A stretch of DNA of 64,000 bases from contig NC_092569.1 of assembly GCF_037975245.1 (NCBI RefSeq), positions 22,720,168-22,784,167 on the forward strand, given 5' to 3'. The translations under genes and the position numbers were made by a program. This document shows, piece after piece, positions 1 to 64,000 of the stretch. The stretch's first letter is position 1. Each line of letters starts with the position of its first letter. The notes beneath the pieces are model-generated. The model saw only the letters and a program-made list of their open reading frames with translations. It was not told where the DNA came from and did no database searches. The DNA comes from Apostichopus japonicus. Taxonomy: Eukaryota; Echinodermata; Holothuroidea; Aspidochirotida; Stichopodidae.

Positions 1-3000
1 TCAACAATCGACTTATCCGAGAGATTGCAGAGAAGTTCAGGAGCAATGTTCATCCCATAACTCTTCCGGTGTCTTCGAGATCAAACCAGATGGTTATCCG
101 GATCCATTTGAGGTTTACTGTGATAACACTGACAGTTCCGGTGGATGGACGGTATGTCTTTGGTTTATTGATCTTCTATCAACAATTGTCAGACTGAAAC
201 AATCATGTTCACAGCAGCTGGAAGAGTATTAACGATGTTACTTACATAGGCGTTGGAGGCGGGGGGGGGGAGGGGCTGGGGTGGCTGCAGCCCCACAACC
301 ATTTTTTTTGGTGAAACTTCGGGCAATATGCTGAGAATTTTTCGGGCACCAACTGAAAGAAGAAAAAATTGCAGTGTGTTTTTCAATATTTTTGTTGAAA
401 ATTCGGGCTATATGCTGAGAATTTTTCGGGCACCTACTGAAAAAAGAATAATTTGCAATGTGTTTTTCATTTTTGGGGGGCTGAAAATTCGGGCAATGTG
501 CTGAGAATTTTTTCGGGCACCTACTGAAAAAGAATATTTTGCAATGTGTTTTTCATTTTTTGGGGGGCGAAAATTCGGGCAATATGCTGAGAATTTTTCG
601 GGCACCAACTGAAAGAAGAAAATATGCAGTGTGTTTTTCATTTTTTTGGGGGGTGAAAATTCGGGCAATATGCTGAGAATTTTTCGGGCACCTACTGAAA
701 AAGAATAATTTGCAATGTGTTTTTCATTTTTTGGGGGGCGAAAATTCGGGCAATATGCTGAGAATTTTTCGGGCACCTACTGAAAGAAGAATAATTTGCA
801 ATGTGTTTTTCATTTTTTGGGGGGCGAAAATTCGGGCAATATGCTGAGAATTTTTCGGGCACCTACTGAAAGAAGAATAATTTGCAATGTGTTTTTCATT
901 TTTTGGGGGGCGAAAATTCGGGCAATATGCTGAGAATTTTTCGGGCATCTACTGAAAAAAGAATAATTTGCAATGTGTTTTTCAATGGTTAAACTGATAT
1001 TATTATTATCGTTATTATTGTAACGACTTCCCCAATAATTCTAACCAATATGGAAGGGTAATAACACGGAATATATAACCAAAATTTTTCGCGCTCTCCG
1101 CGCGCGTTCAACATCTTAATGTGCATGTCAAATAGGCTTTCATCGGTTATCGGCATGTGATGTAAAACCGATGAATGCCTATATGATAGCACATTAACAT
1201 GTTGAACGCGCGCGGAGCGAACAAAAATTGTGGTTATATTTTTCGGGCAAGTCGTTACAGCCCCCCCCCCCCCCCAATCAAATTAGGCTCCTACGCCTAT
1301 GGTTACTAATATCGGTAACAATGTTATATATGTTTAAGTTACATTGTGCTATTCATTTATTTTTTAATTACCTAAAGACAGAGACGGCTGTGCTGGATGC
1401 CAAATATTACGCATTGAATGAAAGATCAGTAACTCTCAAATCATTTCGGTAACGACTCTGTCCATAGGTAATACAAAGGCGCACCGACGGGTCCATCGAT
1501 TTCAGGCGCGACTGGGACAGCTACAAGTCTGGCTTCGGGTTTCTCTCTCATGATTTCTGGCTCGGCAACGAGAAGTTGTCTTTCTTGACCAACCAGAAGA
1601 AATACCAATTGGTGATTGAGATAACCACATCAAGCGGTTACTTAATTCGGGTTTCTTACGATCATTTCCGTATAAGTGACGCCTTTAGTCACTTCAAGCT
1701 GGTCAACCTCGGAAACTATTCTGGAGAGAATACTGGTGAGTTATCACGGAAAAAAATAGATATAAACGCAATATTATACCCACATTTCTTAAAAGGCTTT
1801 AATATATGTGAAGATTACTTGTTTCGTGACGTCGTCAAACATTTCATTAGATGACAGATATGCATGGTCATCAGGGGAGATTCACTGACAAACCTCTCTG
1901 GCCCATTTGGTACATCCATCTATGGTCAACCATCGCTTTGATAAAATAATACATTTGAACTTTACTTATCAAACACTTCAGTCACTTCATTAGGTAACAT
2001 ACATTCCGAGTAACATTAATGTAATAATAATTCAAATTAATTTTATCTTACAGATGCCATAACATTCACTTCATTGACACCAGCAAAAGATTGTCAGGAA
2101 ATTTATGATGATGGTTCTAGAAACAACGGTATATACAGCATCAAACCAACCGGATGGACCGGGCCAGCATTTGAGGTATACTGTAACATGACTGACGGAG
2201 GAGGATGGACGGTAAGTGTTATAGCCTACGATAAGCACGGAGGTTACATCGTAAACTATATAGTTCATTGGTAGATCTTGCACTGGAATGCATTTTTCTC
2301 TAATGTAAGACTTACTTTAATCGTAACCATTCTTTTCACCGATCTATGTCTTATATTGGATTTTTCGTTATTTTCTTTGTCACTGTTCTTAATGATATTC
2401 GTTTTATATACAAGCACATTTTACATTGTACCGCAGTCTATTGACATTTATGCTTGTTGCGAATATCATATTTTTTATTCTTTTCCTCCATGATTGAGAA
2501 AGTTTGGTTTATTCTACCTTTTAACTCATTAAATTGCCAGATGAAAAGTTTGTACGTATCAAATTACCTTAAAAGAGTAGTTCATTTTGAGAATATGAGA
2601 TTTCAAATTTCACACCCGGGAGGCCACAAATATTATACACGTTTGTGTTATTAACTCCTTTTTTTCATTTTGAAATCTTTAAGGTGTTCCAACGACGTGT
2701 CGATGGTAGTGAGGACTTCTACCTTGGATGGAACAGCTACAAGCAAGGATTTGGAAATTTAAATATTAATTTTTGGCTCGGAAATGATAAACTTTATTAC
2801 TTGACCAACCAAAGGAGATATGAAATCAGAATCGACTTAGTAAATAGATACGGAGCTCCATACTACGCCAAGTTTGACTTTTTTAGGACAAACGACGAAA
2901 GCGACAACTATAGGTTATCCGGTGTTGGGACCTACAGTGGAACAGCAGGTTTGTAGCCTACACATATCCTTTAATACTAAATATGGTATTTCAGCATAAC

Positions 3001-4607
3001 TAGATAATGAGACACCACCAGGTTATCGTTTCATCGATACTACCTCTCTCCAAAAATATATTATTACTTCAGTTAATTATAGTATATATATTGACATCAT
3101 CTTAAGAATAAAGAAGTAGAAACAAGGTAAAAAGGCCAAGCAGATGAAAAATATATTTTATTTGTAATGAATAGCCTGAGAATGGAAAAATTGCATCAAA
3201 ATAGGAAATTACCTACAGTTGTCTGTTATAGTTTACCAGTTCCACAATCCTGTCAACATTGTTTAATACCTTCAAAATTGCACTGGCGGGAAACTAATTA
3301 TAAGCATCGTTGAACCATTAGTTAGAATCAACGACTTATAGGTGATACAGGCAGGGAGGAAATGCTGTCTGTGTCACCTATTATAAAAAGATTAAAGTGA
3401 GTCCAAAGAGAAAGCTATACACAAATTTGAACTTAAAATTCCTAGTATTCAAGTTATCTATCTACAGACGAGTTTTTGTTGCCTTTGTTCGTCATTAAAA
3501 GTAGAAAATAACTGACTGACATGCTCAGAACATTTAGAAATGATCTACATATCCTTACATTTGTTACTTCTCTGAAACGAATTCTGGCAGTGGGAGGAGA
3601 GCCTTGCACGGTTACATCTATTGCGCGAAACTTTTTTTTTTACCCAAGCCAATAATATAAGTAGATAATGAAACATGCAGTATTGACAATTCCAATAACG
3701 CTAACAATACACATGCAACAATTATGTTAATTTATTTCATCACAATGCATACATGCAATTACACCTCTCATACATTGGTTTACAATAACAAACCACGTAC
3801 GAATGTAGACACCAATACTACTGTGATTACTTAATAGTGCAATAACACAACAAGCGAATCTTACTCTGGAAAAAAATATGAGCATTATGTACATAGTTTA
3901 TTTAGTAGGTCTATACAAAATGACGATTTCCGCTTTTGTAATCAGCTAGATATATATTTAACGACTACATGATGATCCTCGATGATGAGATGCCTCTTAT
4001 TGATAATCACTGGAAGCTAATGATCTAGTACGGTGTGCAATAAAAGAGAGAATTATAGTCATAGGTGTAAATCTTACTACTATAAAATATTTATAAACAA
4101 CTAATACGGTATTTGGATTGTCAGTAACACTACGACCCGATAATAGCTATAAACCAAAGAAAAAGCACTGCAAGATCTTGTTTACCCTAACATTATATTT
4201 AAAAGTTTGCATATTGGAGTTGAAGTTAAAATAATTAAGCAACCAATCTGAGTATATGTTAGTGCGATGTAATTACAACAAATGAATTAAATAAGGTTTA
4301 GCATGTATCAGACGTACAACAGTTATATTGATGATTGGTATTGACGGTGTGTCTTTGTATTTGATTCTTTCTTCCAGGAGATGCTCTAAGTTATCACCTG
4401 AACCAGCAGTTTACAACAAAGGACCGAGACAATGACGTTCATAGTTCTTATAACTGTGCTGTTTATTATGATGGTGCCTGGTGGTACAAGAGTTGTTATT
4501 ATTCTAACCTGAACGGTATCTACGGGAATCAATACCTTTATTGGTATTACCTTCCCGGAACTTATTATTATGTCCAATTTACAGAGATGAAGATCCGCCC
4601 TATCTAG
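1..4607 (+). CDS. Gene A: secreted fibrinogen-related protein, half-FBG plus full FBG, 5' partial
   Basis: Five coding exons are visible: 1-151 (already inside an exon), 1468-1735, 2054-2211, 2684-2948 and 4378-4607 (TAG stop). All junctions are GT-AG and the frame is kept throughout. Exons 1-151 and 1468-1735 encode a first fibrinogen C-terminal (FBG) domain, with GGWT at the end of the first exon and RRTDGSIDF at the start of the second, but without the last FBG exon. Exon 2054-2211 starts with DAITF, which in B, C and D begins the TIL exon, and runs straight into TSLTPAKDCQ, which lies after the EGF module in B. TIL, TILa and EGF are therefore absent. The remaining exons complete a full FBG domain with the calcium-site motif DRDND and the pocket motif GAWWY, ending KIRPI. 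The signal peptide and linker exons should lie left of the window. Family knowledge suggests a secreted lectin that binds acetylated or sugar ligands; the ligand is unknown. Confidence 0.8.
300..990. repeat. Minisatellite, about eight copies of an 86-bp unit, in an intron of gene A
   Basis: The motif GCTGAGAATTTTTCGGGCAC recurs with starts near 330, 414, 500, 586, 672, 757, 843 and 929, a spacing of 84-86 bp. Each unit also has a G-rich run and TTTGCAATGTGTTTTTCA. It lies in the intron between 151 and 1468. The equivalent introns of B, C and D are only about 250-265 bp and lack it, so it is a local expansion in gene A. Open frames on either strand here are products of the repeat and I do not treat them as genes. 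Confidence 0.9.
1019..1259. mobile_element. Foldback or MITE-like element with long terminal inverted repeats
   Basis: The left end TGTAACGACTT (1019) is matched by its reverse complement AAGTCGTTACA (ending 1259). The inner parts also pair: CCGCGCGCGTTCAAC near 1098 against GTTGAACGCGCGCGG near 1201, and TTAATGTGC against GCACATTAA. The loop holds ATCGGTT and AACCGAT, which pair again. The whole 241 bp can fold into one hairpin with no coding capacity. It sits in the same gene A intron as the minisatellite and is followed by a C-run. I could not find a clear target-site duplication, so class is unknown. Confidence 0.65.
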
Positions 4608-4707
4608 AGATTGAAGCAGATCAAAGAAGAAAACTGTTACATTGCTGATCAACAACAACAAAATACTTTAGAGATTCATTTTAACAATTGAATGTTTTTT
4701 ATTTGAA

Positions 4708-4713
4708 AATAAA
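4708..4713 (+). terminator. Polyadenylation signal of gene A
   Basis: AATAAA lies about 100 bp after the TAG stop of gene A, in a 3' end that is alignable with those of B and C (TGTTTTTTATTTGAAAATAA-type sequence). It is the first canonical hexamer after the stop. Confidence 0.6.
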
Positions 4714-7296
4714 AAGGAACTACTTGTCCATATTTTAATGGCACTACTAGCTTTCTTTCCAAGTTATGTAACTTATATCGTATATTTTCCTCTTAAACTT
4801 ACCATTGAATATAATACAATGAAAATGACTTTGATACGATTTGTGAAATATTCCAATAAAATAGATTAAATGAAAAAGGAAAAATTCGTATACACAGTGG
4901 CTCAGCCATAGGTACAAATGCCCTGCTCTCCTCCCACCCCCACTTCACATAATGTTTTAGAAATAAAACACAGGGACGTCCAAAAATATTAGGAAATTTG
5001 TATTATATAGATATAATGAGCTACTTGGTTTTACAGTTACAGGATGCAAAATGGAATTCAAGGAGCGCGCCTCCTATTGGTTGTCGAATAGGTTTTTTTT
5101 TAAATTATAAAACAGATTCAAGCAAAATGAGACATCCGCCCTAATCTATAACAAGATTTCCTTAATGGAAACAGTACACCCCTTCGTAGTAATGCCCCCT
5201 TCAGACTCGGACCCAGTGAGTTGTTGGTTTTGTACCAACCCCTCCCTCACCCCTTTCAAACTCAGACAAACTTTTAGAATGAGTGGCAGTAGTTAGACCG
5301 AATTATAGGCATAATTTACTGCTATGTTTTAAAGGTACCTTATTATAAACCAAGGTCAAATTTTCTCACGTCACCGAATTAACTCTCATATCTAATATAT
5401 CCTACCATTTTTAACTAGGCTCTTGTTACGTAGTGTGGGGTAATAAGTTCAAGACAGTGTCATTCGTTGCTTTTCTTCCTTTATTTTTCAGACTCCACAT
5501 AACGCCACTGCTTCCTTTCACAATTAACTAACATCAATTCTCAATTTAACAACCTCTGCTACCTTGCAACACTACCCCTGTATCCTCACACACTCCCTCC
5601 GCTTCTCTCCTTTTCTCGTCTCTTCCTAATACCTTGGCTCCTCACCTCACAAAAGCCACAGTCCAACTGCCGGTAACCCCTCTCCTCATCTCTAGCTCTA
5701 TCCTTTAATCCTATTAGCAAGTCTTTACATACATAGTAATCCCAGCTTTGTAATCCCCTTAAGCTATCCCTAGGACATAAGCAGCTTTCCTCTCCTTACT
5801 TGCAGACTTCACAACAGCTCTTTTCGTATTTAAGTCATGGTGATTTGCCACGCGGTTAACAACAAATCTCTTTCTTTGTATACCGGTAGTGCTTAACTAT
5901 GTATGCGACTATGTCTTGGATTGGGATATATTTTTTCTTTAACTGAAAAATTATATGAATTAAAATAATTCGATTCAGGGGTACATATAAATATTATATA
6001 TCTTGAACACAACAACACAACAACAAACAACAAGTTTTAATCGACGATATCGGCGGCAGATTGTCGTCGATGCCCCTACCACATAATGTTGAGTAGGTAT
6101 TCTCATAATTATTTCGATCAATAAAACTTCATTTTCAAACCAAATCAGCAGTAAAGAGTTATTGTCCGAAACTCGAGCGATATTTGCACAAGAAAAGAGC
6201 TTCTGGGAAACTGCAGGAATCGTAAAACTCTAAAAGTGACGGTTTAGGAATGCCGTTGCATGATTCTATATCCCGTTATTTATGTACGTGTTTTCTCTCA
6301 CCAGTGGCGGCACCAAGGGAGGAGGGATTCACCTCACATCAAAATGTTCCCCATCCCCCCATAACCTCCCCTCGGTCGGCTTCGGTAAAATAAAACGAAA
6401 AATTCTCCTTTCACGTCCAAAAATTAATATGTTTTGATAGTAGTAGGCTAACAAAACGCTATAACTTCCCTACAGGCGCAAAGAAATTGGAACCTCTAAA
6501 ATGTTTCTCTGTGCTTACCAATAGCTACAAGCGTGATGTTCTGGAGCACTGAACTTCCGGGCTTGGAATACCTCCCACAGAAATAACTTCATCTTTCTAA
6601 TACGTGCGCTTGCTTTTTAAAGTCGCTAAGAGAGAACAAGAGATATCTCCAACTCCCAACTATTTCCGGTTTCTCCGAACTTTATAAACGTGCGTTTTTG
6701 CACTTCCAAAATGATATCTCCCAAAATTGTTTGCTCGTCCCCTCATTCACCCCTCCTCCAGTAACACTCCTCCCCCCCCCCCTCCTTCCAACAAATAGGC
6801 CGACACTTTCTCTCACGTTGAAAGAAACAATTCAGAGTGTCCTCTCAAATATTTGACGATTTCCTTCTTGCTTGCCATTTCAATTAATATTAATGGTATC
6901 TATCATGTCTTTAAAATTGCCATGCTCCTCTCGATCCTTCACTTGATTCCCGATACAAAATAGATTCAACACTGATTTCTAATTTACTGTAAAATGTATT
7001 ATGTAGGTGAATATCTTAACCCGATTGCAACCGACCACAACTTCTCTCGCGTGACTGCCTAAAGTGTGACAAATTCAATTGAATCTCTAAGATGACGTCA
7101 TCGGCTTGTTCTTTCGAACGCCGAGTTTTATCGAATTAGAACCAGTTGGGTGTGTTTTTTCGGTTATTGTGTTTTATCATTGTTTAAATAGAACGATTAA
7201 ACTCAAGTGTAAAGGATAGAAACACACAACCACGGGACTGAAACGAGTGACATAAACGAATTAAAGTCACCTGTTAATAATTATACAACGAATTCT
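4714..7296. other. Intergenic, gene A to psi1, no gene seen
   Basis: No exon of the FReP family and no convincing open frame is visible. Parts match other intergenic parts of the array. TTCAAGGAGCGCGCCTCCTA near 5060 resembles the region downstream of gene C near 39520. The motif CGACGATATCGGCGGCA near 6042 resembles 27299 and 40626 downstream of B and C. A C-rich, T-rich tract occupies about 5560-5700 and short C-runs occur near 6771. The right boundary is where FBG exon homology of psi1 begins abruptly. Confidence 0.6.
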
Positions 7297-7720
7297 CAGC
7301 AATGGTGAGAGTGACAACTACCGCCTGTCGGGACCTGGGACATACAGTGGAGCAGTAGGTGGGTAACATACTAAATATAAATGATTTGGTGGCTTCTGCG
7401 TTGTAAAGGATTTTCTTTCCTTAAGTTGGCTTAGGTTTGGTTACACTATCAGATTGTAATCTCTAACAAATATATGATATGCCTATCTCGCACTGAGCTT
7501 ATCGAGAGAATTATATAGCAAGCTGTTTGATATATAAAATTCCAAGCAGTATTATTTCTTTAGCATTTATAACTTACAATGTCAGCAAAATAAAATAGAA
7601 AGGAATTCCAACTTATAAACTATTATATACACACATATGGTATTGGAGAAAGATAACCAAGCTAACCCCGAAACGGATAATTGTGCAGACAAAACAATAA
7701 CAATGTGTAAAATTAAGTTG

Positions 7721-7759
7721 GCCCGACGTTTCGATCCTAGCAGGATCTTCTTCAAAGGC
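7721..7759 (-). ncRNA. Degenerate minimal hammerhead-ribozyme-like motif in a small insertion
   Basis: On the minus strand the order is GCCU, UUGAAGA, A, GAUCC, UGCUA, GGAUC, GAAAC, GUC, GGGC. This fits a type I hammerhead: helix I GCCU/GGGC (one G-U pair), core CUGANGA with C3 changed to U, helix II GAUCC/GGAUC with a five-base loop, then GAAA, a palindromic ACGU in place of helix III, and cleavage triplet GUC. Short helix III hammerheads are known from Penelope-like retroelements. About 100 bp here (7690-7790) is missing from the paralogous gene D intron, which suggests an insertion. The C3 change would probably abolish activity. Confidence 0.4.
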
Positions 7760-9123
7760 TAAATGACAAGTAACAGTAACAGAAGTGGCAAAAATAATAA
7801 CAAGCTAGACTAACAGTTATTTTCGTAAATAACGGGAAACCGGTCATATGTGGATCCCAGCAAGAAGGAGGACTGTTATTCACCAAATTCATGGTTTGAA
7901 ACTAAATGTACAATTTTTTTTTTATATTATTTGATATAGCTACGGGAAAGGTTGGGTCACTATGATGATTTGAATTACAGAAATTGTATTATCATGAAAT
8001 GGTTTGGAAATGTTTTCATATATTAACAGTAAACAATGGTTCATAATAGCATGGCAAGGAAATACATGTGTAGTGAAAACTGCATTATTATAATTTGCAA
8101 GAAATTCTTTCAAGAGGTGACTTCCTAAACACCAACAAACGAGAATTTAAAGGAACCAGTACATACAACTTGTTATATTAATAAATTACAGACACATTAG
8201 TAAAGATAACACGTTTGTGAATCTCCCGACGTTTTGTCCCGCTGATAAATTGGTAGTGAAAGTCACCCAAAACACCAATGAATACTCAGCAGTAGTGCTT
8301 TGAGCTATTGCATGTACATTTCCCAATGAACATTAATGCCATATTGTATTTAACTGTAATCGTATCAAGCGGTTAATTGAATTTATATTTATAAAATGAT
8401 ATAACGTTATGAGAAAAAAAAACTTCCCGGCATGCATTTGATACGTCCAACAGTTGAACATTAGTCATTATGTTACCATTTAAAAAGCTGATCATTTTTA
8501 TACTAATGTCGTCTGTTGACACATATAACAAAAACTATGAACAACTGCGTTAATTAGTTCATAATTATGTGTCACATGCCTCTGAAACTGTATTAAATAA
8601 CGAAGCAAGTAAAAGTACGGTAAATATAATACTTGATATTACTTGTAAGCTCAATTCCTAGTAGTAATTATTATTTTATGGATATTAATACCAGCTCAGG
8701 AATGAAGATATCACCAAACTGAAGATCAATAACAGAAATGGTGAATATGAATAAGTAAAGTAGAATTCTGCAAACCAAAATGTTGTAATCCATAAGCCCT
8801 TGCGGGTTTCTCCCACATTTGTGGTCGCTTAAGCGTCGTAAAAAAAACTAAAAAAAAACTGCTGATTATAAAATAATAATTCAATGTTATTCCTGTGAGA
8901 AAGTAATCCTACCCCTGCTCCTCTCTCTCCCTATGTGTATTCCTTCGTCAGCTGGTATACACACAACCGTAAGTACGTTGCCCCAAATGACTTACATATT
9001 TATTCCTATATGACGTGATATATGTCATTCCATTTCACAGAAGAAAGAAGCCACTGGATGATTATTTTTGCGTTATCACCTACATCACGAGTTCATTACC
9101 AATTAACGAGAGAGAGAAAAAGA

Positions 9124-9223
9124 TGATTATAATAATCATGAATATAATTCATGATTATATCATGATATGATGATATCATGATTTATCGTGATTATATTCA
9201 TGATATAATCATTATTATAATCA
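9124..9223. repeat. AT-rich long palindrome at the left side of the psi1 insertion
   Basis: TGATTATAATAAT at 9124 pairs with ATTATTATAATCA ending at 9223, and inner ATTCATGATTATATCATGA elements pair with later ATGATTTATCGTGATTAT elements. The arms are imperfect but continue through the centre. It separates the 5' half of the psi1 last exon from the reverse transcriptase fragment. Confidence 0.6.
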
Positions 9224-9224
9224 G

Positions 9225-10440
9225 TGGTTATAATAATCGACACTGAACTGGATAGATAGTTATATTTCTAATCGTTTTCAATACACTTCTTACAAAAACA
9301 CTCCCTCTCAACTGGGAGAAATCCATTGTGGTGTCCCACAAGGTTCAATTTTAGGTCCTTTACTATTTAGTTTATATGTCAATGTTATACGCCAAGTTTC
9401 GGAAATTGCTAACATTATTCTATTTGCTGATGATACAAATATTTTCTTTGAATCACATGTAAATGTAAACTCTTTTCATAATAAAGTTTCTTTAGAACTA
9501 GATAAATTTAATGACTGGTTTGCTGCCAATAAACTATCGCTCAACACAGACAAAACTAATTACATAATCTTTAATACTTCCAGAACATTTAATTGGTATA
9601 AAGACATTATTATGGGAGGCAAAATTCTCAAGCAAGTTAACACTACTAAGTTCTTAGGGTTCCAGATGGATCACAACCTTTCCTGGTGTGCTCACATTTC
9701 AACAGTCTGCAACAAAGTTGCTAAAAATGCAGGGATTTTATCCAAATTAAAACACTTCTTGCCTCAACACATTTTAAAGACACTTTATCAAACCCTGGTA
9801 GTACCACATATTTCTTATTGTTCTATTATTTGGTCTGGCACGTATAAAACTAATCTCAACTCACTTTTATACAACAAAAGAAGGCAATCCGACAAATGTC
9901 ACGTGCTGCACCTCGTGATCACACCAGCCCTATAGTTAAGAATCTTAATTTATTGAAAGTCAATGACATAGTTCGTGTAAATATTGCCACCTTCACTTAT
10001 AAGGCGTGGAATGGACTACTGCCTAATGCTTTTCAGAATTACCTTATTAGTAATAGGGATTTACATTATCACAATACAAGATACGACGATAATGCGCATT
10101 ATTACACAACGATTACTTCAATAGGAATGTTAAGCTTAAGAAATCGTGCTATAAGAACTTGGAATTCTATAACAGAAATGAACAAAAATAAAGTATCAAA
10201 AAGATCATTTAGAAAATATTTAATTAAAGAAATCATTGCATCTTATTAATTCAAATATCATACTACTATTGATTTTTTTTGTGAACTGTAATATTTTCAT
10301 TTTCTTTTTTTTATTTTCATTTTTCAGGGAGTCTTCTACTTTGTTAAGCCAATATAGGTTTTTTAGAAGACTTCCTTTCACAATGTATATATTCACGTGA
10401 TAAAACAAATGAACCAAATCAAATAATAATTACTGTACGC
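9225..10440 (+). mobile_element. 5'-truncated non-LTR retrotransposon with reverse transcriptase 3' end
   Basis: An open frame from about 9249 to 9935 has the reverse transcriptase blocks GVPQGSILGPLLF (from 9330), FADDTNIF (from 9423; catalytic YXDD-type motif with F in the first position), NKLSLNTDKTNY and TKFLGFQMDHNLSW. A frameshift near 9870-9895 moves the rest into another frame, 9896-10249, with MSRAAPRDHTSPI, KAWNGLLPNAF and WNSITEMNK. The second part is the usual C-terminal tail of such elements, so both pieces belong to one damaged ORF2. A 3' untranslated tail of about 190 bp follows. The style suggests the CR1/Jockey group; the exact clade is not settled. It disrupts the last exon of psi1. 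Confidence 0.85.
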
Positions 10441-12337
10441 TTATTTTTCACGGCGCATGGTGGTACGATAACTGCTATTACTCTAACCCCAAAGGTGACT
10501 ACCACGCCAGTTAGGGCAGTGATTATAGCATCTATTGTTATAATATCCCATGATCGAATTATAAAATCAAATGTACTAAAATGAAGAATCGTCAAGTTAA
10601 ACCTGAGTAAGGGACAGCACTACCGCATAGGTTGTAGAAGTAGCCACAAAGTATGAAATGTCCGATCATTACATATAACTTTATGTGTTTTTGAAGAACT
10701 TGCGTTTGCTGGATACTAATGAATCCCATTGGCTATTAATTCTTCCACTAATTATATGATTCCTTTACTTGTAAACTTCAAAAGCCTTTTAAACACCGAG
10801 ATGACATTCTAGAATGTATCTTTGCTCCTTCTTCGAGTTACAATTATTTTTAAAGCATCTTAAAGCAAAGAAATATAAAAATTAAATTGATAAACGTGAT
10901 AAACAATAACAAGTGCTTGTTCGTTATTTATGGTAACCTGCATGACCCTATAATTTCAAGGGCAGAGGCGCATCAAAGTATTGTACAGGTAACATAAGTC
11001 ACTGTTAGTGATACAAAAATAATATAAGCTCCTACGCAAGACATATCTATTAGCACTTACAACTGAACAGTTCTGAAGTGTCTAAAGCGGTTACATAACA
11101 AACGCAATTATAACTCTGGAATAAAATGACATGAAAGCATGCACACAATCAGAACACTTAAGTTACGGAAGCATATTGCTGCCACAACATTTTTTAAATG
11201 ATGAAACAACGTTTCGAAATACGAAACACTTTTTTTTGCAACTACAAAAATGATGTTTCTTCCTGGCAGCATTACGCTTCCGTGTTAAACGCTATTAATT
11301 AAAAAAAAAATATATATTTATATAGATAAACACCTAATGAGGGTACAACCTTATATTGAATAAAATTGATACACAAGATATATATCATCATTTAAACCTC
11401 ATAGGTGCACGGTTGTGAATAGGCCGCAGTGGTTTACTTTGAAACACGATTTCTAAAACCGTACTACCCTAACAAAATTACGATAGCACAAAGCATTCTC
11501 CTGCATCGTAATATTCAATGTAAGAAGTATTTTCTTCATTTCTATTATCCGTTCTTTGCTTGAATTCACTGTATTATTGTCTTTTAGTTTCGTACATTGT
11601 AAATGATAAAGAAAAAAAGGAAATATATCCTAGGACACGTGGACTCAGTAGGACAACGGAATATCCCAGGTATGTATTGTTCACTTATTGTGTGTATCAC
11701 AGCTCTGAAGAAAATCTTGCTATACTTTTGAAAAGAAAGGGGTAGTATAGGAAGAATTTCGGTTTTTGGGGTTTAACACGATTGTCGTACCTCGCCTATG
11801 TTCTAACTTGATAGTTTTACTTAATTGTTTGTCAACACTCTTGCACCTCAGCCCATTTCTGAACAGGTAAAAGCGAAATTTAATACAAGACAAATGTGGT
11901 GCAACATAATATGGGAAGTGTTCATTTTAAATTTTGTTTTAAAATCATCAATCCGTTTATATGGTAATGTTTTATAACGAGTAAAGGCATGGACGTCGAC
12001 AACAATTAAAAAGTGAGGAGCGGTACATAAATTGACTGAACACGGATAAAACTGAAGGAGTTTGCGCGTACCGAGCGCTTGGCGCAAAGTTTTTTTTTCG
12101 GGTGGCGTCAAAGGATTCGCCTTAGGGCCCCTGACAGGGTCCAGGGCAAAAGCCCGGCGGCGATTTTTCCCCAAACAGGTTTGCAATTACGGAGTTTTTA
12201 GCCAATTAGATTGCTCGTGACGTCATCATAAATAATAACCATCGCTTGGAAGTTCGAAGACGTATACTGAGTTACACACTGACACCTGATTGAGTCTAGC
12301 TAAGGGATTTCCCTTCAAACGAACTAACTTTAATTTT

Positions 12338-12820
12338 AATGCTTGGATTACATGTTGACCTCACTTAAGTAACATACGCTACATTCTATTTGTTTCGTGT
12401 TTACGTTATCCACGATTCGTGAGCCGTTCCATTGAAATCAGAATCCGTTTCGTGGAATGGGTAGGCCTACACCAAAAGCAACTTCACGACGCGAGTTCAC
12501 GAGTCTTGAGTGAATATCTGCAAAACAGTATAGTGTATATTGTGATATATTTCCGTCACTGTACTGTGAACAGAGTTTAATGCTTGGATTACATGCTGAC
12601 CTCACTTATGATACATACGCTGCATTCTATTTGGTTCGTGTTTACGTTATCCACGATTCGTGAGCCGTTCTATTGAAATCAGAATTCGTTTCGTGGAATG
12701 GGTAGGCCTACACTAAAAGCAACTTCACGACGCGAGTTCACGAGTCTTGAGTGAATATCTGCAAAACAGTATAGTGTATAATGTAATATATTTCTGTCAC
12801 TGCACTGTGTACAGAGTTAT
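12338..12820. repeat. Direct tandem duplication, two copies of 241 bp
   Basis: AATGCTTGGATTACATG begins at 12338 and again at 12579. The copies are almost identical throughout, including CACGATTCGTGAGCCGTTC and GGAATGGGTAGGCCTACAC, with only scattered substitutions. High identity points to a recent event. Confidence 0.9.
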
Positions 12821-13154
12821 AATAGATATAGGCCTACAGCGCATGTGTGATGTACCCTGTACGAAACTTTCACTGTGCGGTGTTATCGATTAATGAAACC
12901 CAAACGGAAATATCATCAAACTTTGCACACAAATAAAATCGTCTTGTTATAAAGATGTCTACATCATGCACACATATGGTATCATTAGTACAATTAAAAT
13001 CACCATTTGGTACCTGGGCACATTCAATTTATCTGAAACATAAAACCTATAAAATAAAGATACTACAGGTCCGTAGCCAGGGTAGATTACTAGTGGCAGT
13101 TGAGTGATATCGAGAAACATTATGCATCGTCCAAATTTTACATAGTGCTGCTTT

Positions 13155-13156
<2 letters not shown>

Positions 13157-13249
<93 letters not shown>
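13157..13249. repeat. (TA)n microsatellite
   Basis: An uninterrupted TA dinucleotide run of about 90 bp. The minus-strand reading frame of alternating Y and I across it is an artefact of the repeat. Confidence 0.95.
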
Positions 13250-13251
<2 letters not shown>

Positions 13252-16200
13252 AGGGCCCTCATTAGATATTTTTAGTAGATGGTCAGTTCCCCAAAAGGGA
13301 CTATCAGAACACTATCTAAGCGGAGCGTCAGCATCGGTTGGGGCGTAGCTCAGCAAGAAAAGTTTTGCGCAAAATGCTTTCCTCAGATTGCCGGAAATAG
13401 TACATTCCAAACCTTGTAAGTTGCATATGAACATTCATAATTTTAAGATATCATGTTCTAGAAAATTTACCCTCCACAAAAAAAAATATAAATGAGAAGA
13501 ATTTTATGCGGGAGAAAATCACTTTCGTAAGGGAGAAATAGGTCTTTACGTTACTTCAGGAGCTTATTGCTTCACTTTTTGGAAGTTGACGCGGGGGTTG
13601 GGATGAGGGATGAGGGGTAGGGAGTTTGCAGGGGACGCAATTGATTTACATGTTCTTTGTACTTTGTGGGACGCTATCATTTAACACACCGTTGGCAGTA
13701 ACAAAAACAGTAGAAAAACCCTGCTCTTGCTCAATCAAATACACAAAAATCAAGAAAAGAGGCAATAAAAAATTCATATTTCAACTAAAAAAGAAGAAGA
13801 ATACCACAAGATTACGTCACAGAAGGTCGAATATGTATAAAAAATGTCAGCACGTGAAAAAAAATAATCGAATATAAGTTTTACCAAAAATAAGCATTCC
13901 CTTATATTCAACAACAATAGATCACTTGAAATATAAAATGAGAAATACTAAAACGTCAAGTATCATTTCATTTTGACCGAATACTAGGCAACAACTCAAG
14001 CCGCTAAGCTTTCATCTTCTGCAATTTGTAAAGAAAATGTATGTATTACTTGTGTAAAACAAGATTTCCCTGAGTTTGATGCGTATGTCGAGATGTTATT
14101 AAATACAAAAGATTCCCACATTTTATCGTTTTGCACCGACAGAGTTGATATTTGAGAGCTTTTATTTCAAATAATTGACTTTTTGAATGGGAATACCGAG
14201 AATAAACATTTTCAAGACTAGAGTTTCTCGCCAACCGGTATTTACAAAATGTGCATAATACCGTTTTACCGCAGCTTTACACCATGTTTACTCTCCAAGA
14301 AAAGGACGTTTCTAAGCTTCAGTCCTTAAAGGCATTAACACTGGTCCGGCTTATATTTCAGTGACATTTTAAGGAATGAAACATACGATCCCTGACCGAC
14401 AAAAGAAATATGGGTTCTAGGTTGGTGTTTATTTTATTTTGTTGTGATTTTCAAGTTCGTGGCGGCGGGAAGTAAGTTCATCCAAACATCCAAATCATTT
14501 AAGCGGAAAGTAGCAACTTCAATTAGTAGTTGCCTTAAACAAGGAGAGCAGAACGATCTTAACAAAGACATATCACAAGCATATAAGCAGAATAATAGGG
14601 GCGACATACTTTGCAGTCGTCATAATAAGTTTTATCACTACATACGTACACACAGCTCGGCAAACTGCCCTGTATTTATTGGATAACATTTGTTGGTAAC
14701 ACTGAAATACCATCCAGTGCTTCGATTAGAAATGCGTTAGTAGTATCGGTGCACGTCACATGCCTTCCAATGCGTAGTACTTCATAACTAAGTTATTCGA
14801 GGTTCAGTTTATTCCATTCGAAACTTTCGTGAGCGAATAACAAATGATTGTCCAACTTTAACCATGGCTTACCTACACGTATTGGTCTTGTAGATGTTTA
14901 CGCAAGAATTTGTATTGTAATACAAGCAAACTTAATGCAAATAAGTAAAACTGAATCCAATGAAATAATAAATTCTTTGACTTTTATAACAACAATTATG
15001 AACAAACATGCAACCTAGAATGCAGTTAACACAAAATCATAGGGTTTTAGTATTTTCAGGGACATTTTTTGTTTGGGTAATTGACACAGAATCTATACAG
15101 GCAGCAAGACAAACAAAAAGGACCTTGATTACATTCAAGGATTTGCTTCCGGCAAACACAAGATCTTATATATATTTCTTCTTAGTGATGATAAACTATC
15201 AAAATAAATGTGACTCAAATCCCAATATTTCTTTGCTCATGAACGCTAATATGACATATTTAATATTGGAAAACTTCAATTGAAAGTTGACTGTAATATA
15301 GAAATGTGTTAAGCTACGTGGTGTTAACATCAAATTCAACTGCAAACAGTGCTTTTAGAAAGATTTTTTAGATCACATGTCGTTTAAAAATATATTTAAA
15401 TCTGTAGGTAATTAGTGCAGATTCTCCAAGGTCATCTTCAATATACAAATTGAAGATATATATTCTTTCCATTGAAACGATGTTAAATGTCTGTAATACT
15501 GATTTAGGTAGGTTTGATAATGTAGTCCGTGCTTCTGTTTGACATAAACTGTCAAGATCATTGTAAAGTTAACACATTTTATTTACCCTTTATAAAAGGG
15601 TATTCTTTTTGTTAGTGTGAAATAATTAAAGAATGAGATTAAGAAAGCAAATACGATATCTTCTTCTCAGAAATTTATAGATAAGTAAAGAGTTTATAAG
15701 TGTGTCGTTAATTTCATAAAAGACAGGTAGTTTCCATTTGATTAGTGAGTCCCCTTTAAGGATTTGACTATGCTAATATTTTGTTGGACATTGAATTATA
15801 TTGGTTTGTTTCGCGACCACTGTAGAATGATTGAGTACTACATAAATAAAGTTACCCGAAGAACTTTAAGAATAATTGTTATTAAACTTCGAGCCTACTT
15901 CACTTTCGGAATAGGTAATACGTTTGTCATATTTACCAACTCACAGCATTGAACAGGCTCGTACGTTTGTTCACTTTAACAGCTAAACAGCTCAAACATC
16001 GTCACATCGTCACATCTTCACATATATGCATCCGAAAATACAGCTTTATTAATGTGTATACCTTTAAATACAACTTACTCTCCCGCTTATTTCTTTTCAA
16101 CCTGAAAAATTAAACAGTTCTTTGAATAACAACACGACGTTAGATTTCCATTATTCAATTTTACTTACTTTTTAATCACAAAATATAAGCTCTAGCAAAG

Positions 16201-16329
16201 AAAAACAATTCTAGTTCAACAATTATTCCAAAATATCCTTGTCAGACCTCTTTAAGTCTTCAGACCTGTGTAATAATGTACAGTTGATAAAGTAACGATT
16301 CCCACACGAAACACTACAGACTTTTACTG

Positions 16330-17044
16330 TAGATGTTTTCAAGTGGATTTTACTGTTAATCGATTGCGTCACTTTCTCATTCATTTATATATGATAATGA
16401 TAGTTTGACTTCTCCATCAGTAAAGCCCTACTTGTAATATATTGCTACCGTGATTTACTGCCTTTAGTTTACTTTCAGCGCATATCGTAGTTCTTTCAAC
16501 GTTTCGTGCAGGGTCTGACGGGAAATTAGAACCTCGATAAGTCCTAGATTGGCTTCCTATGTACAGTCCCCTTTCAACCCCTTTACTACCGTTTAGTTTT
16601 CTTCTGAATACAGAAATATTAAATTTAATTAAATTTAAATAAGACTCATTTCAACCAAGGTTATTTAGCTTTACGTTATGGACTTGACCGAAAATCACAG
16701 TTGTGTTTTCCGAAAGAGATCACAAGGGGAAGAATCATATCAAGATGGCTGATTCATAGTTTGTAGTCTGTACGATATCAGTAGTCTCGATATCCGTGTC
16801 CAAAGAAGTCTGACTTCCTTGTTCTTCTGTCTACCGACGCGCGTAAGAGATAACACTTAGTGGAAACTACCATTTTACTAAAATACATTTTTTAAATTAG
16901 GTCAACTATGTTTTGTATTTTCTACCGTACATACTGAATTCCTCGATAAAATGTAGGTTCTGTCGTCGAAAGAGGTGATAATCATTATCAACTTGGATTC
17001 AGAGAAGGCCCAGTCACCAGAAAAGATTTCACTCTTTCGTCAAA
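16330..17044 (+). promoter_or_regulatory. Conserved upstream block of gene B (putative promoter and 5' UTR)
   Basis: About 700 bp ahead of the start codon is strongly conserved at the same place in C, D and E. Shared pieces are TTTATATATGATAATG (TATA-like, about 16383), TTTGACGGGAAATTAGAACC-type sequence near 16516, a GATGGCTGATTCATAG segment near 16744, TCTACCGACGCGCGTAAGAG near 16830, and a proximal CACCAGAAAAGATTTCACTC segment just before the ATG. At the position where C and E have the AP-1 consensus TGACTCA, gene B has TGATTCA (16750-16756). The transcription start and any untranslated exon cannot be placed from sequence alone. Confidence 0.5.
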
Positions 17045-26677
<9,633 letters not shown>

Positions 26678-26782
26678 AGACTGAATCAGATGAAGGGAGA
26701 AAACTGTTACATCGTTGATCGTAGAAAAAACATTACTTAAGATATTAATTTAAACAACAATTGTTTTTTTTTATTTGAAAAT

Positions 26783-26788
26783 AATAAA
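26783..26788 (+). terminator. Polyadenylation signal of gene B
   Basis: AATAAA lies about 105 bp after the TAA stop in a 3' flank alignable with those of genes A and C. Confidence 0.6.
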
Positions 26789-28659
26789 GAAACTCTGAAT
26801 CCATGTGACCATGTTTTAATAGCACTACTCGCATTTCGTTCCACGTTACCGTATCTATACTACTTAAACGTGTGATGGATAAAATGAAACGAATAAAGTA
26901 GTTTGATACGATATGAGCAATATTGTAAAAATATATAGATTAAAGGAAATGAATTAAAGCTAATGACAGTGGCGTAGCCATGGGTGCAAGTGACGCCCCC
27001 CCCCCCACTTGTGCATTTACAAATTATATATATATCGTATATCGTATACCGTATATCTTATAGTTCTTTCCATTCTGCTTTACAACTATATTGACATCAT
27101 GGTAATTTGCAACGCGATAAAAAAACAACTTAACTCTATCTTGATATCCCTAAACTATATGTTGCTGAGTCTTGGACAGTCCTCTATTTTTTTCTTTAAC
27201 TGGGAAAATATAGGTATAGTTACAATATTTGAATTGATGTGTTTATAGTAAGCTACCAATATTATATATCTTGAACACAATTAACGGAAATTTTAAGCAA
27301 CGATATCATCGACAAATTGCCTTTGATACCCCCTACCACTTGACGCAATGCGTTCAAAATCATCGGTTACCGAAAGAAAAAAAACTACCGTGTGGCTTTG
27401 AATAATGTTTCGTTCGCATTTAACTTCATTATCAAATCAAATCAGTCGTAAAGAATTTTTTGAAACGCCAGCGATATTTCCGTCTGACAACGGTTTTTGA
27501 GATTCTGCAGGAAACGTAAATTCTAGAAAGAAAGCTTAGCAAACGGCGTGTCATGAATGTATTTCCCGTTATTTCTGTACGTGTTTTTCTCACCAATGGC
27601 GGTGCCATAGGAGTAGGGATTTCCAAAAACCTGGATGTTCCCAAATCGCGTGAATGGAGTCAAGTTTTAGATTAAGAAAAGCAAATACAATATCATCTTC
27701 CAAGAAATAAATAGATTGGTTAAGAAATTATAAGTATGTCGTTTGAATCCATGAAATTTCTAGTTTCCTTTTTTTATAAATTAGTCGTTTTCGAGGAATT
27801 TACCTTCTCCGTTGTTTTGCTTCGCGACCACTGTAGGAGTACTACCTAAATACAGAACCCCGAATTAATGTTATTACATTTCGAATCATCTTCATTTGCG
27901 GAATAGACGCTTCGTTCGTATTTACCCATTCACAGAACTGATTCACCAGGCTTGCACATCCTTTCCCTTTGCCAACCTAAATAATTGCTCATATACATCC
28001 CACATCTTCACATATCTTTATCCGAAATTTCAGCTTAGAGTACGCCCTATAAAAATTATACCTTTAAACACAGCATGCTACAATAATCATGCCTCGCGTG
28101 ATTGACTTAAGATTCTAACCGTGTCTTCTACGACAACCTAGAAACCACTAACAAAGAATACAAATTCTCACGTGCACATTCAAACTGCTTCAAATTGAAG
28201 AACAATGGCTCATTGGCATTACTTCTGTAAATATCATATTTTCCACGAAGCAATTGGTGGGTGTACATAAGAACTTCAAGATTTGTAAATATTTACTTAA
28301 TGTTGCATTGTATACACGTGTTTTTTGCCAATGGCTCGAGAGACATGACGATATGAACGAAACATTTCCCCAAAGTTCTATTTCCTGCAGGAAAAGCCTA
28401 TTACCTATGCAAAGTGATTGTATGGACAAGTTAATAGTTTCTTGAATAACGATAAGAAGTTAATTTTTCAGGATGCAATTTGCTATAAGCAAAAGCTTCA
28501 CTTTCTTACCACAAAATATAAGCTCTTGCAAAAAGAAATATTCAAAATGCCACAATTATTCCAAACTATCCTTGTCAGGCCTATATAAGTCTTCAGACCA
28601 GTGTATTTATATGCAATTGATAAAGTAACAATCCCCACGCGAAACACTACAGACGTTGA
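26789..28659. other. Intergenic, gene B to gene C, no gene seen
   Basis: This is the shortest spacer in the array. It keeps pieces seen in other spacers (CGATATCATCGACAAATTGC near 27301; GTTTTTCTCACCAATGGCGG near 27583, like 6291) and then the beginning of the conserved upstream block of gene C. Open frames here are short and not conserved between copies. Confidence 0.6.
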
Positions 28660-29378
28660 TGTAGATGTGTTCAAGTGGATTTTACTGTTAATCGTTGGCG
28701 ACTCCCTTTCTCATTCATTTATATATGATAATGGCTAGTTATACTTCTCCATCAGTTTAGCCCTACTTGTAATATATAACTACGGGGATTTACTGCCTTC
28801 AGTTTACTGTCAGCGTATAACATTGTTCTTCCATCGTTTCGTCAGGAAGTTAAAAAGAAGGACAGGGTTTGACGGGAAATTAGAACCTCGATAAGTCCTA
28901 GATTGGCTTCCTATATGCGCAATCTTCTTCCAACCCTTTTTCTACAGTTTACCTTTCTTCTGAATACAGAAATATTTTATTTTATTTAATTTAAGTAATA
29001 TTCATTTAAACCACGGCTATTGACCAAAAATCACAGTTGTGTTTCCCGAAAGAGATCACGAGGGGAATAATCATATCAAGATGGCTGACTCATAGTTTGT
29101 ACTGTACGATTTCAGTAGTCTCAATATCCGTGCTCACAGAGGTTTGACTTCCTTGTTCTTCTGTCTACCGATGCGCATAAGAGACAACATTTAGTTGAAA
29201 ATACCATTTTACTTTAATTCCTTTTCTAAATGAGTTACCAATGTTCAGTATTTTCTACCGTACATTCTAAAATTACTCGATGCAAGGCACGTTATGTCAT
29301 CGACAGAGATGAAAGTCATTATCAACTTGAATTCAGAGAAGGGCGAGTCACCAGAAAAGATTTCACTCTTCCGTCAAA
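28660..29378 (+). promoter_or_regulatory. Conserved upstream block of gene C (putative promoter and 5' UTR)
   Basis: Same block as upstream of B, D and E: TTTATATATGATAATGG near 28718, GACGGGAAATTAGAACCTCG near 28871, and the proximal GAGTCACCAGAAAAGATTTC before the ATG. A perfect AP-1 consensus TGACTCA is present at 29086-29092 within GATGGCTGACTCATAG. The small upstream ATG frame of B, D and E is absent here. Confidence 0.5.
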
Positions 29379-32300
29379 ATGATCAGCAAGTTTTATTCAC
29401 TGTTCCAATTTTTATTTTTCATGTGGACCACGAGCTGCCTCGTTTTTCGTGAATCGGTAAGTTCTAGGACTTTTATATTTTTAAGTTAAACCCAGCATAA
29501 AAGTCAAAGTCAAATTTTATTTTGGTGCCTTCTAATGTAGCACACAGAAAAAAAAGAGAAAATAATTTTAAACGCATTTCATTTTAACCTTCTTCAGTCA
29601 TCTGTCGTAGTATAGATCTTTTAATGTACTTGAGCGATTACATAATTTGAAACTTAAGTTTTCATTGTTCAAAGATGATATAAGATATTGGAAATGGAGA
29701 TATGATAATTCCTCAAATCCATGAAATTTGCAAATTTGGTATATTGTAGTGATCTGTATCGAAATAAACATGATTGTCTGTAACGCTTCAAAAGTCCATA
29801 ACAAATCAATCAAAAAGTAAACGCAAAGGATATTGAAGTGTTTGGAGTAAACGTTCAAGTCGATTAAGATACACTTTTTTTCAGATAAATTAAATACTTT
29901 AAATTAACTTTAAGCTCCCTATAAGATATTTGAAATGGAGACATCATAATTCCTCAAACTCGATACAATGTTCATCTTTTGGAATCCTGTATTTGTCTGT
30001 ATTGAAGTAAAATGATGTTCTGTATCGCTTCAAGAGTGCGTGATAAATAATTCAACAAAATAATAATAAACGCAAAGGATATTTCAGTAATTGGAGTTAA
30101 GGTTTGAGTAGATTCAGGTATATCTTTTTTTCAGATTAATTTAAGTACTTTATATTTATTTTAAACTTCCCACAAAAGAGTCTCGAAATTGAAACAAAAG
30201 ACAAGCAATCAAATCTTGAACAGCAAGTCTCCTTTTGACTATATTGTAACGAATCAAGAAAATTCCACCAAAAAAAGAGATTCGAAAATCATTAAATATT
30301 TATATTTTTGGCAAAGATGTTTAAATTAGATTTTAATTAAATTAAATATAATGCTCTCAAGTGTTTTCATGTTTTATATTCATCTCAGAAATTAAAAGCG
30401 TAAACATGTAGACTTTCTGCAATGCGTTGAAGAAGCCACTAGTTGTGAGTAAATGTAGTAGATGATAGATCGAATATCAGGTATGGGATTTTTGAAATCT
30501 TTCAAATAAATTAGTTTATTGTAATATTAATAATAACTTAGTAACGCTCTGGAACCATTTAAGACACAAACATGTAGTGAAAATTAAAAGTTCCATAAAT
30601 ATAATAGGTATAAAAGAGGTATACAATATTTAGCTATTGTTAAGTTAGTAATTTATAAACCAGTATTCCCCATCTATAACTTAACAACAGCAATTTCACC
30701 TGTTAATTGTATATCTTCCCCACCGGCACAAATTCAGAACTTTCATGTGTTCATTAAAGACGTGCTAAAGTTGTTAATATGATTAAATACTAATGATAGC
30801 AGACAAAATGCAGAATGTCATAAATGCAAGTTTTACCGATAGTATAAATCGATTACGGTAGTTTCAATTATATAAATAGAAACGTTATAGCTAAGATTTA
30901 CATGCCCATACTTTGAATATCTCGCTTCAGTTTCTTAACTTTATAATAATTAATGAGAAAAAAATGTTTTTAATTCATATTACTTCTCTTAAAGTTTTCA
31001 TCCGTCTACTTCAATTCACATTGAAACTTATGATTTACTATAATGCTGCCAATTTTGTATTCCAATGCTCGAATATTACATCTTCCTTAGTTAACAGTAA
31101 TCTATCAAATTTAATTAGGCTATGAACACATAACAAAGTTTTCTTTTAATTGAGTAACCAATTTAGCGTAAACTCTACATGATTTACTGAGGAGAAAGAA
31201 AATTAAGGAGTTTAAATGAGAGAAGGCAAAAATACATGAACTTTATATCATTTCAATATACAAGGACATTTTCGCAAAGTCTACGATAAAACTTCAAGCA
31301 ACTAAATAATTATTTCTTAAGATTTGAAAAATTTGTCGAGCATTTGTAGTTAACCTATATATACATTTTTATATCCTTCAAAGATTTAGAGAAAAAGCTA
31401 AACTCAACTGCTTCTTCACTTAACGTATTGCAGTCTTCCAAGAGTTATACAACTCTTTTAAGATTATACAAGGATAGGAGAAGTCAGAAAGTAAATAAAA
31501 CATGTTCTGAATTTAAAATAAAAGGATAGACCAGCATACGTATATTGTATCTCGTCGTAATATGATCAATTAATTCATATTTTGTGTTATAGCTTCAAGA
31601 AAGTAGAATATTCTTTAATATCTCAAACAACGCAAATTGCAAAAATCGAATTGAAATTAGTGTAAAGAGGACATTTTCTTTGTCACGTAACGTTAAAGGT
31701 TCGGTTATAACTAAAAACATTTTTTTTGTTATTAACGTTTTTTGGGCACCAATAATTTTTCAATCATAGAACAGTCTCGTGAAATGAAATTGTTAATATA
31801 ATAATCAATGCCTACCGTACTTAGTATTGGTATTGTTCGATATCGCCTCATAACTTTATAACGTGATTATATTTTAAACTAATACATTCCTATGAGACTC
31901 GCTTCACCAGTGCGAAGTTATGTCAACCGTATGTAAGCTGCATATTACGACCTTCGTTCACGAAAAAAATTAAGAAACGGACGAAATGTGTACTAGTCTG
32001 TCAAATAAATTACTAAGAGTAAAACGTTCAACTAAATACTGGTAAGATAAATTGTTCTGCAACGTAATATGCAACCTTGTTGATGTAGGCCTAAACTTTC
32101 AAATATTTGTTTTTACTTTCATAGACAAAAGTATGTGGTTTGTGGTTATTTTCGCGTATTGTTCCACAATTCCCCACCATCATAAGATTTGTTTTATTTA
32201 CAAACAAAAATCAGGAGATCCTAAGTAAATGTGAAACATTGATATGTACTATAAAAATAAAGAAAACACATACTTTGCTTAATTCCAATGAAATTTGAAA

Positions 32301-35300
32301 ATCATTATCATTAATCATAGCTCATACAAAGTGATATGATGCGCGATCAATATATATTCCTGGTTTAACAGATCGTAACCTATTCCAGCCAAATGTCTTA
32401 TAAGAATATTATGTCCAAAGTCATTGCGTATTCGAAAAATATAACCTTCGATAGCTTCTCTCGACCACTTTACTTAGAGTAAAAGAATCCGGAATACAGG
32501 ATAAATTTGGAAAGACCTTATATCCAACTAAATAGGCAGAGACCTTTAAAAATCTCAAAAATTCAATATTTTGTTGATTTGATCTTCTATTTGTTTGTGT
32601 CTTCATAATTTAGATCAATGCGACGAGATGTTTTTAATTTAACACTGAAATTACATTGCTGAACATTGATACTTAATATGGTGACGATACGTTTGTACAT
32701 ATAGGCTACCTCTGTGTATTATTGTTATGTTAGCTTGGCAATACTATTAGCTATTGGTATACATTTCTTAACCGAGTATGTCATAGTACCTTTAAAAGGC
32801 ACCGGACTTTACTTTAATTAGACTAACAGTTACCCCAATCCCATACTCGTAGATACATAACCTTTACATCATAAATAACAACACAAATAAAGTGTTACTT
32901 AGAAAGAAAAAGAACAACCGTAAGATAACAAAATATGGAGGAAGTTCTAATGCCACAACTTGTTGTCAGCCAGCAGAAGATTTTGCATTTTTCATTAGCT
33001 ATCTTGTTTTCTATATTTTCCTCTGAAGTTTAATTCACCATTTTCGATTGTAAAAAAAAGTATTTCCTTCTCAAAATAAACTGAAATTCCAGAGCAATGT
33101 CTGTGTTTGTTTTATGATGAAAAATACAATAGTAACAATTAATTTAAAGGAAATGCCACGTATAGGATTTTCTAAAAAACATGTCGTAATTTATTTATTC
33201 TGTTTCATTAGCTAACAAATCTATACTTGAATTTGCTATTTCTGGTTCCGTTGTCACTTTAAAAAAAAGGGTTGATATGTTTTTACAACATAACCTGTAA
33301 CTACATTCGCATTGTTCAATCTTCATCACTTTATTGATTTCGTTATGTTTAGCAAAGCTGGTTCGAAAATGTTAAATCGTCACACTCCCGAACACCTCCC
33401 CAGCCAAAATATACTAATATAATTAAGTTTTCAAAGGCAGCATAAAAACCTTACAAGAAATTATCAGGATTAATTCAGTAAGGTATAAATATATTGTTTC
33501 CTGGTAGATATAAAACTCTTACACAATGTAAACGAAATAAGTGCATTTTCGCTTTAACTGTCTCGTCAACTTTTTTCTCTTTAGTGTAAATTTTCGAATG
33601 CAAAGATTGAGATTATTCTCTGTTTAGAAAGAACGACAATGCCTATATCATTTATTTTTTTCAACCAGGAAGGTTTAAGATTGGGGAATGTAAGTTAGAA
33701 TTTAAGAAGGAAGAGTTATCGTTGTAAAAACGTAAACACAATTGAGTAGAATCATTTCCATCTGCTACTCTACACATGTAATTTGGATTTTGATTCATTA
33801 TCATACGAGCGTTGTCAATTGAGCCGTCGAAGGATCTATGAGTAATGATTATTCGTAGTGAAGTTACTATATGTTTATTTGAATTCTGTTTAGTGTTAAC
33901 CTATACCATGTTTCTTATAACGGTATATTACCAATATATCTGTTAACACCTCTAAATAGATTCAAACACTCCATGCCTTGGCGATACATTTTTAACCCTC
34001 CCACTCCCGTTGTGTGAGAGAGAAACGAGCTTGTTGGCGTAAACATTTTGAAATGGACATCTTGAGAATAAATAAAAGCGAGGCGAGTGATATGTGTCCA
34101 TCGCCCGCCTCCCTCTCGTTCCTCTAATTTCAATTGGAATAGTTTTTCTTTCTAATTTTAAATGAACCAATTTCAATGAAAAGATTTTAGCACCCATATA
34201 GTACCCGACATCTTTGCGACCCCAAATCTATTCAACCGGCAATCACTACTTGTTTCGTTAATCGATATATTCAAGTACGCTCAGCAAGTATTTCCATTAA
34301 TACTTTCCAACGTAAATGGGATTCATACTTCACATTGACTCGGAAATATAATGAGAACCTGTTTTTAAAAAGTTTGAAATCGTTTTCAGAGCTTGAAATC
34401 CAGAGGTCACTGTTTTGAATCATGTTGTATCTATAAACTTCTTTGCTCTATTCCATTGTTAATAAACAACAAAGTCACTTTCCTGTTATTCATTTTCATA
34501 TATGAATTTTCTTTGGTTAGAGTGCCCAACAGACAAGCGATGGATCTACCAATGAAAATATATTAGGTGAGTGATGCTTACCCCTTTTGATTCCTAATAT
34601 GTAATTTAAATAAAAATTAAACCATTGTAACATTAGATTTATCATGTAAACAATACCGGAAGTTAATACACAGGAATAAGGGCTTGGATTGCGGAGCTTT
34701 GTCTAACGTATTAGCAGAAGAGAATGGAATGTGATTTAATATATTTTCGGGCATTCAAATTCAAAATAGTCGCCACAACTCATGTCAGATATGTCTGTTG
34801 AAGTGTAAAGTACGTAGTGATCCGCATTTTTTCTTACAGTCACAGATTTTTTGCAAAGCTACGGGTGTGAGGTCTTTCGAATAGTTTAAATTAAGAACGT
34901 TTTGTATGCTATATATATATCAACCAATAAAAATAGGCAAAGTTAACAAATAATGAGGACAACTACTTTTTATATTTCATCACATCATAGGTCAACCATC
35001 ATTTTTCTTCTATCAACAATCGACTTATCCGAGAGATTGCAGAGAAGTTCAGGGGCAATGTTCATCCAATGACTCTTCCGGTGTCTTCATGATCAAACCA
35101 GATGGTTATCCGGATCCATTTGAGGTTTACTGTGATAACACTGACAGTTTCGGTGGATGGACGGTATGTCTTTGGTTTCTTGGTCTTGTATAAACAATTT
35201 TCAGACTGAAAAAAAATGTTCACAGCAGCTGGAAGAGTAGTAACGATGCTAGTTATCTCGGTGACAATGTTATATATTTGTAAGTTACAAGATGGTGGTA

Positions 35301-38300
35301 AAAAATACGTTCTGTTTTCATTGAGTAAAGATCAAGGCGGCTGTGCTGGATGCCAAAATTTAAAGCATGGAATGATAGATCAGTGACTAACAATCCATTT
35401 CGGTAACGAATCTGTCCATAGGTAATACAAAGGCGCACCGACGGGTTTATCGATTTCCAGCGCGACTGGGACAGCTACAAGTCTGGCTTTGGGTTTCTCT
35501 CTCATGATTTCTGGCTCGGCAACGAGAAGTTGTCTTTCTTGACCAATCAGAAGAAATACCAACTTGTGATTGAGATAACCACATCAAGCGGTTACTTAAT
35601 CCGGGTTTCTTACGATCATTTCCGTATAAGTGACGCTTTCAGTCACTTCAAGCTGGGCAACCTCGACAATTATGCTGCAGAGAATACTGGTGAGTTATCA
35701 CGAACAAATTAGATAACAACGCAATATCATAAAGGCTTATATATATAAATGAAGATGTATTGTTTCGTGACGTCGTCAAACATTTCATAAGATGACAGAT
35801 ATGTAGGGTCATATGGGAAATATCACTGACAAACCTCTATGGACCCATTTGGTACATCCCTCTATGGTCAACCATCGTTTCGAAAATAATACATCTGAAC
35901 TTTACTTATCAAAAACTTAATTTACTTCATTAGGTTACATACATTCCTAGTAACATTAATGTAATAATAGTTCCGATTTATTTTATCTTGCAGATGCTAT
36001 AACATTCTGTCCCAGCAATATGGACATTGATAACTGCAGTACCGCGTGTCAACGAACTTGTGAAGCTCCAGGAATCTGTCAGGATGAGGTCTGTACTGAT
36101 GGTGAAGTCTGTTTTTGTCCCGATGGATTCTTCATGAAGGGATCTCACTGTGTACCTCCTGAACAATGTGGATGTTACGTATCAGAAGGACAGACGGTCG
36201 TACCAGTAAGTACAGGAGCCATCCATTACAGAAATACAAAACGACTCTTTACTTTAATGTAGAAATTGTACGTTACTACTTTGTTATATATAACTTTAAT
36301 CTCAATTTAAATAATTGCTACAAATTGGAGTGAGAGATGACAGCATATTGTGATATCAACACGTGTTAAACCATAACATACCATTTTTCTGACAGGAAGG
36401 TGACTTTTTCGTGAATTTCGGATGTACAAGAAAGGGTGTTTGTAATAACGGACTGATCATCTGGGATGAAGGTTACGCATGCAGTCCGAAAGCGGGGTGT
36501 GGCGTACGAAATGACATGCGACAATGCTATTGTGCTAATGGCTACAGAGGGGACGGTGTAAATTGCACGAGGCCACCTAAAGATTGTCAGGAAATTTATG
36601 ATGATGATAGTACCAGAATCAACGGTATATACAGAATCAAACCAACCGGATGGACCGGGTCAGCATTTGAGGTATACTGTAACATGACTGACGGAGGAGG
36701 ATGGACGGTAAGTGATATAGACTAATACGAACTTAATACTTTATAAGTAGATCTTGGACTGATACATTTTACTCTGGTTTAAAAGTTACTTTAATCTTAA
36801 CTATTCTTTTCATCGATCTATGTCAGATCTTGGATTGATCATCATTTTCTTTGTCTTTGTATTCAGTTTTATATTTTATAAATTTTCATATGATTAGATA
36901 TTTTACCGCAGTCTATCGACATTTATGCATTATGCGACTATCATCATGTTTATTCTTCACCTCGATGACTGTGATATTGAAATTAATTTTTATTATACTT
37001 ATTTCATTGCCTAGGTTGAAACTTTTCACCTGTCACATTACCTTAAAAGGTAATTTAAGAATATGAGATTTCAGACTTTACATCGGAAATTCCACCAATG
37101 TTTGTTTTATTAGCGATATTTTTATTTTCATTTTGAAATTTTAAAGGTGTTCCAACGACGTGTCGATGGGAATGAGGACTTCTATCTTGGATGGGACAGC
37201 TACAAGCAAGGCTTTGGAAATTTAAGTATTAATTTTTGGCTCGGAAATGATAAACTTTATTATTTGACCAACCAAAAAAGATATGAAATGAGAGTCGACT
37301 TAGTGAATAAATTAGGAGATCCGTACTACGCCAAGTTTGACTTTTTTAGAATAAACGATGAAAGCGACAACTATCGGCTATCCGGTCTTGGGACCTACAG
37401 TGGAACAGCAGGTTTGTAGTCTACATATCTCTTTCAAAACTAAATACGGCATTTCAGCCTTACTAGTAGGGAGACAACATAACTACGACAAACTGTTAAC
37501 ACCAACAGGTTATCGTTCGATCGATACTTAGTCTCTCTAGAAATATGTTATAACTTCATTTAAAGAATACTATATATTAACATCACCTTAAGGAATAAGG
37601 CCAGGATGGCAGTCAGATGAAAGATATATTATACTTGAAGAAGATAGCCGGATTGGCGGAATGGAAAATTGCTTGAAAATAGGAAAATTCCTACAGTTGT
37701 TTTTTATAGTTTACAAGTTCCACGATCCTGCCAACATTTTCTAATATATACACTGGCTGGACACTAATTGCAATCATCGTAGAACAATTAGTAAGAATCA
37801 ATGATTAACTACATACATACAGGAAGAAAACGCTGTCTGTATCACATTTAAAAAAAACTGATAAAACTCAGGCCACATAGGATATGGTAAGAAGGCTAAA
37901 CAATACCTAAATTTTAACTTACAATTCATTGTATTCAAGTTATCTATCTACAAACGGGTGTTAATTGTCTCCGTTTGTCTTTAAAAGTAGTAAATAACCG
38001 ACGGACCTGCTCAGAACATATAAAACTGATCTACATATCCTTACATTTGTCAATTTCTTTACGACGAATTCTGGGGGTGGTACAACGGTTAGATACATTG
38101 AGCGAAACTTGTTTTTTTTTTCATTTCATTGATCCAAGTGAATAATATAAGTAAGAAGATAATAGAAGATGCAGTATTAACAATTCCCAGAGCGCAAACA
38201 ACGAGTATTTTTCTCATATGCAACAGTTATGTTAACATATTTCATCACTATGCATACATGTAAGTACACCTCTCATAAATTGGTGTTCAATAATAAACCA

Positions 38301-39065
38301 CACCAATTATACACTACTTATATTGTGATTATTTAATAGTGCAATAACAAAACAAGTGAATGTTACTCTGGAAAAATATAAGCATGCTGTACGTAGTTTA
38401 TTAAGTAGGTCTTCCCAAAATGACAATGTTCGTATTTGTGATCAGCTAGATATATATTTGACGGCAACATGATGATCCTCGATGATCAGATGTCTCTTAG
38501 AGATAAACACTGTAATGTAATTATATAGTGCGGTGTTCAATAAAAGAGAAAATGATGGTCATTATGTGTAAAACTTAGTACAATAAAATATAAATTAACA
38601 ACTATGTCAACCCGATAATAGTTATCAACCAAAGAAGTTCTTGTTAACACTAAAACTAGATTTATAAATTTGCATATCGAAATTGAAATCAAAATAATTA
38701 AGCAACCAGACTGAGTATGTGTTAGTGCGATGTAATTACAAAAAAATAAAAAAATAAACAAGGTTTAACATGCATCGGACGTACATTTATGTTGATGGGT
38801 ATTGATGGTGTGTTTTTGTATTTAATTCTTTCTTCTAGGAGATTCTCTAAATTATCACCGAAACCAACAGTTTACTACAAAGGACCGAGACAATGACGGT
38901 AATGGTTATAATTGTGCCGTTTATTATGAAGGTCCATGGTGGTACAATAACTGTTATAATTTCAACTTGAATGGTGTCTACGGGGAGAAGAATCTTGCTT
39001 GGCATCATCTCCCTGGACAGATTTATTATGTTAAATTTGCAGAGATGAAGATCCGCCCTATCTAG
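29379..39065 (+). CDS. Gene C: secreted FReP, half-FBG / TIL / TILa-EGF / FBG, 526 residues
   Basis: Eight exons: 29379-29456, 34521-34566, 34991-35163, 35422-35689, 35994-36205, 36396-36707, 37147-37411 and 38839-39065 (TAG). They sum to 1581 bp with the same phases as B. The signal peptide (MISKFYSLFQFLFFMW) differs slightly. The first FBG part (about residues 42-189) again stops before the calcium and pocket exon. TIL spans about 189-259. The next exon carries the TILa-like and EGF-like part (CSPKAGC, CYCANGYRGDGVNC) and is six bases shorter than in B where RPPKDC replaces SLIPAKDC. The last exon keeps DRDND but has GPWWYNNC instead of GAWWYKSC, and a different stretch between NLNG and the KIRPI end. 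All splice sites are GT-AG. Role inferred as for gene B. Confidence 0.87.
29457..34520. other. Intron 1 of gene C (about 5 kb)
   Basis: It aligns with intron 1 of B and D in long patches. It contains a local direct duplication at 29680-30165 (listed separately). I see no exon inside. Confidence 0.75.
29680..30165. repeat. Diverged tandem duplication, about 241-bp unit, in intron 1 of gene C
   Basis: TAAGATATTGGAAATGGAGA at 29681 recurs as TAAGATATTTGAAATGGAGA at 29922. Both copies continue through CATAATTCCTCAAA-type sequence, AACGCAAAGGATATT and TTTTTTTCAGAT. B and D introns have one copy. Confidence 0.75.
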
Positions 39066-39169
39066 AGACTGAATCAGATGTAAGAAGAAACCTATTACAT
39101 CGCTGACCATCAACAAAATAAGAGCTTAAGAGATTCATTTTAAGGACAATTGAATGTTTTTTATTTAAA

Positions 39170-39175
39170 AATAAA
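39170..39175 (+). terminator. Polyadenylation signal of gene C
   Basis: AATAAA lies about 105 bp after the TAG stop, at the same place as in genes A and B. Confidence 0.6.
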
Positions 39176-42100
39176 ATATAATATTTGTCCATGTTTTAAT
39201 AGCACTATTCTAGCCAAGTCTCCTAATTTATATTATCGTCTTCTCTTAACCTTACCATTTAATATAATCAAACGGAAAAACGAGTTTGATAGGATCTGTG
39301 CAATATTTCAAATGAAATGGCTTAGCCATAGGAGCAAGTGACCCCCACCTCCACCACCTCCATCACCCTACCACACCCACCATCCACCACCCCCACTCAA
39401 GTATTGTTTTAAAGAATAAACAGGGAAAGCAGCAAGAAGCGAATACAATTACGTCAAGTTATAATACATAGGCTAGGCTGAGGCTTATTATATTTACAAT
39501 GAATATACAGTGACGAATTCAAGGAGATCGCTTCCTATTGGTTGTCGATTTCTTTGTATTATAAAACACAACTGTGATACATAACGTACTATACAAAGAT
39601 GCATTTCACGTCGGATGTACCATAATGTAAATCAAAATTGTCTTAAAGGAGACTGGACACCCCTTTGCGGTAATGCCGAACTTTCAGGCTCTCATCCAGA
39701 TGTTGTTGGTGTTCTACCTAATCCCCTTCCGACCCCTTTCAACTTCACACAAACTCTCAGAATGTATGATAGTGATAAGACCTAATTATGTGCTTATTTC
39801 ATAGTCTAAATATAACTCGGAATCACCACTTAAAGTCTATGAGTTTTTTACCCTCCTGGGTGAGATCCCCCGAACACCTACATGGTGTTCAGTCAAGCAG
39901 ATGGGGTTTAATCTACGCGGTGTTTTGACAATTCTCTATACCAATACAAGCGGTAAGCTCTAATACTTAAGATTGGGTGGAAATCCGCCATAATCCCTCA
40001 AAGGATGTCTCCGTGCTTGTAAATCAAAGTAAGCCGTTCTACAGAGCGCATGAGTTACTTTTATGATTTTTTTTCTCGATATTGTTTTCCTCCTGTGCAT
40101 TCATTTTTTCCCATTTCCATTTTCACAAACCCTATACATACAATTACACGTATTACACTAGCATATAACATACATAAGCCACAAAATAAACAATTCTAAG
40201 GCTATATCTTTCATTTTCTAGAGGATACAGGACATAAGTAAGATGCCATATTGGTCCATGACGTATGTTATTTTAAGCGGTAGAACGACACCAAATTGAA
40301 AGAACCGCAACTGCTATGTTAAATGCATAGGCTATCTTGCTTTAACACAAGATCACACTTTCTCATGCACCGTATTGACTCTCATATCTTATAGTTGTTT
40401 CCATCTTCTCTACCACTATGTTGATATCATGGTAATTTGCAACGCGATTAACATAACAATATAACCCTATCTTGATATATCGCTGAACTAGTCATGTTAC
40501 TGAGTCAATGACATTCTTCTGCTTTTTCCTTAACTGGTAAATTATAGGAGTAGTTACACTACTTGGATTGGGGGTATATATTAACGTGTAACTATTATAT
40601 TTCTTGAGCACAACCGAAAGTTCTACCGACGATATCGTCGGCAAATTGCCTTCAAAATCATCTGCTACCGCGACTGAAACAATTGTCGTGCAGCTGTAAA
40701 AATGTTGTTATTCTCCTTTATACGTCCCATAGTTACTTGATGCAGGCAGTATTATTTGGTAACATTTGTTTGTAGCACTGAAATACCATCCGGGGTTTCG
40801 AGTACTAATACGTTAGTGAGCACGTCACTTTACCCGCAATTCATGATACTTTTCTGACTGTGTAATGTGAGGTTTAGATTTATCCAAGTTGAAACTTTCG
40901 TGGGCAAACGTTATAGCCAAATAGGCATGACTTATAGTAATTGGTCTCGTAAATGTCTGCTCGAGAATTTGTATTGTAATCCATAACAGGCTTAATGCAA
41001 AAAAATAAAATTAAAGCAAACGAAATAACAATAAATCCTTAATTATATAAATGTAACCCAAAAAATTAGTTTTTAATTGAAAAATGTTGACACGTTGTCT
41101 GTCAGATGGTGGGATCGTGGAAGCTGCCTCTCCGCCAGAGTTAGTCCAGATGCAAACACCGACATGTTATCAACTAAAACATTTTGCAAATACATCGACT
41201 TTTATAACTATCATAATACTTCTTCAAAATATAATTCTTCTTAGTGATGGTAACTGATAAACTATTAAAACGAATATGTCTCAATACGCAGTATTTTTGC
41301 GCTCATAAATGTAACCAAAAAAAATTAGTTTGTAAATGAAAAATGTTGACACTTCGTCTGTCAGATGGTGGGATCGCGGAAACCTTCTCTCCGCCAGAAT
41401 TAGTCCAGATGCAAACACCGACATGTTATCAACTAAAACATTTTGCAAATACGTCGACTTTTATAACTATCATAATACTTCTTCAAAATATAATTCTTCT
41501 TAGTGATGGTAATTGATAAACTATTAAAACGAATATGTCTCAATACGCAGTATTTTTGCGCTCATAAACGTTCACATCACATTAATATTATTTAAATACT
41601 TCATTACTAGGAATTAAACTTTAATGTGGAGATGTGTTCAGTTATTGACATGTTTGTGTCGAATAGTGATTACATAAAATTAAACTTCAAACGCTGCTTT
41701 CAGAAAGAATTTTGGGGTCACAAGTCGTTCATAAAGGTATCGAAAATATATAGGTTATTAGTGTAGATTCCCTAAGGTCATTTTCAATATCATATTGAAA
41801 ATAGATTTTCATTAATACTATTTTAAAATGTCTGCAATACTGAGTTAAGTAGATTTTATAATGTAGTCTGGCCTCTGTTAAACATGAATTGCTTTGATCA
41901 TTGCTAATTTTACCCATTTCAATAACTCTATCTAAAATGGCTTTCCTTTTTTTAGCGTGAAAGAATTAATTAGGGTATTAAGAAAGCAAATTACTATATC
42001 ATCTTCCAAGAAGGAAAAAGACAAGTAAATAATGTATGAGTATTTCGTTTGAATCTATTAAAGCAAATGGTTCCCTTTTTATTAGTTAGTCGCATTTGAG

Positions 42101-42929
42101 GCATTTGTCTAATATTGTGTAGGACATTGAATTATATTGGGTTTTTTTTTCTCCCGACCACTGTAGTACTACTACATTTATAATGACCCCCCCCCCCCGC
42201 AGCAACTTCACGAATTAATGTTATTAAATGTCGAACCTTCCTCATTTTTCTAATAGGTGCTACGTTCGTCATATTAACCCATTCACAGCACCGATTCAAC
42301 AGGCTCGCACATCCGTTCCTTTGACAACCAGCAATAGCTGCTCATACATCGGCATATTTCACATATCTTTATCTGAAAATCCACCTAAGGGTAGGCTGTA
42401 TAAAATGTCTACCACTAAATACAACATGCTACAACATTCTTAGTGGGTAAACATTTCTTAGCGGGTAAACAAGAATTTCATGATTTGTAAAAGTTATTTC
42501 ATGTTGCGTGCTTACACGTCTGCTCATCAATGGCTTGCCAGACATTGCGTTATGAACGAACCAATTCCCACCATATCTTTTCTACTTTCTACATGAAAAG
42601 CCTACTACCTTTGAAGGGTGATTGTATGTTGTCACAATATGCAGGTGAACTCTCTTGTTTTCCCTCTTATTTTTATTAAACATTAAAAAGTTAATAGTTT
42701 CTTAAATAACGATACCAAGTTAATTTTCCAGGAACAAAATTCACTTTATAATCACAAAATTTAAACTCTGGCAAGGAGAAATATTTAAAATTCAACAATT
42801 ATTCCAAATTATCCTTGTCAGACCTCTTGAAGTCGTCAGACCAATGTATTAATAAACAATTCATAAAGTACCAAAGTCAACACGAAACACTACAGACTTT
42901 GGTGTAGGTATTTACAGTTGGATTAAATT
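39176..42929. other. Intergenic, gene C to gene D, with one tandem duplication
   Basis: No gene is supported. A proline-codon-like CCACC-rich stretch at about 39342-39400 is simple sequence. Parts align with spacers after A (about 5060) and B (about 27300) and with 14700-16300 and 61200-62400 (for example AACACTGAAATACCATCC-type sequence near 40771). C-runs occur near 42188. Confidence 0.6.
41051..41568. repeat. Direct tandem duplication, two copies of about 258 bp
   Basis: ATGTAACC at 41051 recurs at 41309. Both copies run through GTCAGATGGTGGGATCG, AGTCCAGATGCAAACACCGA and TTGCGCTCATAAA, with nearly identical sequence. The related spacer before gene E has a single, more diverged version near 61505-61600. 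Confidence 0.9.
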
Positions 42930-43657
42930 GTTAATCATTTAAGCCCCTTTCATATTCATTTATATATGATGATTGTTATATAGTTTGACTTTTCCATCAG
43001 TAAAACCCTGCTTGTAATATATAACTACGGTGATTTACTGCCTTGTGATTTACTGTCAGCGCACATCGTAGTTCTTTCATCGTTTCGTCAGGGCATTAAA
43101 GAGAAGTGCAGGGTTTGACGGAAAATTAGAACCTCAATAAGTCCAATATTGGCTTCCTTTTTACACTGTTTTTCAATCCGTTTCTCTACCGTAAAGTCTT
43201 CTTTTGAATAAAGAAATAACTGATTTTATTTTATTTAAATAATATCTCTTTCTAAGCACGGCTATATAGCTTTACGGTATGGACTTGAACGCAAATCACT
43301 GTTGTGTTTCCCGAAAGAGATCACGAGGAGAAGAATCATATCAAGATGGCCAACTCATAGTTTGTACTGTACGATATCAGTACTCTCAATATCCGTGTTC
43401 ACAGAGGTTTGACTTCCTTGTTCTTCTGTCTACCGACGCGCGTAAGAGGCAAAAATTAGCGTAAAGTAGGAGCAATAAACTATCATTTTACTATAATGCA
43501 TTTTCCAAATGAGTTAAACAATGTTCAGTATCTTCTACCGTACATTCTAAATTACTCGATACAAGGTACGTTATGTCATCGACAGAGGTGAAAGTCATTA
43601 TCAACTTGAAATCAGAGAAGGGCGAGTCACCAGAAAAGATTTCACTCTTTCGTCAAA
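42930..43657 (+). promoter_or_regulatory. Conserved upstream block of gene D (putative promoter and 5' UTR)
   Basis: Same block as for B, C and E: TTTATATATGATGATTG near 42959, TTTGACGGAAAATTAGAACC near 43112, TCTACCGACGCGCGTAAGAG near 43428, and GTCACCAGAAAAGATTTCAC just before the ATG. The AP-1-like site is changed to CAACTCA (43351-43357). An upstream ATG at 43279 opens a 61-codon frame because the TGA that ends the short frame in B and E is altered here. Confidence 0.5.
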
Positions 43658-46600
43658 ATGATCAGCAAGTTTTATTCAATGTTCCAAGTTTTATTTTTTC
43701 TTTGGACAACTAGCTGCCTCGTTTTTCGTGAATCGGTAAGTTCTAGTACTTTTATATTTTTTTAATTCTTCGGTCATATGTCGTAGTATGGATATTTCAA
43801 TGAATTTGCTCGGTAACAACAATTTTTAGTGAAGTTATGATTGTTCAAAAGATGGTATAAGATATTGGGAATGGAGACATCATAATTCTTCAAATTACAA
43901 ATTTCAATTTTCATCTCTGTTTCGAAATAAAAATGATGGTCTGTATCAAAAGTGCGTGAAAATAATTCAACATAATAATAATAAGTGCAAAGTATATGTC
44001 AGTGATTGGAGATCAGGTATACATTATTCAAATTAAATTAAGTACTTTCAAGTTATTTTTAACTCCCCACAAAAGGTTTTTGAACTTGAAACTAAAGAAA
44101 ATCTATCAAATCTTCAACAGCAATTCTCCTTTTTGACTATATTTTCACAAATCAAGATTTTTGTTTAAAAAGAAAGATATTCAAAAATCATTATATATTA
44201 TATTGTTTGCAAAGATATTAGAAATTAGATTCAAATTAGATTAAATCTCATGCTTTCAAGTTGTTATGTTTTACATTTATCTTAGAAATTAAAAGCTTAA
44301 ACTTTTACACGTTCTGCAATTTATTGAAGAAGCCACTATTCTTTATGTAAAATAAAAGTGTTAGATGAAAGATCGAATAATAAGGATGGGTTGTTTTTCA
44401 AATAAGAAAATTTATTTTAATATTAATAGTAACTTAGTAACGCTCTAGAACCATTTAAGACATAAACTTGTAGTGAAACATTCAAAGTTCTTTAAATATT
44501 ATAGTTATAAAAGTTGTATAAAATATGAAGCTCATGTTGTTTTATTAATTCATCAATAAATTAACCTGTAAATGATATAGCTCCCTCACAGGTACAACTT
44601 CAGAACTTTAAATGATATCAGACATAATGCAGACTGTCATAAATGCAAGTTTAACCTAAAGTATTAAATCAAACTACGATATTTTCAATTATATTAATAG
44701 AAACGTTTTAGCTAAGATTTACATGGCCATACTTTGAATAACTCGCTTCAGTTTCTTAACTTTATAATAATTAACGAGAAAAAAATGTTTTTAATTTAAA
44801 TATTACTCTTTAAGTTTTCATCCGTCGACTTAAATTCACATTGAAACTTATTATTTACTATAATGCTACCAATTTTGTATTCCGAAGATAAAATATAAGA
44901 TTTTCTTTAGTGAACAGTAATCTATTAATTTCAATTAAGCAATGAATACATAACAAAGTTAAATATTATTCACTTATTCATTTATCATTGAATATCTTAA
45001 TCAGGCTTAGAAAAGCTAAGGATGACAGAAGTCAGAACGTTAACAAAACATGTTCTTCAATTTTAAATAAAAGAATAGACCAGCATACGTAAAATGTATC
45101 TCGTCGTTATATCACCAATCAAATCATATTTTGTGTGTAGCTTCAAGAAAGAACAATATTCTATAAATATTTTTTTTATTTATTTTTATTAAATTATTTT
45201 TCTTTGTCACTTAAAGTTAAAAGTTCGGTGGCTAAATTCTTTTTTTTTAATAAAACATTTTTGGCCACCAATGATTTGTCAAACATAAAACAGTCTCGTC
45301 GATATGAGTTTTTTTAAGGAAATTATTAATTCCTAATTAGTCTTGGAAATGAGACAAAACAAAATGAAACTTAGTCTAGGTAACGAAACAGAGGAAAAGT
45401 GTACTGTCAAATTAATTACTAGGAGTAAAGCGTTCAACCATATACTTGTAAGATAAAGTATTCCGCAACGTAATTTGCAACCATGTTAATGTAGGTCTAT
45501 ACTTATTCATATTTGATTTTACTTTCATTTAACTAAAACAGTATGTGATTTGTGGTTATGTTCGCGTATTGTTCCACAATTTCCCATCATGAAAAAATGT
45601 ATTTATTTACAAACAAAAGTCACGAGATCCTAAGTAAATGAGTCAATTAAATTTCACCTTCTAAACTTCGAAAGCCATTGGCATTCATTCTTCACAACTG
45701 CCCCTTCATTGAATGTCTTAATCAGGCTTAGAAAAGCTAAGGATAACAGAAGTCAGAACGTAAATAAAACATTTTCTTCAATTTCAAATAAAAGAATAGA
45801 CCAGCATACGTAAAATGTATCTCGTCGTAATATCATCTATCAAATCATATTTTGTGTGCAGCTTCAAGAAAGTAGAATATTCTATTAAAACTCAAACAAA
45901 AAATTATTGTAAAAATCGAGATCAATGTTTTGTAAAAAGGACCCTTTCTTTGTCACTTAAAGTTAAAGGTTCGGTGACTATTTTATTTTTGTTTTTATTA
46001 AAACTTTTTTGGCCACCAATAATTTGTCAAACATAAAACAGTCTCGTCAATATGAGTTTTTTTAAGGAAATCATCAATTCCTACTTAGTCTTGGTAAGGA
46101 TCGGTATAACGTCATTATATTTTCAAATATTAAGTTCCTGTGGGACTTGCTTCACCAGAGCAAAGCTATGTCATTCGTAGGTGAGCTGCGAATTGCGACC
46201 TTCGTTTCAGGACAAAAAAAAATATAGAAACGGACGAAAAGTGTACTGTCAAATTAATTACTAAGAGTAATACGTTCAACTATATACTTGTAAGATAAAG
46301 TATTCCCAACGTCATATGGAACCATGTTGATGTAGGCCTATACTTATTAATATTTGTTCTTCCTTTCATTTATCTACAAAAGTATGTGAGTTGTGGTTAT
46401 TTTTGCGTATTGTTGCATAATTTCCCACTCTGATAAGATTTTTTTTATTTACAAACAAAATCAGGAGATCCTAAGTAAATGTAAAAGATTGATTTGTACT
46501 ATAAATATAAAGAAAACACATATTTTGCTTAATTTCAATGAATTTTACAAATCATTATTTGTCTAATACTTGTATGAGTATTTATTATAGCTCATACAAA

Positions 46601-49600
46601 GAATTATGATTCGCGATCAATATATATTCTTGGTCCAACAGATCGTAACCCATTCCAGCAAATCTCTTATAAAAATGTTAAGTCCTAATTAATTGCGGTT
46701 TCGAACAATATAAGTTCCGATAGTTTCTTCTCGACTACTTACTTAAAGTAAAATATTCCGGGATACAGAATACATTTGGAAAGACCTGACATCCAACTAA
46801 ATAGGCTGAGACTTTCTTAAATATTCGAAAATTCAACATTCGTTGATTTGATCCTCTTTTTTTATGTCAGGCTCTTTAATAACTTAGATCACAGCGACGA
46901 GATGTTTGTCATTTAACACTGAAAGTCTATAGCTGAACATTGATACTTAATATATTGACGATACGTTTCTACATATAGATACCTCTGTTTATTCTTTTTA
47001 AGTTAGCTCGACGATATTATTAGTTATTCGTATACGTTTCTTAAGCGAATATGTCATAGTAACTTTATAAATGGACCAGACTTTACTTAAAATGGATCAC
47101 AACTAACAGATACACCAATCCCATACTCGTAGATAAATAACTTTTACGTTATTAATTATTATTTAAATAACAACACAAATAAAGTGATGCTTAGAAAAAA
47201 TATCGAACAACCGTTAGATAACAAAAATCGAGGAAATTCTAATGCCAATTCTTGTTGATTTTACAATTTTCATAAAAATATCTTACCTATATTTTCCTCT
47301 GAAGTTTCATACGCCATTTTCTATTGTGAAAAAGTATTTCCTTCTCAAAATAGACCGAAATTCCGGAGCAATGTTTGTGTTTTTTGTTGTTGAAAAATAC
47401 AATAAGAACAATTCATTTAAAGAGAATGCCACGTACATCAATTTTTTTTAAAAATGTCGTAATTTATTTATTCTGTAATCATTAGCTAAAAAATCTATAC
47501 TTGAATTTGCTCTTTCTGGTTCCCTTGTCACTTTTTCAATAAAAGTGTTGATATGTTTTTACAACATTACCTGAAACTACATGTGCATTGTTCGATCTTT
47601 CTCACTGTATTGATTTCGTCATGTTTACAAAGCTGGTACGAAAATGTTAAATCCTCTTTCTCCCAAAACCTCCACCCCCTCCCCAACAAATAGTTTAGTT
47701 AAGTTTTCGAAAGTTAACCAAAAACCTTATAAGAAAATATCAAGATCTAACTAAAGTTACTATAATGATCTTGTTTCATCGTAGATATAAAACTAATACC
47801 GTGTATAAACGAAATAAATGCATTTTCGATTTAAAGGCCTAGTCAATTTGTTTCTCTTTAATATAAAATTTCGAATGAAAACAATATTGAGATTAATCTC
47901 TGTTTGGAAAGAACGACAATGCCTAGATCAATAATTGTATTGTCAAGCAGGAAGGTTTAATATTGGGGAATGCAAGTTAGCATTGTAGAAGGAAGATTTA
48001 TCGTTGTAAAAACGTAAACACAACTGAGTAAAATCATTTTGATCTTCTAGTTTACACATGTAATTTGCATATTGATTCATTATGATTCGAGCGTTGTATA
48101 ATGATCCCTCGGAGGTTTTATGAGTAATGATTATTTATGGTAGAGTTAGGCTGTTTATCTGAACCCTGTTTAGTGTTAACTGTGTCTTAAAACGGTATTT
48201 TACTAATATCTATATTAACACCTCTAAATAGATTCAAACACTACAGGCCTTGGCGATACATGTTTTCACTATCCGCCTCCCATTGTTTGAGAGAGGAATG
48301 TGTGAACTTGTTAGCGAAAATATTTTGAAATGGACAACTTGAAAATAGATAAAAGCGAGGCGAGTGTATGTGTCCATCACCCCCCCCCCCCCCCTCTCGT
48401 TCCACTTATTTCAATTGGAATACATTTTCTTTCTATTTTAAAAGGAACCAATTTCAATAATTTCAATTTTCAATAAAAAGATTGTAGCACCCATATAGTA
48501 ACCGACATTGTTGTGACCCCTAAATCTATCCAACCAGCAATCACTACTTGTTTTGTTAGTCGATGTATTCAAGTACGCTCAGCAAGTATTTCCATTAATA
48601 CTTCTCAACGTAAATGGGACACATATTTCACATTGACTCGGAAATATAATAAGAACTTTTCTCAAAAAGGTTTGAAATCTTTTTCAGGCTTGATATCCAG
48701 AGGTCACTGACTCGAATCATGTTTTTATCCATAAACTTCTTTGCTCTATTCCGTTGTTTAAAACAACAAAGACACTTTCCTCTTATTACTTTACATATAT
48801 GAATTTTTCTTTGGTTAGAGTGCCCAACAGACAATTGATGGATCTTCTAATGGAAAGATATTAGGTGAGTGATGCTTACCCCTTTTGATTCCAAACATGT
48901 AATTTAAATAAAATTTTAACCCTTGTAACATTACATTTATCATGTTAACTTTACCGGGAGTATATACACAGGAATTGGGGCGTGATTTGCGGAGCTTTGT
49001 CTGAAGTATTAGCAGACGAGAATAGAAGGTAATTTAAGGTGTTTACGGGCATTCAAGTTCAAAATAGTCGCCAGAAATTATGTCAGATATGTGTATTGAA
49101 GTGTTAAGTACGTATTGATCCGCATTGTTTCTTAAAGTCACATATTTTTGGAGAAGCAACGGATGTGAGTTCTTTCGAATAGTGTAAATTAAGAACGTGT
49201 TGTATGCTATATATGTAACTCAATGAAGAAAACGCAAAGTTAACAAATAATGAGGACAACTATATTTTTATATCATCACATCATAGGTCAATCATCATTT
49301 TTCTTCTATCAACAATCGACTTATCCGAGAGATTGCACAGAAGTCCAGGAGCAATGTTCATCCAATAACTCTTCCGGTGTCTTCATGATCAAACCAGATG
49401 GTTACCCGGAACCATTTGAGGTTTACTGTGATAACACTGACAGTTCCGGTGGATGGACGGTATGTCTTTGGTTTCTTGCTCTTGTATAAACAATTTCAAG
49501 ACTGAAAGAAAAATGTTTACAGCCGCTGGAAGAGTAGTAACGATGTTTTTGTTTTCGGTGAACATGTTATATGTTTGTAAGTTACAAGATGGTGGTAATA

Positions 49601-51972
49601 AAAAACTTCGGTTTTTATTGAGTAATGATCAAGACGGATGTGCTGGATGCTTAAAATTTAATGCATCGAATGAAAGTGACTAACAAACCATTTCGGTAAC
49701 GACTCTGTCCATAGGTAATACAAAGGCGCACCGACGGGTCCATCGATTTCAGGCGCGACTGGGACAGCTACAAGTCTGGCTTTGGGTTTCTCTCTCATGA
49801 ATTCTGGCTCGGCAACGAGGAGTTGTCTTTTTTGACCAACCAGAAGAAATACCAACTGGTGATTAAGATAACCACATCAAGCGGTTACCTGATCAGGGTT
49901 TCTTACGATCATTTCCGTATAAGTGACGCCTTCAGTCACTTCAAGCTGGGCAACCTCGGCAATTATTCCGGAGAAAATACTGGTGAGTTATCACTAATAA
50001 ATTAGATAACAATGCAATATCATACCCACATGTCTTACAATGCTTAGATATATGTGAAGATGTATTGTTTCGTGACGTCGTCAAACATTACATAATATGA
50101 CAGATATGCAGGGTCATCTGGGGAATATCACTGACAAACCTCTCTGGGCCCATTTGGTACATCCATCTATGGTCAACCATCGTTTCGATAAAATAATACA
50201 TCTGAACTTTACTTATCAAACACTTAATTCACTTCATATTGTTAAATACATTCCCAGTAACATTAATGTTACAATAATTCCAAGTAATTGTATCTTACAG
50301 ATGCTATAACATTCTGTCCCAGCAATATGGACATTGATAACTGCAGTACCGCGTGTCAACGAACTTGTGAAGCTCCAGGGATATGTCAGGATGAGGTCTG
50401 TGCTGATGGTGAAATCTGTTTTTGTCCAGATGGATTCTTCATGAAGGAAGCTGACTGTGTACCTCGTGAACAATGTGGATGTTACGTATCGGAAGGACAG
50501 ACGATCGTACCAGTAAGTAGAGGAGTAATCCATTTCAGAAAAGCAAATCGATCCTTTACTTTTATGTAGGAACCGATCATTACTACTTTCCTCTATCTCG
50601 GTCGATCAGGTGCAATAATAAAAACTTAATTAAGCCGTTACTGCCGCATTGCAGTCATACGGTAACGAAGGTTTCCAATTTCATATCTTGGCTAAAAGAG
50701 AAGTACGATTTGATATATCTTGAAATGTGGTAGGTTTAATAATGATTTTCTAAGGAGAGGGCAGCATATGACGATATCAACCAAGTATGAAAATATAAAA
50801 TGCGACTTTTCTTATAGGAAGGTGAATTTTTCGTGAATTCTGGATGTACAAGAAAGGGTGTTTGTACTAACGGACTGATCATCTGGGATGAAGGTTACGC
50901 ATGCAGCCCTAAAGCGGAGTGTGGCGTACGAAATGACATAAGACAATGCTATTGTGCAAATGGCTACAGAGGGGACGGTGTAATATGCACTAGACCACCT
51001 AAAGATTGTCAGGAAATTTATGATGATGATAGTGCCAGCAAAAGCGGTATATACAGAATCAAACCAACCGGATGGACCAGGTCAGCATTTGAGGTCTACT
51101 GTAACATGACTGATGGAGGAGGGTGGACGGTAAGTAGCAGTCTGACACGCGTTCATAATATAATTAATATATGTTAATTGTCAAGTTTGACGATCGGATA
51201 AGTCTAAAAGATTGATCTTTCACTGGTATGTATCGTAACATAATTTTCAAAGGACGACGTAAGGAAGCCCTAATATCTCCTAAATGGGGGTTCAAAGTGA
51301 TATTGTCGACCTGGTCGAGAAGCATAAAAAATAGCCGGTAAAGATCTATCTAATCAAACATCGAGTAACTCATACTGATAAATATCTTCTTCTTTTTTTA
51401 TTTCATTGGGAGGAGATTTTCATACTTCACGAAAATATTTTAAATCAAATTTATAATGAAAAGCTCTTGATATTGATAAAACAATTTCGTATTGTTCACA
51501 GTGCTCGTTTGACATTATTTGTGTTTCCCTTTTCATTATTTCCTCATTGAAGGTGTTCCAGCGTCGCCAAGATGGTAGTATTGACTTTTACCGCAACTGG
51601 AGCAGCTACAAAGTTGGTTTTGGCAATCTTTCAACTGAATTTTGGCTGGGAAACGATAAATTGTATTACTTGACAACACAAAAGAGATATAGAATCCGAA
51701 TTGATTTAGTGACTAGAGAGTATAATTCGTACTACGGCAAGTTCGATTTCTTCCGCATCAATGATGAGAGTGACAACTACCGACTGTCGGGACTCGGTAC
51801 TTACAGTGGAACCGTAGGTGGGTACCATTCTAAATGTGTATGCTCTAGTTGCGTATGTGTTTCAAATAGATCTTCTTTCCTTAAATATTGTTGAGGATTG
51901 TTTGCACTATCGGATTTCAACACCTAACAAATCTGTTATATTCAAATTATGCACTGAGCTAATCGAGAGATT

Positions 51973-52042
<70 letters not shown>

Positions 52043-53580
52043 TACTACCAATCGGTATTATTTTCTTCAGCATATATCAATTTATGCAAAATAAAACACA
52101 TTAGATTTGCAACATATACACAATTTTAATCAAACATATAGTATCAAAGAAATAACCCCGGAAACGGGTTATTTTGCTCATAAAATAGTAATAATAAGCT
52201 AGGCTTAAAATAACTTTCGTGATAAACAGGAACACGATCATATCTGAATCGCAGCAAGAAAGGGGACTATATATATTTAATTATTTACCACAATCATAAA
52301 GTGAACACAGCTGACAATATCTACTTTTCTTTATATGATGTACTTCGAGAAGAGGTTTGGTTACTATAATGATTTGATTTGCAGAATTTGCAGAAAGATA
52401 ATGAAGCAGATTGGAACTGTTTCCATATACGAACAGTAAACAATGGTTCAAACAGCGTTGGAAGTAATTGCATGGTAATTGAAAACTGAATGAAGATATT
52501 TCGAAGGAAATATTTCTAGCGGTGACTGTCTTAAGCCGACAAACGTGAATTTAAAGAAATACGTACATGCCACTTTTTACATTACAAAATTACAGACATT
52601 TAATAAAACATGTGTGACATTAAATCGTCCCGAGGAAAAATTATAAGAAAAGTCGAAGACAAAACGTATCTATCTCAGACACCAATAAATATTCAATGGG
52701 AGGGCTATGGGCTTTTGCATATTTTTACCCTACTGGACAGTATCGCCGTACTGCATTTCACATTAATCGCATGATGTTGTTTATTGCGGTCTATTGATAT
52801 AAGGCTATACAGTTAAAGGAGCTCCTCGACATGCATTTGATGTCTAGAACAATTGAACAACTGGCTTTTTGTTACCATTGATAATTCTGATCAATAATTA
52901 CCAATGATGTATGTTCACAACAATGCTTCCACAATAATAAATTTCAGAAATTATGTCATAGTGATACAATTATAAAACACATGGAAATAATAACATAATA
53001 AATATCAATAATGATAAATGAATAGAATGTGTCTAGACCTTAGTCCTTAGTAGTCATAACAATTTGATGAATTTTAACAAGGCTAATGTCACCTAACTGA
53101 AGATCAGAAATAGAAATGGTGCATATGAATAAATAACTTAAAAAGTCTACAAACCAAAATATTTAATCAGATATATTCTTGTGAGGAAATAAGCCTTATC
53201 TCCCCCCCCCCCCCCTCTTTCTCTCTTATTATGTTCAACCCTTCTTCAATTGTTAATACATCTGATGTATATGTATATACGCTAGCTTGACATGCTGTGC
53301 TTCATTCTATTCCACAGATGAGAGAAGCAGTCCTGATGGTAAATTCTTGCGTTATCACCTGAATCACGAGTTCAGTACCAAAGAGAGGGACAACGATGCT
53401 TATAGTAATAACTGTGCGGTTAGTTATCACGGCGCATGGTGGTACGATGATTGCTATTATTCTAACCTCAACGGTGACTACCACGCCAGTTTAAATAGTG
53501 ATTCTAGCATCTATTGTTATTATATCCCAGGACCGAATTATAACATCAAATATACTGAAATGAAGATTCGTCCAGCTTAA
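43658..53580 (+). CDS. Gene D: secreted FReP with a divergent C-terminal FBG, 538 residues
   Basis: Eight exons: 43658-43735, 48819-48864, 49287-49459, 49715-49982, 50301-50512, 50818-51129, 51553-51817 and 53318-53580 (TAA). They sum to 1617 bp with the same phases as B and C. Exons 1-6 are very close to gene C: signal peptide MISKFYSMFQVLFFLW, half FBG (residues about 42-189), TIL (189-259), TILa-like and EGF-like (CSPKAEC, CYCANGYRGDGVIC). Exons 7-8 belong to another subtype. RRQDGSIDFYRNWSSYK replaces RRVDGSQDFYIGWDSYK, TREYNSYYGKF replaces NRYGAPYYAKF, and the last exon begins DERSSPDGKFL, uses ERDND in place of DRDND, has GAWWYDDC, and ends KIRPA. The same subtype is seen in psi1. The product is predicted to be secreted with altered ligand preference (inference). 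Confidence 0.87.
43736..48818. other. Intron 1 of gene D (about 5 kb)
   Basis: It aligns with intron 1 of B and C and holds a local tandem duplication at about 44985-46480. A 69-codon frame at 47242 resembles one in intron 1 of B at 20505, but the C copy is disrupted, so I treat this as shared intron DNA and not as a gene. Confidence 0.75.
44985..46480. repeat. Diverged tandem duplication of about 0.72-0.84 kb in intron 1 of gene D
   Basis: CTTAATCAGGCTTAGAAAAG at 44997 recurs at 45717; GTCACTTAAAGTTAAA at 45206 recurs at 45952; GTACTGTCAAATTAATTACT at 45401 recurs near 46243. The changing offset (720 to 842) shows indels between copies. Intron 1 of B and C has a single copy. Confidence 0.75.
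51976..52039. repeat. (TA)n microsatellite in the last intron of gene D
   Basis: About 64 bp of TA repeats in the intron between the last two FBG exons. Confidence 0.95.
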
Positions 53581-53657
53581 CCTGATAAAGGACATCACTA
53601 CTGCTAAGGTTTTACAAGTAACAACTCATAAAACGAAGAATAACTGAAATTTCCGAT

Positions 53658-53723
53658 CGTTACATTTAACGATTTACGATTTGAAATAAATGTTACATTT
53701 AACGATTTACGATTTGAAATAAA
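53658..53723 (+). terminator. Duplicated polyadenylation signal of gene D
   Basis: A 33-bp unit containing TTAACGATTTACGATTTGAA followed by ATAAA occurs twice in a row, giving AATAAA at 53685-53690 and 53718-53723, about 105-140 bp after the stop. Either could direct cleavage. Confidence 0.6.
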
Positions 53724-56690
53724 TATTATATTGGATTACATTACGTGCTAAGTTGCAAAACACATTTTAAGTATCAAGATGACATTCTAGAATGTTCTTT
53801 TTCTCGTTTCTCTTATGCGATAATTACCTCAAACAAGTAAAATGTAAATGTCAATTAATAAACGTGATAAATTATAAACAGTCTTTGTTTTTTTTGTTTT
53901 TTTTTCACATGCATGACGATATATTATAAAGAGCCGAACCGCATCAAAGAATGTTAAAGTAAAACAGTCAATAAAAGCGATACTAAGATTCTATAAACTC
54001 CTGGAGAAGACACATCTATTAGCCCTCACAACTGACCAGTTTTGGAGAGGTTGAAGCGATGTAATAACAGATGCAAATATTTTAACAAACTGGTATATAA
54101 CTAAGGAAGCGGATATTGCCACAATATTTTTGAAAAACGATGAAAACAAGTTGACGGAATTTACGAAATACATTCGAAGTCACGAAATTTAATCCAAATT
54201 ACGAAAAGACTTTCGATATTACAAAAAGATGGGCTTTTTTTGGCAGCATTACTCTTTAGTATTAAGCGCTTGTAAATGAAAAGAAATGAAACTGAAACCT
54301 TACTGAAGGCACAACCACATATAAGATACTATTGAAAAACATGCAACAGAGAATAATTTAATCCTCATAGGTTTACTATTAAGCACGATTAATATAAACC
54401 GTTTACCGAAACAAGATTACAATAGCACAGATCATTCTGCTGCGTTATATTTAATGTAAGATCTATTTTCCTTATGCTCTTCTTCATTCGTTATATGGAT
54501 TCAATGTAATCTTGTCTTTTCTTTTGTTTGTATACATTGTAAAAAGATAAAGAAAAAGGAAATGTATCATATGACACAGATATACAGTAGGGCAATGGAA
54601 TATCCAAGGAATTTGTTGCTAATTTATTGTGTGTATCACAGTTCTGACAAAAGTCACAGCTACGTTTAAAAATAAGGAAGTAGTATAGGCAGAATTTCGG
54701 TTTATTTGTTAAACACGATTGTCATAAGTCACTAACGTTCTGAACTTACAGTTTTCCGTAACTGCTTGCCTACACTCTCGCAACCACAGCCTGCATATCA
54801 TCAAGTTAAAGTCTGGAAAGCTAAAGTAGAAATTTAATACAAGACAGTGAACTTACTGATTGTCTTTTGCAGCCAGAAATATTAAACTGAATTATTTTTT
54901 TGCTGTCAATGTAAATCAGTTCTTGTCGAAAATTAGACAACTTATAGTGAATTTATCGCTGAAATTCGCCCCGCATTGACATATTGATCATTATCAATCG
55001 CCGTTGCGTCTGTTTTAAGTTAACCATAAACATAATTGAAGAGGTGACATAATATTTTCTCTGATAAGCCTTGTTCCGCTACGAGATCCGATGTCACATT
55101 ATACGGGAAGCAAACATTATTATTTTTCGTTTTAAAATCAGCATTCCGTTCATGTCGTATATGTTTAATAACGATTAAAGACAGGGATGCCAATTTCAAC
55201 ATAAATGACTGAACACGGATAAAACTGAAGAAATTTGCCCAAAGCGAGCGCCTCGGCGCAAAATCTTAATCGGGTGGGGTCAAGGGAGCCCAAGGGGAGA
55301 CTCATATCTAGAAATCTAAAGTTTGCTTCTGTTTGGTTAATGAATTAATATGTCGGTCATAAATATATTTTAACAAAAGTCACACCTGGCAAGTGTTTAA
55401 ACTTAAAGTAAGAAAGACAATTTAATAACCGGGCGTAACTTGGTACCTTTATAATGATTGATAAAATCGAATATTAAGCCAAAAACGGATACATTCTCAA
55501 AATTTACACACCAATAGCATCATCTTGTTTTACAGACCCCTGCAACATTGTTCACACATATGTATCATTAGTACAACTAAAAGCACTATAACGCATTTGT
55601 GCACATTCAATTTATCGGAAACATACAACTTATTAATTAAAGATAATTCAGAGCCGAAGTCAGGGTAGAACATGTAGGAGGCATTGGAGTGAAACAGTAT
55701 GTTTCTTACAAGTGTTAGATAGTGTTGACTTGGATGTGCGTATTTACCAGGTTATAAAAGACATAATTAAAGGATAGTCGATCTTCCAAAAGGGATCATC
55801 ATGACACTATCTAAGCGGAGCAAGACACTTTTTCGGTAAATAGCACTTTCCAGGCCTTGTAAGTTGAAACTAAACATTATTATTTTTGAGATCTCATGTT
55901 CTTTCAACGAAACTTAAACAAAAATCCCTTCGTAGGGGAAAATAAGACTTAACTTTACTTCTTAGGCTCTAATTGCGAGTTTGTATTATCATTATTTGTT
56001 TCACGTACCAACGGAGGAACCAAATATTGGGAGGGGGGAAAATAATTGAGTGGGGGCACAGTATTTTTAATTGAATCATCGGACAACGGATAAAGATGCT
56101 AACAACGAAGCATCTAGGAAATGAGCTGACACTAGGAGAGCTGACCCCCCCCCCCCTTCCCGTCGCTCAACAGGCTACGAACATGAACTTGGCATCATTT
56201 AACTTAACCACAAATCAAATATTTTGTGAACATATGTACATAGCTAGTAAACTAAAACTTGAGGTATAATTAGTAACGTGATTAATTATCATAACAATAT
56301 GGCTAGCAGCTTAGCACCCATTCTAAGCACCATATATGTATGTCTCAAAACTCCGTTAAATATAAATTTATCTCAAAAACACTTAAAACTATCATGAGTG
56401 GCATTGTTAACCAAACTTAACACATAATATACTGTACATATCGTGTTATATTGCTGTACGTGATATTACAACATACTATAAAATGTAATAATTATACACT
56501 GCAGAAAGGAGAATAGCGAATTCTGCAGGCGTTCATTTTTTGCTGCTTTAGCATAACGCATGAGCGTAATATGGGCGCGTTTCCTTGTTTAAAGTACGCT
56601 ACAAAGGACATCCGTAATTTGTACGTACCACCTGCCCCGTCCTCTCCCCTCATAATTGACGACCCTTAGTAAAGACAAGGGCTTCCCTTT
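53724..56690. other. Intergenic after gene D; paralogous to 10.7-13.5 kb as far as about 55960
   Basis: No gene is supported. Alignment with the psi1 3' flank is visible up to about 55960, after which the two diverge and an extra block begins. C-runs lie near 53200 and 56145. Confidence 0.6.
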
Positions 56691-57031
56691 TCCACGTCCA
56701 TATCCGTGTCCAAGGTTCAGACTTCCCTGTTCTGTTATCTACGGACGTTGTTAAGTAGCAGTTCTCATGAAAAGTCTTCCGTATTATGTATACAGTATTT
56801 ATCACGTTATGAAATGTACCAAAGCATTTAGGGAATAATTAGTAGTACCAAAGATGGAAACAATATTTTACTGTACGTTATAATTTACAGGCAGTATTTT
56901 TAGCTAAACGTTAGTAGGTGAAAGCCATTGTCAACTTGTAATACAGACAAGAGCAGGTCTCTGTAGAAGACAATACGCTATCATCAAGTTGTACATGTTT
57001 GCTTTGGAAAGCCGGTTTCCTCCATTCAAGT
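56691..57031 (+). pseudogene. psi2 5' remnant: decayed FReP upstream block and partial signal-peptide exon
   Basis: TATCCGTGTCCAAGGTTCAG near 56700 and the following CTTCCCTGTTCT and TCTACGGACG match the conserved upstream block of genes B to E. GTAGGTGAAAGCCATTGTCA near 56910 matches the proximal part. TTTGCTTTGGAAAGC near 56998 resembles the end of the signal-peptide exon (TTTCTTTGGACAACT), but the first half with the conserved ATG is missing. Base differences are many, so this is an old remnant. Confidence 0.5.
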
Positions 57032-58002
57032 AATATATTAGATGTCTAAAACTTAACTCGAACTTATAACCAAATTGTTCACTGAGACAGATTTATTAAC
57101 GCTTAAAATTGAAATCAACAGACAACATGTGTATACTTGTTCCAAAAATATATAAGATGTAAGAATATATATCATTCTGCTCTCATATAAGGTGTATGAA
57201 AGAAGTGTGTATATCAATGTGTTATATTAACGACTATGCAAATCACTCTGGTTCCTTCAAGAGCTCAAACTAATGTTTATCTGCCCTGTTCCTACAATTC
57301 TTGGAAGTTAAATTAAATAATTTTACCTCATTCATGTAGTTTCAATGTCAGTTATTAGTTCACCCAAGGAGGGTGTGTTCCACTTCTTTGGTGCATCCGG
57401 CTAAAAGTGAAAGAGCGAGCTAAGTAATATTTGTTCATATGGGTTGGGAAGAGTGTGTGGTTAATAACTATTTTCTTTGGTATTTGATAAGATTATCTTC
57501 AGAATTGTGTCAGCGTGCAAAGTCGGTAGTAAGTGATAACATCAGATTTACCCTTTGTAAGAAACATGACACCAAAAGTTGACTTAACAGTACCGAACTT
57601 AACTTCTGTAAAACACCTCAGACATATTCAATTGATGAACTATCTTAATATATAAAAACTTCAATAAAAAAAGTGAAAAAAGGTTTAAAGATACCGACAT
57701 TTCTTTCGATGAACAAACAGATAATAAAGAAAACAATAATATTATCAGTGCACATTTATATTTTAAGCCAGATATAGAAATCAAAATTGTCCAATTTGAT
57801 TTAAATACATGCAATATGGTGGAGAGAAACGTTTCATCAAGTGACTGCCATAATGTTTAGTATGAAGGATAAAATAGCAAAAAATAAAAATGAATGACCT
57901 TTCTCATAATGAAAAAAATTAAGGAAGCGCGGGAAAAACGTGATTAACTTAGGGGATAAATACGAGGGGAACCGGTCTTAAATTTGATTTGAGACCGATG
58001 AT

Positions 58003-58068
58003 GACGTCATCGAGAAGGCTGAGCGGACCGAGGCGATAGCCGAGGTCCGCTGCCTTCTCGATGACGTC
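58003..58068. repeat. GC-richer hairpin bounded by GACGTC
   Basis: Left arm GACGTCATCGAGAAGGC, then TGAGCGGACC; right arm GGTCCGC, then TGCCTTCTCGATGACGTC. The arms match apart from a two-base bulge, with a central loop of about 14 bases. TGACGTCA at 58002-58009 is a full CRE consensus. It could be a small foldback element or a regulatory palindrome. Confidence 0.7.
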
Positions 58069-59067
58069 TTCGATCTTTTTCCTGAATGACGTAATAGTCG
58101 CCTCATGTAAAACAGCATTTACTTCCCACGAACATTAAGAGTGAAAAAATACGAATGAAGCAGTGTCGTTTGTTCTTAAATTTTGGTAATTTAATCAATT
58201 CAAACACTTCAAAATGGAGGGAAAAGACAATTAAATAAGAACAGATGAACAAATTTCTAAAGATAACATTTCAAAACTTTTTTTGATCTACCAGGTCGAA
58301 TTGCGCAATAAACAGATGCTGAGTTGTGTGTGTAAACGCTACAACAGTTAGGGTAGCAACGTTGCATGTTGCTAACATTATTTTGAGTAGAACTCGTCTA
58401 ACCCTGGTCGGTAGATGAACCGTTCAAATAAACGTTTACTGGGCCTGAGAATGTGCACTTTTTGAAGAGGTTCCGAGCCCCATTGTTCCACAGGTTTGGA
58501 CTTCTAGTAACCGCAGTGTTATTGCGAGTCTGAAAGATCGCTACAGGCCTAGTCCCTGGTCAGTCATGTAGTTACTGCTACAGTGCTAGTAGTAGTAGTG
58601 CTTACGTTATTGTTAGGCTTAGCGACAAGGTTCTTCTAGTTATAGTGTCAAGTTGTCAACATTGGACGCTTTACGCTTCGGTTCTTGTTTGAAGCACCTC
58701 GATAAGGTAACTGAAATTGACTCTAGCTCAAAATTAAGCTCAAAATTAATCCCTTAGTCATTTCATGATCCTCGAAGTATTTAGCTGGATGATTTTAAGA
58801 AGTATGTACATTGTGTATTTAGACTAGGTGTGTGTGAAAACATATACAGTACTACTGCTGTAACTAATTGCAAGTATAGGCTATATATACTGTACAGTAT
58901 TTGCAATTTGGAACATTTCTTTGCCTATAAACATATTTGCACATACTCATGGCAACGTTACACCATGTCTTCATTTCTTTTAATTATGACTTCATGATTG
59001 CCACGGCAACAAACTAGTGTTTGTATATCCTTTTCGATCCTGAAGCAATTCTCCTCTCTATACACTC

Positions 59068-59098
59068 GACCAGTCTCGAATCGCATTCGAGACTGGTC
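59068..59098. repeat. Perfect 13-bp inverted repeat with a 5-base loop
   Basis: GACCAGTCTCGAA, loop TCGCA, TTCGAGACTGGTC. It stands out against the AT-rich background and lies about 250 bp upstream of the psi2 last exon. Function is unknown. Confidence 0.8.
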
Positions 59099-59343
59099 CA
59101 GTATACAGAAAGTTGGTTTAGGCATTTATGAATCTATGTTAAATATTTAATATAATTACATAAGTATAAAAATATAGGTATCAACATAAAAAGTAACAAC
59201 ACGAGGAACGTTTAATTATATGTATGGACTAAACTCGCTAATCTTTAAAACGAATTTTAAATAATGCTGCCAATTTAATGTTCTCCAGTTGTGTTAAGGT
59301 AATTGTACAACTTTTTTAGATTTTGTGATATTTTTCTTTACAG

Positions 59344-59575
59344 AGCAACAAAGCACTCCCAATGGTTATGCTCAAACGTATCATAGGAACGATCAGTTCT
59401 CAACAAAGGACCGAGACAATGATGCTTATAGTGGTGACTGTGCGCTTTATTATCTTGGTGCCTGGTAGTACAATAGCTGCTATTATTCTAAACTGAACGG
59501 TCGCTTTTATTGGTATTACCTTCCGAGAGTGATAGTTACCTTCAATTTGTAGAGATGAAATTCGTTCAGTCTAAA
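59344..59575 (+). pseudogene. psi2 last exon: orphan FBG C-terminal exon with a premature stop
   Basis: After a TTTCTTTACAG acceptor the frame reads QQSTPNGYAQTYHRNDQF, then [22 protein letters not shown], and is stopped by TAG at 59466-59468 where functional copies have TGG (second W of the pocket motif WWY). Homology continues (YNSCYYSKLNG, FYWYYLP) to about 59575, with a small deletion that shifts the final EMKIRP segment. No upstream FBG exons remain nearby, so it cannot be spliced into a normal FReP from this locus. Confidence 0.8.
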
Positions 59576-62399
59576 AAAAGATAAATTGCGATCAACATAT
59601 TTACCCTTAACTCTAGACAAATCGATTCCCTTATGAGACTCTGAAAGACGGAACTTTTTGTTTGAGAAAAGAAACTTAATCTATTAGATCAAAAAATTCT
59701 TTGGAATGTTTTACATTCCTGTAACTTTAGCATAAATGTCATGCTTTCATGTTTTTCATGGGGTTTATACAATTCATTTATTTGAATACATTCTGGTTAT
59801 TTCACGATTGCTTCATTTCAAGATACATTTACAAAACTATTGATATTAAGATTATCATGATAGTTATCCTTAACATTTTAGCAAGACTTTGGTACATTAC
59901 CTGTAATGTAACTTGACATAAATCAATATGAAAAGTCAGAGAAAAATAAATAAATGTTGCTTCCTGTTTGTTCAAAATTACTGTGTCGTCCTTCATAAAT
60001 TAGTTTACGTTCTTATTGCTTCACTTTTATGGAAGGTGACGCGGGGGGGGGGGGACTCGGGAGATTGCAGAACACGCAATTGATTTACATGTTCTTTGTA
60101 CTTTGTCGGAAGCTATCATGTAAAACACCGTTGGCAGTGACAATAAAAGTTGAAAAACCCTGCTCTTGCTAAATCAAATAAAAAAAGCAAGAAAGAGGAA
60201 ATAAAATACTCATAAATCAACTAAGACAAATAAATAAATACCACACGATTACGTCACAGAAGGTCAAATATATATATACAAAAGTTTCAAGACTTGAAGG
60301 AAAAAATTCTAATATAAGTTTTACCAAAAGTAAGCATTCCCTAATATTCAACAACAATAGATCCCTTGAAATATAAAATGTGAAATATTATAACTTCAAG
60401 TATCTTTCCATTTTGAAAGATAACTAGGCAACAACTCAAAGCGCCAAGTTTTCATCTTCTGCAAATTTGTAAAAAAACCTGATGTATTGCATGTGCAAAG
60501 CAAGATTCCCATAAGTTTGATGCGTATGTCGAGATGTTAATAAATATAAAAGATTCCCACATTTTACCGTTTTGCACCGACAGAGTTTATATTTGAGAGC
60601 TTTTATTTTAAATAATTGACTTTTTGAATGGGAATACCGAGAATAAACATTTTAAAGACTAGAGTTTCTCACCAACCGATATTTGCATAATGTGCATAAT
60701 ACCGTTTTACCGCAGCTTTACTCCATGTTCTACTCTCCAAGGAAAGGACGTTTCTAAGCTTCAGCCCTTAAAAGCATTAACACTGGTCCGGCTTATAATT
60801 CAGTGACATTTAAAGCAATGAAACATATGATTTGGGAGGCCTTGGGTACGATCCCTGACCGTCAAAAGAAAGGTGGGTTCTAGTTTGGTGTTGGTTTTAT
60901 TTATTTAGCTATTCTGTTGTTTTTATCAATTTTATTACTAATGCTTACTTCTTACTAATGCGTGGCGACGGGGAGTAAGTTCATTCAAAGAGCCAAATCC
61001 TTTAAGCGGAATGCAGCGACTTCAATGAGTAGTTACCCTGAACAAGGAAAGCAGAGCAATGTTAGCAAGACATTTCATAAACATATAGCAGAAGCAGAAT
61101 AATAGGGGCGACATACTTAGCAGTCGTTATTAGAAGTTAACTCACTACATACTTAAACACAGTTCGACAAACTGCCCCGTATTTTTTGGATAAGATTTGT
61201 TTGTAACACTGAAATGCCATCCAGTGCTTCGATTAGTAATACGTTAGTATAGAATCAGTGAGCATTTCACATGCCTTCCAATGCGTGGTACTTCATTACT
61301 TCATAAGTTATACGAGATTCAGTTTATTCAAGTCAAAACTTTCGTGAGCGAATAACAAACGGTTGTCCAAGTTTAACCATGGCTTACCTACACGTATTGG
61401 TCTTGTAGATGTTTACGCAAGAATTTGTATTGTAATACAAGCAAACTTTATGCAAATAAAGAAAACTGAATCCAGTGAAATAATAATGAATCCTTAATAT
61501 TAAATATATAACTGAAATGTTTGTTTTGTAAATCGAAAAATGTTGACACTTTATCAGCAGAGAGTTGGGACGTGGAAGTTTAATACCTTCCCACTCGAAT
61601 GACCACCAGAAAAAAAAAACACTAACTTGTTTAATCGGTAAGACTGTCTTTTATCTGTTTAAGATGATATTTTTTGTTTGGATTTGTAACACAGAATATA
61701 AACAAACAGCAAGACAAAAATTTAGACAACGAGCTCTTGATTTCAAGGATTTACTGCCGGCGAACACACCATCGTATACATGACTTAAAGGTTAATGAAT
61801 CACTATTAAAATAATTTGTTCTCAATTCCCAATATTTATTCACTCATTAACGTTCATATAACATACATAATATTACAATACTTCGAATGAAAGTTCATTT
61901 ATTGAAATTAAACACTAGTGTGCTAAGGCTTTCTGGTCACTTCGCCCAACAACCATTTCGCCCAACTGCCATTTCGCCCAACCAGCATGGTCATTTCGCC
62001 CAACCAGCCTGGTCATTTCGCCAAATCAGCCTGGTCATTTCGCCTAACCAGCCATTTTTCCTACAGGAAAGCCTATTGCCTATAACCTATGAAAGGTGAT
62101 TGTATGTGGTCACAGCGCAATATGCAGGAAAAATCTTTTGTTCTCCTGCTTATTTGCTTAAATCATGAACATGTATAGCTTCTTGAATAACGATACCAAG
62201 TTAATTTTCCAGGACCAAAACTTACCTTTTTTAATATAAATAATAACTCTGGCAAAGAGAAATTTTTAACATTAATTCCAACTAAGCTTGTCAGACCTAT
62301 TGAAGTCTTCACACCCATGTATTGATATTCAACTCATAAAGTACCGATGTCCACAAAACACTGCAGACTTTGATGTAGGTGTTTATAGTTGGATGTAAT
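59576..62399. other. Intergenic, psi2 to gene E; paralogous to 13.5-16.3 kb from about 60010
   Basis: No complete gene is supported. From about 60010 the sequence follows the gene B upstream spacer closely. A short conserved peptide frame near 61665-61780 and a repeat at 61937-62056 are described separately. Confidence 0.6.
61937..62056. repeat. Short tandem repeat with TTTCGCCCAAC core
   Basis: CATTTCGCCCAAC or close variants occur about six times. Spacing is about 16 bp in the first part, and about 25 bp in the second part where CAGCCTGGT is added. A 70-codon frame across it is an artefact of the repeat. The paralogous spacer of gene B lacks it. Confidence 0.85.
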
Positions 62400-63111
62400 T
62401 GTTAATCGTTTGAGTCCCTTTCATATTAATTTTTATATGATGATTGTTAGTCTTACTTTTTCATCAGAATAGCCCTGCTAGCAATATACAGTTAGGTGAT
62501 TTACTGCCTTTACTTTACTGTCAGCGCATATCGTAGTTCTTTCATCTTTTCGTCAGGGCGTTAACAAAAAGTGCAGGGTTTGACGGGAATTAGAACCCCT
62601 AGAAGTCCTAGATTGGCTTCCCATAAACCTCAACCCTTTTCTCTACAGTTAAGGTTTAATCTGAATACAGAAATATTTAATTAAAGTAATTTAAATCATA
62701 TTTATTTCAACCACGGCTATGTAGCTTTACGTTATGGACTTAACTGAAAATCACAGTTTTGTTTTCCGAAAGAGATCACGAGGGGAAGAATCATATCAAG
62801 ATGGCTGACTCATAGTTTGTACTGTACGATATCAGTAGTCTCGATATCCGTGTCCAAAGATGTTTGACTTCCTTGTTCTTCGGTCTACCGACGCTGGTAA
62901 GAGGCAAAATTTAGCGTAAAGTGGGAGCTATAAACTATCATTTTACTATAATGCATTTTCCAAATGAGTTAACAATGTTCTGTATGTTCTACCGTACATT
63001 CTAAATTACTCGATACAAGGTACGTTATGTCATCGACAGAGGTGAAAGTCATTATCAACTTGAATTCAGAGAAGGGCGAGTCACCAGAAAAGATTTCACT
63101 CTTTCGTCAAA
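62400..63111 (+). promoter_or_regulatory. Conserved upstream block of gene E (putative promoter and 5' UTR)
   Basis: Same organisation as for B, C and D: TTTTTATATGATGATTG near 62430, AGTGCAGGGTTTGACGGGAA near 62569, GATGGCTGACTCATAG with a perfect AP-1 consensus TGACTCA at 62806-62812, and GTCACCAGAAAAGATTTCAC just before the ATG. A short upstream frame starting MDLTENHS (62734-62808) is shared with gene B. Confidence 0.5.
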
Positions 63112-63189
63112 ATGATCAGCAAGTTTTATTCAATGTTTCAAGTTTTATTTTTTCTTTGGACAACTAGCTGCCTCGTTTGTCGTGAATCG
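63112..63189 (+). CDS. Gene E: signal-peptide exon of a further FReP, 3' partial
   Basis: The 78-bp exon starts with the conserved ATG (AAAATGATCAGC) and ends at a GTAAGT donor in phase 0, exactly as in B, C and D. It encodes MISKFYSMFQVLFFLW and on, ending CLVCRES where the others have CLVFRES. The rest of the gene should lie beyond the right edge after an intron of about 5 kb. Confidence 0.8.
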
Positions 63190-64000
63190 GTAAGTTCTAG
63201 TACGTTTATATATTTTTAAATCTTCGGTCATATGCCGTAGTATAGGTATTCCAATGTACTTGCTCGGTAACAGAAATTTTTAGTAAAGTTATGATTGTTC
63301 AAAAGATGGTATAAGATATTGGTAATGGAGACATCATAATTCCTCAAATTACAGATTACAATTTTCATCTCTGTATAGAAACAAAAATGATGGTCTGTAT
63401 CAAAAGTGCGTGGAAAAAATTTCAGCAAAGTAATAATAAATGGAAAATATATGTCAGTGATTAGAGTTAACTCAGATCGGGTATACCTTATTCAAATTAA
63501 ATTAAGTACTTTCAAGTTATTTTTAACTCCCCACAAAAGGTTTTTGAACTTGAACCCAAAGAAAATCTAATAAATCTTTAACAGCACTCCTTTTCGACTA
63601 TATTTTAACAAATCAAGATTTAAAAAAAAGATATTCAAAAATCATTATTTATTATATTGTTTGCAAAGATATTTGAAATTAGATTTAAATTAGATTAAAT
63701 CTCATGCTTTCAAGTTCCTATGTTTTACATTTATCTTAGAAATTAAAAGCGTAAACTTTTAGACGTTCTGCAATGTATTGAAGAAGCCACTATTCTTTAT
63801 GTAAAATAAAGGTGTTAGATGAAAGATCGAATATTAAGGATGGGTTGTTTTTCAAATAAGAAAATTTATTTTAATATTAATAGTAACTTATTAACGCTCT
63901 AGAAACATTTAAGACATAAACTTGGAGTGACACATTCAAAGTTCTTTTAATATTATAAGTATAAAAGTTGTATAAAATATGAAGCTCATGTTGTTTTATT
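63190..64000. other. Start of intron 1 of gene E
   Basis: It aligns closely with the beginning of intron 1 of gene D (43736-44550), for example ATATGAAGCTCATGTTGTTT at the window end and near 44524. No exon is seen. Confidence 0.75.

Follow-up and report, generated by a model that had tools for sequence, protein, structure and literature searches.

A spacer-less subfamily of tandem fibrinogen-domain genes in Apostichopus japonicus, most likely founded by a single deletion from cysteine to cysteine

How did a gene lose three domains from its middle and keep its reading frame? The question is raised by a 64,000-nucleotide stretch of the Apostichopus japonicus genome (contig NC_092569.1, here C9, positions 22720168–22784167; hereafter the window, numbered from its first nucleotide). 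Repeats and exon-wise tblastn revealed four plus-strand paralogs in the window, designated genes A, B, C, and D, which are direct repeats with a spacing of about 12 to 22 kb. Gene A occupies positions 1–4607, its start being cut by the window edge; gene B begins at about 22.08 kb, gene C at 35.01 kb or slightly earlier, and gene D at 49.31 kb or slightly earlier. Genes B, C, and D share one order, in which two exons for fibrinogen domain 1 are followed by a TIL exon, an exon that encodes TILa, EGF, and the start of fibrinogen domain 2, and two exons that complete domain 2. Gene A differs from these spacer-bearing genes in that only the residues DAITF are left of the spacer.

Five exons of gene A (e1–e5) lie in the window. 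The first exon of domain 1 (1–151) has its 5′ part upstream of the window; the upstream part of this exon and a preceding small exon were located by tblastn in locus L013. The second exon of domain 1 (1468–1735; phase 0 to 1) precedes the fused exon (2054–2211; phase 1 to 0), which comprises DAITF, a linker, and the first exon of domain 2. The second exon of domain 2 (2684–2948) is followed by the last exon (4378–4607), which contains the TAG stop codon at 4605–4607 and is the most variable of the exons compared. None of the four window genes has the third, C-terminal fibrinogen exon in domain 1, and phmmer aligned domain 1 of gene A with no more than roughly the first two thirds of solved fibrinogen domains. 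Domain 2 of gene A is a complete fibrinogen C-terminal domain: the protein matches Pfam Fibrinogen_C (8.2e-101) with domain 2 spanning profile positions 2–220 of 221, and phmmer aligned domain 2 in full with tenascin-R (8.4e-57), FIBCD1, and ficolin chains. Besides Fibrinogen_C, Pfam gave a COLFI match under its cut-off, and the gene A protein had no match to TIL, TILa, or EGF at E values up to 1. The corresponding region of gene B yields Pfam TIL, TILa, and EGF_3. TILa lies slightly under its curated cut-off (26.0 versus 27 bits), and EGF_3 scores 29.6 against a cut-off of 28.5 when the region is scanned alone and 27.7, just under the cut-off, within the longer gene B protein. A simple hydrophobicity scan upstream of gene B (20500–22080) gave one unconvincing signal-peptide candidate.

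The first-pass annotation of this sequence had reported that DAITF in gene A is joined in frame to TSLTPAKDC, which in gene B lies in the middle of the next exon. Exact mapping agrees to the base. Gene A retains ATAACATTC (2059–2067) and continues with ACTTCATTGACACC from position 2068, which places the joint at 2067/2068. The equivalent sides of the joint in gene B are positions 23594 and 24249, so the interval missing from gene A is 23595–24248 (654 bp), as had been claimed. The residues on the left are DAITF in genes A, C, and D and DSITF in gene B; those on the right are TSLTPAKDC in gene A and TSLIPAKDC in gene B. Intactness of the frame and of both outer splice sites, also part of that annotation, is borne out by the acceptor (ttatcttacag) and donor (gtaagt) of the fused exon and by a reading frame that is open through e1–e5 to the stop codon. 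In gene B, the missing interval begins in the TIL exon (23581–23792) and ends in the exon for the end of TILa, EGF, and the first part of domain 2 (24078–24395). The TIL exon, intron, and EGF/fibrinogen exon remain unfused in gene C (35994–36707) and gene D (50301–51129).

The breakpoints themselves are bare. Comparison with gene B and with L037, the other nearest relative that retains TIL (TIL+), found no repeats at the breakpoints; microhomology at the joint is 1 bp against gene B and 0 against L037, in which the last EGF cysteine codon is TGT. Such a match of 0–1 bp is more in keeping with end joining or template switching than with recombination involving repeats. The same interval measures 541 bp in L037, and the gene B intron within it holds a long AT run. 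The fusion fits one deletion that created an arrangement without TIL, TILa, and EGF, as had been proposed, but 654 bp does not hold as the ancestral length: this length cannot be fixed at that value and, judged by the two nearest relatives, would have been 541–654 bp. Immediately right of the joint, Jukes-Cantor distances are 0.115 for A–B, 0.229 for A–C, and 0.231 for B–C.

The deletion first described is real, but its most telling feature was missing from that description: it is an excision from cysteine to cysteine. The first codon of the missing interval in gene B (TGT) encodes the first TIL cysteine and the last codon (TGC) encodes the last EGF cysteine. Between these limits lie 11 + 7 = 18 cysteines, which are all the cysteines of the spacer, and the first cysteine of domain 2 is kept in gene A after eight retained codons. 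Excision from the first to the last spacer cysteine thus removes all 18 together and leaves none unpaired. The phases of the exons add a second constraint. In gene B, the TIL exon has phases 1 and 0 and the EGF exon has phases 0 and 0. Since the phases of the TIL exon are unequal, its simple loss or skipping would break the frame, and a cut within both exons is one way round this problem. These phases (1–0 and 0–0) also exclude an isoform that skips the TIL exon, which had been considered as a candidate. When breakpoints are paired across the two gene B exons, one third of the pairs keep the frame. Pairs that keep the frame, remove all spacer cysteines, and leave domain 2 whole number 118 of 67,734 (0.17%; 0.52% of the in-frame pairs) under a rule that was set after the joint was known, and the observed joint belongs to these 118. 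The match between breakpoints and cysteines suggests that the joint is the outcome of selection among deletions, directed against free cysteines.

We searched the whole genome (671,581,487 bases in 35 contigs) for the joint with a 26-base pattern, allowing up to 3 mismatches and, through the symbol Y, one C/T difference. The joint was found 10 times, always with 0 mismatches and on the plus strand, between 22.41 and 23.23 Mb of C9; no further joint occurs anywhere in the genome within 3 mismatches, and the reversed pattern gave 0 matches in the genome as a control. These ten joints fall in nine genes because locus L017 holds the joint twice. The fused genes are interleaved with genes that carry TIL and EGF across 0.82 Mb. 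Two pairs, L014/L016 (99.8% alike) and L018/L020 (99.5%), are each near-identical over more than 9 kb with members about 0.67 Mb apart, and may be recent segmental duplicates or retained haplotypes; if each pair is counted once, seven fused genes remain. Full alignments of three pairs (L013–L019, L015–L014, and L017–L019) showed 86–97% likeness in long blocks, and distinct fused genes this different are not one sequence read repeatedly. The ten joints are strong evidence that the assembly has not collapsed here and that the joint arose once and was then amplified. What had been presented as a peculiarity of gene A is indeed found there, but it is the hallmark of an amplified subfamily. The count of ten rests on the pattern search. 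The best 40 of 228 fused-exon candidates, 150 of 551 TIL candidates, and 150 of 1192 exon-2 candidates were scored, so family sizes are lower bounds.

Several observations identify the loss as the derived state. Of 53 copies of domain 1 exon 2, taken from at least 80 exon-2 matches whose 27 weakest members (15.6–18.5 Mb, 58–65% identity) were left unpaired with TIL exons, 42 have a TIL exon within 2 kb, 10 have a fused exon, and 1 has neither. The outgroup loci L022 and L023 contain exons for domain 1, TIL, EGF, and domain 2; in L022, Pfam places TIL above its cut-off and TILa and EGF_3 just below theirs. Genes that branch outside the group, located at 6.27, 11.07, 22.37, and 23.17 Mb, carry TIL and EGF exons in the same place with an intron between them. 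Because outgroup genes possess both exons, the short form is derived.

The descent of the fused genes was followed on either side of the joint among 31 loci (L013–L043); L040, L041, and L042, which have no recognisable domain 2 exon 2, were kept out of the trees, and L041 is also without a domain 1 exon. In the right-flank tree (joint to the end of e4, 28 rows), the nine fused rows form one clade (95/91). This clade adjoins gene B (locus L024) and L037 with support of 93/94, which falls short of the strong mark of the tool. The data of this flank reject a single clade for the 15 TIL+ rows of the ingroup (AU p 0.0016), an outcome that may be helped by five of these rows being of D type on a long branch. 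The left-flank tree (e2 to the joint, 29 rows) gives a less definite picture. Here the fused rows do not form one clade (two changes, with L021 outside), one fused clade is not rejected (AU p 0.29), and the fused rows branch outside the TIL+ ingroup; a grouping of fused genes with gene B and L037 costs 16.7 log units (AU p 0.066). The two flanks may differ in history through gene conversion or through a junction between two paralogs. Among the loci compared, the B-like linker start ACT(T/C)CA(T/G)TGA is common to the fused genes, gene B, L030, and L037 only.

Together, these findings indicate that the internal loss of domains is real and well preserved, and its origin is most likely single. 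The reading that we favor, with a probability of roughly 0.87, is that a single end-joining deletion arose in a gene resembling B or L037, was kept, and then spread by duplication. The ancestral product would have consisted of a truncated fibrinogen domain 1, TIL, TILa, EGF, and a complete fibrinogen domain 2. In one ancestor close to present-day gene B and L037, a double-strand break was presumably repaired by end joining with 0–1 bp of microhomology. The resulting deletion of about 0.54–0.65 kb would have removed the rest of the TIL exon, one intron, and the TILa/EGF half of the next exon, and would thereby have fused two half exons in frame. It probably survived because no cysteine was orphaned. 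In the predicted product, a short linker of about DAITFTSLTPAK replaces the disulfide-rich 123-residue spacer and carries the two fibrinogen modules. Tandem and segmental duplication would then have multiplied the fused gene to nine genes. Such a change would be expected to act on the distance between the binding domains and on their avidity, and to leave the binding site as it was.

The principal alternative is that the joint connects two paralogs: the TIL exon of one gene would have broken and been joined to the EGF exon of a neighbor, with the loss of at least one whole repeat unit in addition to the 0.6 kb. Array genes are direct repeats about 12 to 22 kb apart, and the nearest relatives of the fused genes differ between the left flank, where they lie outside the TIL+ ingroup, and the right flank, where they join gene B and L037. 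However, the placing found on the right is not firmly rejected by the left flank (AU p 0.066), and the same pattern follows from patchy conversion among TIL+ genes. In one intron, genes B and D are 97–99% alike along a stretch of about 150 bp, and in six of the eight 150-column blocks between about 3200 and 4290, gene A is nearer to gene C than to gene B, with one tie. Patchy exchange among genes of this family is therefore likely. Exchange of this kind and the discordant flanks lead us to keep the two-paralog junction as a rival, albeit an unlikely one.

A second alternative, which we regard as quite unlikely, accepts the fusion and holds that the fused genes are functionless, decaying by-products of array instability. 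In its favor, an in-frame stop interrupts e4 in both members of the pair L014/L016, which counts as one of the seven distinct fused genes. In the tblastn alignments, none of the other seven fused loci has such a stop; they are open, and splice sites are intact where examined, with the donors of e1–e4, the acceptors of e2–e5, and the terminal stop in place in all nine fused loci. Ratios of pN/pS also lie well under 1 in both fibrinogen domains. Over 21 pairs of seven fused genes they are 0.40 for domain 1, 0.22 for domain 2 (e3 + e4), and 0.44 for the last exon, and in five TIL+ genes they are 0.44, 0.21, and 0.56, respectively; the pairs are not independent, and conversion may bias the values. 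These 12 of 28 loci were chosen without near-identical copies and distant genes. The last exon carries the binding region in known fibrinogen lectins. Because the values are alike, fused genes are about as constrained as their TIL+ relatives, in which the last exon is likewise the more variable one; most fused genes are open and apparently under purifying selection.

The reverse polarity, with an ancestral short form and a later insertion of TIL-TILa-EGF, could draw on the position of the fused genes outside the TIL+ ingroup on the left flank. It is already contradicted by the genes at 6.27, 11.07, 22.37, and 23.17 Mb, which have TIL and EGF exons in the same place, and by the right flank, which rejects one clade of ingroup TIL+ genes (p 0.0016); it also needs two half exons and an intron to be brought into coding position, and we find it scarcely tenable. 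Least credible is an assembly collapse or misjoin, which the first-pass annotation had named as what would overturn the deletion: the array is highly repetitive, and segments 0.1–0.7 Mb apart are 98–99.8% alike so that some copies are possibly false duplicates, but the breakpoints are without a repeat (0–1 bp), the identical joint occurs in nine genes (seven after merging near-identical pairs), and the assembly is likely the one for which the text of PMC10344927 gives PacBio HiFi reads averaging 14.7 kb.

One genome here preserves, side by side, the states before and after an internal domain loss together with its exact joint, which makes the case unusually clean. Because the form without a spacer spread to nine genes, it becomes possible to ask if it has a use of its own, for example in immunity or gut regeneration.

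Comparison with known systems sets the family apart in its architecture. In FIBCD1, ficolins, tenascins, and tachylectin-5A, a single fibrinogen domain follows collagen, coiled-coil, EGF, or FN3 parts. The alignment of these proteins with domain 2 of gene A spans approximately residues 7–211 of 212, with four cysteines kept; genes in the family of gene A, by contrast, encode a truncated domain ahead of a complete one, and the TIL-TILa-EGF spacer is present in some and absent from others. Molluscan FREPs in the strict sense combine immunoglobulin and fibrinogen domains, whereas Pfam found no immunoglobulin domain in the joined exons, from domain 1 onward, of genes A and B, L017, and L022. The Sp185/333 (SpTransformer) proteins of sea urchins are unrelated to the fibrinogen-domain proteins described here. 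Their gene clusters are another array in an echinoderm, for which PMC5103432 describes short tandem repeats, large segmental duplications, and the deletion of genes; the change described here is the removal of domains within a gene. PMC2926785 lists exon fusion after loss of the intervening sequence among the mechanisms that yield new protein architectures, and describes direct examples of any of these mechanisms as rare. In that paper, domains are gained by fusing two adjacent genes, whereas here an internal spacer was lost within one gene. The kind of event is already known, and its precision, the preserved before-state, and the amplification make this locus a good test case.

Arrays of fibrinogen-domain genes have been noted before in sea cucumbers. 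The 2017 A. japonicus genome paper reports FREPs as the most expanded family, clustered and including a tandem cluster of 21 genes, and as up-regulated in visceral (gut) regeneration (PMC5638244). Those clusters are likewise tandem fibrinogen-domain genes and perhaps partly the same genes, and the passages on them mention neither an architecture of truncated domain 1, TIL, EGF, and domain 2 nor a spacer-less subfamily. A 2026 preprint on Holothuria glaberrima cites this finding, and a word search of its main text returned neither TIL nor EGF (PMC13228809). Among the papers listed by literature searches, titles and abstract openings describe no fibrinogen-TIL-EGF-fibrinogen family or spacer-less form, which is weak evidence of absence.

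Locus L017 has undergone a further step. At L017:4018–5831 (about 22410517–22412330 of C9), the unit of exon 2 and fused exon, about 1.08 kb, is present twice and in frame. With phases of 0 to 1 for exon 2 and 1 to 0 for the fused exon, the extra copy preserves the frame. The joined exons of L017 (497 residues) contain three Pfam Fibrinogen_C stretches, overlapped by a COLFI match that passes its cut-off. The predicted product, as read from these exons, is a half-domain, a second half-domain, and a full fibrinogen domain in series. We offer tentatively, and as more doubtful than not, the suggestion that the deletion created a symmetric and compact module (exon 2 and fused exon, phase 0 to 0) that is able to multiply without loss of frame, and with it a route toward binding proteins that carry several fibrinogen domains and change in valency. 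If true, this route would be under way inside an amplifying array of recognition genes.

Other features of the array deserve mention. Blocks repeated at 98–99.8% comprise L014/L016, L018/L020, and L028/L029 (about 0.67 Mb apart), L031–L033, L034–L036, and L026/L027, and represent either recent segmental duplications or haplotypes retained by the assembly. The intron between e1 and e2 of gene A is enlarged by eight copies of a tandem repeat of ~86 bp (271–984). This intron is long (about 1.0–1.3 kb) in eight of the nine fused loci and measures about 0.24 kb in L021, the locus that also strays in the left-flank tree. A candidate for a second, independent loss of TIL at 22590432 (L044), the one domain 1 exon 2 copy with neither a TIL nor a fused exon, was rejected. 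Its match to L042 ends shortly short of the TIL exon, and a TIL exon stands alone some 11.8 kb farther downstream; the sequences at 22590432 and 22602285 (L041) are likelier to be one gene, apparently split by an insertion or rearrangement, than the product of a deletion.

Gene D becomes far more distant after position 51129: over 51130–53574, likeness is about 40–50% in introns and protein identity is 76% in e4. With a left half that resembles the family and a right half that is distant, gene D looks chimeric, and a right half of D type is common to L026, L027, L035, and L036. Fragments of fibrinogen exons, remnants of further members, lie between the genes at 7298–7354, 10434–10598, and 59364–59525, and two of the three contain stops. 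Finally, exon phases in genes A–D allow exon 2, which ends in phase 1 (1468–1735 in gene A), to be spliced to the last exon, which starts in phase 1 (4378–4607 in gene A). Such a splice would complete domain 1 and represents a possible candidate for an alternative isoform.
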